Origin: Candidatus Dadabacteria bacterium
GTDB taxonomy: Bacteria; Desulfobacterota_D; UBA1144; Nemesobacterales; JADFKM01
Assembly: GCA_022564935.1 (NCBI GenBank)
Contig: JADFKM010000003.1
Span: 26,694 to 63,948 of the forward strand
DNA length: 37,255 nucleotides
Direction of reading: 5' to 3'
In this document: positions 1-37,255 of the stretch, one piece after another
Layout of the letters: each line of letters opens with the position of its first letter
Position numbering within the stretch: position 1 is the first letter of the stretch
Made by a program: the position numbers and the translations under genes
Notes under the pieces: generated by a model
What the model saw: only the letters and a program-made list of their open reading frames with translations
Databases searched by the model: none
What the model was told of the DNA's origin: nothing

Positions 1-1
1 A

Positions 2-436
2 ACAGTGGGCCAAAGAGACCCGGCGGATGAAAAGACTCTTCAGCCCGATGATGTGCTTAGTGCTTCTGAGAGAAGACCCCCTTACGATCCAAGGGATAAA
101 AGGGATCCCTTCAAGCCCTTTATTAGAACAACAAAACCGGGTCCAACTCCTACACCAAAATCGGTCATTGATTTCCCTATAAAAAGATATGCTCTAAAGG
201 ATTTCAGGCTCGTTGGGATAATGTGGATAGGTGACGTGCCTAAAGCAATGGTGGTAGATCCGGCAAAGAACACCTACTTCCTCGCCCTTGGGGACGAAAT
301 TGGGAACAATAACGGGAGGATTTTGGAAATTAGGGATCACGGGGTTCTTATACAGGAAAAAACGATTTATGAAGATATGTTTGGAGTTAAAAAAGAAAAA
401 ATAAATAACATCATTCTTGCGTTTATAGAAAAGTAG
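2..436 (+). CDS. pilP: Type IV pilus assembly lipoprotein PilP (5' partial)
   Basis: PilP links the inner-membrane PilN/PilO alignment complex to the outer-membrane secretin PilQ. The visible 143 residues begin in a linker and hold the family hallmark DPRDKRDPF just before the conserved C-terminal beta domain (LKDFRLVGIMW..., then a GDEIG turn and GVLIQEK). The family is usually about 170-180 residues with an N-terminal lipoprotein signal. That part is absent and the reading frame is open to the window edge, so the gene is cut by the window and the first internal GTG is not its true start. It lies 45 bp upstream of pilQ in the same direction, the usual pilMNOPQ order. Identification rests on motif recognition plus this context. 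Confidence 0.88.
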   Translation, partial: TVGQRDPADEKTLQPDDVLSASERRPPYDPRDKRDPFKPFIRTTKPGPTPTPKSVIDFPIKRYALKDFRLVGIMWIGDVPKAMVVDPAKNTYFLALGDEIGNNNGRILEIRDHGVLIQEKTIYEDMFGVKKEKINNIILAFIEK

Positions 437-481
437 AACGCAGGACCATCAATTAAATTATAAATAAGGAGGCGAGGTGGA

Positions 482-2467
482 ATGCGTTTATTATTTAAGA
501 CTTTAATTATCACAGTTGTTGTAGCTGCAGCCGTAGCGCCGTTTCCCCAAATAGCTTCATCAACAGATGCTGAAAGGCCGGGTGATCCGTCTTATGCTTC
601 TGATAACGAGGGGATGAACCCCGGCGGAGAATCGCAGGTAATTGATCAAGATGCCGGTGAGCTTCACGAGCAGGAGCTTTACACCGAATCGTCCGGCACG
701 GAGGGGTATACGTACGAGGATCAAGGGACGGACTACGAACAGTCTCCGAGCGCCGTGGATAATGATCCTATTGATATGGTAAATATGGTTGAATCCATAG
801 GGTTTGAGGTGATGGAAGGTGTCGGGATTATAACCATAACCACAACGGCTCCTGTAGGTTACTCGGAGCTTCCCCATGAGATGAAAAAAATGGGGTTAAA
901 GATGGAGCAAGTTTTTCTACCCGCTGAGTTCAGGGTTTCAAGAGATGTAGGGGATTTTGACAGCCCTGTGAGTTTCATTTCCTCATTCGGTGATCCGGTA
1001 GCTGAAGACGAAGTGTTGGTGATAATAAACTTCAAAGAGGAAGTCGTCTACGAAGTTATTCAGGATCAGAATCACATTATGGTAAAGGTTGGAGAGCCAA
1101 AAAAAACCGAAGAGGAATTGGCCGAAGAGGAAATATATGAACAGTTGGAAGAAGAAGAACTCTGGGCGTTCGATTTCAGAGCCGCTACCGAGTTAGGACA
1201 AAGGAAGCAGTACAAAGGACAGCTGGTCTCCTTTGATTTTAAGAAGGCCCAGGTTAGGGATGTGCTGAGGATACTTGCCGACATAAGCGGATTTAACTTT
1301 GTTATAGCCCGCGGAGTAAAAGGCACCGTAACATTGAAGCTCTTAAATGTGCCCTGGGATTTGGCTCTCGATATAGTGCTTGAAGATGCGGGTCTTGGAG
1401 CAATCGTAGAGGGTAATGTTATAAAAGTGGCTCCTCATAAGACGCTCAGGGCTAGGCAGAATCAGCTTAAGCAGACTATAGAATCCAGAGAGAACACTGA
1501 GCCTCTTTTCACAAAGCAGTTGTTTGTTAACTACGCCAATGCATCTGAGATCAAGTCGCTCATCGCCACCATTTTAAGCGAACGCGGGGAGATTAAGATC
1601 GATACTCGCACAAACAGCCTGCTGATTACCGATACTCAAAGCCGTCTAGTTCAGGCTCAGGATATATTGCGCAAGCTGGACACCAGAACGGCTCAGGTGT
1701 TGATTGAGGCCAGGATCGTTCAGGCCACACTTGATTTCACCCGGGAGCTGGGTGTGCAGTGGGGCACGAATTTTAGAGCCTCACCCGCTACGGGTAACCC
1801 CACCAATGCGTTTTTCCCCTCCAGTGTTCAGGTAGGAGGAGTCGGGGTTGGCAATCCTGGCCCGTTCGGCTCTATAGGGGATAGCTTTATAATTGACCTC
1901 CCAGCCGCTGTGGGTACTGGCGCCGGCGGCGCATTGGGCATAGTTCTCGGCAGTCTTACCGGGGCTTTTGACCTGGATATCAGGCTGTCGGCCCTTGAGA
2001 CCAGAGGAGATGGAAGAATACTTTCTTCTCCTAAAATCTTAACACTGGACAACCATTTGGCGAGGATTGAGCAGGGTGTTTCCATACCGTTCCTCAGCGT
2101 ATCGGCCGCGGGTACTCAGACCCAGTTCGTAGATGCAACGCTCCGGCTGGAAGTAACGCCTCATGTCACTAGCGACGACCGTATCAATATGAAAATAAGG
2201 ATTACAGACAACGCCCCGGACCCGTCGATTACCGGGGCCAACGGCACACCTGCCATCAGGAGAAACGAGGCGGAGACCCAGGTTCTTGCCAGAGACGGGG
2301 AGACCATAGTGATAGGCGGCATTTTTTCCAGAACGACAGCTGAAAGCATGCGGGGGGTACCCTGGTTTTCTAAACTGCCGCTTCTGGGGTTTCTATTCAG
2401 CAACACGAGCAGGGTTGATGCGAGGAGAGAGCTTCTGGTGTTCATAACGCCGAGGATTATAAGGTAA
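482..2467 (+). CDS. pilQ: Type IV pilus secretin PilQ
   Basis: PilQ is the outer-membrane secretin ring through which the type IV pilus leaves the cell. The 661-residue protein has a signal peptide (residues 1 to about 27) and an acidic low-complexity stretch (about 28-105). An AMIN-like domain follows (about 105-205), then an STN/N0 domain (about 245-320, VSFDFKKAQVRDVLRILAD) and a secretin N1-type domain (about 345-410). The C-terminal secretin domain contains GRILSSPKILTLDN and the final LLFSNTSRVDARRELLVFITPRI segment. A strong Shine-Dalgarno (AAGGAGGCGAGG) precedes the ATG. It follows pilP, as in the standard pilus operon. The acidic stretch between the signal and AMIN is longer than in textbook PilQ. 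Function is secure by family; pilus activity in this organism is inferred. Confidence 0.95.
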   Translation: MRLLFKTLIITVVVAAAVAPFPQIASSTDAERPGDPSYASDNEGMNPGGESQVIDQDAGELHEQELYTESSGTEGYTYEDQGTDYEQSPSAVDNDPIDMVNMVESIGFEVMEGVGIITITTTAPVGYSELPHEMKKMGLKMEQVFLPAEFRVSRDVGDFDSPVSFISSFGDPVAEDEVLVIINFKEEVVYEVIQDQNHIMVKVGEPKKTEEELAEEEIYEQLEEEELWAFDFRAATELGQRKQYKGQLVSFDFKKAQVRDVLRILADISGFNFVIARGVKGTVTLKLLNVPWDLALDIVLEDAGLGAIVEGNVIKVAPHKTLRARQNQLKQTIESRENTEPLFTKQLFVNYANASEIKSLIATILSERGEIKIDTRTNSLLITDTQSRLVQAQDILRKLDTRTAQVLIEARIVQATLDFTRELGVQWGTNFRASPATGNPTNAFFPSSVQVGGVGVGNPGPFGSIGDSFIIDLPAAVGTGAGGALGIVLGSLTGAFDLDIRLSALETRGDGRILSSPKILTLDNHLARIEQGVSIPFLSVSAAGTQTQFVDATLRLEVTPHVTSDDRINMKIRITDNAPDPSITGANGTPAIRRNEAETQVLARDGETIVIGGIFSRTTAESMRGVPWFSKLPLLGFLFSNTSRVDARRELLVFITPRIIR

Positions 2468-2502
2468 TTCAATCCAACCATGAATCAGAGAAGGAGAAAT
2501 AT

Positions 2503-3051
2503 ATGAATAGGAACACTATAGGATTAGCGATTTTTCCAATTGTGATTGTTTTAGCGGTGGCGTTGGGCATCAGTTGTGTCGGTCCAAACCCCGCCGATGC
2601 CCCTTTCGGCTCCACAGTCATATTCATAGAAGAACCACTAGATTTTGAGATTCCTCTTGATTCCCAAATTCTGATAACCGCCGCCGCGGTGGTTCTTGAC
2701 CCCGAAGGCTTCCCGATTAACGATATTAAGGTCGACTGGAGACTCACCTTTGCGAATCAAAACGACCTTGTTGCAGATACCGACGGCGACGGCATCGCCG
2801 ATTCACACAAGCTCCAGTTCGTCGACCCGGATGCGTGCGAAGAAGTGGGGCTCGATTGCGAAGAGGTGGATTCTTCACTGTATCCCGGGTTCGGCGCCCT
2901 CAAGGATTCTCCGCTTAGGCTGTTGACCGACAACCGGGGCGTTACGCGTGTTCTCATATTGGCATTTGGAGATTTTCCCGTAGACCCGGCGTCTCTTACT
3001 GTTTCTATTAATACGGCTGCCGAAACTGTGGAATTCAGCGTGACTAATTAG
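2503..3051 (+). CDS. Predicted lipoprotein, function unknown, downstream of pilQ
   Basis: I do not recognise this 182-residue protein. It starts with a hydrophobic signal ending in a lipobox-like GISC with Cys25, so it is probably lipidated and exported. The -3 position is Gly rather than the usual Leu, and the next gene shows the same variant (GLSC). The mature part is acidic and beta-rich, with a DTDGDGIADSHKLQF loop (about residues 86-100) that resembles Ca2+-binding thrombospondin type-3 or EF-hand loops. A good ribosome-binding site (AGAAGGAG) lies before the ATG, 35 bp after pilQ, so co-transcription with the pilus operon is likely. A role at the pilus exit site is only an inference from position. 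Confidence 0.75.
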   Translation: MNRNTIGLAIFPIVIVLAVALGISCVGPNPADAPFGSTVIFIEEPLDFEIPLDSQILITAAAVVLDPEGFPINDIKVDWRLTFANQNDLVADTDGDGIADSHKLQFVDPDACEEVGLDCEEVDSSLYPGFGALKDSPLRLLTDNRGVTRVLILAFGDFPVDPASLTVSINTAAETVEFSVTN

Positions 3052-3095
3052 TAATAAATGGTCGACATATAATATATAGGAGGGCGAATAATCTA

Positions 3096-4619
3096 GTGCA
3101 GAAATTAATAAAGGGTATCAAAACCAACATGGTGTTAAGGTTATTGATGATATTTATATCAACCGGGTTGGTCGTTGCGGTAGGGCTTTCCTGCAATGAC
3201 AGCCGAACCCCGCAAAACCCGTCCAGAAACCCGATTCTTGGAATAATAGGCATATTCTTCGAAGGTACGGGGATTGATCCTGATACATTGCTTCCCACCC
3301 TTGAAGGAAATGCGTGCGAGGACAGAGTGGTTAGAGTTGAAGTGAACGAGGAGTTCCCCGACGGCTCGGTGGTAGAATTTTCTATCGGCGGTGTGGACAT
3401 TGGCGTAGCTGGGTGTCTGTTTGATGCCTCTTCCTTTATCATCAACGGCCAGGCGTTTGCGACTTATTTGCCATTCCCTAATCTTACGGACGTTATTCAG
3501 AACGTGGCTATTGCAGTTACCATTACGACTCCCGACGGGTTCTCCCAATCAGACTTTACTCAGGTAATAGTAGAACCCGTCTTTTTGGTTGCTCAAGACG
3601 ATAGCGCGAGTCTAACAGTCCCATTCTGTCCTAATGACGTTCCTACAACAATTGTTTTAACTTTCGATGCCATGGGACTTGAGAACTGCGGCGACCTTTC
3701 CGTTTCCTTTGACCGTTCCCTGGGCACAATAACGGCTATCGGCCCCCTAGGCGATACAATCACAATAGGTTATACGGCCAAAAACGGCGCCGGCGGAATC
3801 CAGATAATCACTATTACAATAGTTCTGCCCAATCCGGCTAGCGTTGACCCGAGCTGCCCGAACGTCCCGCTTGCAGACCGCACAATATTTGCTACTGTGG
3901 TTATAGAGCAGACCGTTGGCGAGGCCCCAACGGACGATGAAGGTTTTGTAGACTGTTCGGGAGTGATCGGGCCAGTGCCCACTGAAGCGCAGTGTACCGA
4001 CGGCCTCGACAACGACGCCGACGGCGCCATCGACTGCGACGACGGCGACTGCGCAGCAGACCCGATTTGCGAGTTCCCCGAAGCTACCTGCGATGATGGT
4101 TTTGATAACGATGCAGATGGCGACATTGATTGCGCCGATACGGATGATTGCAGTGGCAGTGGTTTCTGTGGGCCTGAATCCGATGCCGCATTTTGTTCCG
4201 ATTTTGTGGACAACGATGCCGACGGGGATATTGACTGTGAAGACGCGGACTGCGATATGGTTGACATAGGTGGCGGCATAGAATGTGAGTTCGGTACAGA
4301 AACAGGCACCAATTGTGATGACACCTTCGACAATGACGCAGACGGATTGGTAGACTGCGAAGAGTTGAGCTGTAATGGAGAAGATGGTGAACCTGGAGCT
4401 GGAATGGATACTTGTCAATTCAATTTCGAGATTGACTGCGATGACGAATTCGACAACGATGCCGATGGGTTAGAAGATTGTCTCGATCCTAATTGCGACG
4501 GGCAAGACGGTGATCCGAGTGATGGAGCCGTTTGCGAGTTCGGTACGGAGACACTCTGTGCCGACGGGTTCGACAACGACGGCGACGGTCTTATTGACGG
4601 CGCCGATTCTGACTGTTGA
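3096..4619 (+). CDS. Predicted lipoprotein with six C-terminal Cys-rich DNDADG repeats
   Basis: This is a 507-residue exported protein of unknown function. The GTG start is chosen because AGGAGGG sits 10 bp upstream; an ATG at 3129 is an alternative. A hydrophobic signal ends in GLSC (Cys33), matching the GISC of the preceding lipoprotein. Residues 70-290 look like beta-sandwich modules (VVRVEVNEEFPDGSVVEFSI and similar). Residues 300-507 are six imperfect repeats of the form CxDGxDNDADGxxDCxDxxC, beginning near residues 300, 332, 367, 407, 448 and 488. Such repeats are common in surface proteins of delta-proteobacteria-like groups and resemble Ca2+-binding loops; the paired cysteines suggest disulfides. 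There is no C-terminal sorting tail. It is likely the last gene of the pilus operon, since a terminator follows. A surface or adhesin role is an inference. Confidence 0.8.
   Translation: MQKLIKGIKTNMVLRLLMIFISTGLVVAVGLSCNDSRTPQNPSRNPILGIIGIFFEGTGIDPDTLLPTLEGNACEDRVVRVEVNEEFPDGSVVEFSIGGVDIGVAGCLFDASSFIINGQAFATYLPFPNLTDVIQNVAIAVTITTPDGFSQSDFTQVIVEPVFLVAQDDSASLTVPFCPNDVPTTIVLTFDAMGLENCGDLSVSFDRSLGTITAIGPLGDTITIGYTAKNGAGGIQIITITIVLPNPASVDPSCPNVPLADRTIFATVVIEQTVGEAPTDDEGFVDCSGVIGPVPTEAQCTDGLDNDADGAIDCDDGDCAADPICEFPEATCDDGFDNDADGDIDCADTDDCSGSGFCGPESDAAFCSDFVDNDADGDIDCEDADCDMVDIGGGIECEFGTETGTNCDDTFDNDADGLVDCEELSCNGEDGEPGAGMDTCQFNFEIDCDDEFDNDADGLEDCLDPNCDGQDGDPSDGAVCEFGTETLCADGFDNDGDGLIDGADSDC
3993..4616 (+). 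repeat. Six coding repeats, DNDADG/Cys type
   Basis: Six 21-24-residue units with variable linkers share the core DNDADG (DNDGDG in the last unit), an upstream Cys and downstream C...C. The last unit has DGADSDC where the others have DC, so it lacks one Cys. The DNA copies are diverged at synonymous sites, so this is an old repeat array and not a recent slippage product. Confidence 0.85.
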
Positions 4620-4682
4620 TGTTAAACTGAATAAAGCAGTAAACAAACGGTTTAATTCATAAGAGTTAAACTGAGATTTTGT

Positions 4683-4729
4683 AGAGCATAGCGGCCACCG
4701 AGATTTAGTCGCTATGCTCTTTCTTTTGT
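4683..4729 (+). terminator. Rho-independent terminator after the pilus/lipoprotein operon
   Basis: A perfect 11-bp stem (AGAGCATAGCG at 4683-4693 pairing with CGCTATGCTCT at 4710-4720), a 16-nt loop and a T-rich tail (TTTCTTTTGTTGTT) lie 64 bp after the last lipoprotein stop codon. It separates the pilus operon from the acyl-CoA genes. Confidence 0.8.
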
Positions 4730-4765
4730 TGTTCTTTTCTCGCTCCCTTTATTGTTCCATTCTCC

Positions 4766-4794
4766 TTGACTTGATACCCATATTTTTGTTTAAT
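4766..4794 (+). promoter_or_regulatory. Candidate sigma-70 promoter for the acyl-CoA dehydrogenase/mutase genes
   Basis: TTGACT (4766-4771), a 17-bp spacer and TTTAAT (4789-4794) match the -35/-10 consensus at 5/6 each. It lies just after the upstream terminator and would give a leader of roughly 190 nt before the ATG at 4994. The remaining intergenic DNA (4620-4993) is AT-rich. It holds a 10-bp direct repeat GTTAAACTGA (4621 and 4665) and two CGTTTAAA boxes 22 bp apart (4839 and 4861); I see no gene in it. Confidence 0.5.
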
Positions 4795-4955
4795 AGATAG
4801 GTGCTTGATTTTGGGCAAGAGAGGATGGTGAGTTCTGTCGTTTAAAATCTTTTTTCTTTACGTTTAAACGGTATATTTATATCCAGGGTATCATCTCTTT
4901 CCCTTTTGTTTGGAATGCGTATAAACGCCATGAAATATAGTTCATTAATCGGCAG

Positions 4956-4986
4956 GAGCTAATTACCGAGGAACTAATTACGAGGA
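4956..4986 (+). repeat. Tandem 15-bp leader duplication carrying the ribosome-binding site
   Basis: GAGCTAATTACCGAG is followed directly by GAACTAATTACGAG, so the Shine-Dalgarno-like GAGGA occurs twice, at 4968-4972 and 4982-4986. Only the second copy is correctly spaced for the ATG at 4994. Confidence 0.6.
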
Positions 4987-4993
4987 GCGGCAA

Positions 4994-6142
4994 ATGAGCA
5001 TCGTCGAGCTTACCGAAGAGCACCGCATGATACAGTCTGTGGCGAAGGAATTCGCCGAGACCGAGATAAAGCCCGTGGCGGCGAGGCTCGACAGGAGGAG
5101 TGAGTTCCCCGCCGAGCTAATACAGAGCATGGCGGAGCTTGGGTTCATGGGCATTTACATTCCCGAGGAGTACGGCGGCAGCGCCATGGACGTTTTCAGC
5201 TACACGCTCGCGCTTGAGGAGATATGCAAGGCATGCGCCTCCACGGGGACGATAATGTCGGTAAACAACTCCCTAGTGTGCGACCCGATACTGGAGTTCG
5301 GAACCCTGGCGCAGAAAGAGGAGTACCTCACCCCGCTTGCAAGGGGAGAGAGCCTGGGCTGCTTTGCGCTCAGTGAGCCGGCCGCCGGCTCCGACGCTGG
5401 CAGTATAAGAACCACCGTCAGGCGCGACGGAGACAATTACGTCCTGAGCGGCACGAAGAACTGGATAACAAACGGCCCTGAGGCCGATGTGATAATAACG
5501 TTTGCCACACACGACCCATCGAAGAAGCATAAAGCAATTACGGCGTTCATTGTGGATAAAGAAACTCCGAGGTTAAACGTCGGGAAAATCGAAGAGAAGC
5601 TCGGCATAAAGGCTTCGAGCACGTGTCAGCTGATGTTTGACGACTGCTACGTGCCGGTGAGGAACAGGCTGGGGGAAGAGGGAGAGGGATTCAAGATCGC
5701 TATGAACACCCTGAACGGCGGGAGAATCGGCATTGGAGCCCAGGCAGTGGGTATAGCACAGGCAGCATTTGAGGAATCCGTTTCCTACGCTAAGCAGAGA
5801 GAGGCCTTTGATAAACCTATTTCCAATTTACAGGCCATTCAGTTTATGCTCTCTGATATGGCCACAAAAATAGAGGCATCGAGACTGCTGGTCTGGCAGG
5901 CGGCGAAAATGAAAGACCAGAAGATGAACTACGTCAAACAGTCCGCAATGGCCAAGCTGTTTGCTTCCGAGGCGGCGATGTGGGTCACGACAAAAGCGAT
6001 ACAGGTTCACGGGGGCTACGGGTATACGACCGATTATCCTGTTGAGAGGCACTTCAGGGACGCAAAGATTACCGAGATTTACGAGGGCACGTCCGAAATC
6101 CAGAGACTCATTATAGCAAACCAGCTGTTAAATGAGTACTGA
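4994..6142 (+). CDS. Acyl-CoA dehydrogenase, short-chain (butyryl/isobutyryl-type)
   Basis: This FAD enzyme introduces the alpha-beta double bond in an acyl-CoA and passes electrons to ETF. At 382 residues it has the normal family length. The N-terminal helical domain contains the [12 protein letters not shown] segment typical of short-chain members. The FAD/substrate signature [13 protein letters not shown] (about 127-139) and GTKNWITNG (about 152-160) are intact. The C-terminal catalytic base is Glu364 in [15 protein letters not shown]. The start follows GAGGAG by 7 bp. The acyl-CoA mutase genes follow after 52 bp in the same direction, and that mutase has an isobutyryl-CoA-type active site. 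A C4 substrate (butyryl- or isobutyryl-CoA) is therefore a reasonable inference, but chain length cannot be fixed from sequence alone. Confidence 0.93.
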
Positions 6143-6194
6143 TTGATTCGGCCCTCTGCCATTAAGACTCAACAGGGCCTGAGGGGTGTATGGA

Positions 6195-7832
6195 ATGAAA
6201 GACGGAAAGGATAACTGGCGACGAGAATTCGATAACGCTCCAAAGAGGGATCATGTGCCGACAACTGTGTCGGGAATGGAAATTCCCCCACTGTCGGTTC
6301 CCTCCGACCTTGAGGGCTTCGATTACGATAAAGACCTCGGCAATCCCGGCGCATACCCCTATACCCGCGGCATACACAGCACTATGTACCGGGGACAACT
6401 TTGGACGATGCGCCAGTTCGCGGGTTTCGGCACCCCCGAGGATACCAACAGGAGGTTTAAATTCCTGCTTGAGAACGGCCAGTCGGGTCTCAGCACAGCT
6501 TTCGATATGCCCACGCTGATGGGCTATGACTGCGATCACCCGAGGTCTAGAGGCGAAGTGGGCAGGGAGGGGGTGTCCGTGTCTTCTCTTGCCGACATGG
6601 AGGTGCTTTTCGACGGCATAAATCTCGACCAGGTTACTACATCCATGACGATCAACTGCTCGGCGAGCATTATATTCGCGATGTACCTGACCGTGGCTGA
6701 AAAACAGGGAATCCCATTTGACAAGCTCGGGGGGACATTGCAGAACGATATGCTGAAGGAGTTCATCGCCCAGAGGGAGTGGATATCGCCGCCGAGACCC
6801 TCGGTCAAAATAGTAGTGGACATTATAGAGTTTTGCGCCCGGCACGTCCCCCGGTGGCACCCGGTATCGATATCCGGCTACCACATCCGCGAGGCCGGCT
6901 CGACCGCCGTTCAAGAGCTTGCCTTCACGATCGCCGACGGTATAGGCTACGTAGATGAGTGTATAGAGAGGGGGATGGACGTTGATGATTTCGCACCGAG
7001 ACTGTCATTCTTTTTCAACGTTCACAACGATTTCTTCGAGGAAATAGCGAAGTTCAGGGCAGCGAGGAGGATTTGGGCCAGGATTATGAAGGAGCGATAC
7101 GGCGCCAAGAGCCCGAAGTCGTGCATGCTCAAGACCCATGCGCAGACCGCCGGGGTAAGCCTTACCGCGCAGCAGCCCATAAACAACGTCATACGGGTCT
7201 CGCTCCAGGCGCTTGCCGCCGTGCTCGGGGGAACACAGTCCCTCCATACAAACTCTATGGACGAAACCCTTGCCCTGCCTACAGAAGAGGCCGTTACCGT
7301 GGCGCTGAGGACGCAGCAAATAATCGCCGAAGAGAGCGGCGTTGTGAACAACATAGACCCCCTGGGAGGGAGCTACTTCGTCGAGCAGCTGACAAACCGG
7401 GTAGAAACGCAAGCGATGGATTATATAAACAAGATCGATGAGATGGGAGGCATTGTACTGGCCATCGACAGGGGCTATCCCCAGATGGAGATAGCTGATG
7501 CCGCCTACAGGTACCAGCAGGAACTCGACAGGGGTGAGAAGTTCGTTGTAGGGGTCAACAAATATGAGATGGCCGAGGAGTCCACAATATCGACGTTAAG
7601 AGTGAGTGAGAAGGTTGAGACAGACCAGCGGAATAGGCTTAAGGCGGTAAAGAATAAGAGGAACAGCGAAGCCGTTTCCCGCAGCCTGAACAACATAGCT
7701 GCTGATGCACGGGACGGAAAAAACCTCATACCTTCGATCAAAGAGGCTGTTGAGCGGTATGCCACGGTGGGAGAGATAAGCGACGTGTTCAGGGAAGTCT
7801 ATGGGGAGTACACCGATCCCGGGTACTTCTGA
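6195..7832 (+). CDS. icmA: B12-dependent acyl-CoA mutase, large subunit (isobutyryl-CoA mutase-like)
   Basis: This is the TIM-barrel subunit of an adenosylcobalamin acyl-CoA mutase, 545 residues from ATG 6195. That start is chosen because GAGGGG lies 8 bp upstream; GTG 6186 is the alternative. Family motifs are intact: [37 protein letters not shown] with the catalytic His at about 230, and AQQPINN. It would usually be labelled methylmalonyl-CoA mutase. However, the residue matching Tyr89 of the Propionibacterium enzyme is Phe75 (RQF-AGF) and that matching Arg207 is Gln193 (KEFIAQREW). Phe/Gln is the isobutyryl-CoA mutase pair; the substrate carboxylate contacts are missing. The separate 137-residue B12 subunit downstream also matches the IcmA/IcmB architecture. 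The symbol is an inference and no activity is proven. No MeaB-type G-protein chaperone is in the window. Confidence 0.88.
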
Positions 7833-7898
7833 TTCACCGGTTGGCGGGGGCGGCTACTTTCCGTCAGGCACTAAGAACTAGATTTTTTTATCGGGCCA

Positions 7899-8312
7899 AT
7901 GACTCAGGAACGAAGGCTTCGGATTTTGATCGGAAAGGCCGGTTTGGACGGTCATGACAGGGGGGCGAAGATTATCGCCCGGCTGCTGAGGGATTCGGGT
8001 TTTGAGGTGATATATACAGGGCTTCACAATACGCCCGAGATGATAGTGGAGACCGCGATCGAAGAGGACGTAGACGCCATTGGCATAAGCATTCTCTCAG
8101 GTGCGCACAACCATATATTCCTCGAAATCATTGAGCGGCTTAACGATAAGGAAGCAGGGGATATCCCGGTGTTTGGAGGAGGAGTGATCCCGCCCGATGA
8201 CATGCCGGGCCTCAGGGAAAAAGGGGTCAAGGTCATATTCGGCCCCGGAACCCCCGGCGCAGATATAGTCGAGTGGATAAGGAAGAACGTCAAGTCCAGG
8301 GCTCCTCTCTGA
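7899..8312 (+). CDS. icmB: Acyl-CoA mutase small subunit, cobalamin-binding
   Basis: This 137-residue Rossmann-like B12-binding subunit has the base-off/His-on signature D17-x-H19-x-x-G22 (LDGHDRGAK), SILSGAH (about 66-72) and the GGG loop in FGGGVIPPDD (about 91-100). His19 is the lower axial cobalt ligand by family knowledge. It lies 66 bp after the large subunit, and together they form a two-chain mutase. The short length, with no TIM barrel, is normal for this arrangement. The start is the ATG at 7899; no strong Shine-Dalgarno is visible, so coupling to the upstream gene may matter. It could equally be labelled the methylmalonyl-CoA mutase C-terminal subunit; the large-subunit residues favour isobutyryl-CoA. 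Confidence 0.9.
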   Translation: MTQERRLRILIGKAGLDGHDRGAKIIARLLRDSGFEVIYTGLHNTPEMIVETAIEEDVDAIGISILSGAHNHIFLEIIERLNDKEAGDIPVFGGGVIPPDDMPGLREKGVKVIFGPGTPGADIVEWIRKNVKSRAPL

Positions 8313-8336
8313 CACTGCTTTAGCTTGCGAACCGTT

Positions 8337-8972
8337 ATGAAATGTCCTCTTTGCTCTAAGAGAAAGCCCAAGCGATTCTGTCCTGCAAAACGAGCCGTGA
8401 TATGTTCTGTGTGCTGCGGGGAGAAGAGGGTAGTGGAGATTGACTGCCCCGCCGACTGCCCGCATTTAGTGGACGGACAGAAGTACCAGCAGGAAAAAAT
8501 TGCCAGGCGCAGACTGAAGAAAGAGGGGGCCGGGACGTATATTAGGCGAGCGGGGCTTTACACAGAGCATCCCGAGCTGTTCTTAAGGATTGAAAGGACT
8601 GTGGTGGAGCTTTTCCGCTCTGAGCGTGATATGTCGGATACTGACGTAAGGAGCGCGTTTGAGCTTGTATTGCAGACTCTCGAGACTCAAAAAAGCGGGC
8701 TGATTTACGAACACTCCTCCACCAGCTCCATGGTCAATGAGCTGTCCGGGCGTCTTGTGCACACCCTATTGGAGTACAAAGACGGCTCTCAGTCCGCCAC
8801 AGGCACGGTTACATTGGATTTTGTAAAAGACGTGGTGAGTGAGTTTAAAAATGAGGTCGAATTCTATATAGACCTGCACTCAAACGCCAAGTCGTACCTC
8901 AAACACATAGCGAGATACCATCCGGTTAAGGAAACCGAGACCGACACGCAGAGCCGGTTAATTATTACTTAG
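8337..8972 (+). CDS. Hypothetical protein with N-terminal double zinc-ribbon-like Cys cluster
   Basis: The protein has 211 residues from ATG 8337; a TTG at 8325 would add four. Residues 3-41 carry eight cysteines (positions 3, 6, 15, 23, 26, 27, 37, 41) in the pattern CPLC...FCPAKR...CSVCC...CPADCPHL, consistent with one or two structural Zn sites. The remainder is predicted helical: a basic segment (ARRRLKK), then SxxDM-type helices and FVKDVVSEFKNEVEFYIDLH. I recognise the general Cys-rich pattern from uncharacterised proteins but know no function. It starts 24 bp after the mutase small subunit and is probably co-transcribed with it. A nucleic-acid or partner-binding adaptor role is only a guess. 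Confidence 0.75.
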   Translation: MKCPLCSKRKPKRFCPAKRAVICSVCCGEKRVVEIDCPADCPHLVDGQKYQQEKIARRRLKKEGAGTYIRRAGLYTEHPELFLRIERTVVELFRSERDMSDTDVRSAFELVLQTLETQKSGLIYEHSSTSSMVNELSGRLVHTLLEYKDGSQSATGTVTLDFVKDVVSEFKNEVEFYIDLHSNAKSYLKHIARYHPVKETETDTQSRLIIT

Positions 8973-9168
8973 GCAGTCCTCAAACCGTAGAATCGGTACG
9001 GATATTTGTATCAATCACTCTATCGAGGTTAATGTTGTAGAAAAGCTCCTACTGTTTGTTGGTCATGTAGGGGGAGGGGGCGGTACAAACCATGTGGCTG
9101 TGAGCAAGCTGAAAAGTAGGGGTTAATAGAGTAAGCGGTTACGGTCGATTGGGCAAAGAGTACGGCTC

Positions 9169-9348
9169 TCAGGATTTGTTTGTGGCAAAGGCGAGGATGC
9201 CCGTTACGGCCGCTATTGCAACCACGGTGATGGATACCCTAAAGAACAGGTCCCACTCAAGGCTGACGCCGCGAAAAATGGCGTAGCCTACGAGACAACA
9301 TAGAACAAGAGTAACAACCAGGCCGCCGGGGATATTTGTTTTGTTCAT
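9169..9348 (-). CDS. Small two-helix membrane protein
   Basis: This is a 59-residue protein on the minus strand starting MNKTNIPGGLVV. Two hydrophobic helices (about 8-26 and 36-54) are separated by a short charged loop (RGVSLEWDLFFR). The ATG at 9348 is chosen over an upstream in-frame ATG because GGAGAA lies 6 bp before it. It is alone on this strand, divergent from gpsA. The 196 bp between the preceding gene and this one shows no recognisable feature. No family is recognised and it could be spurious, but the hydrophobic pattern and ribosome-binding site support a real gene. Confidence 0.55.
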   Translation of the reverse strand: MNKTNIPGGLVVTLVLCCLVGYAIFRGVSLEWDLFFRVSITVVAIAAVTGILAFATNKS

Positions 9349-9537
9349 TGCGATTCTCCACAACGTGTCTACCGAGCCGTCTTTTCGAGGTTGAATTTTA
9401 TCTGAAAACCCGACTGTAGGCAAATTCTATGTGTATGCGGTTGGAGGCAGCGGAAATAGAGGACGTACTGAGGGGTAGTTTGCAATAGGCGGGGGGTTAC
9501 TTGCGGGTTCGGAGCAAACGTGTAACACTTATCCGAT

Positions 9538-10557
9538 ATGTCGGTCGATACAGACCAGAAGATAAGCGTGATAGGGGGCGGGAGCTGGGGCACTGCAATT
9601 GCTAAGCATCTGGCAGAAAAGGGTTTCAAAACCACTTTGTGGGTTAAAGAGCCGGAAGTAAGGGACTCAATACGGCAAAAGAGGGTGAACACCCTTTACC
9701 TTCCGGAAATAGAGCTTCCAGGAAATTTGTCCCCCACAGATGACATCAATGAAGCCGTTGAGGGAAGGGAAGTGCTGGTTTTTTCTGTGCCTTCCCAATT
9801 CATGCGTGAGGTGCTTGAGCGCTGCTCCGGTTCTGTGTCACCCGATGCCGTGTTGATCAGCACCGCAAAGGGCATTGAGCTCGTGACCCACAAGCTCATG
9901 CACCGGGTGTTTGCCGATGTGTTCACAGGTGATGTTTCCCAGAGGTACGCTTCGCTCTCGGGGCCGAGCTTTGCGCTCGAGGTTGCCCGTAGCAAGCCCA
10001 CCGCGGTTTCGATAGCTTCAAAGAATTTAAAAACCGCCGAACTGGGACAGAGGATTTTCTCAAATAAAAGCTTCAGGGCTTACGTTACCGAGGATGTTGT
10101 GGGCGTAGAGGTCGGCGGGGCGCTAAAGAACGTCATCGCCATCGCCGCGGGTATTGTAGACGGTCTTGAACTCGGGCACAATTCCAGGTCGGCCCTCATT
10201 ACCAGGGGGCTTGCCGAGATTACGCGTCTAGGTATGGAGATGGGCGCCAATCGGTTTACGTTTGCGGGCCTTGCCGGTATGGGAGACCTTGTGTTGACGT
10301 GTACGGGAGGGCTGAGCAGGAATAGGAAGGTGGGTATGTCAATCGCCCGCGGGGTGGATCTCGAGGGGGTACTCTCAAAGATGAGGATGGTGGCCGAGGG
10401 GGTAAAAACATCAAGGGCGGCGCTTGAGCTCTCCAGGAGCTTGGGTGTGGAGATGCCGATTACGGAAAAAGTCACCGAGGTTCTATACGAGGGCAAATCC
10501 CCGGAGACGGCAATCTTTGAGCTGATGACTAGAGAGCTCAAGCATGAGATTGAATGA
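9538..10557 (+). CDS. gpsA: Glycerol-3-phosphate dehydrogenase [NAD(P)+]
   Basis: GpsA reduces dihydroxyacetone phosphate to sn-glycerol 3-phosphate, the entry point to phospholipid synthesis. The 339-residue protein has a Rossmann motif VIGGGSWGTAIA (about 11-22) and the STAKG motif (108-112). The catalytic Lys197 lies in GGALKNVIAIAAG, followed by GHNSRSALITRGLAEI and the C-terminal GLAGMGDLVLTC segment. Length and motif order are normal. The start is the ATG at 9538; no clear Shine-Dalgarno is present. It stands apart from the RNase gene by 130 bp and could have its own promoter in the 114 bp shared with the divergent small membrane gene. Confidence 0.96.
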   Translation: MSVDTDQKISVIGGGSWGTAIAKHLAEKGFKTTLWVKEPEVRDSIRQKRVNTLYLPEIELPGNLSPTDDINEAVEGREVLVFSVPSQFMREVLERCSGSVSPDAVLISTAKGIELVTHKLMHRVFADVFTGDVSQRYASLSGPSFALEVARSKPTAVSIASKNLKTAELGQRIFSNKSFRAYVTEDVVGVEVGGALKNVIAIAAGIVDGLELGHNSRSALITRGLAEITRLGMEMGANRFTFAGLAGMGDLVLTCTGGLSRNRKVGMSIARGVDLEGVLSKMRMVAEGVKTSRAALELSRSLGVEMPITEKVTEVLYEGKSPETAIFELMTRELKHEIE

Positions 10558-10687
10558 ATGGAGAGTTTGTGAAATTACTTATATAGCTGAAGCGTTTTTG
10601 AATTAGAATGGGAGCTTCCGTCTGAAGTTGATTTAATGCCCCCCAATCTGTACTTTCCAAGTCGGGCGTCTTAAGACCCTCTGAACC

Positions 10688-12607
10688 ATGAAAAATCCAG
10701 AGCCTACCGAGATTATAAAATTGATGAAACAGCCCTCATACCGCCCTCTGCGCTCAAGTGAGCTGGCTCAGAGGCTCGGTGTGCCCAGGGAGCAGAGGGC
10801 GGTTTTCAAAAGGCTGCTCAGGGGACTGCTCGGCGACGGCAAAGTCACAAGGAATAAGGGCGGGCGTTACCTTCTGCCCGGCATCCGTCACGCCGAAAAT
10901 CCGAAAGTGCCCGGTCGGCAGCTCGTGAAATCCCCTGTATACGGCAAAAAGATCGTCGGAAGGGTAGTAAGGATCGGGAAAACCGGCATGGTGGTGCTGA
11001 AAAATGTCAAGCTCCCACCGCTCGTGATTTCCCCCTCTGAGATGAAGGGCGCGAGAAGCGGCAGTCTGGTTGTGGCCGAAGCCTCTCCTCCCAAGGGACG
11101 TGACAAAATGCCGAGGGGTACGATTGTCGAGGTGCTTGGAAAGGCCGGGAGACTGGATACCGAGAAGAAGGGATTGAGTGTGGAGTATGAGCTGCCCACT
11201 GAGTTTCCGAGAAATGTGGAGGCCGAGGCCAAGAGAGTGTCCGAGGAGGTTCGAGAAGAGGATTTACGGGGCAGGAAGGACCTTAGGGGGAAATTATGCT
11301 TTACGATAGACGGCGACAGCGCAAAGGATTTCGACGACGCCGTGGCTATCATGAAAACGAGGGGAGGGTACAGGCTGTGGGTCTCCATTGCCGACGTGTC
11401 CCATTACGTTTCGGTAGGCACCGCCCTTGACAACGAGGCCCTAGAGAGGGCTACGAGCATTTACCTGACCGATAAGGTGGTGCCGATGCTGCCCGAGGAG
11501 CTGTCTAACTGGGTTTGCAGCCTGGTACCGGACGAAGACAGGCTTACCAAGACGGTTGAGCTGGACTACGACCGGGAGGGGACGGTTAAAGGGAGCAAGA
11601 TTTACAACAGCGTCATAAGGAGCCGCGCCCGGCTCACATACACTGCAGTCACCGAGACGCTCGAGGGAAATGCGGGCGGCGCCCGGCTTGACGGCGAAAT
11701 TAAACAGTCCCTTGCCGTTATGAGGGAGCTCTACGAGAGACTTAAGAAAAGCAGGGTCGAGAAAGGGGAGCTGGACTTTGATTTCCCCGACCCGGAGCTG
11801 ATACAGGATGAGCTCGGAAGAACAGTCGATGTGATAAAGTCCACCCGCAATGTTGCCCACGGTATTATCGAGGAGTTCATGATAGCGGCCAACACGGCCG
11901 TGGCGGAGCGAGTATTCACCTCCAAGCGCCACTCGGTCTATCGCATTCACGAGCCTCCGGACCTCGATTCCATAAGGGAGCTGGCAGAGGATTTGAAAAA
12001 GTTCGGCCACATTCTTAAGGTCGGGCGCGAAGTCAGGGCCCAGGATTTACAAAAGATCATTTTCGAAGCGAAGGGAGGGGCGTCGCAGGTGGCGGTGCAC
12101 ACCATGGTACTGCGCGCCCTCAGCAGGGCAGTATACTCCACCAATCCCCTAGCCCATTTCGGATTGGCCATTGCTCACTACACCCATTTCACTTCTCCAA
12201 TCAGGCGATATCCGGACCTTGTGGTTCACAGGATTATTAACTCACTGGTGTGCAAACGCGCTACCCCTTGCGACGAAGAGACACTTGAGTGGATTTCCGC
12301 TCACTGCTCCGTAAAGGAGAGGTTCGCCGACGAGGTCGAAAGGGAGGTGCTGAAGCTCGAGAAGGTGGAGATGATGAAGTCACATGTAGGCAAGGAGTTC
12401 GATGGGGTAGTGATAAGCGTCATGCCCTTCGGAATGTTCGTCGAGCTAGAGGATTACTTCGTGGACGGCATGGTTCCCAGGGAAAAAATCCGTCCCAGGG
12501 GCAAGAAATACGACCTCGGGGACCACGTCAGGGTGAAGCTCGTCGAAGCCGACCTGGAAAGAAGGAGATTGACCTTTGAGATGGTCAAGGCCTCCCGTAG
12601 AGCTTGA
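10688..12607 (+). CDS. rnr: Ribonuclease R / RNase II-family 3'-5' exoribonuclease
   Basis: This is a processive 3'-5' exoribonuclease of the RNB family. An N-terminal winged-helix-like segment (about 1-60, SELAQRLGV...GGRYLLPG) is followed by an OB/cold-shock-like region (about 80-160). The RNB catalytic domain (about 195-520) carries the metal-binding IDGDSAKDFDDAVAI motif, and the family signature HFTSPIRRYPDLVVHR is present. An S1 domain lies at about 555-635 (GKEFDGVVISVMPFGMFVELED). At 639 residues it is shorter than E. coli RNase R (813), lacking the long basic tail and part of the N-terminal region. The winged helix and S1 domain favour RNase R over RNase II. Confidence 0.93.
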   Translation: MKNPEPTEIIKLMKQPSYRPLRSSELAQRLGVPREQRAVFKRLLRGLLGDGKVTRNKGGRYLLPGIRHAENPKVPGRQLVKSPVYGKKIVGRVVRIGKTGMVVLKNVKLPPLVISPSEMKGARSGSLVVAEASPPKGRDKMPRGTIVEVLGKAGRLDTEKKGLSVEYELPTEFPRNVEAEAKRVSEEVREEDLRGRKDLRGKLCFTIDGDSAKDFDDAVAIMKTRGGYRLWVSIADVSHYVSVGTALDNEALERATSIYLTDKVVPMLPEELSNWVCSLVPDEDRLTKTVELDYDREGTVKGSKIYNSVIRSRARLTYTAVTETLEGNAGGARLDGEIKQSLAVMRELYERLKKSRVEKGELDFDFPDPELIQDELGRTVDVIKSTRNVAHGIIEEFMIAANTAVAERVFTSKRHSVYRIHEPPDLDSIRELAEDLKKFGHILKVGREVRAQDLQKIIFEAKGGASQVAVHTMVLRALSRAVYSTNPLAHFGLAIAHYTHFTSPIRRYPDLVVHRIINSLVCKRATPCDEETLEWISAHCSVKERFADEVEREVLKLEKVEMMKSHVGKEFDGVVISVMPFGMFVELEDYFVDGMVPREKIRPRGKKYDLGDHVRVKLVEADLERRRLTFEMVKASRRA

Positions 12608-12661
12608 GACGGGGCTCCATTACAGGGCATGAGTCCCTGGCATCATCCGTCTGAGAGGAAT

Positions 12662-12698
12662 CAGCCCGTCGGTGCTCGGATAAAGCGGCTGTTTTTTT
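12662..12698 (+). terminator. Candidate Rho-independent terminator after the RNase R gene
   Basis: CAGCC(C)G at 12662-12668 pairs with CGGCTG at 12686-12691 (one bulge), followed directly by seven T. A second small hairpin (CAGGG-7 nt-CCCTG, 12623-12639) lies upstream. It sits between the end of rnr and the oppositely oriented tRNA-Ser. Confidence 0.5.
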
Positions 12699-12711
12699 GT
12701 CTAATAGGGTT

Positions 12712-12800
12712 CGGAGGGGGTGGGATTTGAACCCACGAGAGCCCGTAAGAGCCCTACCGGTTTTCGAGACCGGCGCCTTCGTCCACTCGGCCACCCCTCC
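12712..12800 (-). tRNA. tRNA-Ser(CGA)
   Basis: This is an 89-nt class II tRNA on the minus strand. The acceptor is GGAGGGG pairing with CCCCTCC, with a G discriminator as serine tRNAs have. The D arm is TGGCCGAGTGG, and the anticodon loop CTCGAAA gives CGA (plus-strand 12764-12766), reading UCG. A long variable arm and a T arm with GGGTTCAAATCC complete it. The 3' CCA is not encoded, unlike the tRNA-Gly in this window. Confidence 0.96.
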
Positions 12801-12923
12801 AAGGTGAGAAAATAAGTCGTACGTGTCGAGAAATAATTCGAGTAATAATTTTTGATACGCTTTTTACATGGTTAAACTACCTGCAGGCGGATGCAAGCGC
12901 AACATCATCCGGGCCGGTTTTTC

Positions 12924-12934
12924 GGGGGGGGGGG
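12924..12934 (+). repeat. Poly-G tract (11 G)
   Basis: An uninterrupted run of eleven G lies 116 bp upstream of the helicase start codon, in the otherwise featureless 249-bp gap between tRNA-Ser and the helicase gene. Confidence 0.9.
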
Positions 12935-13049
12935 TGCTTTCTAATATATACTTTAAAATGGCCCCGCCTTGAGAGAGAGATTGTCGTTAATCCACTTTAG
13001 GTTATTATTATTGAAATCACCGAGGTGTTGCGTTTCTGCCTGACGAACA

Positions 13050-15554
13050 ATGAGCTATATCACCGAAGAGACAAGGGCCGGGCTTGAGGAAAAAATAAGA
13101 GAGGCCGGCGGGAATGAGCTTTTTTTTGTGGCCACGTTTTCCCCTGAAGGCGCAATAGAGAGCTTCAGGGTTCTTGCAAGGGGCAACGGGTGCTCGGTGC
13201 CTGCGATTGTGGATAGCGCGAAACACGGCGAGGTGGTGATACACAACCACCCCTCAGGCGACCTGACCCCTTCGGAGCCGGACATACATATGGCGTCGGT
13301 GTTCGGGAACCGCGGTGTGGGCTTTTTTATCATAAACAACGACGCCACTGAGCTTTACGCCGTTGTTGAACCGTTTGCCGACAATAAAACAACCCCGCTC
13401 GATATAGAGGGGCTGGTTGGATACCTGGAGCCCGGTGGTGAGGTGAGCCGGGCCGTAGGGACTGGGTATGAGCTGAGGGAGGAGCAGCTTAGGATGCTTG
13501 AGAGCGTCGGGCGAGCCTATAACGAAGGTACGGTTTCCCTCGTCGAAGCGGGCACCGGTACGGGCAAGACCTTCGCCTATCTTATCCCCTCGATAGTCTG
13601 GTCGCTCCAGAACGGCGAGAGGGTCGTGATATCCACAAACACAATCAATCTCCAGGAGCAGCTCATCAATAAGGACATCCCCCTCCTGGAGAAATGTCTG
13701 CCGGAAGGAGAGTTTAAATACTCCCTTGTCAAGGGCATGGGCAACTACCTGTGCCTCCTTCGCGCAGAAACGGCTTCCGACGGCTCAGGGGAGCTTTTTG
13801 AAAGCGGAGAGCTCGGCCAGCTGAGCGATATTGTGGAGTGGTCAAAGGTTACCGAGGACGGCTCGCTTTCCGACCTCAGCTTCACCCCCCGTCAAGAGGT
13901 TTGGGATAAGGTCAGGGCCGAGAGCGAGAGCTGTCTTCGGGTGCGGTGCCCCTATTATTCGGACTGTTTTTTCTACAAGGCCAGGCGGGAGATGGCCTCG
14001 GCCGATATACTGATCGCCAATCATCACCTGGTTTTCTCCGACCTCTCCGTCAAGGGCAGGAGCGATGAGGGGGATTTCGGTATCCTTCCTCCGTACAAGA
14101 GGATAGTGCTGGACGAAGCCCATCACATAGAGGACTCCGCGACGTCCCATTTTGGGATGGGCGCCACCAAGTACGGAATTATCAGGCTCCTGAGAAAGCT
14201 CAAGAGAAAGACCAGGAAGGGGGATGTAAAGGGCTTGGTCTACTACGTGGCCGCAATTGCCTCCAAGCTCGAGAAGTATTTGAGGGCTGGGATACTGAGA
14301 ACGGTTCTCGAGTCTACCGAAAGTGTCGTCTCGCCCAGGGTGGACGGCCTCGAGGAGCTTGTCGGAGAGGTATTCGACAGGCTGTATTATTTTTCCCTTC
14401 CTATCGCATCTGGAACGGAGGGCGGCCAGGCTGAGTTAAAGCTTCGGTTTACAGAAAGGGTGAGAGAGACGGAGGGGTGGGAAGAGGTGGAAGAGAGGTT
14501 TTCAATGCTCAGGGTCAAGTTGAGGGACCTTGAAGGGGAGCTTAACTCCCTGGTCGAGCTGCTCAGGGATTATGAATCGGAAATAGAGGTTGCCAAGGTG
14601 CTGGTCGAGTTCAAGGGAATCGCAGGCAAGCTCAGGTTTTACTCCGACGTAATAGGCACATTTCTCGACCCGGGGAACGACGGATATGTGCGCTGGATAG
14701 AAGGGCGCGAGGGCAGGGGGGGAGTTCTCTCCGGCATCGGCCTCTCACCCTTGGACGTGTCCGAGGAGCTGAAGGAAAAGCTCTACACGGGGTGCAGCAC
14801 TGTGGTTATGACCTCCGCCACGCTGGCTGTAAACGGCAATTTCGAGTTTCTGAAGTCAAGGATCGGGCTTACCGAAGAGCAGAGGGTGGAAGAGCGGCTG
14901 CTTCAATCGCCGTTCAATTTCTCTGAGCAGGTACTGCTCGCCATACCACATGATGTGGCCGAGCCGGGCGCTCGTGGATACGCCGGCGATGTTACTCGCG
15001 TAGTGTTTGATGCCGTTAAGATATCCGGGGGCGGCGCCCTCGTTCTTTTTACCTCCTACGGGATGCTTGAGAAGGTGTACGGTGCGGCGCATGAGGAGCT
15101 CGAAGAGCTCGGCATTGTGTGCCTTAAGCAGGGGACTCTTCCCAGGTGGAGGCTGCTTGAGGAGTTCAAGGTGGTGAGCGGTTCTGTGCTGTTCGCTACA
15201 GACAGCTTCTGGGAGGGAGTGGATGTGCCGGGCGAGAAACTGAGGCTTGTAATCATTACCAGGCTTCCCTTTTCCGTGCCCACCGAGCCTGTGCTTGAAG
15301 CGAGGGTAGAGTATCTTGAAAGGCAGGGTTTGAACTCCTTTATCGAATACACCGTTCCCCAGGCGGTGCTCAGGTTCAAGCAGGGCTTCGGCAGGCTCAT
15401 AAGGACCAAGAGCGATACCGGGGCCGTGGTTGTTCTGGATAAAAGGGTGGTAACCAAATACTACGGGAGGTTCTTTCTCGACTCCCTTCCCGACATGCGG
15501 GTTTGCGTGGATTCGACCGAAAAAGTCCTTGAGGAGCTAAGGGCATTTTTCTAG
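13050..15554 (+). CDS. DinG/XPD-like Fe-S helicase with an N-terminal RadC-like JAMM domain
   Basis: This 834-residue protein joins two modules. Residues about 20-110 form an MPN/JAMM domain with a complete metal motif H65-N-H67-P-S-G-D-L-T-P-S75-E-P-D78, as in RadC. Residues about 140-834 are a superfamily 2 helicase of the DinG/YoaA (XPD) type. Its Walker A is AGTGTGKT (167-174), its DEAH box is at 355-358, and four cysteines (235, 295, 300, 306) are spaced for a 4Fe-4S cluster. The C-terminal motifs are SATL, FWEGVDVPG and the QGFGRLIR motif VI. DinG proteins unwind 5'-tailed DNA and R-loops. The role of the JAMM part is unknown; by analogy to RadC it may be a DNA-repair accessory, or an isopeptidase-like domain. 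The Shine-Dalgarno is weak. It stands alone between tRNA-Ser and gyrA. Confidence 0.9.
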   Translation: MSYITEETRAGLEEKIREAGGNELFFVATFSPEGAIESFRVLARGNGCSVPAIVDSAKHGEVVIHNHPSGDLTPSEPDIHMASVFGNRGVGFFIINNDATELYAVVEPFADNKTTPLDIEGLVGYLEPGGEVSRAVGTGYELREEQLRMLESVGRAYNEGTVSLVEAGTGTGKTFAYLIPSIVWSLQNGERVVISTNTINLQEQLINKDIPLLEKCLPEGEFKYSLVKGMGNYLCLLRAETASDGSGELFESGELGQLSDIVEWSKVTEDGSLSDLSFTPRQEVWDKVRAESESCLRVRCPYYSDCFFYKARREMASADILIANHHLVFSDLSVKGRSDEGDFGILPPYKRIVLDEAHHIEDSATSHFGMGATKYGIIRLLRKLKRKTRKGDVKGLVYYVAAIASKLEKYLRAGILRTVLESTESVVSPRVDGLEELVGEVFDRLYYFSLPIASGTEGGQAELKLRFTERVRETEGWEEVEERFSMLRVKLRDLEGELNSLVELLRDYESEIEVAKVLVEFKGIAGKLRFYSDVIGTFLDPGNDGYVRWIEGREGRGGVLSGIGLSPLDVSEELKEKLYTGCSTVVMTSATLAVNGNFEFLKSRIGLTEEQRVEERLLQSPFNFSEQVLLAIPHDVAEPGARGYAGDVTRVVFDAVKISGGGALVLFTSYGMLEKVYGAAHEELEELGIVCLKQGTLPRWRLLEEFKVVSGSVLFATDSFWEGVDVPGEKLRLVIITRLPFSVPTEPVLEARVEYLERQGLNSFIEYTVPQAVLRFKQGFGRLIRTKSDTGAVVVLDKRVVTKYYGRFFLDSLPDMRVCVDSTEKVLEELRAFF

Positions 15555-15596
15555 TATTGTTCTGGTATTATTCTAGGTTTTTACCTTCGGTTTTCA

Positions 15597-15625
15597 TTGA
15601 CAGAGAGGGGTCTCTCAGATAAACT
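15597..15625 (+). promoter_or_regulatory. Candidate gyrA promoter with palindrome between -35 and -10
   Basis: A perfect TTGACA (15597-15602), a 17-bp spacer and TAAACT (15620-15625, 4/6) lie 40 bp upstream of gyrA. The inverted repeat AGAGA-GGGG-TCTCT (15602-15615) fills the spacer and could be an operator or affect supercoiling response. Confidence 0.5.
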
Positions 15626-15665
15626 TTTTCTAATTATTTAAATATTTTAGGGGGGTTGGACGTAC

Positions 15666-18095
15666 ATGGCAACCGCATCGAAAATAGTGCCCGCAAACAT
15701 CGAAGACGAGATGAAAGAGGCCTATCTCAGCTATTCGATGAGCGTAATCATCGGACGCGCTCTTCCAGACGTCAGGGACGGTCTCAAGCCCGTGCACAGG
15801 CGCATTCTCTACGGTATGTACGTGCTTAAGAACGACTGGAACAAGCCGTATAAGAAATCTGCAAGGATAGTGGGAGACGTGATGGGAAAATACCACCCGC
15901 ACGGCGACGCGGCCATTTACGACTCCCTCGTGCGCATGGCCCAGGACTTCTCAATGCGGTACCTGATGATTGACGGTCAGGGGAATTTCGGCTCGATTGA
16001 CGGCGACTCTGCGGCAGCGATGCGTTATACGGAGGTCAGGCTCGGGAGGTTTGCAAGCGACATGCTCGAAGACCTCGACAAGGAGACCGTCGATTTCGTG
16101 CCGAACTATGACGACTCCGATAAAGAGCCTACGGTTCTGCCCTCGAAGCTGCCCAACCTGCTCCTGAACGGCGCCTCCGGCATAGCGGTCGGGATGTCCA
16201 CCAACATGCCTCCTCACAACCTCAGAGAGCTTGTGGGCGCCATCGTGGCGAGGATCAGAAACCCACGCATCACACTACCTGAGCTGATGGCCCACATTCC
16301 GGGCCCCGATTTCCCCACGGGTGGGTTCATATTCGGCACCGAAGCCATAAGGCAGGCCTATTCGACCGGCAGGGGAATTATAAAGGTCAGGGCGAGGGCG
16401 TACATAGAGAAGCAGAAAAAGGGCGACAGGGACAACATCATAGTCACTGAGATCCCATACCAGGTAAACAAGGCGAAGCTCATTGAAAGGATTGCCGAGC
16501 TCGTTAAGGACGACAAGATCAAGGGTATCGCAGATATTCGCGACGAGTCCGACAGGGAGGGTATCAGGCTGGTCATAGAGCTGAAGCGCGGCGACGTGCC
16601 CGAGGTGGTGCTGAACCAGCTTTACAAGCACACGCCCATGGACTCTTCGTTCGGCATTATATTGCTTGCGATTGTCGGAGGCCGGCCTATGATCCTGTCC
16701 CTTGCAGGGCTGATAGACCAGTTCATCGAGCACCGCAAAGAGGTGGTCACCAAACGAACCCAGTTTGAGTTCAGGAAAGCCGAGGCCAGGCTGCACATCC
16801 TTGAGGGACTCAAGATAGCCCTCGACCGTTTGGACGAGGTGATCAAGATCGTTCGCGGCGCAAAAGACCCCGGAGAAGCCCGCGGTACGCTCTCTTTTAC
16901 CCTCTCGCTCACATCCACGCAGGCCCAGGCAATCCTTGACATGCGCCTACAGAGACTGACGGCCCTCGAGAGAGGCAAGATTACAGATGAGCGCAAGGAG
17001 CTGATTAAAGAGGTTGCCCGCCTGAAGGAGATACTCGAGAAAGAGGAGCTGCTCCTTGACATAATAGTAGGGGAGCTCCAGGAGGAAAAGCAGAGGTTTG
17101 GCGACGAGAGAAGAACGGAAATTGTCGAGAGCGTCGAAGAGTTGTCGATAGAAGATCTAATAGCCGATGAAGATGTCGTGGTCACCGTCACTCACGACGG
17201 TTACATAAAGAACACCCCTCTCAGCGTTTACAGGAGCCAGAGGAGAGGGGGTAAAGGAAGACGGGGCATGAGCACGAAAGAGCTTGATTTTGTGGAGAAC
17301 CTCTTCATAGCCTCAACTCACAGCTATGTGCTTTTCTTCACGAACCTGGGCCGCTGCTACTGGCTGAAGGTTCACGAGATACCGGAGGCCAGCCCGTCGG
17401 CCAAGGGAAAGGCGATCGTGAACCTGCTTAACCTATCAAAAGAAGAGAAGGTAGCAGCCGTGCTTCCCGTAAAGGAGTTTCAGGATGGGCAGTACATCAT
17501 CGTGGGCACGAAGAACGGCATAGTGAAAAAGACCGACCTTATGGCCTATTCCAGGCCCAGGATGGGTGGGATAATAGCCATTACGGTGGATGAGAGCGAC
17601 GAGCTGATAGGGGCCAAACTCACCACGGGTGGGAACCAAATCCTCCTTACCACCAGGTTCGGGCAGGCCATAAGGTTCGATCAGGCCGATGTCAGGGGAA
17701 TGGGCCGAAGTGCCAGGGGGGTGATAGGTGTGAGGCTCGACAGGGATGATGTGGTCGTCAGTATGGATGTGATAGAGAATCCCTCCGCACAGATACTGAC
17801 CGTTACCAAGAAGGGCTACGGAAAGCGCACGGAGGTCTCCCGGTACAGGTTGACCAGAAGGGGCGGCAAGGGCGTTATGACCATCAAGACCACCGGTAAG
17901 AACGGATATGTAGTGGGCACGTTTCAGGTCACAGATGACATGCAGGTCATGCTGATAACCACCCAGAGCAAGATGATCAGGATAAACGTCTCGGAGATAA
18001 ACGTGTACGGCAGGGGCACCCAGGGCGTTAGGCTGATTGGGCTGAATGAAGGCGAAAGTGTTACTGCGGTCGCTAAAGTGCTCGAGAGGGAGTGA
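15666..18095 (+). CDS. gyrA: DNA gyrase subunit A
   Basis: GyrA is the breakage-reunion subunit of gyrase, introducing negative supercoils with GyrB. The 809-residue protein has the winged-helix/tower region with catalytic Tyr121 (AAMRYTE) and the quinolone-determining segment [19 protein letters not shown] (75-93). Its C-terminal beta-pinwheel contains the GyrA box QRRGGKG, which separates it from ParC. The position equivalent to E. coli Ser83 is Ala82, while the Asp87 equivalent is retained (Asp86). The acidic C-terminal tail seen in some GyrAs is absent. A GGGGGG tract is the likely ribosome-binding site. gyrB is not in the window. Confidence 0.97.
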
Positions 18096-18138
18096 CCCGG
18101 TAGCGGTGGAAACCGCTATGATCTGAAGAGGCGCTATT

Positions 18139-18630
18139 ATGAGGGAATTGAATAACGTTAAAGCGGAGGTCCCGGAAGGTTTTTGTTTTACCTGCCATCC
18201 CGCCAACTAGTTCGGTCTTAGGCTTAAGTTCTGGGCGGATGATGAGAGCCGCGAAATTCTGACCAGAGTGGCCCTGAAAGACTACCTTACGGGCTACCCG
18301 GACATTGAGCACGGGGGTGTGCAGTGCGCCATACTTGGCGAGCTGGCGTGGTGGGCGGTTTTTGAATGACTGAAGAAAGTAGGTATTACCAAGAGAGTTG
18401 AACTCAGGTTCCTGCGCGCCGCCAAAGCGTCTTCACCGCTTGAGGCCAGGGGCAAAATAAGGGAGATTAAGGGCATGGATGTGAGCGTGAGCGCCTGCAT
18501 CTTCAATGAAGAAAACAAGGTTTGTACAAAGGCGTTGGTTACGTACTATCTGCTGGAAAGAAGCGAGTTTATCAAGATAGTGGGGGATGAGAGGATTGCG
18601 GAGGCCTATCTGAGTCGCCAGGAGGGTTGA
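18139..18630 (+). pseudogene. Decayed PaaI-like (hotdog) thioesterase with two in-frame stops
   Basis: Reading one frame from ATG 18139 to the TGA at 18628 gives a 163-codon product with internal stops at codon 24 (TAG, 18208) and codon 77 (TGA, 18367). Around the stops the protein is clearly a PaaI/YigI-type hotdog thioesterase: CFTCHPAN, stop, FGLRLKFW, then GYPDIEHGGVQCAILGELAWW (the HGG active-site helix), stop, and a normal C-terminal half. Both stops fit single C-to-T changes (CAG to TAG, CGA to TGA), which is an inference. The frame is otherwise continuous, so inactivation looks recent. It starts 43 bp after gyrA and ends 3 bp before the GST remnant. Programmed readthrough is an unlikely alternative. 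Confidence 0.85.
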
Positions 18631-18633
18631 GCT

Positions 18634-19127
18634 GTGATAGAACTGTACGACCACCCGTTTTCAGGAAACTGCTGCAAGATAAGGCTTGCGCTCTCCCACC
18701 TGGGGGTTGATTACAGCAGGGTCAAGGTCGATGTATTCGGGGGTGAGCAGCACAGCGAGGGGTTCGAGCCGATAAACCCGGCGCGTAAAATCCCCGTCCT
18801 TTCTGACGACGGGTTCGTGATCTGGGAATCGAACGCCATACTCTTTTTTTCTCGGGAGGAAGTTCGCCCCTAACCCTACCTTCACCAATGAGCCCGAGAC
18901 GTTCGGCAGGATTGCCCAGTGGCTTCTTTTCGGAAAGACGACCGACCACTCGCTGGCTCCGGACACGAACCGGTTCCTTGCAGGAGAATACTCCATTGCG
19001 GACATAGGGTGTTATCCCCACATCAGCCTCGCATAAGAGGAGGGAGTCGATATATCGGAGTTCAAAATGTGAGCCGGTGGTGCGGAGGATCAAGGAGCAG
19101 CGGGGCTATATTCCTATGGAGTTATAG
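18634..19127 (+). pseudogene. Decayed glutathione S-transferase
   Basis: From GTG 18634 the frame encodes a good thioredoxin-fold GST N-terminus (IELYDHPFSGNCCKIRLALSH... then a PVLSDDGFVIWESNAI segment) and fails at a run of T near 18845. A frameshift restores the C-terminal domain in another frame (KFAPNPTFTNEPETFGRIAQ and WLLFGKTT). Compared with usual GSTs, about 35-40 residues are missing between WLLFGKTTDHSLA and NRFLAGEYSIADIGCYP. Further stops (TAA near 19036, TGA near 19072) and another shift precede the recognisable end RRIKEQRGYIPMEL, stop at 19125. It has at least two frameshifts, one deletion and two nonsense changes, so it is more decayed than the adjacent thioesterase. Confidence 0.85.
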
Positions 19128-19195
19128 ACGCCTATAGGTTTTTCAGCATACGGAACGGGAGCCGGAATTTTTGTTATTTTAACTTGGCAGTGTGA

Positions 19196-19272
19196 TGGAG
19201 CGGGAAACGGGATTCGAACCCGCGACCTTCTCCTTGGCAAGGAGACGCTCTAGCCAGCTGAGCTATTCCCGC
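19196..19272 (-). tRNA. tRNA-Gly(GCC)
   Basis: This is a 77-nt tRNA on the minus strand. The acceptor GCGGGAA pairs with TTCCCGC, with discriminator T and an encoded CCA (plus-strand 19196-19198). The anticodon stem TCTCC/GGAGA closes a TTGCCAA loop, giving GCC. The T arm has GGGTTCGAATCCC. Confidence 0.97.
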
Positions 19273-19287
19273 CTTACGGTCAGTGTA

Positions 19288-19316
19288 AAGATATACAGTA
19301 AGCCCAGCGTTGTCAA
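19288..19316 (-). promoter_or_regulatory. tRNA-Gly promoter with -35 inside an inverted repeat
   Basis: On the minus strand TTGACA (complement of 19311-19316), a 17-bp spacer and TATCTT (complement of 19288-19293) place the start about 8 nt before the tRNA. The -35 lies in the loop of a perfect 8-bp inverted repeat CCCAGCGT (19303-19310) / ACGCTGGG (19321-19328). Confidence 0.65.
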
Positions 19317-19419
19317 GGTGACGCTGGGATAAGAGGAGGGGGCACACCACCGAGCTGCCGGGAGGCTTCTAACCCGGCGGTGATTTATATGTTATCTTAG
19401 TTTGATACGGGTCCGGTAT

Positions 19420-20559
19420 ATGAGTGAGAGCATCAGGAAAGAGATACTGAGTGGCGTAAAACGGGTAGTTATCAAGCTCGGCAGCAGTGTGCTTACCCAT
19501 GGGAGCGGAGAGCTCTCTGAGGGCGTCTTCGATGACTACGCAAGAGAGATTTCCGCTCTCAAGGGGCGCGGCATCGAGCCGGTTCTTGTGTCCTCCGGCG
19601 CTATTGCGGCGGGGATGAAGAAGCTGAAGATCAAAGAAAGGCCCCACGAGATAGTGGCCAAACAGGCTATTGCCGCCTGTGGGCAGAGCGCATTGATATG
19701 GTACTACGAACAGGCGTTTTCCGTGTTTGGGGAAAAGGTGGCGCAAATTCTCCTGACCCATGACGTTTTGACCGCAAGGAAGCGGTTTCTCAACGCCCGG
19801 AAGACGCTTTTTACCCTGATCGGCATGGGCGTCATCCCCATAGTGAACGAAAACGACACCGTGGCTGTAGAGGAGATAATGGTCGGGGATAACGACAACC
19901 TGTCCGCCATGGTTACCAGCCTCGTGGAGGCCGACCTTATGGTTCTCCTCACGGATATCGGGGGCCTGTATACCCAAGACCCTAGAGCTAACGACGACGC
20001 CCGCATGATCTCGGTAGTAGACGAGATTGACGAGTCCGTTGAGCGGTTTGCCGGGGACACAAAGGGCAGGACTACAACGGGAGGGATGAGAACAAAGATC
20101 GAGGCTGCTAAGACGGCCGCGGCCTTCGGCGTTCCGACCATTATCGCAAGCGGCAAGAGCGCTGCTGTTATCGATGATATATTCGAAGGGAAGGATACGG
20201 GCACACTGTTTTTGCCCGCTAAAGAGAAGCTCAAAAGCAGGAAGCACTGGATAGCGTACACGTTGAAGCTCGCAGGCGCCATCGTCATAGACGGGGGCGC
20301 CGTGAAGGCGATCGTGTCGGGTGGCAAGAGCCTTCTTCCTTCGGGGATAAAGAGCGTATGCGGCAGGTTCGGGGTGGGCGATCTGGTGAGATGTGTGGAC
20401 ACGACCGGCAAAGAGGTGGCAAGGGGTCTGTCGTCCTACGGTTCGGAGGAAATCGCCAAGATTGCCGGAAAAAGGACTCAGGACATAGAGGGTGTGCTTG
20501 GTTACAAGTACAGCGACGAGGTCATCCACAGGGACGATCTGGTTGTTATGAAGAAATGA
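19420..20559 (+). CDS. proB: Glutamate 5-kinase
   Basis: ProB phosphorylates glutamate to gamma-glutamyl phosphate, the first step of proline synthesis. The protein has 379 residues from ATG 19420; a TTG at 19402 is an alternative. The amino-acid kinase domain shows RVVIKLGSSVL (15-25), the SSGAIAAG loop, PIVNENDTVAVEE and the DNDNLSAMV nucleotide/substrate motifs. TDIGGLYTQDPR and GRTTTGGMRTK follow. A C-terminal PUA domain (about 285-370, GAIVIDGGAVKAI...) is present. Length is as expected for a PUA-containing ProB. proA is not adjacent. A GC-rich hairpin (GCCGGG 19357-19362 / CCCGGC 19373-19378) lies in the leader. Confidence 0.96.
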   Translation: MSESIRKEILSGVKRVVIKLGSSVLTHGSGELSEGVFDDYAREISALKGRGIEPVLVSSGAIAAGMKKLKIKERPHEIVAKQAIAACGQSALIWYYEQAFSVFGEKVAQILLTHDVLTARKRFLNARKTLFTLIGMGVIPIVNENDTVAVEEIMVGDNDNLSAMVTSLVEADLMVLLTDIGGLYTQDPRANDDARMISVVDEIDESVERFAGDTKGRTTTGGMRTKIEAAKTAAAFGVPTIIASGKSAAVIDDIFEGKDTGTLFLPAKEKLKSRKHWIAYTLKLAGAIVIDGGAVKAIVSGGKSLLPSGIKSVCGRFGVGDLVRCVDTTGKEVARGLSSYGSEEIAKIAGKRTQDIEGVLGYKYSDEVIHRDDLVVMKK

Positions 20560-20586
20560 GGGGCAGGGCGCTCGTTTTGATTCGGC

Positions 20587-20604
20587 ACCGGGGTCCGGTT
20601 TTTT
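20587..20604 (+). terminator. Possible short terminator after proB
   Basis: ACCGG-GGT-CCGGT (5-bp stem) runs into six T. It is small, and mltG starts only 37 bp later, so it may be an attenuator or chance. Confidence 0.4.
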
Positions 20605-20640
20605 CGATTTGTGATCACATCTGTAGCGGGAGCAGTGAAG

Positions 20641-21630
20641 ATGAACAGTGCCGTTAAATACGTTTTGTGGGTCATGGGGCTTGTCGCAGTAGCCGGCGCC
20701 GCCTACTTTTATTACACGGGCTTTTACTACCGGACGGCCGGCACGGTCGAGGTGGAAATACCCAAGGGCATGGGCTTGAAACCGATAGCCCTCAGGCTGG
20801 AGAGCCGTAAGGTAATCAAGGACGACTTGGTGTTTGTCCTTTATGTGAAATTGAGGGGCTCGGAGAACAAATTGAAGGCCGGGGAATATCGGTTCGAGGC
20901 GGGCGTCACAATGGATGCGGTAGTTGAAAAGCTGCTTAAAGGAGAAGTTTCCTTAAGGAGGTTCACCATTGCGGAGGGGCTCACGCTCAAGCAGATAGCG
21001 CAGGTTCTTAGTAAGCGGGAGGTGCTTACAGGAACGAGGTTTTTGTCCAGGGCACAGGACAGGGATTTCGTTAATAAGCTGCTCGGTTATGACGCCGGGA
21101 GCCTTGAAGGCTACCTCTTCCCTGAGACGTATACGTATGAATTGGGGTTTGATGAAGATGATATAACAAGGGCAATGGTTTCCCGCTACAGGGAGGTTTA
21201 CGACTCTCTCGATACCTCGGAGGTCAATTTAACCGAGCACGAGGTCGTGACCCTCGCCTCTATTATAGAAAAGGAAACCAGCGTCCCAGGCGAACGCCCG
21301 CTTATCTCTGCCGTGCTTCACAATCGCCTCAGGATTGGGATGCGTCTTGAGTGCGACCCCACGGTGATATACGGACTCGGCAACGACTTTGACGGCAACA
21401 TAACCAAGGCGGATCTGAAAGCCGAGCACGACTACAACACCTACGTTATCACAGGCCTTCCCCCCGGCCCGATCGCAAGTCCCGGCGCCGCTTCGCTCGA
21501 GGCGGCCGTAAAGCCTGCGGATGTAAAATACCTGTATTTTGTCTCAAAGGGCGACGGCACGCACCATTTTTCTGCGACATACACCGATCATCAATCGGCG
21601 GTGTATAAGTACAGGAAGCTCAAGCGCTAG
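20641..21630 (+). CDS. mltG: Endolytic murein transglycosylase MltG (YceG)
   Basis: MltG is an inner-membrane lytic transglycosylase that cuts nascent peptidoglycan and sets glycan strand length. The protein has 329 residues from ATG 20641 with GGGAG upstream; a GTG at 20611 would add 10. One N-terminal transmembrane helix (about 5-24) is followed by a LysM-like region (about 33-110). The YceG domain has the catalytic Glu210 in LASIIEKET and the conserved RLECDPTVIYG. Near the C terminus are YNTYVITGLPPGPIASPG and GTHHFSATYTDH. Its stop codon overlaps by 11 bp the 3' end of the convergent AAA-VWA gene. Confidence 0.95.
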   Translation: MNSAVKYVLWVMGLVAVAGAAYFYYTGFYYRTAGTVEVEIPKGMGLKPIALRLESRKVIKDDLVFVLYVKLRGSENKLKAGEYRFEAGVTMDAVVEKLLKGEVSLRRFTIAEGLTLKQIAQVLSKREVLTGTRFLSRAQDRDFVNKLLGYDAGSLEGYLFPETYTYELGFDEDDITRAMVSRYREVYDSLDTSEVNLTEHEVVTLASIIEKETSVPGERPLISAVLHNRLRIGMRLECDPTVIYGLGNDFDGNITKADLKAEHDYNTYVITGLPPGPIASPGAASLEAAVKPADVKYLYFVSKGDGTHHFSATYTDHQSAVYKYRKLKR

Positions 21631-23749
21631 GGTTCGGTCCGGAAAAGACCTTAGCCAGTGGGTCGATGCGGCTTTTCGGCATGGTCGGGAAGAACTTTTT
21701 GGTCTTTTTCTCTATCTTTATGTGGCCGTCTTTCTTCCTCGAGGCTATGAACTGAGTTCCTCTCGACTCCGAAGAGATCTGCTCGAGGATTTTCGGGTAG
21801 TTCTTGGAGCCGATGAATATCGAGTGTATGCAAACACCGAGCTTCTTCGACCTGACCCTTTCGTTAACCACGTCGCAATCCCCTGAGGTGGGTATGCCGT
21901 CTGTAATGAAAAGGATGTGCTTGTTCCTCAATCCTCTAACCTTGAATTCGCCAAGGGCGTCTTTAAGGGCGTCCTCGTAGTTCGTATTGCCCGAGCACTC
22001 GGTTCTGGATGCGCGTTCCCTTATCCAGGGGTAGTCGCGTGTAAAGAACTTTCCGTTCTTCTTATACTTGTAGGAGCGGTGGTTGAACTCTATGTAGCCC
22101 ACTTTCATCCTTTTGGCGCGGGCAAGCTCCAGCACCCCGCGCACGACCGAAGATGACCACTCGCTGTACACCCCCATCATGGAGGTGCTGATGTCGCGAA
22201 GAATGGCTATCTCGCCTCCTAGCATCTCTCTTTCGCGCAGGAGGACCCTTGGGAGAGTGGGCGTGGTGTTCTCGGACCAGATCGTAGCTTCGAACGGGTC
22301 TATATCTTCAAGCTCGTCGAAGTTCCTCATCCTTTTCCATTTCCTCGGAAGTCCCCCGGGGTGGGCAGCTTTCTGGGCTGAGTTTCTCTGGATGCTGCCT
22401 TTCAGCGCTTTCATGATTATCTTTACGTTCTCGGCTACTTCGCGGTTCTTCTTGCCGCCGAAGGGGGTGTCGTCGTCTTCCCCCGCAAGCTTGGACTTAC
22501 TGCCGTAGACCTTATCGGATAAACTGGATCTCTCTCCCTCGTGCTCGTCGTCGCTCTCGCTCACCCTGCCCATGAAGTCATCCTCCTCTTCCTGACCGGA
22601 GGGGGGCTGCATCTGGGTCTTTTCCATCGAGATGCTGTCTTTTAGCTGCTTAAGCGCCTCGAAGAAATTCTGGCGGGCGTCGTCGGTGTCTTGGGGGTTT
22701 TGTTTCTGCTCACCCTCGGGGCTGTATTTTTCTTTGTTCCCGCCCCCCATATTATCTTCATACTCAGAGTCTGGGGGGTCTAAGAGGTTTTGCCGGTCGT
22801 CATCAGTTTTTTTTTTATCGATGCTGTCTTCGAGAATGTCATCGAGCTGAGAGAAGACCTCTTCGGGCACCCTGAACGCCATCATGTATTTTAGGGCGTT
22901 GAGGTCTTCGAGTATACACCCGTCCCTGTTGTGAAGCAGGGCGTGCGCTTTGATGATTTTGATGGATTTTACGAAGAACGTCCTGTCTGTAATCAGCGAG
23001 TTGGTCTCGTCCAGCCCGAAGCCTTCTATGAGGGTCGTGGTGAACTTGATGAGCCCGTCTTGAACTTCCCGGGGAAACTCCACGGTGGAAATTTTTTTGA
23101 AATACTCGTCGAAGACCTCTGCATTTACCGTCTCGGGCACATCCAGTTCGGTGGGGTTATCGGAGTAAAGCTTTATGACCTCCCTAGCGTCGTTCCAGCG
23201 CTTGCCGTACGATAGGCCCCGAGACTTTATCTGGAGCACGAACCTGTCGAGGTTGGCCGGGTCGAGGGGCTCGTTGTAGTACTCGTCCGCGGTCGGGTTG
23301 CTCGTAGCAATTGCCGTAAGAAGGGGGATGGATTCGTGGCCGAATTTTCTCTCGTTCAGAATCCTTAGCAGCACGTTAAGGGATTCTCCGGGAGCCCTGG
23401 ATATGTCGTCGAGCAGGCATATCTGTGAGACTAGGATGCCGCCTTTCATGATTTTCTGTTTTATTAGCTCGCCGCCGCCGTTTTGGTCTATCTCTTTGGA
23501 TATGATTAGGTCGCCGATGAGTTCCGAGAGGCGTGTGTCGCGATGGAGCTGGTAGAAGAAGAAATTGAGGTGCGCCGCCTTGGAGATGATCTCGGCGAGC
23601 ATGGTTTTGGCCGTGCCGGGCGGGCCTTCGATATAGATGTGTTCGCGCGCGATTACCCCGAGTAGAAGGGAGGTCTTCACGTCCTCATGGCCGACCACCA
23701 ATCTGTCCATTTGTCCTCTCAGTGTTTCAAATGGGTTTTGTTGCGACAT
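21620..23749 (-). CDS. Single-chain MoxR-type AAA+ ATPase fused to a VWA domain
   Basis: The 709-residue protein opens with a MoxR/RavA-like AAA+ module: Walker A GPPGTAKT (42-49), sensor-1 Asn151 (IATSNP) and a DRF arginine finger (Arg169). Walker B reads CLLDD (111-115), with Asp115 where Glu is usual. Residues about 310-450 form an acidic, low-complexity linker. The C-terminal VWA domain has a full MIDAS: D519-I-S521-T-S523, Thr589 and Asp617 (FITDGIPTSGD). The layout (AAA, acidic linker, VWA in one chain) resembles Mg-chelatase subunit D, but MoxR and VWA partners are usually separate genes. Such pairs remodel proteins or insert metals; the client here is unknown. ATG 23749 has GGGAG upstream. 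It stands as a single gene between mltG (convergent) and the rhomboid gene. Confidence 0.9.
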   Translation of the reverse strand: MSQQNPFETLRGQMDRLVVGHEDVKTSLLLGVIAREHIYIEGPPGTAKTMLAEIISKAAHLNFFFYQLHRDTRLSELIGDLIISKEIDQNGGGELIKQKIMKGGILVSQICLLDDISRAPGESLNVLLRILNERKFGHESIPLLTAIATSNPTADEYYNEPLDPANLDRFVLQIKSRGLSYGKRWNDAREVIKLYSDNPTELDVPETVNAEVFDEYFKKISTVEFPREVQDGLIKFTTTLIEGFGLDETNSLITDRTFFVKSIKIIKAHALLHNRDGCILEDLNALKYMMAFRVPEEVFSQLDDILEDSIDKKKTDDDRQNLLDPPDSEYEDNMGGGNKEKYSPEGEQKQNPQDTDDARQNFFEALKQLKDSISMEKTQMQPPSGQEEEDDFMGRVSESDDEHEGERSSLSDKVYGSKSKLAGEDDDTPFGGKKNREVAENVKIIMKALKGSIQRNSAQKAAHPGGLPRKWKRMRNFDELEDIDPFEATIWSENTTPTLPRVLLREREMLGGEIAILRDISTSMMGVYSEWSSSVVRGVLELARAKRMKVGYIEFNHRSYKYKKNGKFFTRDYPWIRERASRTECSGNTNYEDALKDALGEFKVRGLRNKHILFITDGIPTSGDCDVVNERVRSKKLGVCIHSIFIGSKNYPKILEQISSESRGTQFIASRKKDGHIKIEKKTKKFFPTMPKSRIDPLAKVFSGPNPSA

Positions 23750-23773
23750 TCAGAATCTCCCAAGCTTTAGTTG

Positions 23774-23801
23774 AATAAAAAAGATTCCAAAAACCAGTCA
23801 A
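23774..23801 (-). promoter_or_regulatory. Candidate promoter of the AAA-VWA gene
   Basis: On the minus strand TTGACT (complement of 23796-23801), a 16-bp spacer and TTTATT (complement of 23774-23779) lie about 25 bp before the ATG. The surrounding AT-rich gap (23750-23899) holds nothing else clear. Confidence 0.4.
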
Positions 23802-23899
23802 ATAAATATTACATAAAACGCCCTTGATTTGCAATGACAGTCCTCATTCGTTAAGGAAAAAGAAGTCACTATTATACCATAATCTATATGACGAACTTT

Positions 23900-24571
23900 T
23901 TATCTGCTCCGCAACATTTTTTTCTTGCGGAAAAAGCTTGCCATGGCCAGCCCTGCAATAAAACCGCCGATGTGCGCCCACCATGCCACTCCTCCCCCTC
24001 CCGTGCTTTGCGCAAGTGAGGAAAACCCGCTTATCAACTGCATGAGAAAATAGATTATAAGGAACACAAAGGCTGGGATTTCCGTTATGTAAATGAAGTA
24101 AAACGGGATGAGCGTTACGACCTTTGCATGGGGAAAGAACAGTATGTAGGCGCCCAGCACACCCGATATCGCCCCGCTCGCTCCAATCATGGGAACGATT
24201 GACGATGTGTTCAACACCGTCTGCCCGAGGGCGGCGGCAATGCCTGTGAGGAGATAGAAGACGAGGTATTTGCCGTGCCCCAGCCTGTCCTCTACGTTGT
24301 CGCCGAAAATGTAGAGATACAGCATGTTGCCCGCTAGGTGCAAGAAGCCTCCGTGGAGGAACATTGATGTGATGAACGGGTATGCGCGCTCGGCGGTAGG
24401 GGTCCCTGCCGATGTGACCGCCGCCGGAACCAGTCCGAACTCCATGAAAAACCCATGCATCTGCGTTCCTAGAGACAGCTCATAGAAAAACACGAGCACG
24501 TTGGCTGCGATGAGAACTGTATTGACGACCGGGAATGTGCTGGAGCGGTTTTTATCTCTTAGCGGTATCAT
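23900..24571 (-). CDS. Rhomboid-family intramembrane serine protease
   Basis: The protein has 223 residues from ATG 24571, where the family-typical MIPLRD start lies; an in-frame ATG at 24613 would add 14 residues with no better ribosome-binding site. Six to seven hydrophobic helices are visible. Conserved features are the L1-loop segment FMEFGLVPA, TSMFLHGGFLHLAGNMLYL and the catalytic Ser132 in GASGAISG. The catalytic His200 lies in WWAHIGGFIAG. Rhomboids cut transmembrane segments of other proteins. The substrate cannot be told from context. The extended FPHAKVVTLIPFYFI segment and length match the common bacterial GlpG-like group that lacks extra domains. Confidence 0.93.
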   Translation of the reverse strand: MIPLRDKNRSSTFPVVNTVLIAANVLVFFYELSLGTQMHGFFMEFGLVPAAVTSAGTPTAERAYPFITSMFLHGGFLHLAGNMLYLYIFGDNVEDRLGHGKYLVFYLLTGIAAALGQTVLNTSSIVPMIGASGAISGVLGAYILFFPHAKVVTLIPFYFIYITEIPAFVFLIIYFLMQLISGFSSLAQSTGGGGVAWWAHIGGFIAGLAMASFFRKKKMLRSR

Positions 24572-24778
24572 GCTTTTATGAAGTAGTGTACAACACGGAA
24601 TATTTGACTTCAAAGTGCAGGTAAGTTAATAGATTAGGGGCATTGTAAGGGGCACCGTTTTTAATGTGAGTGTGTGAGCGCGTGTGTGCGTTGAGTTATA
24701 CTTTGTGGGAAATTAATCAGCCGGGGACTATAGACCATCCACAAACTGAGAACCGACCTCCTCAAAAGGCTTAAGCAC

Positions 24779-25231
24779 GTGAAGCTCTTTCTTATCAACG
24801 GCGATGGGCTGCTCAAAGGGTGCGCGCCGCCGGTGAGCCGGAAATTACCCCCGAGCGCAGTAAACGGGGATTTGGAAGAGCTGAAGAGCAAGGGCGTGAG
24901 GATAGTGGCCTTAACGTCGGGTAACTCGAAGGGGTTGAAAAAATATATGGAGCATTTGGGTATTGATTCTCTCTATCAGGGGATACCCGATATTTCGGAG
25001 TTCTATACGAAATTGAAACAGGAGCACCATGTCAATGACTCGGAGGTGGCCTTTTTAGGAGGCGAGAGGGGCGACGTGCTCATAATGGACAGCGTGATCT
25101 TTTCCTCCGTTCCCCATGATACGGAGCTTGACGTCAAAGCGAAAACCTACTATGTGGCTTGCGGCAAGGGGGAGGATTCGTTGAGTGAGGTGGCCCGTGT
25201 GCTTCTCGCGGCAAAAACTCAAGGCGAATAA
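24779..25231 (+). CDS. KdsC-like HAD-superfamily protein lacking catalytic residues
   Basis: The 150-residue protein resembles 3-deoxy-manno-octulosonate-8-phosphate phosphatase in order and spacing: MKLFLINGDG at the N-terminus, LKSKGVRIVALTSGN, LGIDSLYQG, then VAFLGGERGDVLIM. Key HAD residues are changed. The nucleophile Asp of DxDG is Asn7 (NGDG), the motif III Lys of GVKDK is gone (GIPDIS), and the GDD of motif IV reads GGE. It is therefore a pseudo-phosphatase, or a gene in decay. The apparent start is GTG 24779 with no ribosome-binding site. Similarity seems to extend upstream (KLRTDLLKRLKH) to a TAG at 24731 without a usable start codon, which adds to the suspicion of damage. No other LPS gene is nearby. 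Confidence 0.65.
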   Translation: MKLFLINGDGLLKGCAPPVSRKLPPSAVNGDLEELKSKGVRIVALTSGNSKGLKKYMEHLGIDSLYQGIPDISEFYTKLKQEHHVNDSEVAFLGGERGDVLIMDSVIFSSVPHDTELDVKAKTYYVACGKGEDSLSEVARVLLAAKTQGE

Positions 25232-25364
25232 TTCCTTAACGTTGCAACACACGCATATTTTATCCCTCTTCTCTAAAAGTTGGCGTGGTTGCCCGGTTGT
25301 TTTACAACCTCTTAAACAAGCCCCGTTTAAGGAAAGTCGGTGATTACCGGGGTAAGATTATGCT

Positions 25365-26516
25365 ATGGAGGGTTCCGGGCTTAGCGCTTCGATAAAGGAA
25401 AAGGCCATTGCGGTAGGGTTCGACCTCGTGGGAATATCGCCAGCCCGCTCGTTCCCCGAGAACCAGTTCTTCAAGGTTTGGCTAGAGAGGGGCTATGCGG
25501 CCGAGATGGGCTATATGGAACGCAACCCCGCCCGCAGGCACAGCGTATCCAACCTCGAGCCCGAGGCGAGATCGGTTATCTCCTGCGCCCTCAACTACAA
25601 TACGGCACACCCGCACTCCATTGAGAGAACCGACGGGAGGAAGGGCCGGATATCTAGGTATGCATGGGGCGAGGATTACCATAGTGTTATGGAAGGTAAG
25701 CTCACGGAGCTGCTCGAGTTCATAAAAACAGTAGTCAACGATAAACAGTTAAATTCAAGGCTGTATGTCGACACGGGCCCGGTGCTCGACAGGGTGTACG
25801 CCAAGTACGCAGGTATCGGGTGGTTCGGTAAGAACACCTGCGTTATCAACCAGCAAATCGGATCCTGGATTTTTTTAGGCGAGATTATTACAAGCCTTGA
25901 GCTCCAGTGCGACGTCCCGCCGCCTGATAGATGCGGCACTTGCACGAGGTGCATCGATGCGTGTCCCACAGGCGCGATCGTCGAGCCGTATGTCCTGGAC
26001 TCAAGGCTCTGCATCTCCTACCTCACCATCGAGCTTCGGGGAAGGATCCCGCTTGAGTTAAGGGAGGGTATGGGGAACCACATCTTCGGCTGCGACATCT
26101 GTCAAGACGTCTGCCCGTGGAACGGGAAGGCGAAGCTGACCCGTGAGGGTTCCTTTGAGCCGGGGGAGGCGGGAGATAATCCTGAGCTGTCGGCTCTTGC
26201 CCGTATGAGCCGGGACGAGTTCGACGACGTTTTCATGAACAGTCCTATAAAGAGGGCCAAGAGGGGAGGGCTGCTGAGGAACATTATGGTGGCGATGGGG
26301 AACTCCGGCGACAAAGAGTTCGTTCCCGTGATTAGGGAGGCCCTCTATGACGGCGACCCGCTGGTGAGGGCGCACGCAGCCTGGGCGCTGTGGAAGCTTG
26401 AGGGCGAGGGAGCGCTGGAGGAGCTTTCCACGGTACTGGGTCATGACGGCGACCCGCTGGTCAGGGAGGAAATCGAGGATATTTTGAGGGTGCATAGGAG
26501 CGCGCAGCGGTCTTAG
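25365..26516 (+). CDS. queG: Epoxyqueuosine reductase
   Basis: QueG catalyses the last step of queuosine synthesis, reducing epoxyqueuosine in tRNA with cobalamin and two 4Fe-4S clusters. The 383-residue protein carries the proton-donor Asp136 in YVDTGPVLDR, GWFGKNTCVI (152-161), and the first cluster ligands Cys190, 193, 196 and 200 (CGTCTRCIDACPTGAI). Further ligands are Cys216, 243, 246 and 250 (CDICQDVCPWN). A C-terminal HEAT-like repeat region (about 310-380) completes the normal architecture. Start ATG 25365. The cobalamin need fits the presence of a B12-dependent mutase in the same genome. Confidence 0.96.
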   Translation: MEGSGLSASIKEKAIAVGFDLVGISPARSFPENQFFKVWLERGYAAEMGYMERNPARRHSVSNLEPEARSVISCALNYNTAHPHSIERTDGRKGRISRYAWGEDYHSVMEGKLTELLEFIKTVVNDKQLNSRLYVDTGPVLDRVYAKYAGIGWFGKNTCVINQQIGSWIFLGEIITSLELQCDVPPPDRCGTCTRCIDACPTGAIVEPYVLDSRLCISYLTIELRGRIPLELREGMGNHIFGCDICQDVCPWNGKAKLTREGSFEPGEAGDNPELSALARMSRDEFDDVFMNSPIKRAKRGGLLRNIMVAMGNSGDKEFVPVIREALYDGDPLVRAHAAWALWKLEGEGALEELSTVLGHDGDPLVREEIEDILRVHRSAQRS

Positions 26517-26562
26517 CTTTGACATAAAGAGCCGGTTAAAGGAGAGGGCTTGTGCCCTACTC

Positions 26563-26790
26563 TTATTCTCCGGCCTCCCTGAGCAGTTTCACTATATCGT
26601 CCGCGGCGGCCGGAGTGGTTTTGTACACGGCCATGTTCTCTGCGACGTGCGCAAGTAGTTCATCCCCACGGGGGCTGTGCGTGCTCCTGGAGTGGAGCGC
26701 ACGAACTGAAGGGCGCGCTGTGCGTCGGTGCCGAGATCCGTGATGTGCTCTACCTTTTGTTGCGAAGCTTCTTCTGGGGATCGTCTTCAG
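26563..26790 (-). pseudogene. C-terminal remnant of an aldo/keto reductase
   Basis: On the minus strand, from about 26790 down, one frame reads EHITDLGTDAQRALQFVR then STPGARTAPVGM, the typical C-terminal segment of aldo/keto reductases that binds the NADP 2'-phosphate region. A frameshift follows, and the next frame reads LLAHVAENMAVYKTTPAAA then DDIVKLLREAGE to a TAA at 26563-26565. Upstream the frame hits a TGA and no N-terminal two-thirds of the gene is found. It is thus a truncated, frameshifted relic. It occupies most of the 465-bp gap between queG and tpx, which otherwise holds only the tpx promoter. Confidence 0.7.
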
Positions 26791-26893
26791 TGAAAATAAC
26801 CGATATATTCCCGGAGTTGATTTTTCGTATAAAATAGTGTTTGGTGTGTGTCGTGAGAGGGTAGGAAGAGAGCGGCGGAGCCGGGGTCGTCTA

Positions 26894-26923
26894 TTGACAG
26901 TGTCGGAAATATCATTACATATT
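26894..26923 (+). promoter_or_regulatory. Candidate tpx promoter
   Basis: A consensus TTGACA (26894-26899), 18-bp spacer and CATATT (26918-26923, 4/6) lie about 60 bp before tpx. No OxyR-like site is evident. Confidence 0.45.
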
Positions 26924-26981
26924 TAGGGATACTAAAGATATTTTCAAAAACAATAACACGGTTTGAAGGAGGAAAAGACCG

Positions 26982-27500
26982 ATGCCGACAGAAAGAGCCG
27001 GATCAATGACCCTGAAGGGAGACCCCATTACTCTCGTAGGGGATGAAATAAAAGTGGGTGATAAGGCGCCCGAATTCACGACCCTGGAAGGGCTGGGAGC
27101 CCCCGTGACTCTCGCCGACCTTGGGGATAAGATCAAGGTATTCAGCGTTGTGCTTTCCATCGACACCCCGGTGTGTGACGCCCAGACAAAGCGGTTTAAC
27201 GAAGAGGCCGCCGATTTGGGCGACGATGTGGCAATCCTTACGATAAGCGTCGACCTGCCCTTTGCCGCAAAGAGGTACTGCGGGGCCGAGGGCATAGACA
27301 AGATAAAAGTCGTATCGGACTACAGGGACACCTCTTTTGGTGAGGCTTACGGGATATTGATCAAGGAGCACAGGCTCCTGGGGCGGGGGATTTTTGTAGT
27401 GGACAGGGACAACACGGTTAAATATGTGGAATACGTCCATGAGATCACAGAGCATCCGAATTACGATGCCGCTCTTGAAGCGGTTAGGGGCCTTCTGTGA
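26982..27500 (+). CDS. tpx: Thiol peroxidase (atypical 2-Cys peroxiredoxin)
   Basis: Tpx reduces hydrogen peroxide and organic peroxides using thioredoxin. The 172-residue protein has peroxidatic Cys65 in SIDTPVCDAQTKRFN and resolving Cys100 in RYCGAEG, at the same spacing as E. coli Tpx (61/95). The active-site Thr62 and Arg-containing segments are present. Start ATG 26982 has an excellent ribosome-binding site (GGAGGA). It appears monocistronic with its own promoter; a SufT-like gene and a second peroxiredoxin (Bcp) follow in the same direction after a 173-bp gap. Confidence 0.96.
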   Translation: MPTERAGSMTLKGDPITLVGDEIKVGDKAPEFTTLEGLGAPVTLADLGDKIKVFSVVLSIDTPVCDAQTKRFNEEAADLGDDVAILTISVDLPFAAKRYCGAEGIDKIKVVSDYRDTSFGEAYGILIKEHRLLGRGIFVVDRDNTVKYVEYVHEITEHPNYDAALEAVRGLL

Positions 27501-27673
27501 ATGGAATTCGAGACAAAGCCGAGGGGAGAAATGCCGCCGCATTTTTAACTCGGGGGTTTGTGCTCGGAGCTGAGCTTCCCGTAAAAAATCGGTTTTGATA
27601 CGCTGCCCCAGCCGGGTATCATTAAATAGAGCGGATATCTCAAGGTTCGTAAGTAATTTTTTGTGAGGCATGC

Positions 27674-28225
27674 ATGGGAATAGCCAATTTTTTTTCAAAT
27701 ATGTTCAAAAACGGTGAGGAAGGCAAAACGGATGATATTGTAACGCCCGGAGACGCTGAAAAATCCGCCGAGCAATCCGGTGAGGGTTCGGTACAATTAC
27801 CTGCGCACATAGCGGAAGCCGTTGGAAAAGCATCGATTGAAGAGATAAACCTCGTTGAAGAAGCTCCAAAGGACAACGAAGAGACTGAAGAAGAGGCGAC
27901 TGTGGAGTCGGACGAGCCCTCTCCGCCGCTCACTGAAGAGCTCGTAATGAAGCAGCTGAGCGGCATATACGACCCTGAGATCCCGATTGACATTGTGAAC
28001 CTCGGTCTTATCTACACCGTGGAGATAGAGGATGGCAGCGTCCATGTCCGGATGACCATGACGGCTCCGGGATGTCCGGCTTCCACTCAGATATCTCAGG
28101 AGTCCCAGTACGTGATCGAGGAGATCCAGGGCGTTAAGGACGTGTGGATCGAGATAGTGTGGGACCCGCCCTGGGACCCCAGCAAGATGAGCGAGGACGC
28201 CAGGCTCAGTCTCGGATTTGGATAA
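27674..28225 (+). CDS. MIP18/SufT-family Fe-S assembly protein with acidic N-terminal extension
   Basis: The 183-residue protein has a C-terminal MIP18 (DUF59) domain, about residues 88-183: YDPEIPIDIVNLGLIYTVEI, the reactive-cysteine motif TAPGCPAS (Cys134) and WDPPWDPSKMSEDARLSLGF. This is the SufT/PaaD-like type implicated in Fe-S cluster maturation. Residues 1-87 are a low-complexity acidic extension (EETEEEATVESDEPS...), beginning with a short amphipathic MGIANFFSNMFKN. Canonical SufT proteins are about 100-180 residues, and the extension here resembles none I can name. Start ATG 27674 has GTGAGG upstream. It sits between two peroxiredoxin genes, which fits Fe-S protection under oxidative stress; no sufBCD genes are present. 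Confidence 0.88.
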   Translation: MGIANFFSNMFKNGEEGKTDDIVTPGDAEKSAEQSGEGSVQLPAHIAEAVGKASIEEINLVEEAPKDNEETEEEATVESDEPSPPLTEELVMKQLSGIYDPEIPIDIVNLGLIYTVEIEDGSVHVRMTMTAPGCPASTQISQESQYVIEEIQGVKDVWIEIVWDPPWDPSKMSEDARLSLGFG

Positions 28226-28353
28226 GCGGACTTCTTTACATGCAGCTTCTACAATAGTTCCCATTTATGATTGAATGCGGTTGCGCGAAGCCCGGATGGG
28301 TGATAGCTTTATTACCCACAACGGTTTATTGCGTATTTTTGGAGGAGCAGGAA

Positions 28354-28815
28354 ATGTCGGATGTGTTGAATGTAGGGGATAAAGCCCCGGCCATTAAGGC
28401 CGAGACGTACGGTGGAGATACCGTATCTCTCGGCGATTTTACTGGCAACAATGTTGTTGTCCTTTACTTTTACCCCCGTGACAACACCCCCGGGTGCACC
28501 AAGGAGGCATGCTCTCTGAGGGACGGAATGGGCGAGCTGCACGACATGGGCGTGCAGGTGCTGGGAGTGAGCACCGACAGCGTTAAGTCGCACGAGAAAT
28601 TCAGGGACAAGTACGCTCTTAACTTCCCCCTGCTGAGCGACGGGGAGAGGAAGATCGTAAAGGACTACGGAGTGGAGAGCGAGAGGGGCAGCGCCAGGAG
28701 AATGACGTTCCTTATCGATAAGGGAGGGGTCATCAGGCACATATGGACGAAGGTCAACACTGCCGCTCATGCCGATGAGGTGATAGCGAAGATCAAGGAG
28801 CTCGGGCTTTCCTGA
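28354..28815 (+). CDS. bcp: Peroxiredoxin Bcp/PrxQ
   Basis: This thioredoxin-dependent peroxidase has 153 residues from ATG 28354. That start is chosen because GGAGG is 8 bp upstream; the in-frame ATG at 28267 would add a non-homologous 29 residues. Peroxidatic Cys48 and resolving Cys53 form the PrxQ C-x4-C motif (PRDNTPGCTKEACSLRD). GVSTDSVKSHEKF and the RMTFLIDKGG segments are normal. It is probably co-transcribed with bioD, which begins 25 bp later. Confidence 0.96.
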   Translation: MSDVLNVGDKAPAIKAETYGGDTVSLGDFTGNNVVVLYFYPRDNTPGCTKEACSLRDGMGELHDMGVQVLGVSTDSVKSHEKFRDKYALNFPLLSDGERKIVKDYGVESERGSARRMTFLIDKGGVIRHIWTKVNTAAHADEVIAKIKELGLS

Positions 28816-28840
28816 GCCTGATTTGTTGCTTTACGGCAAT

Positions 28841-29587
28841 ATGTCTCTACTCCCGAAAGGCATTTTCATTACAGGTACTGACACCGGGGTCGGCAAAACG
28901 GTCGTAACGGCCGCGCTTGCCCTCTGCCTGGAGCGCTCGGGCGCTGACGTAGCGGTCATGAAGCCCGTTCAGACGGGCACGGACAACCAGCGCTGCATCG
29001 ACATCGAGTTTGTGGGGAAGGTGCTTGGCAGGGGTTTTGACATTGACCTCGTGTGCCCGTACAGGCTCGGCCCCCCTCTGGCGCCCTCCCTGGCTGCCGA
29101 GATGGAAGGGGTGGAGATAGAGCCTCGAAAGATAATCGATGCGTTCAAGAAATCATCGGCAGAGCACGAAGTTGTTCTGGTGGAGGGAGCCGGCGGTCTC
29201 ATGGCGCCGGTCAAGGGGACGTATCTGATGTGTGACTTGGCCGGGGATATGGGTCTCGGCGTCATTGTGGTCTGCAGGCCGGGGCTTGGAACTATTAACC
29301 ATACGCTTCTGAGTATTGAGGCGGCCGAGAGCAGGGGTCTTGACGTCCTAGGAGTCGTGATTAGCAATTTTCCCATGGAGATGCCGGGCATGGCCGAGCG
29401 CACCAATCCGAGGCTGCTCGTTTCCCAGACCGATGTTCCGATAATAGGGGTTGTAGCTCACGACGCCGGGGTGTGTGTCGAGGAGGGCAGGATAGGGTCG
29501 CTTGGCGATACGGCGGCGCGGTGTTTTACGCCCGCTTACGGCGGGGAGTTCTCTCTCGACAATTTCCTAAAGCGGCTTGAGGGGTAG
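28841..29587 (+). CDS. bioD: ATP-dependent dethiobiotin synthetase
   Basis: BioD closes the ureido ring of dethiobiotin from diaminopelargonate, CO2 and ATP. The protein has 248 residues from ATG 28841; a TTG at 28823 would add six. P-loop FITGTDTGVGKT (9-20), MKPVQTGT, the VLVEGAGGLMAPV switch and the GVVISNFP segment are all present. Other biotin genes are absent from the window. It is the last gene before the AT-rich region. Confidence 0.95.
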   Translation: MSLLPKGIFITGTDTGVGKTVVTAALALCLERSGADVAVMKPVQTGTDNQRCIDIEFVGKVLGRGFDIDLVCPYRLGPPLAPSLAAEMEGVEIEPRKIIDAFKKSSAEHEVVLVEGAGGLMAPVKGTYLMCDLAGDMGLGVIVVCRPGLGTINHTLLSIEAAESRGLDVLGVVISNFPMEMPGMAERTNPRLLVSQTDVPIIGVVAHDAGVCVEEGRIGSLGDTAARCFTPAYGGEFSLDNFLKRLEG

Positions 29588-29785
29588 TACTGAGTTCGTT
29601 TTGAAGAGATACCTAATTCTTGTGCCTGGAATTCGGAAAGGGAACCATAACGGTTTTCTTTCTCCAACTACATTTCTCCGGTCTGTTAATAAAAGATATT
29701 TTATTTCGCAACAGTACTACAGATCGGGTTAAATTGTCGAGACTAGTCGAAAAGCGTCGTAGGTGTTTGACTTGTAAAAAAGTGC

Positions 29786-29814
29786 TTGTCAATTTGTTGC
29801 AACACTAGTATCAT
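29786..29814 (+). promoter_or_regulatory. Promoter of the AT-rich three-gene operon
   Basis: TTGTCA (29786-29791), a 17-bp spacer and TATCAT (29809-29814) match consensus at 5/6 each. Transcription would start near 29821, leaving a 15-nt leader to GTG 29836 or 27 nt to ATG 29848. The rest of the 249-bp gap after bioD is AT-rich with no gene I can support. Confidence 0.55.
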
Positions 29815-29835
29815 TACAACCTATATAGGGAGTTT

Positions 29836-30504
29836 GTGACACCGAGGATGGTTAATAACAAGGCTGAAATAGAAGGACATAGCATAGTCTTAGTTGGTGA
29901 TTTTAATACAAAGATATTTCAACCTGCATGGTTTGGTAGGGAAAAACTTATTCAAAAGTCTGAAGAAAATCAAGCGAAGATTGAAATTATTCATCCTGAG
30001 GTTGTTAGTTTTGAGAGTAATTGGTTAAATATTAGAGTGACACGGGAGAGATTTAAAGTTTCTACCACACAAGCATCTTTTTATGAATCTCTTAGAGATT
30101 TAGTATTAGGTACATTTCTACTTCTTAGACATACACCTATTCGAATGATGGGCATTAATTATGATATGCATTTTCGAATGGATTCTGTAGAACAATGGCA
30201 CTCTTTTGGGAATCTATTAACACCAAAAGAACTGTGGGATGGAATTCTTAACAAGCCTGGAATGCGAAGTTTGACTATGGAAAGCGTACGACCTGATGGA
30301 TTCAAGGGATATATTCGTGTTAGTGTTGAGCCGTCTATTAAAGTAGAGCCGGGTGTATACTTTTTTGTGAATGATCATTTTGAAGTTGGCAATTCAGAAA
30401 AATCGATTGGTATAGATGAAATCATTGACATCTTGCAAAATCATTGGGTTACGTCTACTGAAAGATCAAAATCAATTATTGAGTCTTTATTGGAAAAAGC
30501 ATGA
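29836..30504 (+). CDS. Unknown protein, first gene of AT-rich MBL operon
   Basis: This is a 222-residue soluble protein with no signal or membrane segment; I do not recognise a named family. The N-terminal part reads IVLVGDFNTKIFQPAWFGRE, the middle is rich in alternating strands and helices (VVSFESNWLNIRVTRERF), and a basic core follows (TFLLLRHTPIRMMGINYDMHF). Next come SLTMESVRPDG and an acidic PGVYFFVNDHFEVG segment. The start is GTG 29836 or ATG 29848; AGGGAG at 29827-29832 is poorly spaced for both. Codon usage is strongly A/T-ending, unlike bioD upstream. Its stop overlaps the next gene's ATG by 4 bp, indicating translational coupling and a joint function. Confidence 0.8.
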   Translation: MTPRMVNNKAEIEGHSIVLVGDFNTKIFQPAWFGREKLIQKSEENQAKIEIIHPEVVSFESNWLNIRVTRERFKVSTTQASFYESLRDLVLGTFLLLRHTPIRMMGINYDMHFRMDSVEQWHSFGNLLTPKELWDGILNKPGMRSLTMESVRPDGFKGYIRVSVEPSIKVEPGVYFFVNDHFEVGNSEKSIGIDEIIDILQNHWVTSTERSKSIIESLLEKA

Positions 30505-31094
30505 AACTAGAAGCAGTTAATCAAAGCTCTTTTTTTGAAGAAGAAAAACAAAAATTTCCATCAGAAAAACCTTATGAACTTTTTATGGGTTCTGATCCTA
30601 AAGACATGATTTCTGAAGAAAAAATCCGTTCATATTTGGAGGATGCAGAATCAGATTCAGATTATGAGAGCACATCGACAAAACAAGCTATGGGTATTTC
30701 AGGCAACTTTTTAGAGGAAATTAAAGAAAATCCTGTAGCTATAATCACTAAACAACCATCTATACCAGATACATTCATTTCATTGCAAAAATGGGAGGGC
30801 ACTGTACTCAGTGTAAAAAAGGACTACTTTGAGGCAAGGTTAGTTGACTTTACTGGAAATGGCCCTGATGAAATAGCTGAGTTTTCTATAAATGAAGTTT
30901 CTGCTGATGATTTGGAACTTCTCCATTTAGGTGCCGTTTTTTACTGGAACATTGGCTACCACAATATAAAGGGCGGTCAAAGGTTAAGGTCTTCAATAAT
31001 TAGGTTTAGACGTTTGCCGGCTTGGACTCATACAGAAATTCAGAGGTCGGAACAGGAAGCAGAAGAATTAATGAAATCTATCAAGACTGAATAA
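30501..31094 (+). CDS. Unknown protein, second gene of AT-rich MBL operon
   Basis: The 197-residue protein begins in an ATGA overlap with the preceding gene. Residues 1-85 are acidic and probably disordered (EEEKQKF, EDAESDSDYESTS). Residues about 95-170 look like a small beta-barrel: WEGTVLSVKKDYFEARLVDF, a short acidic turn, then LLHLGAVFYWNIGYH and SSIIRFRRLPAW. The C-terminus is a charged helix (QRSEQEAEELMKS). There is no catalytic motif that I can see. The form suggests an adaptor or regulator binding its neighbours, which is an inference. Next to the metallo-beta-lactamase-fold gene it leaves a gap of only 1 nt. Confidence 0.8.
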   Translation: MKLEAVNQSSFFEEEKQKFPSEKPYELFMGSDPKDMISEEKIRSYLEDAESDSDYESTSTKQAMGISGNFLEEIKENPVAIITKQPSIPDTFISLQKWEGTVLSVKKDYFEARLVDFTGNGPDEIAEFSINEVSADDLELLHLGAVFYWNIGYHNIKGGQRLRSSIIRFRRLPAWTHTEIQRSEQEAEELMKSIKTE

Positions 31095-31095
31095 C

Positions 31096-32178
31096 ATGGA
31101 AAGGGCTCCACTCGATTCTGAAGTTGAAGTATCTATTTTTGGCCCAGGTTATGGAGAGAGTTTATTATTACACCTTGGGAATAATGATTGGGTAATAGTT
31201 GATTCATGTATTGATTCCAAAAACAAAGTCCCTGCACCTTTAAATTACTTGCATAGCATTGACATCGATCCTGCCTCAAGTGTGAAACTTATAGTAGCTA
31301 CCCATTGGCATGATGATCACATTAGAGGTTTAAGTTCCATTGTAGAAGAATGTACATCAGCTGATTTTGCATTTTCTTCAGCACTTAGATCAGAAGAATT
31401 TTTTACGTTAATAAGTTTGTATGGACGAGGATCAATGATGAAAAGTTCGGGTGTAGATGAATTTTATAAAATTATTAAATTACTGAATGAGCGAGATAAA
31501 GTTGTAAAACTGGCATCAGAAAATAAGTGTTTAATGAGAGTTGGTTCTCGCGAAATCCACGCATTGTCTCCTTCAGATTATTCTGTTTTATCAGCAACGA
31601 TCCAATTAGCAAACCTGCTCCCAGAAGTCAAAATACCAAAAAGACGAGTGTTATCGCAAAAACCTAATCATGTATCAGTTGTATTGCAAGTGATAATTGA
31701 GAATTTATGTATATTGCTTGGTGCTGACCTTGAGGAGATTGGTGATCGCAGAGCAGGCTGGACTAACATTATTAATTCTCAGACGCGAATACAGAAAAAA
31801 GCATGTGTATTCAAAATTCCTCATCATGGTTCTAAAAGTGCTCATTTAGAATCTATTTGGTCTGAAATGGTTTATCCTAACCCAATCTCACTTCTAACAC
31901 CTTTTACTCTAGGTAAACAACTTCCTACAAGAAAAGACATCAGGAGAATTTGTAGTAAAACAGACCGGGCTTATATTACAGCTAAACCCCAATGGGGTAA
32001 AAGAATCAGAAGATCACATACTGTAGAAAAAACAATTCGTGAGACGGTACGTAATATTAAAGCCGAGAACCAAGAAGTAGGTCAGATAAGAATTAGACTT
32101 GATCATTCTGAAATAGGTGGTGAATGGACTGTCAAAATGACAGACAATGCATTGAATCTTGCCAGTCTAAATAGTTGA
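31096..32178 (+). CDS. ComEC-like metallo-beta-lactamase-fold hydrolase
   Basis: The 360-residue soluble protein has a metallo-beta-lactamase-type nuclease/phosphodiesterase signature: VIVDSC (33-38), ATHWHDDHIRGL with H70-x-H72-x-D74-H75, and NHVSVVL (191-197). LLGADLEE (Asp211) and FKIPHHGSKSAH (His243/244) follow. This pattern matches the C-terminal hydrolase domain of the DNA-uptake protein ComEC/Rec2, but no membrane segments are present. About 110 C-terminal residues beyond the core are basic (KRIRRSH) and may bind nucleic acid. It is the third gene of the AT-rich operon, 1 nt after the second. Such stand-alone enzymes act on nucleic acids or other phosphodiesters; the substrate here is unknown. 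Confidence 0.88.
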   Translation: MERAPLDSEVEVSIFGPGYGESLLLHLGNNDWVIVDSCIDSKNKVPAPLNYLHSIDIDPASSVKLIVATHWHDDHIRGLSSIVEECTSADFAFSSALRSEEFFTLISLYGRGSMMKSSGVDEFYKIIKLLNERDKVVKLASENKCLMRVGSREIHALSPSDYSVLSATIQLANLLPEVKIPKRRVLSQKPNHVSVVLQVIIENLCILLGADLEEIGDRRAGWTNIINSQTRIQKKACVFKIPHHGSKSAHLESIWSEMVYPNPISLLTPFTLGKQLPTRKDIRRICSKTDRAYITAKPQWGKRIRRSHTVEKTIRETVRNIKAENQEVGQIRIRLDHSEIGGEWTVKMTDNALNLASLNS

Positions 32179-32185
32179 TAGAGGA

Positions 32186-32226
32186 AGTATCGGATGGCTA
32201 CTTAAGTAAAGATACTCGTTTTTCGT
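32186..32226 (+). terminator. Possible terminator of the AT-rich operon
   Basis: AGTATC (32186-32191) pairs with GATACT (32211-32216) around a 19-nt loop that itself contains the palindrome ACTTAAGT. A T-rich tail CGTTTTTCGTTTG follows. It starts 8 nt after the last stop codon. The stem is short. Confidence 0.4.
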
Positions 32227-32481
32227 TTGCTTGTTTTTAATTGGGAGCAGTATAAAATTCTGATCATTAATACAATACCACCTTTACGTTGTAATACGAT
32301 TTCATAACCACATATTTTTGTCAACCCTACCTCCCCCAAGAAAAAAACCTCTTGACAAAGCTCTCCATACATAGCTTTTAATTGCTATTAGGTCAAAAAG
32401 CTGTATTTATTCCGGGAGCTAAAAAGTGCCCGATTTGCTCTTACGATTTACCCTAAGCTTCTGCCGCCGCTGCCATGCTCG
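32227..32481. other. AT-rich intergenic DNA, no gene seen
   Basis: This is the tail of the low-GC block between the MBL operon and the convergent cytochrome gene. It has short A and T runs and a TTGACA at 32352 without a matching -10. No ORF or RNA is recognisable. The base composition returns to that of the flanking genome near 32450. Confidence 0.5.
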
Positions 32482-33039
32482 TTACTTCTGCGCTTCCTCG
32501 CGGATGTGTCTTTGAACCTCCTCCCATAGTTCCATAGAGCCGGACGTTATGGGACTTATGGAGGTCGTGGGAATCAGCGGGATGAAATGGACGCCCTTCT
32601 TCGTGTGGCATGTGACGCAGCTCGCGTAGAGCCTTCCGAATGCGGCCTGAAACTTATCGGGGTCGTGAGAATCTATAGCCTTGATGAGACCGGGGTAATT
32701 GGCGGAAATAAGCCCTTCGATGGCATGTCTTCTGGACGTATCGACCAGAGCCGCTTTTTGCAGATTTTCTTTGATCTTCAAAGCCTCGTGCTTGGCGTAT
32801 TCCCATTGTCCCCTGCTGCCCCCCACATACAGCTCGTTGAGACGGATTCCAGTCCACAGCATAAAGTCGGCGTAAGAGGGCTGGATGAGTCCCAGCTGGT
32901 AAACCCTGTCTTTGGTTGAGCCCTTGAGCCAGGTAGGCGGCGGCGGTGAATAATATGCGACGTCACTTGAGAACGCGGCAAAGATCCCGAATACGAAGAT
33001 AAAGATCAAAGAGGAAGTAAGAACTCTTCTACCAATCAT
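32482..33039 (-). CDS. Exported monohaem cytochrome c, helical (c'-like)
   Basis: The protein has 185 residues from ATG 33039, chosen because GGGAGGTG lies 6 bp upstream. A signal peptide or anchor (about 5-24, LIFIFVFGIFAAF) is followed by a proline stretch (SPPPPTW) and predicted amphipathic helices (about 55-140). A single haem motif CVTCH (141-145) lies near the C-terminus. Helices before a late CxxCH recall cytochrome c', but the 40 residues after the motif (GVHFIPLIPTTS...) are unusual. It is divergent from the alternative complex III operon across a 374-bp gap, so a role as periplasmic electron carrier with that complex is a reasonable inference. Confidence 0.82.
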   Translation of the reverse strand: MIGRRVLTSSLIFIFVFGIFAAFSSDVAYYSPPPPTWLKGSTKDRVYQLGLIQPSYADFMLWTGIRLNELYVGGSRGQWEYAKHEALKIKENLQKAALVDTSRRHAIEGLISANYPGLIKAIDSHDPDKFQAAFGRLYASCVTCHTKKGVHFIPLIPTTSISPITSGSMELWEEVQRHIREEAQK

Positions 33040-33413
33040 AAAACACCTCCCTGAAATTTTCCATAACCACCTTACATTAATAATATAGCAAGTAGTTACT
33101 TCCTTTTCCATAGCTCCTAGTCATAATTCACTATCTGAGACTGCCGCCCCCGAGAGGCTTGTCGTGGATTAGTTGCAACTAGTCGCAAGCAGTGGTTAGA
33201 ATTTGACCGGAGGAGTAAACCAGGGGGCTATTTTAAGGGGAATTGTGCCGGGGATGACATCGTAGAGGGTTTCTCCGCCCCGAAAATCTTGTCTACTTAC
33301 CATGTATTGGTTCTTGACAGAACTATTGAGTATGATATTAATTTTAAGATTTTTTTTCTGGATGGAGATTTTTCTCCGGCCTGACTCGCAGCACATAGCT
33401 TAGGAAAATTTAG
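33040..33413 (+). promoter_or_regulatory. Divergent regulatory region between cytochrome gene and act operon
   Basis: This is a 374-bp gap. Toward act: TTGACA at 33314-33319 with a candidate -10 ATTAAT at 33337-33342 (17-bp spacer, 4/6), followed by a poly-T stretch near 33351 and a small hairpin (GGAGA/TCTCC near 33364-33377). A palindromic GTTGCAAC lies at 33172. I see no supported gene; a 66-codon minus-strand frame at 33196-33396 lacks a ribosome-binding site. Confidence 0.4.
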
Positions 33414-34022
33414 ATGAAAAAGCGGTTCAAAACCCGGCAACTTCTTGCTCTGCTCGTTATATCTCTTCTAGGCTTTTACATTTACGGGGCCCAAAGCGGC
33501 GATGATTCCCCTGAGTATCCCACCGTTCAACCCATAGCCTTCAGTCACAAGATTCATGCCGGGGAAAATGAGATCCCATGCCAGTACTGCCATGCTTACT
33601 CTTCGAAGGCCGCCCATCCGGGCATACCTTCGGTCAAGTCCTGCATGGGCTGCCACAACTACGTGCTCGGAGAGGACAGGGATTACGACTACAACGGAGT
33701 GAAGATCAACTTTAAGAAGGAAATCGAGAAATTAAAAGGTTACTGGCAAAGAGGGGAGCCCATGCCATGGATTAAGTTCCACTTTGTCCCGCAGCATGCG
33801 CGTTTCAAGCACAAGCCTCATATCAGGGCCGGAATGGAATGCAGCGAGTGTCACGGCGATGTTAAGGACATGGACCTCGTGAAGCCTGTCCACAAAATCG
33901 AGATGGGCTTTTGCATTAGCTGTCACAAAGTGGAGCAGAAAACCGAGCAGGAAATGGTGAAGCTTGCCGCAGAGGGCAAGGAGCTTGTTTATCTTAGAGA
34001 CTGCAACACCTGTCATTACTAG
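33414..34022 (+). CDS. actA: Alternative complex III, pentahaem cytochrome c subunit ActA
   Basis: ActA is the membrane-anchored pentahaem subunit of alternative complex III, the quinol oxidoreductase that replaces bc1. The 202-residue protein has one N-terminal hydrophobic segment (about 8-26) and exactly five CxxCH motifs at 56-60, 77-81, 143-147, 167-171 and 197-201. The last sits two residues from the end. Length and haem count match the family. actB follows after 29 bp and actC after that, the standard order. An AGGA precedes the ATG. Confidence 0.94.
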   Translation: MKKRFKTRQLLALLVISLLGFYIYGAQSGDDSPEYPTVQPIAFSHKIHAGENEIPCQYCHAYSSKAAHPGIPSVKSCMGCHNYVLGEDRDYDYNGVKINFKKEIEKLKGYWQRGEPMPWIKFHFVPQHARFKHKPHIRAGMECSECHGDVKDMDLVKPVHKIEMGFCISCHKVEQKTEQEMVKLAAEGKELVYLRDCNTCHY

Positions 34023-34051
34023 TTTATGAGAGGTGTTTGGGAGGAGTAGAG

Positions 34052-37027
34052 ATGTCTAAAAGCACTAGTGAGAACGATGGAACCGGAATTAAGAGGCGGG
34101 ACTTTCTGAAAATAATCGGAGTTGCCGGGGGCACTGCCGCCGTTACCGCCGGGTGCTCTTCCGATGTAATCGACAAGATTATTCCCTACGTTAATCCGCC
34201 CGACGACGTCGTGCCCGGTATTCCCAAATGGTATTCCAGCACCTGCACCGCCTGCCCTGCGGGTTGCGGCATCGTGGTCAAGAACCGCGAGGGAAGGGCT
34301 ATAAAGGTCGAGGGCAACCCTAAGAGCCCCGTGAATTCAGGCGCTCTGTGCGCCAGGGGACAGTCTCTTCCTCAGGAGCTCTACAACCCCGACCGCATTA
34401 AGGGGCCGTCTGCGATGAGCGGCTCGGGCGTTCGGACGCCGAAGGGCTGGGAAGCGGCCGAGAACATGCTGGCAGAGAGAATTAACGACATCCTAAGCAG
34501 GGGCGATGCCGAGAAGATAGTATTTTTGACCAATCACGTATCAGGCACTTTCGAGACGCTTATAAGGGAGTGGCTTGAGGCACTTGGGGGAGGGAGGCAC
34601 GTTGCCTACGAGGCCTTTTCACACGAGCCGATACTCAAGGCGTCGCAGGTAGCGTTCGGCAGAGATGAGATCCCTTCCTACCATATCGATAAGGCGGATT
34701 ACCTGCTGTCGTTGGGAGCTGATTTCCTGGAGACGTGGCTCGCGAACACGTCTTATCAGCTTCAGTACTCAAAGATGCACTCATACGACGGTCACACCAT
34801 GGGCAGGTGTGTTCAAATCGAGCCTAGGATGTCACTCACCGGGGCCAACGCCGATAAGTGGATTGCCGCAAAGCCCGGCACGGAGGGGTTTGTGGCCCTC
34901 GGTATGGTCAACGCCGTGATAGGTATGGGGCTTGCCAAGGTCTCAGGCGATGAGTTGAAGCGAATTGCCGGGGCGGTATCTGAGTACACCCCGGATAAGG
35001 TCGCTTCGATCACCGACGTCCCGTCGAGCACTATAAAAGAGCTTGCCCGCGGGTTCGGGAGGGCAAAATCGAGCCTTGCGCTCGGAACAGGAATTGCGAA
35101 CTCATCCACAAACGCCACCGAGACTCAGGTGGCCGTGAACCTGCTTAACTACGTTACTGGGAACGTGGGAAAGACGGTGGACTTCTCGCGGCCTCAGACG
35201 ATCGCGGGAGTTAGCTCTTTTAGCGACATGGCTTCCCTCATCGATGAGATGTCCAGCGGCGAGGTGGAGCTGCTCCTTATACACTCTACAAACCCGGCTT
35301 TTACACTGCCGGGCTCCCTAAATTTTGATGAAGCCGTTAAGAAGGTTCCATTCGTGGCGAGCTTTTCAAGCTTCATAGATGAGACGGCCGTGTATGCCGA
35401 CCTCACCCTTCCCGACCACACCACTCTTGAAAGCTGGGACGACTATGTGCCCAGAGTCGGGGTGAGGGGGCTGGTTCAGCCTGCGGTCGTTCCGGTGTTT
35501 AACACCAAGCAGACCGGCGACGTGCTCCTTTCTTTATCGAGCAAGATTTCTGGACTGGAGGAGCGCTTTGCCGAGAAGACATACTACGATTATTTGAGAA
35601 AATCCTGGGAGCAGCTTCACCAAACTCATTCACCCTATACGGTGTTTGAGACCTTCTGGCGCGAGAGCGTCAAGAACGGCGGCATCTACTATGACGTTGA
35701 GCCTGTAGAAGTTTCCCTTTCCACTCAATTCGAATCCATTTCGATCCGCCCGCCCGAATTTGAAGGCTCAGGCGATATGTATTTTGTGGCTTACCCATCG
35801 GCCAGGTATTACGACGGGAGGGGGGCGAACAAGCCATGGCTCCAGGAACTTCCCGACGCCCTGACCACGGCCGTTTGGGATTCGTGGGTAGAGTTACATC
35901 CCGAGACCGCCGCCAAGCTCGGCGTGGAGGAGGGTGACTTCGTCTCCATTCAGTCCCCTGCTGGTAAGATAGAGACGCAGGTTTTCGTCTACGAAGGCAT
36001 CAGGCACGATACCGCGGCCGTAGGTCTCGGACTGGGCCACACCTCGTACGGACGGTATGCCGCGGGGGTCGGTGTGAACCCGATAGATATTCTCCCAGCC
36101 TCGGTGGATAAATCCTCAGGGGGGTTTGCGTGGCTGAGCTCCAAGGTTAAGGTTACGAAAACAGGAGTTGCGGCCCAGCTTGTCAAGACGCAGTACTCCA
36201 TGGACCAGGACGGAAGGGGTGTAGCACAGGCTGTTACCGTGGATGAAATACGTAACGGTCACCACGAAACACATCGCAGCAATGGACATAATGGACATCC
36301 GGATATGTACTCGAAGCACAAGTACGAGCAGCACCGCTGGGGCATGTCCATTGACCTGAGCAAGTGCGTTGGGTGCGGAGCCTGCGTCGTGGCTTGCAAT
36401 GCCGAGAACAACATCCCGTTCGTGGGGAAGATGCAGGTAGCCAAGAGGCGCGAGATGTCGTGGATACGCATAGACAGGTTCTTCGAGCACGACGAGGATG
36501 GAGCCCTCGACGTGAGGTTCGCGCCTATGCCCTGTCAGCATTGCGAGAACGCACCTTGTGAGCCCGTGTGCCCGGTGTTTGCGACCTATAAAAATCCCGA
36601 GGGCATCAACGCCATGATTTACAGCCGCTGCGTCGGCACCAGGTACTGCTCCAACAACTGCACTTACAAGGTCAGAAGGTTCAACTGGTATGACTACAGT
36701 TTCCCCGAGCCGCTCAACTGGCTGCTCAACCCCGACGTTACCGTCAGAACTAAGGGAGTGATGGAAAAGTGCACGTTCTGTATCCAGAGAATCCACGCTG
36801 CAAAAGATACGGCAATAGACGAGGGGCGCACGGTGCGCGACGGGGAAATAGTTCCCGCCTGCCAGCAGACGTGCCCGTCGCAGGCCATTGTTTTCGGGGA
36901 TATTAACGACCCGGAAACCCAGGTCTCCAAGCTCTCAAAAGGGGATAGGGGATACAAGGTATTCGAAGAGATTAACACGCAGCCGGCCGTAACGTATCTT
37001 AAAAAGGTGAAATGGGATAAGGTGTGA
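34052..37027 (+). CDS. actB: Alternative complex III, molybdopterin-like/Fe-S subunit ActB
   Basis: The protein has 991 residues from ATG 34052, with GGGAGGAG 7 bp upstream; an in-frame TTG at 34037 is rejected. A twin-arginine signal (KRRDFLKIIG, Arg15-Arg16) ends at a lipobox-like TAGC (Cys35). The N-terminal two-thirds is a molybdopterin-oxidoreductase-like domain. It keeps a CxxCx3C...C group (Cys65, 68, 72, 100), although this subunit is not thought to carry Mo in the family. From about residue 755 a ferredoxin-like domain begins, with Cys772 opening CVGCGACVVACNAENN. It goes on to CQHCENAPCEPVCP, the CVGTRYCSNNC segment, CTFC and CQQTCPSQAI. This is the usual fused ActB1-ActB2. It passes electrons from quinol toward ActA. 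Its TGA overlaps the actC ATG by 1 nt. Confidence 0.95.
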   Translation: MSKSTSENDGTGIKRRDFLKIIGVAGGTAAVTAGCSSDVIDKIIPYVNPPDDVVPGIPKWYSSTCTACPAGCGIVVKNREGRAIKVEGNPKSPVNSGALCARGQSLPQELYNPDRIKGPSAMSGSGVRTPKGWEAAENMLAERINDILSRGDAEKIVFLTNHVSGTFETLIREWLEALGGGRHVAYEAFSHEPILKASQVAFGRDEIPSYHIDKADYLLSLGADFLETWLANTSYQLQYSKMHSYDGHTMGRCVQIEPRMSLTGANADKWIAAKPGTEGFVALGMVNAVIGMGLAKVSGDELKRIAGAVSEYTPDKVASITDVPSSTIKELARGFGRAKSSLALGTGIANSSTNATETQVAVNLLNYVTGNVGKTVDFSRPQTIAGVSSFSDMASLIDEMSSGEVELLLIHSTNPAFTLPGSLNFDEAVKKVPFVASFSSFIDETAVYADLTLPDHTTLESWDDYVPRVGVRGLVQPAVVPVFNTKQTGDVLLSLSSKISGLEERFAEKTYYDYLRKSWEQLHQTHSPYTVFETFWRESVKNGGIYYDVEPVEVSLSTQFESISIRPPEFEGSGDMYFVAYPSARYYDGRGANKPWLQELPDALTTAVWDSWVELHPETAAKLGVEEGDFVSIQSPAGKIETQVFVYEGIRHDTAAVGLGLGHTSYGRYAAGVGVNPIDILPASVDKSSGGFAWLSSKVKVTKTGVAAQLVKTQYSMDQDGRGVAQAVTVDEIRNGHHETHRSNGHNGHPDMYSKHKYEQHRWGMSIDLSKCVGCGACVVACNAENNIPFVGKMQVAKRREMSWIRIDRFFEHDEDGALDVRFAPMPCQHCENAPCEPVCPVFATYKNPEGINAMIYSRCVGTRYCSNNCTYKVRRFNWYDYSFPEPLNWLLNPDVTVRTKGVMEKCTFCIQRIHAAKDTAIDEGRTVRDGEIVPACQQTCPSQAIVFGDINDPETQVSKLSKGDRGYKVFEEINTQPAVTYLKKVKWDKV

Positions 37028-37255
37028 TGAGCCAGGAAACAAACATCACCTACTCGGATATTAACGAGGCCGTTCTCAATATGGTCAAAAAGCCCACGTT
37101 CAAGTGGTGGGCCATATTCATCATCGACCTTATTGTGCTTGCCTTCGGTGTAGGGTGCTTCGTGTATCAGGTGCACACCGGCCTCGGGGTCGCCGGGTAC
37201 AGGCATCCGGTCTTCTGGGGCGTTTCTATTACGAATTTCGTGTTCTGGGTAGGTA
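37027..37255 (+). CDS. actC: Alternative complex III, NrfD-like quinol-binding subunit ActC (3' partial)
   Basis: The 76 visible residues (MSQETNITYSDINEAVLNM...) run to the window edge without a stop. One transmembrane helix (about 26-47, WWAIFIIDLIVLAFGVGCF) is visible, and a second begins near the edge (HPVFWGVSITNFVFWVG). This matches the start of NrfD/PsrC-type integral membrane subunits that bind quinol. Overlap with actB (TGATG) implies coupled translation. The short sequence limits certainty, but context makes ActC the natural call. Confidence 0.9.
   Translation, partial: MSQETNITYSDINEAVLNMVKKPTFKWWAIFIIDLIVLAFGVGCFVYQVHTGLGVAGYRHPVFWGVSITNFVFWVG

Follow-up and report, generated by a model that had tools for sequence, protein, structure and literature searches.

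The window, i.e. the whole stretch of DNA of 37,255 nucleotides that was analyzed, contains three tightly packed genes that encode two proteins, designated P1 and P2, and a metallo-beta-lactamase (MBL) fold hydrolase. Together, they form a real, widely distributed and horizontally moving three-gene unit, which combines an effector of a known kind with two new protein families. Overall, the trio is best explained as a mobile anti-phage module in which two partners control an MBL nuclease, a reading for which the arguments somewhat outweigh those against it. About 20 phyla harbour the trio, which also occurs on plasmids and in prophages, but neither P1 nor P2 can be assigned to a named family of Pfam, NCBIfam or PADLOC.

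The coordinates of the three genes and of the features within them are summarized in Table 1. In the ORF listing, P1 and P2 share four base pairs in an ATGA overlap, and P2 and MBL are separated by a single nucleotide, so that the dense packing described in the sequence-only reading is borne out. The GC content of the trio was 0.357, compared to 0.513 +/- 0.036 for 214 segments of equal size from the same genome, the lowest of which had a value of 0.418. The GC3 values of P1, P2 and MBL were 0.25, 0.27 and 0.23, respectively, versus 0.63 +/- 0.08 for 147 ORFs of the same genome, none of which was below 0.33. The genomic values were sampled from 20 stretches of the source genome. The preference for A/T-ending codons that had been noted before is thus genuine, and the trio is clearly foreign in composition. 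In contrast, an own promoter and a possible terminator, which had also been proposed, could not be substantiated. Only one candidate site was retained, and it was graded weak because the number of sigma-70-like sites in the trio region (three) did not exceed chance, but was lower than in shuffled sequences (8.6). No terminator-like site was found in the trio region.

Table 1. Coordinates of the trio genes, of the candidate promoter and of conserved MBL motifs in the window
Feature	Position	Strand	Remarks
P1	29836..30504	+	222 aa; alternative ATG start at 29848; presumed sensor/regulator core
P2	30501..31094	+	197 aa; presumed adaptor or inhibitor
MBL-fold hydrolase	31096..32178	+	360 aa; relative of the ComEC nuclease domain; presumed effector
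Candidate sigma-70-like promoter TTGTCA-17-TATCAT	29786..29814	+	10/12 consensus match; weak
HxHxDH metal-binding motif	31303..31320	+	H70, D74 and H75 in 105/105 homologues; H72 in 104/105
NHVSVVL motif	31666..31686	+	N191 in 105/105; aligned to ComEC NNNSLVL
D211 of the LLGADLE motif	31726..31728	+	Presumed metal ligand; 105/105
PHHGS motif (H243/H244)	31819..31833	+	H244 and G245 in 105/105; H243 in 104/105; aligned to ComEC KVPHHGS

Next, the locus was compared with the corresponding regions of relatives. The trio was missing from the interval that separates bioD from the cytochrome gene in 14 of 14 relatives of the same order, all of which have kept the gene order Tpx - DUF59-like protein - (Bcp) - bioD - cytochrome - Act molybdoprotein-like gene. 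Because the site is empty in all of these relatives, the trio is an insert that was acquired at this locus, and the horizontal acquisition that had been claimed is supported by both the empty sites and the foreign composition. Convincing flanking direct repeats that would mark the insertion were not found. In one relative (genome G008) the site is empty and the trio is present elsewhere in the genome; within the order, the presence of the trio is patchy and restricted to four genomes. An ordinary housekeeping operon that is vertically inherited in this lineage would have been revealed by the trio occupying this locus in all relatives. No support for such an operon was found, the empty sites and the composition refute it, the patchy presence also speaks against it, and we regard it as practically ruled out. 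A cytochrome-like gene on the reverse strand (32482-33111) separates the trio from the cytochrome/Act genes; it resembles native genes in composition, and it had no match in the regions of the 14 relatives that were examined.

Relatives of the trio were sought in viral contigs, genomes and plasmids using the MBL as query, which yielded 109 loci after de-duplication. The complete P1-P2-MBL arrangement was present in the same order in 104 of them, where the genes overlap by a median of 4 and 10 bp, and in four of the five incomplete loci the trio was situated at a contig end. To avoid the bias of a search starting from the MBL, the P1, P2 and MBL profiles were also run separately on 387 genomes. 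Strong matches to the three profiles were found in exactly the same seven genomes, and the genes were located side by side. Genes scattered separately among relatives would have refuted the original proposal, but they were found together. A tree of 76 MBL sequences spans 20 phyla, which are mixed such that Pseudomonadota alone requires 14 label changes; the MBL of the window groups with copies from Nitrospirota, Myxococcota and Thermodesulfobacteriota. One complete trio (L074) is on a contig labelled as a Thermoplasmata archaeon, for which both a genuine transfer and a mis-binned contig are possible.

The MBL passed the cut-off of the Pfam family Lactamase_B, its profile matched ComEC nuclease structures with an E-value of 2.5e-12, and the PADLOC model RTasMBL (DRT-associated MBL) aligned to residues 13-254 with an E-value of 2.4e-11. 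The motifs that had been recognized in the sequence, HxHxDH, NHVSVVL and PHHGS, are all present and conserved across 105 homologues. The protein shares the HxHxDH, N...V(V)L and PHHGS motifs with ComEC/Rec2, but it differs in being a stand-alone protein with obligate P1 and P2 partners. In the profile alignment, which did not resolve this further, the region between HxHxDH and N191 appears to be longer than in ComEC. Membership in three named families was rejected: the scores were 18.8 bits versus a cut-off of 190.05 for TIGR00361 (ComEC_Rec2), 13.1 bits versus 420 for NF041809 (AVAST type 1), and 22.2 bits versus 220 for NF058524 of the 6A-MBL anti-phage system, which also employs an MBL-fold defence effector. 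In one homologue (L037:1486-2586, reverse strand) THWDTDH replaces THWHDDH, which changes the second metal-binding histidine, and this copy might be a natural variant or an inactive form of the effector. Since the conserved columns of P1 and P2 do not suggest an enzyme, the MBL is the only likely enzyme of the trio. It most likely degrades DNA, although this nuclease activity is inferred.

The MBL superfamily also includes phosphodiesterases. Therefore, the enzyme could instead act on a nucleotide signal or on the nucleotide pool, possibly as a phage counter-defence, and the many copies in prophages would be compatible with this reading. However, the closest matches of the MBL are nuclease domains, many copies reside in cellular defence loci rather than in phages, and a search of 50,697 deposited phage records with P1, P2 and MBL did not retrieve any match. 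We thus rate a phosphodiesterase as very improbable and retain a DNA-degrading MBL as the working assumption.

P1 and P2 matched no family of Pfam, NCBIfam or PADLOC, in line with the earlier statement that two of the products lack a recognized motif, and no convincing Pfam match was obtained for any of 88 P1 or 97 P2 homologues. No protease family was detected in these 88 and 97 members, nor was a catalytic triad present in the conserved columns. The structures of both proteins were predicted using alignments from which plasmid-derived rows had been left out. The model of P1 is confident (pLDDT 95) and has a two-part alpha/beta fold. The best Foldseek match in the PDB would make it AdoMetDC/prozyme-like (E=8e-5), but the TM value was only 0.33, so that no such claim is made and the fold is left unassigned; TIGR04255 was also discarded as the family of P1 (hhalign probability 0.6%). 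The order of helices and strands suggested an internal duplication, but none was found when profiles of the two halves were compared. P1 appears to represent a new fold family.

The model of P2 is of low confidence for residues 1-75, with pLDDT values of about 50-58 for residues 1-70, and, judged from this model, the N-terminal 75 residues are probably disordered. They are followed by a five-stranded OB-like beta-barrel (residues 91-169) and a C-terminal helix (residues 177-194), so that the description of this product as disordered plus a small barrel agrees with the prediction. Structural matches of the barrel were weak, with E-values of at least 7e-3, and were mostly OB folds, i.e. the OB domain of LysRS, exosome, CST and SSB, several of which are nucleic-acid-binding. 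The weak resemblance to OB folds that bind single-stranded DNA, together with the ComEC-like nuclease domain, would also suit a constitutively active complex. In it, P2 would bind (single-stranded) DNA, and the MBL would degrade DNA that enters from phages, from plasmids or by transformation, with the cell surviving, much as the ComEC domain degrades the strand that is not translocated. Such a DNA-entry nuclease appears improbable to us, because a unit without a methylase has no obvious means of sparing the host DNA and because the known defence relatives are gated proenzymes.

The genomic contexts of the trio were inspected for links to defence. In five prophages that resemble phage P2 (L016, L018, L022, L024 and L031), the trio is located between the portal/terminase genes and the replication gene A; for L024, the Pfam families Phage_portal, Terminase and Phage_GPA were confirmed beside it. 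This position between the portal gene and gene A is a hotspot for defence genes in P2 prophages (Vassallo et al., PMC9519451). The trio is present in 14 of 5,426 complete E. coli genomes, where it occupies the interval between the holin gene and the antiterminator gene Q of a lambdoid prophage on the strand opposite to the phage genes, and Phage_antitermQ was identified next to the trio of L017. Plasmid copies were found in Adhaeribacter and Pantoea. The clearest example of a further context is L076, in which the trio lies on the same strand inside a DUF499 ATPase - DUF7680 - [trio] - DUF1156 methylase - PLD/Snf2 helicase arrangement. The same or partial DUF499/DUF1156 layouts surround the trio at L070, L078, L096, L113 and L072. 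These layouts resemble BREX-related systems, which act against invaders and for which the text on auxiliary effectors does not mention an MBL (PMC12839542). In several of these DUF499/DUF1156/helicase systems (Hma; 'BREX-related', PMC12839542) the trio is embedded as an extra cassette, but it mostly occurs without them.

Two RefSeq records of E. coli label P1 (WP_000143147.1) as 'anti-phage protein'. None of the NCBIfam models matched this E. coli P1 convincingly, and therefore the name rests on something else. Its origin could not be traced by an accession search or in the main text of DefensePredictor, the supplements of which were not included. A PADLOC scan of the neighbours detected DISARM-, BREX- and restriction-type genes, but only at a minority of the loci, and matches were likewise obtained for 113 control proteins; a general enrichment in defence islands is therefore suggested but not proven. 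No named system covering the trio was found in the family libraries and the literature searched, and a family that covers all three genes, which would have refuted the original proposal, did not emerge. 'Undescribed' is nevertheless used with a caveat, because the source of the RefSeq name may already have tested a relative. Taken together, the hotspot, the embedding in DUF499/DUF1156 systems and the RefSeq label are in favour of the defence reading of the earlier note, and we consider it probable that the trio serves as a mobile module for defence against phages. This remains an inference from contexts, and no experiment on the function of the trio was found in the literature searched. As the E. 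coli reference-collection strain ECOR29 carries a prophage copy at 3762481-3764881 of NZ_CP197071.1, protection and mechanism are directly testable in laboratory E. coli.

For a defence module of this kind, the following mechanism can be envisaged. In uninfected cells, the MBL would be held inactive or unassembled by P1 and P2. P2, with its presumably disordered tail and OB-like barrel, may be an effector-specific adaptor or inhibitor, and P1, which is common to other cassettes (see below), may be a sensor or a stabilizer of P2. Upon detection of a phage signal by P1, its contact with P2 would change and the nuclease would be set free to destroy the phage DNA and probably also the DNA of the host. 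This specific wiring was drawn by analogy: the direction of inhibition, the trigger and the outcome are all inferred, and we regard it as doubtful.

Two known systems served as points of comparison. In other defence systems, MBL nucleases are gated DNases, which destroy DNA once they have been cut by a partner protease (PMC12799240). Like the trio, the trypsin-MBL module of Hachiman (HamM), AVAST type 1, Lamassu and DRT places a ComEC-like MBL effector in mobile defence loci, but there a trypsin-like protease is fused to a defence enzyme and the MBL gene is upstream of this fusion (PMC12799240), whereas the trio has its MBL gene last and no trypsin-like protease was identified next to it. In the absence of an identified protease, the MBL of the trio is more likely to be gated by binding. 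The second system, CmdTAC, is likewise a three-gene unit, in which a chaperone senses the phage capsid, a labile antitoxin is released and the toxin is set free (PMC11618068). A sensor/stabilizer, a labile adaptor and a toxic effector are proposed for the trio in the same way. However, CmdTAC contains a SecB-like chaperone and an ADP-ribosyltransferase effector, whereas P1 showed no resemblance to SecB, the trio has an MBL as its effector, and its genes are arranged in the opposite order. As SecB was absent from the 50 matches listed in the P1 fold search, the analogy to the chaperone is a functional one only.

The strict P1 profile also matched, weakly, proteins in genomes without P2 and MBL. 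A comparison of the P1 proteins of the trio with 19 of these P1-like relatives yielded an hhalign probability of 99.3% and an E-value of 1.8e-20 over 212 columns. P1-like proteins head other cassettes, in which they are followed by a polar middle protein, which is probably disordered, and a different third protein. The third gene encodes a PIN domain at L171:1486-3237 (Pfam, 2.7e-5). It was read by eye from the sequence alone as PIN-like at L184:1486-3015 and L189:358-2169 and as retropepsin-like, with a D-T-G motif, at L175:1228-2904 and L190:1483-3147. No relation of the middle and third proteins of these cassettes to P2 or MBL was detectable.

The occurrence of PIN, a classical toxin of toxin-antitoxin systems, in P1-superfamily cassettes raises the possibility that the trio is purely an addiction module, with the MBL as toxin and P2 together with P1 as antitoxin, which would stabilize prophages, plasmids and islands and for which defence would be incidental. 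The contexts in mobile elements and the tight, overlapping operon are in accordance with this explanation. It would not account for the repeated occurrence of the trio at an established hotspot for defence genes and within DUF499/DUF1156 systems or for the RefSeq name 'anti-phage protein', and three genes are conserved instead of two. We consider pure addiction unlikely, although it cannot be dismissed, and continue to prefer the anti-phage module.

That relatives of P1 are combined with differing third genes suggests a shared core with exchangeable effectors. P1 might be the common core of undescribed three-gene conflict systems, in which it is joined by a disordered middle protein and by a third protein that can be exchanged (MBL, PIN, retropepsin-like and others), i.e. 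a sensor with interchangeable adaptor-effector pairs, and stand-alone P1 genes in front of secreted-toxin-like genes would then link phage defence with polymorphic toxins. We judge this generalization to be possible, with the chances slightly against it. If it is true, one regulator can drive DNA-, RNA- or protein-cutting outcomes, and a P1 that is a shared sensor with exchangeable effectors offers a handle for finding further systems.

Several additional arrangements were observed in the wider P1 superfamily. The G008 genome contains three distinct P1-superfamily cassettes (L037, L174 and L175), only one of which has P2 and MBL. A P1-like three-gene cassette (L198:2492-4242) is flanked by the R and S subunit genes of a type I restriction system; it is carried by a Picosynechococcus plasmid of 18 kb. 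On many cyanobacterial plasmids (L193-L195, L197, L199, L200, L202, L203 and L204, around positions 2460-5650), a P1-like gene is located upstream of a giant gene of roughly 9-35 kb. The annotations of these giant genes comprise CARDB/Ig-domain, polymorphic membrane, peptidase S8 and colicin E3/pyocin S6-like proteins, and one of them is annotated as a cytotoxin of the colicin E3/pyocin S6 family.
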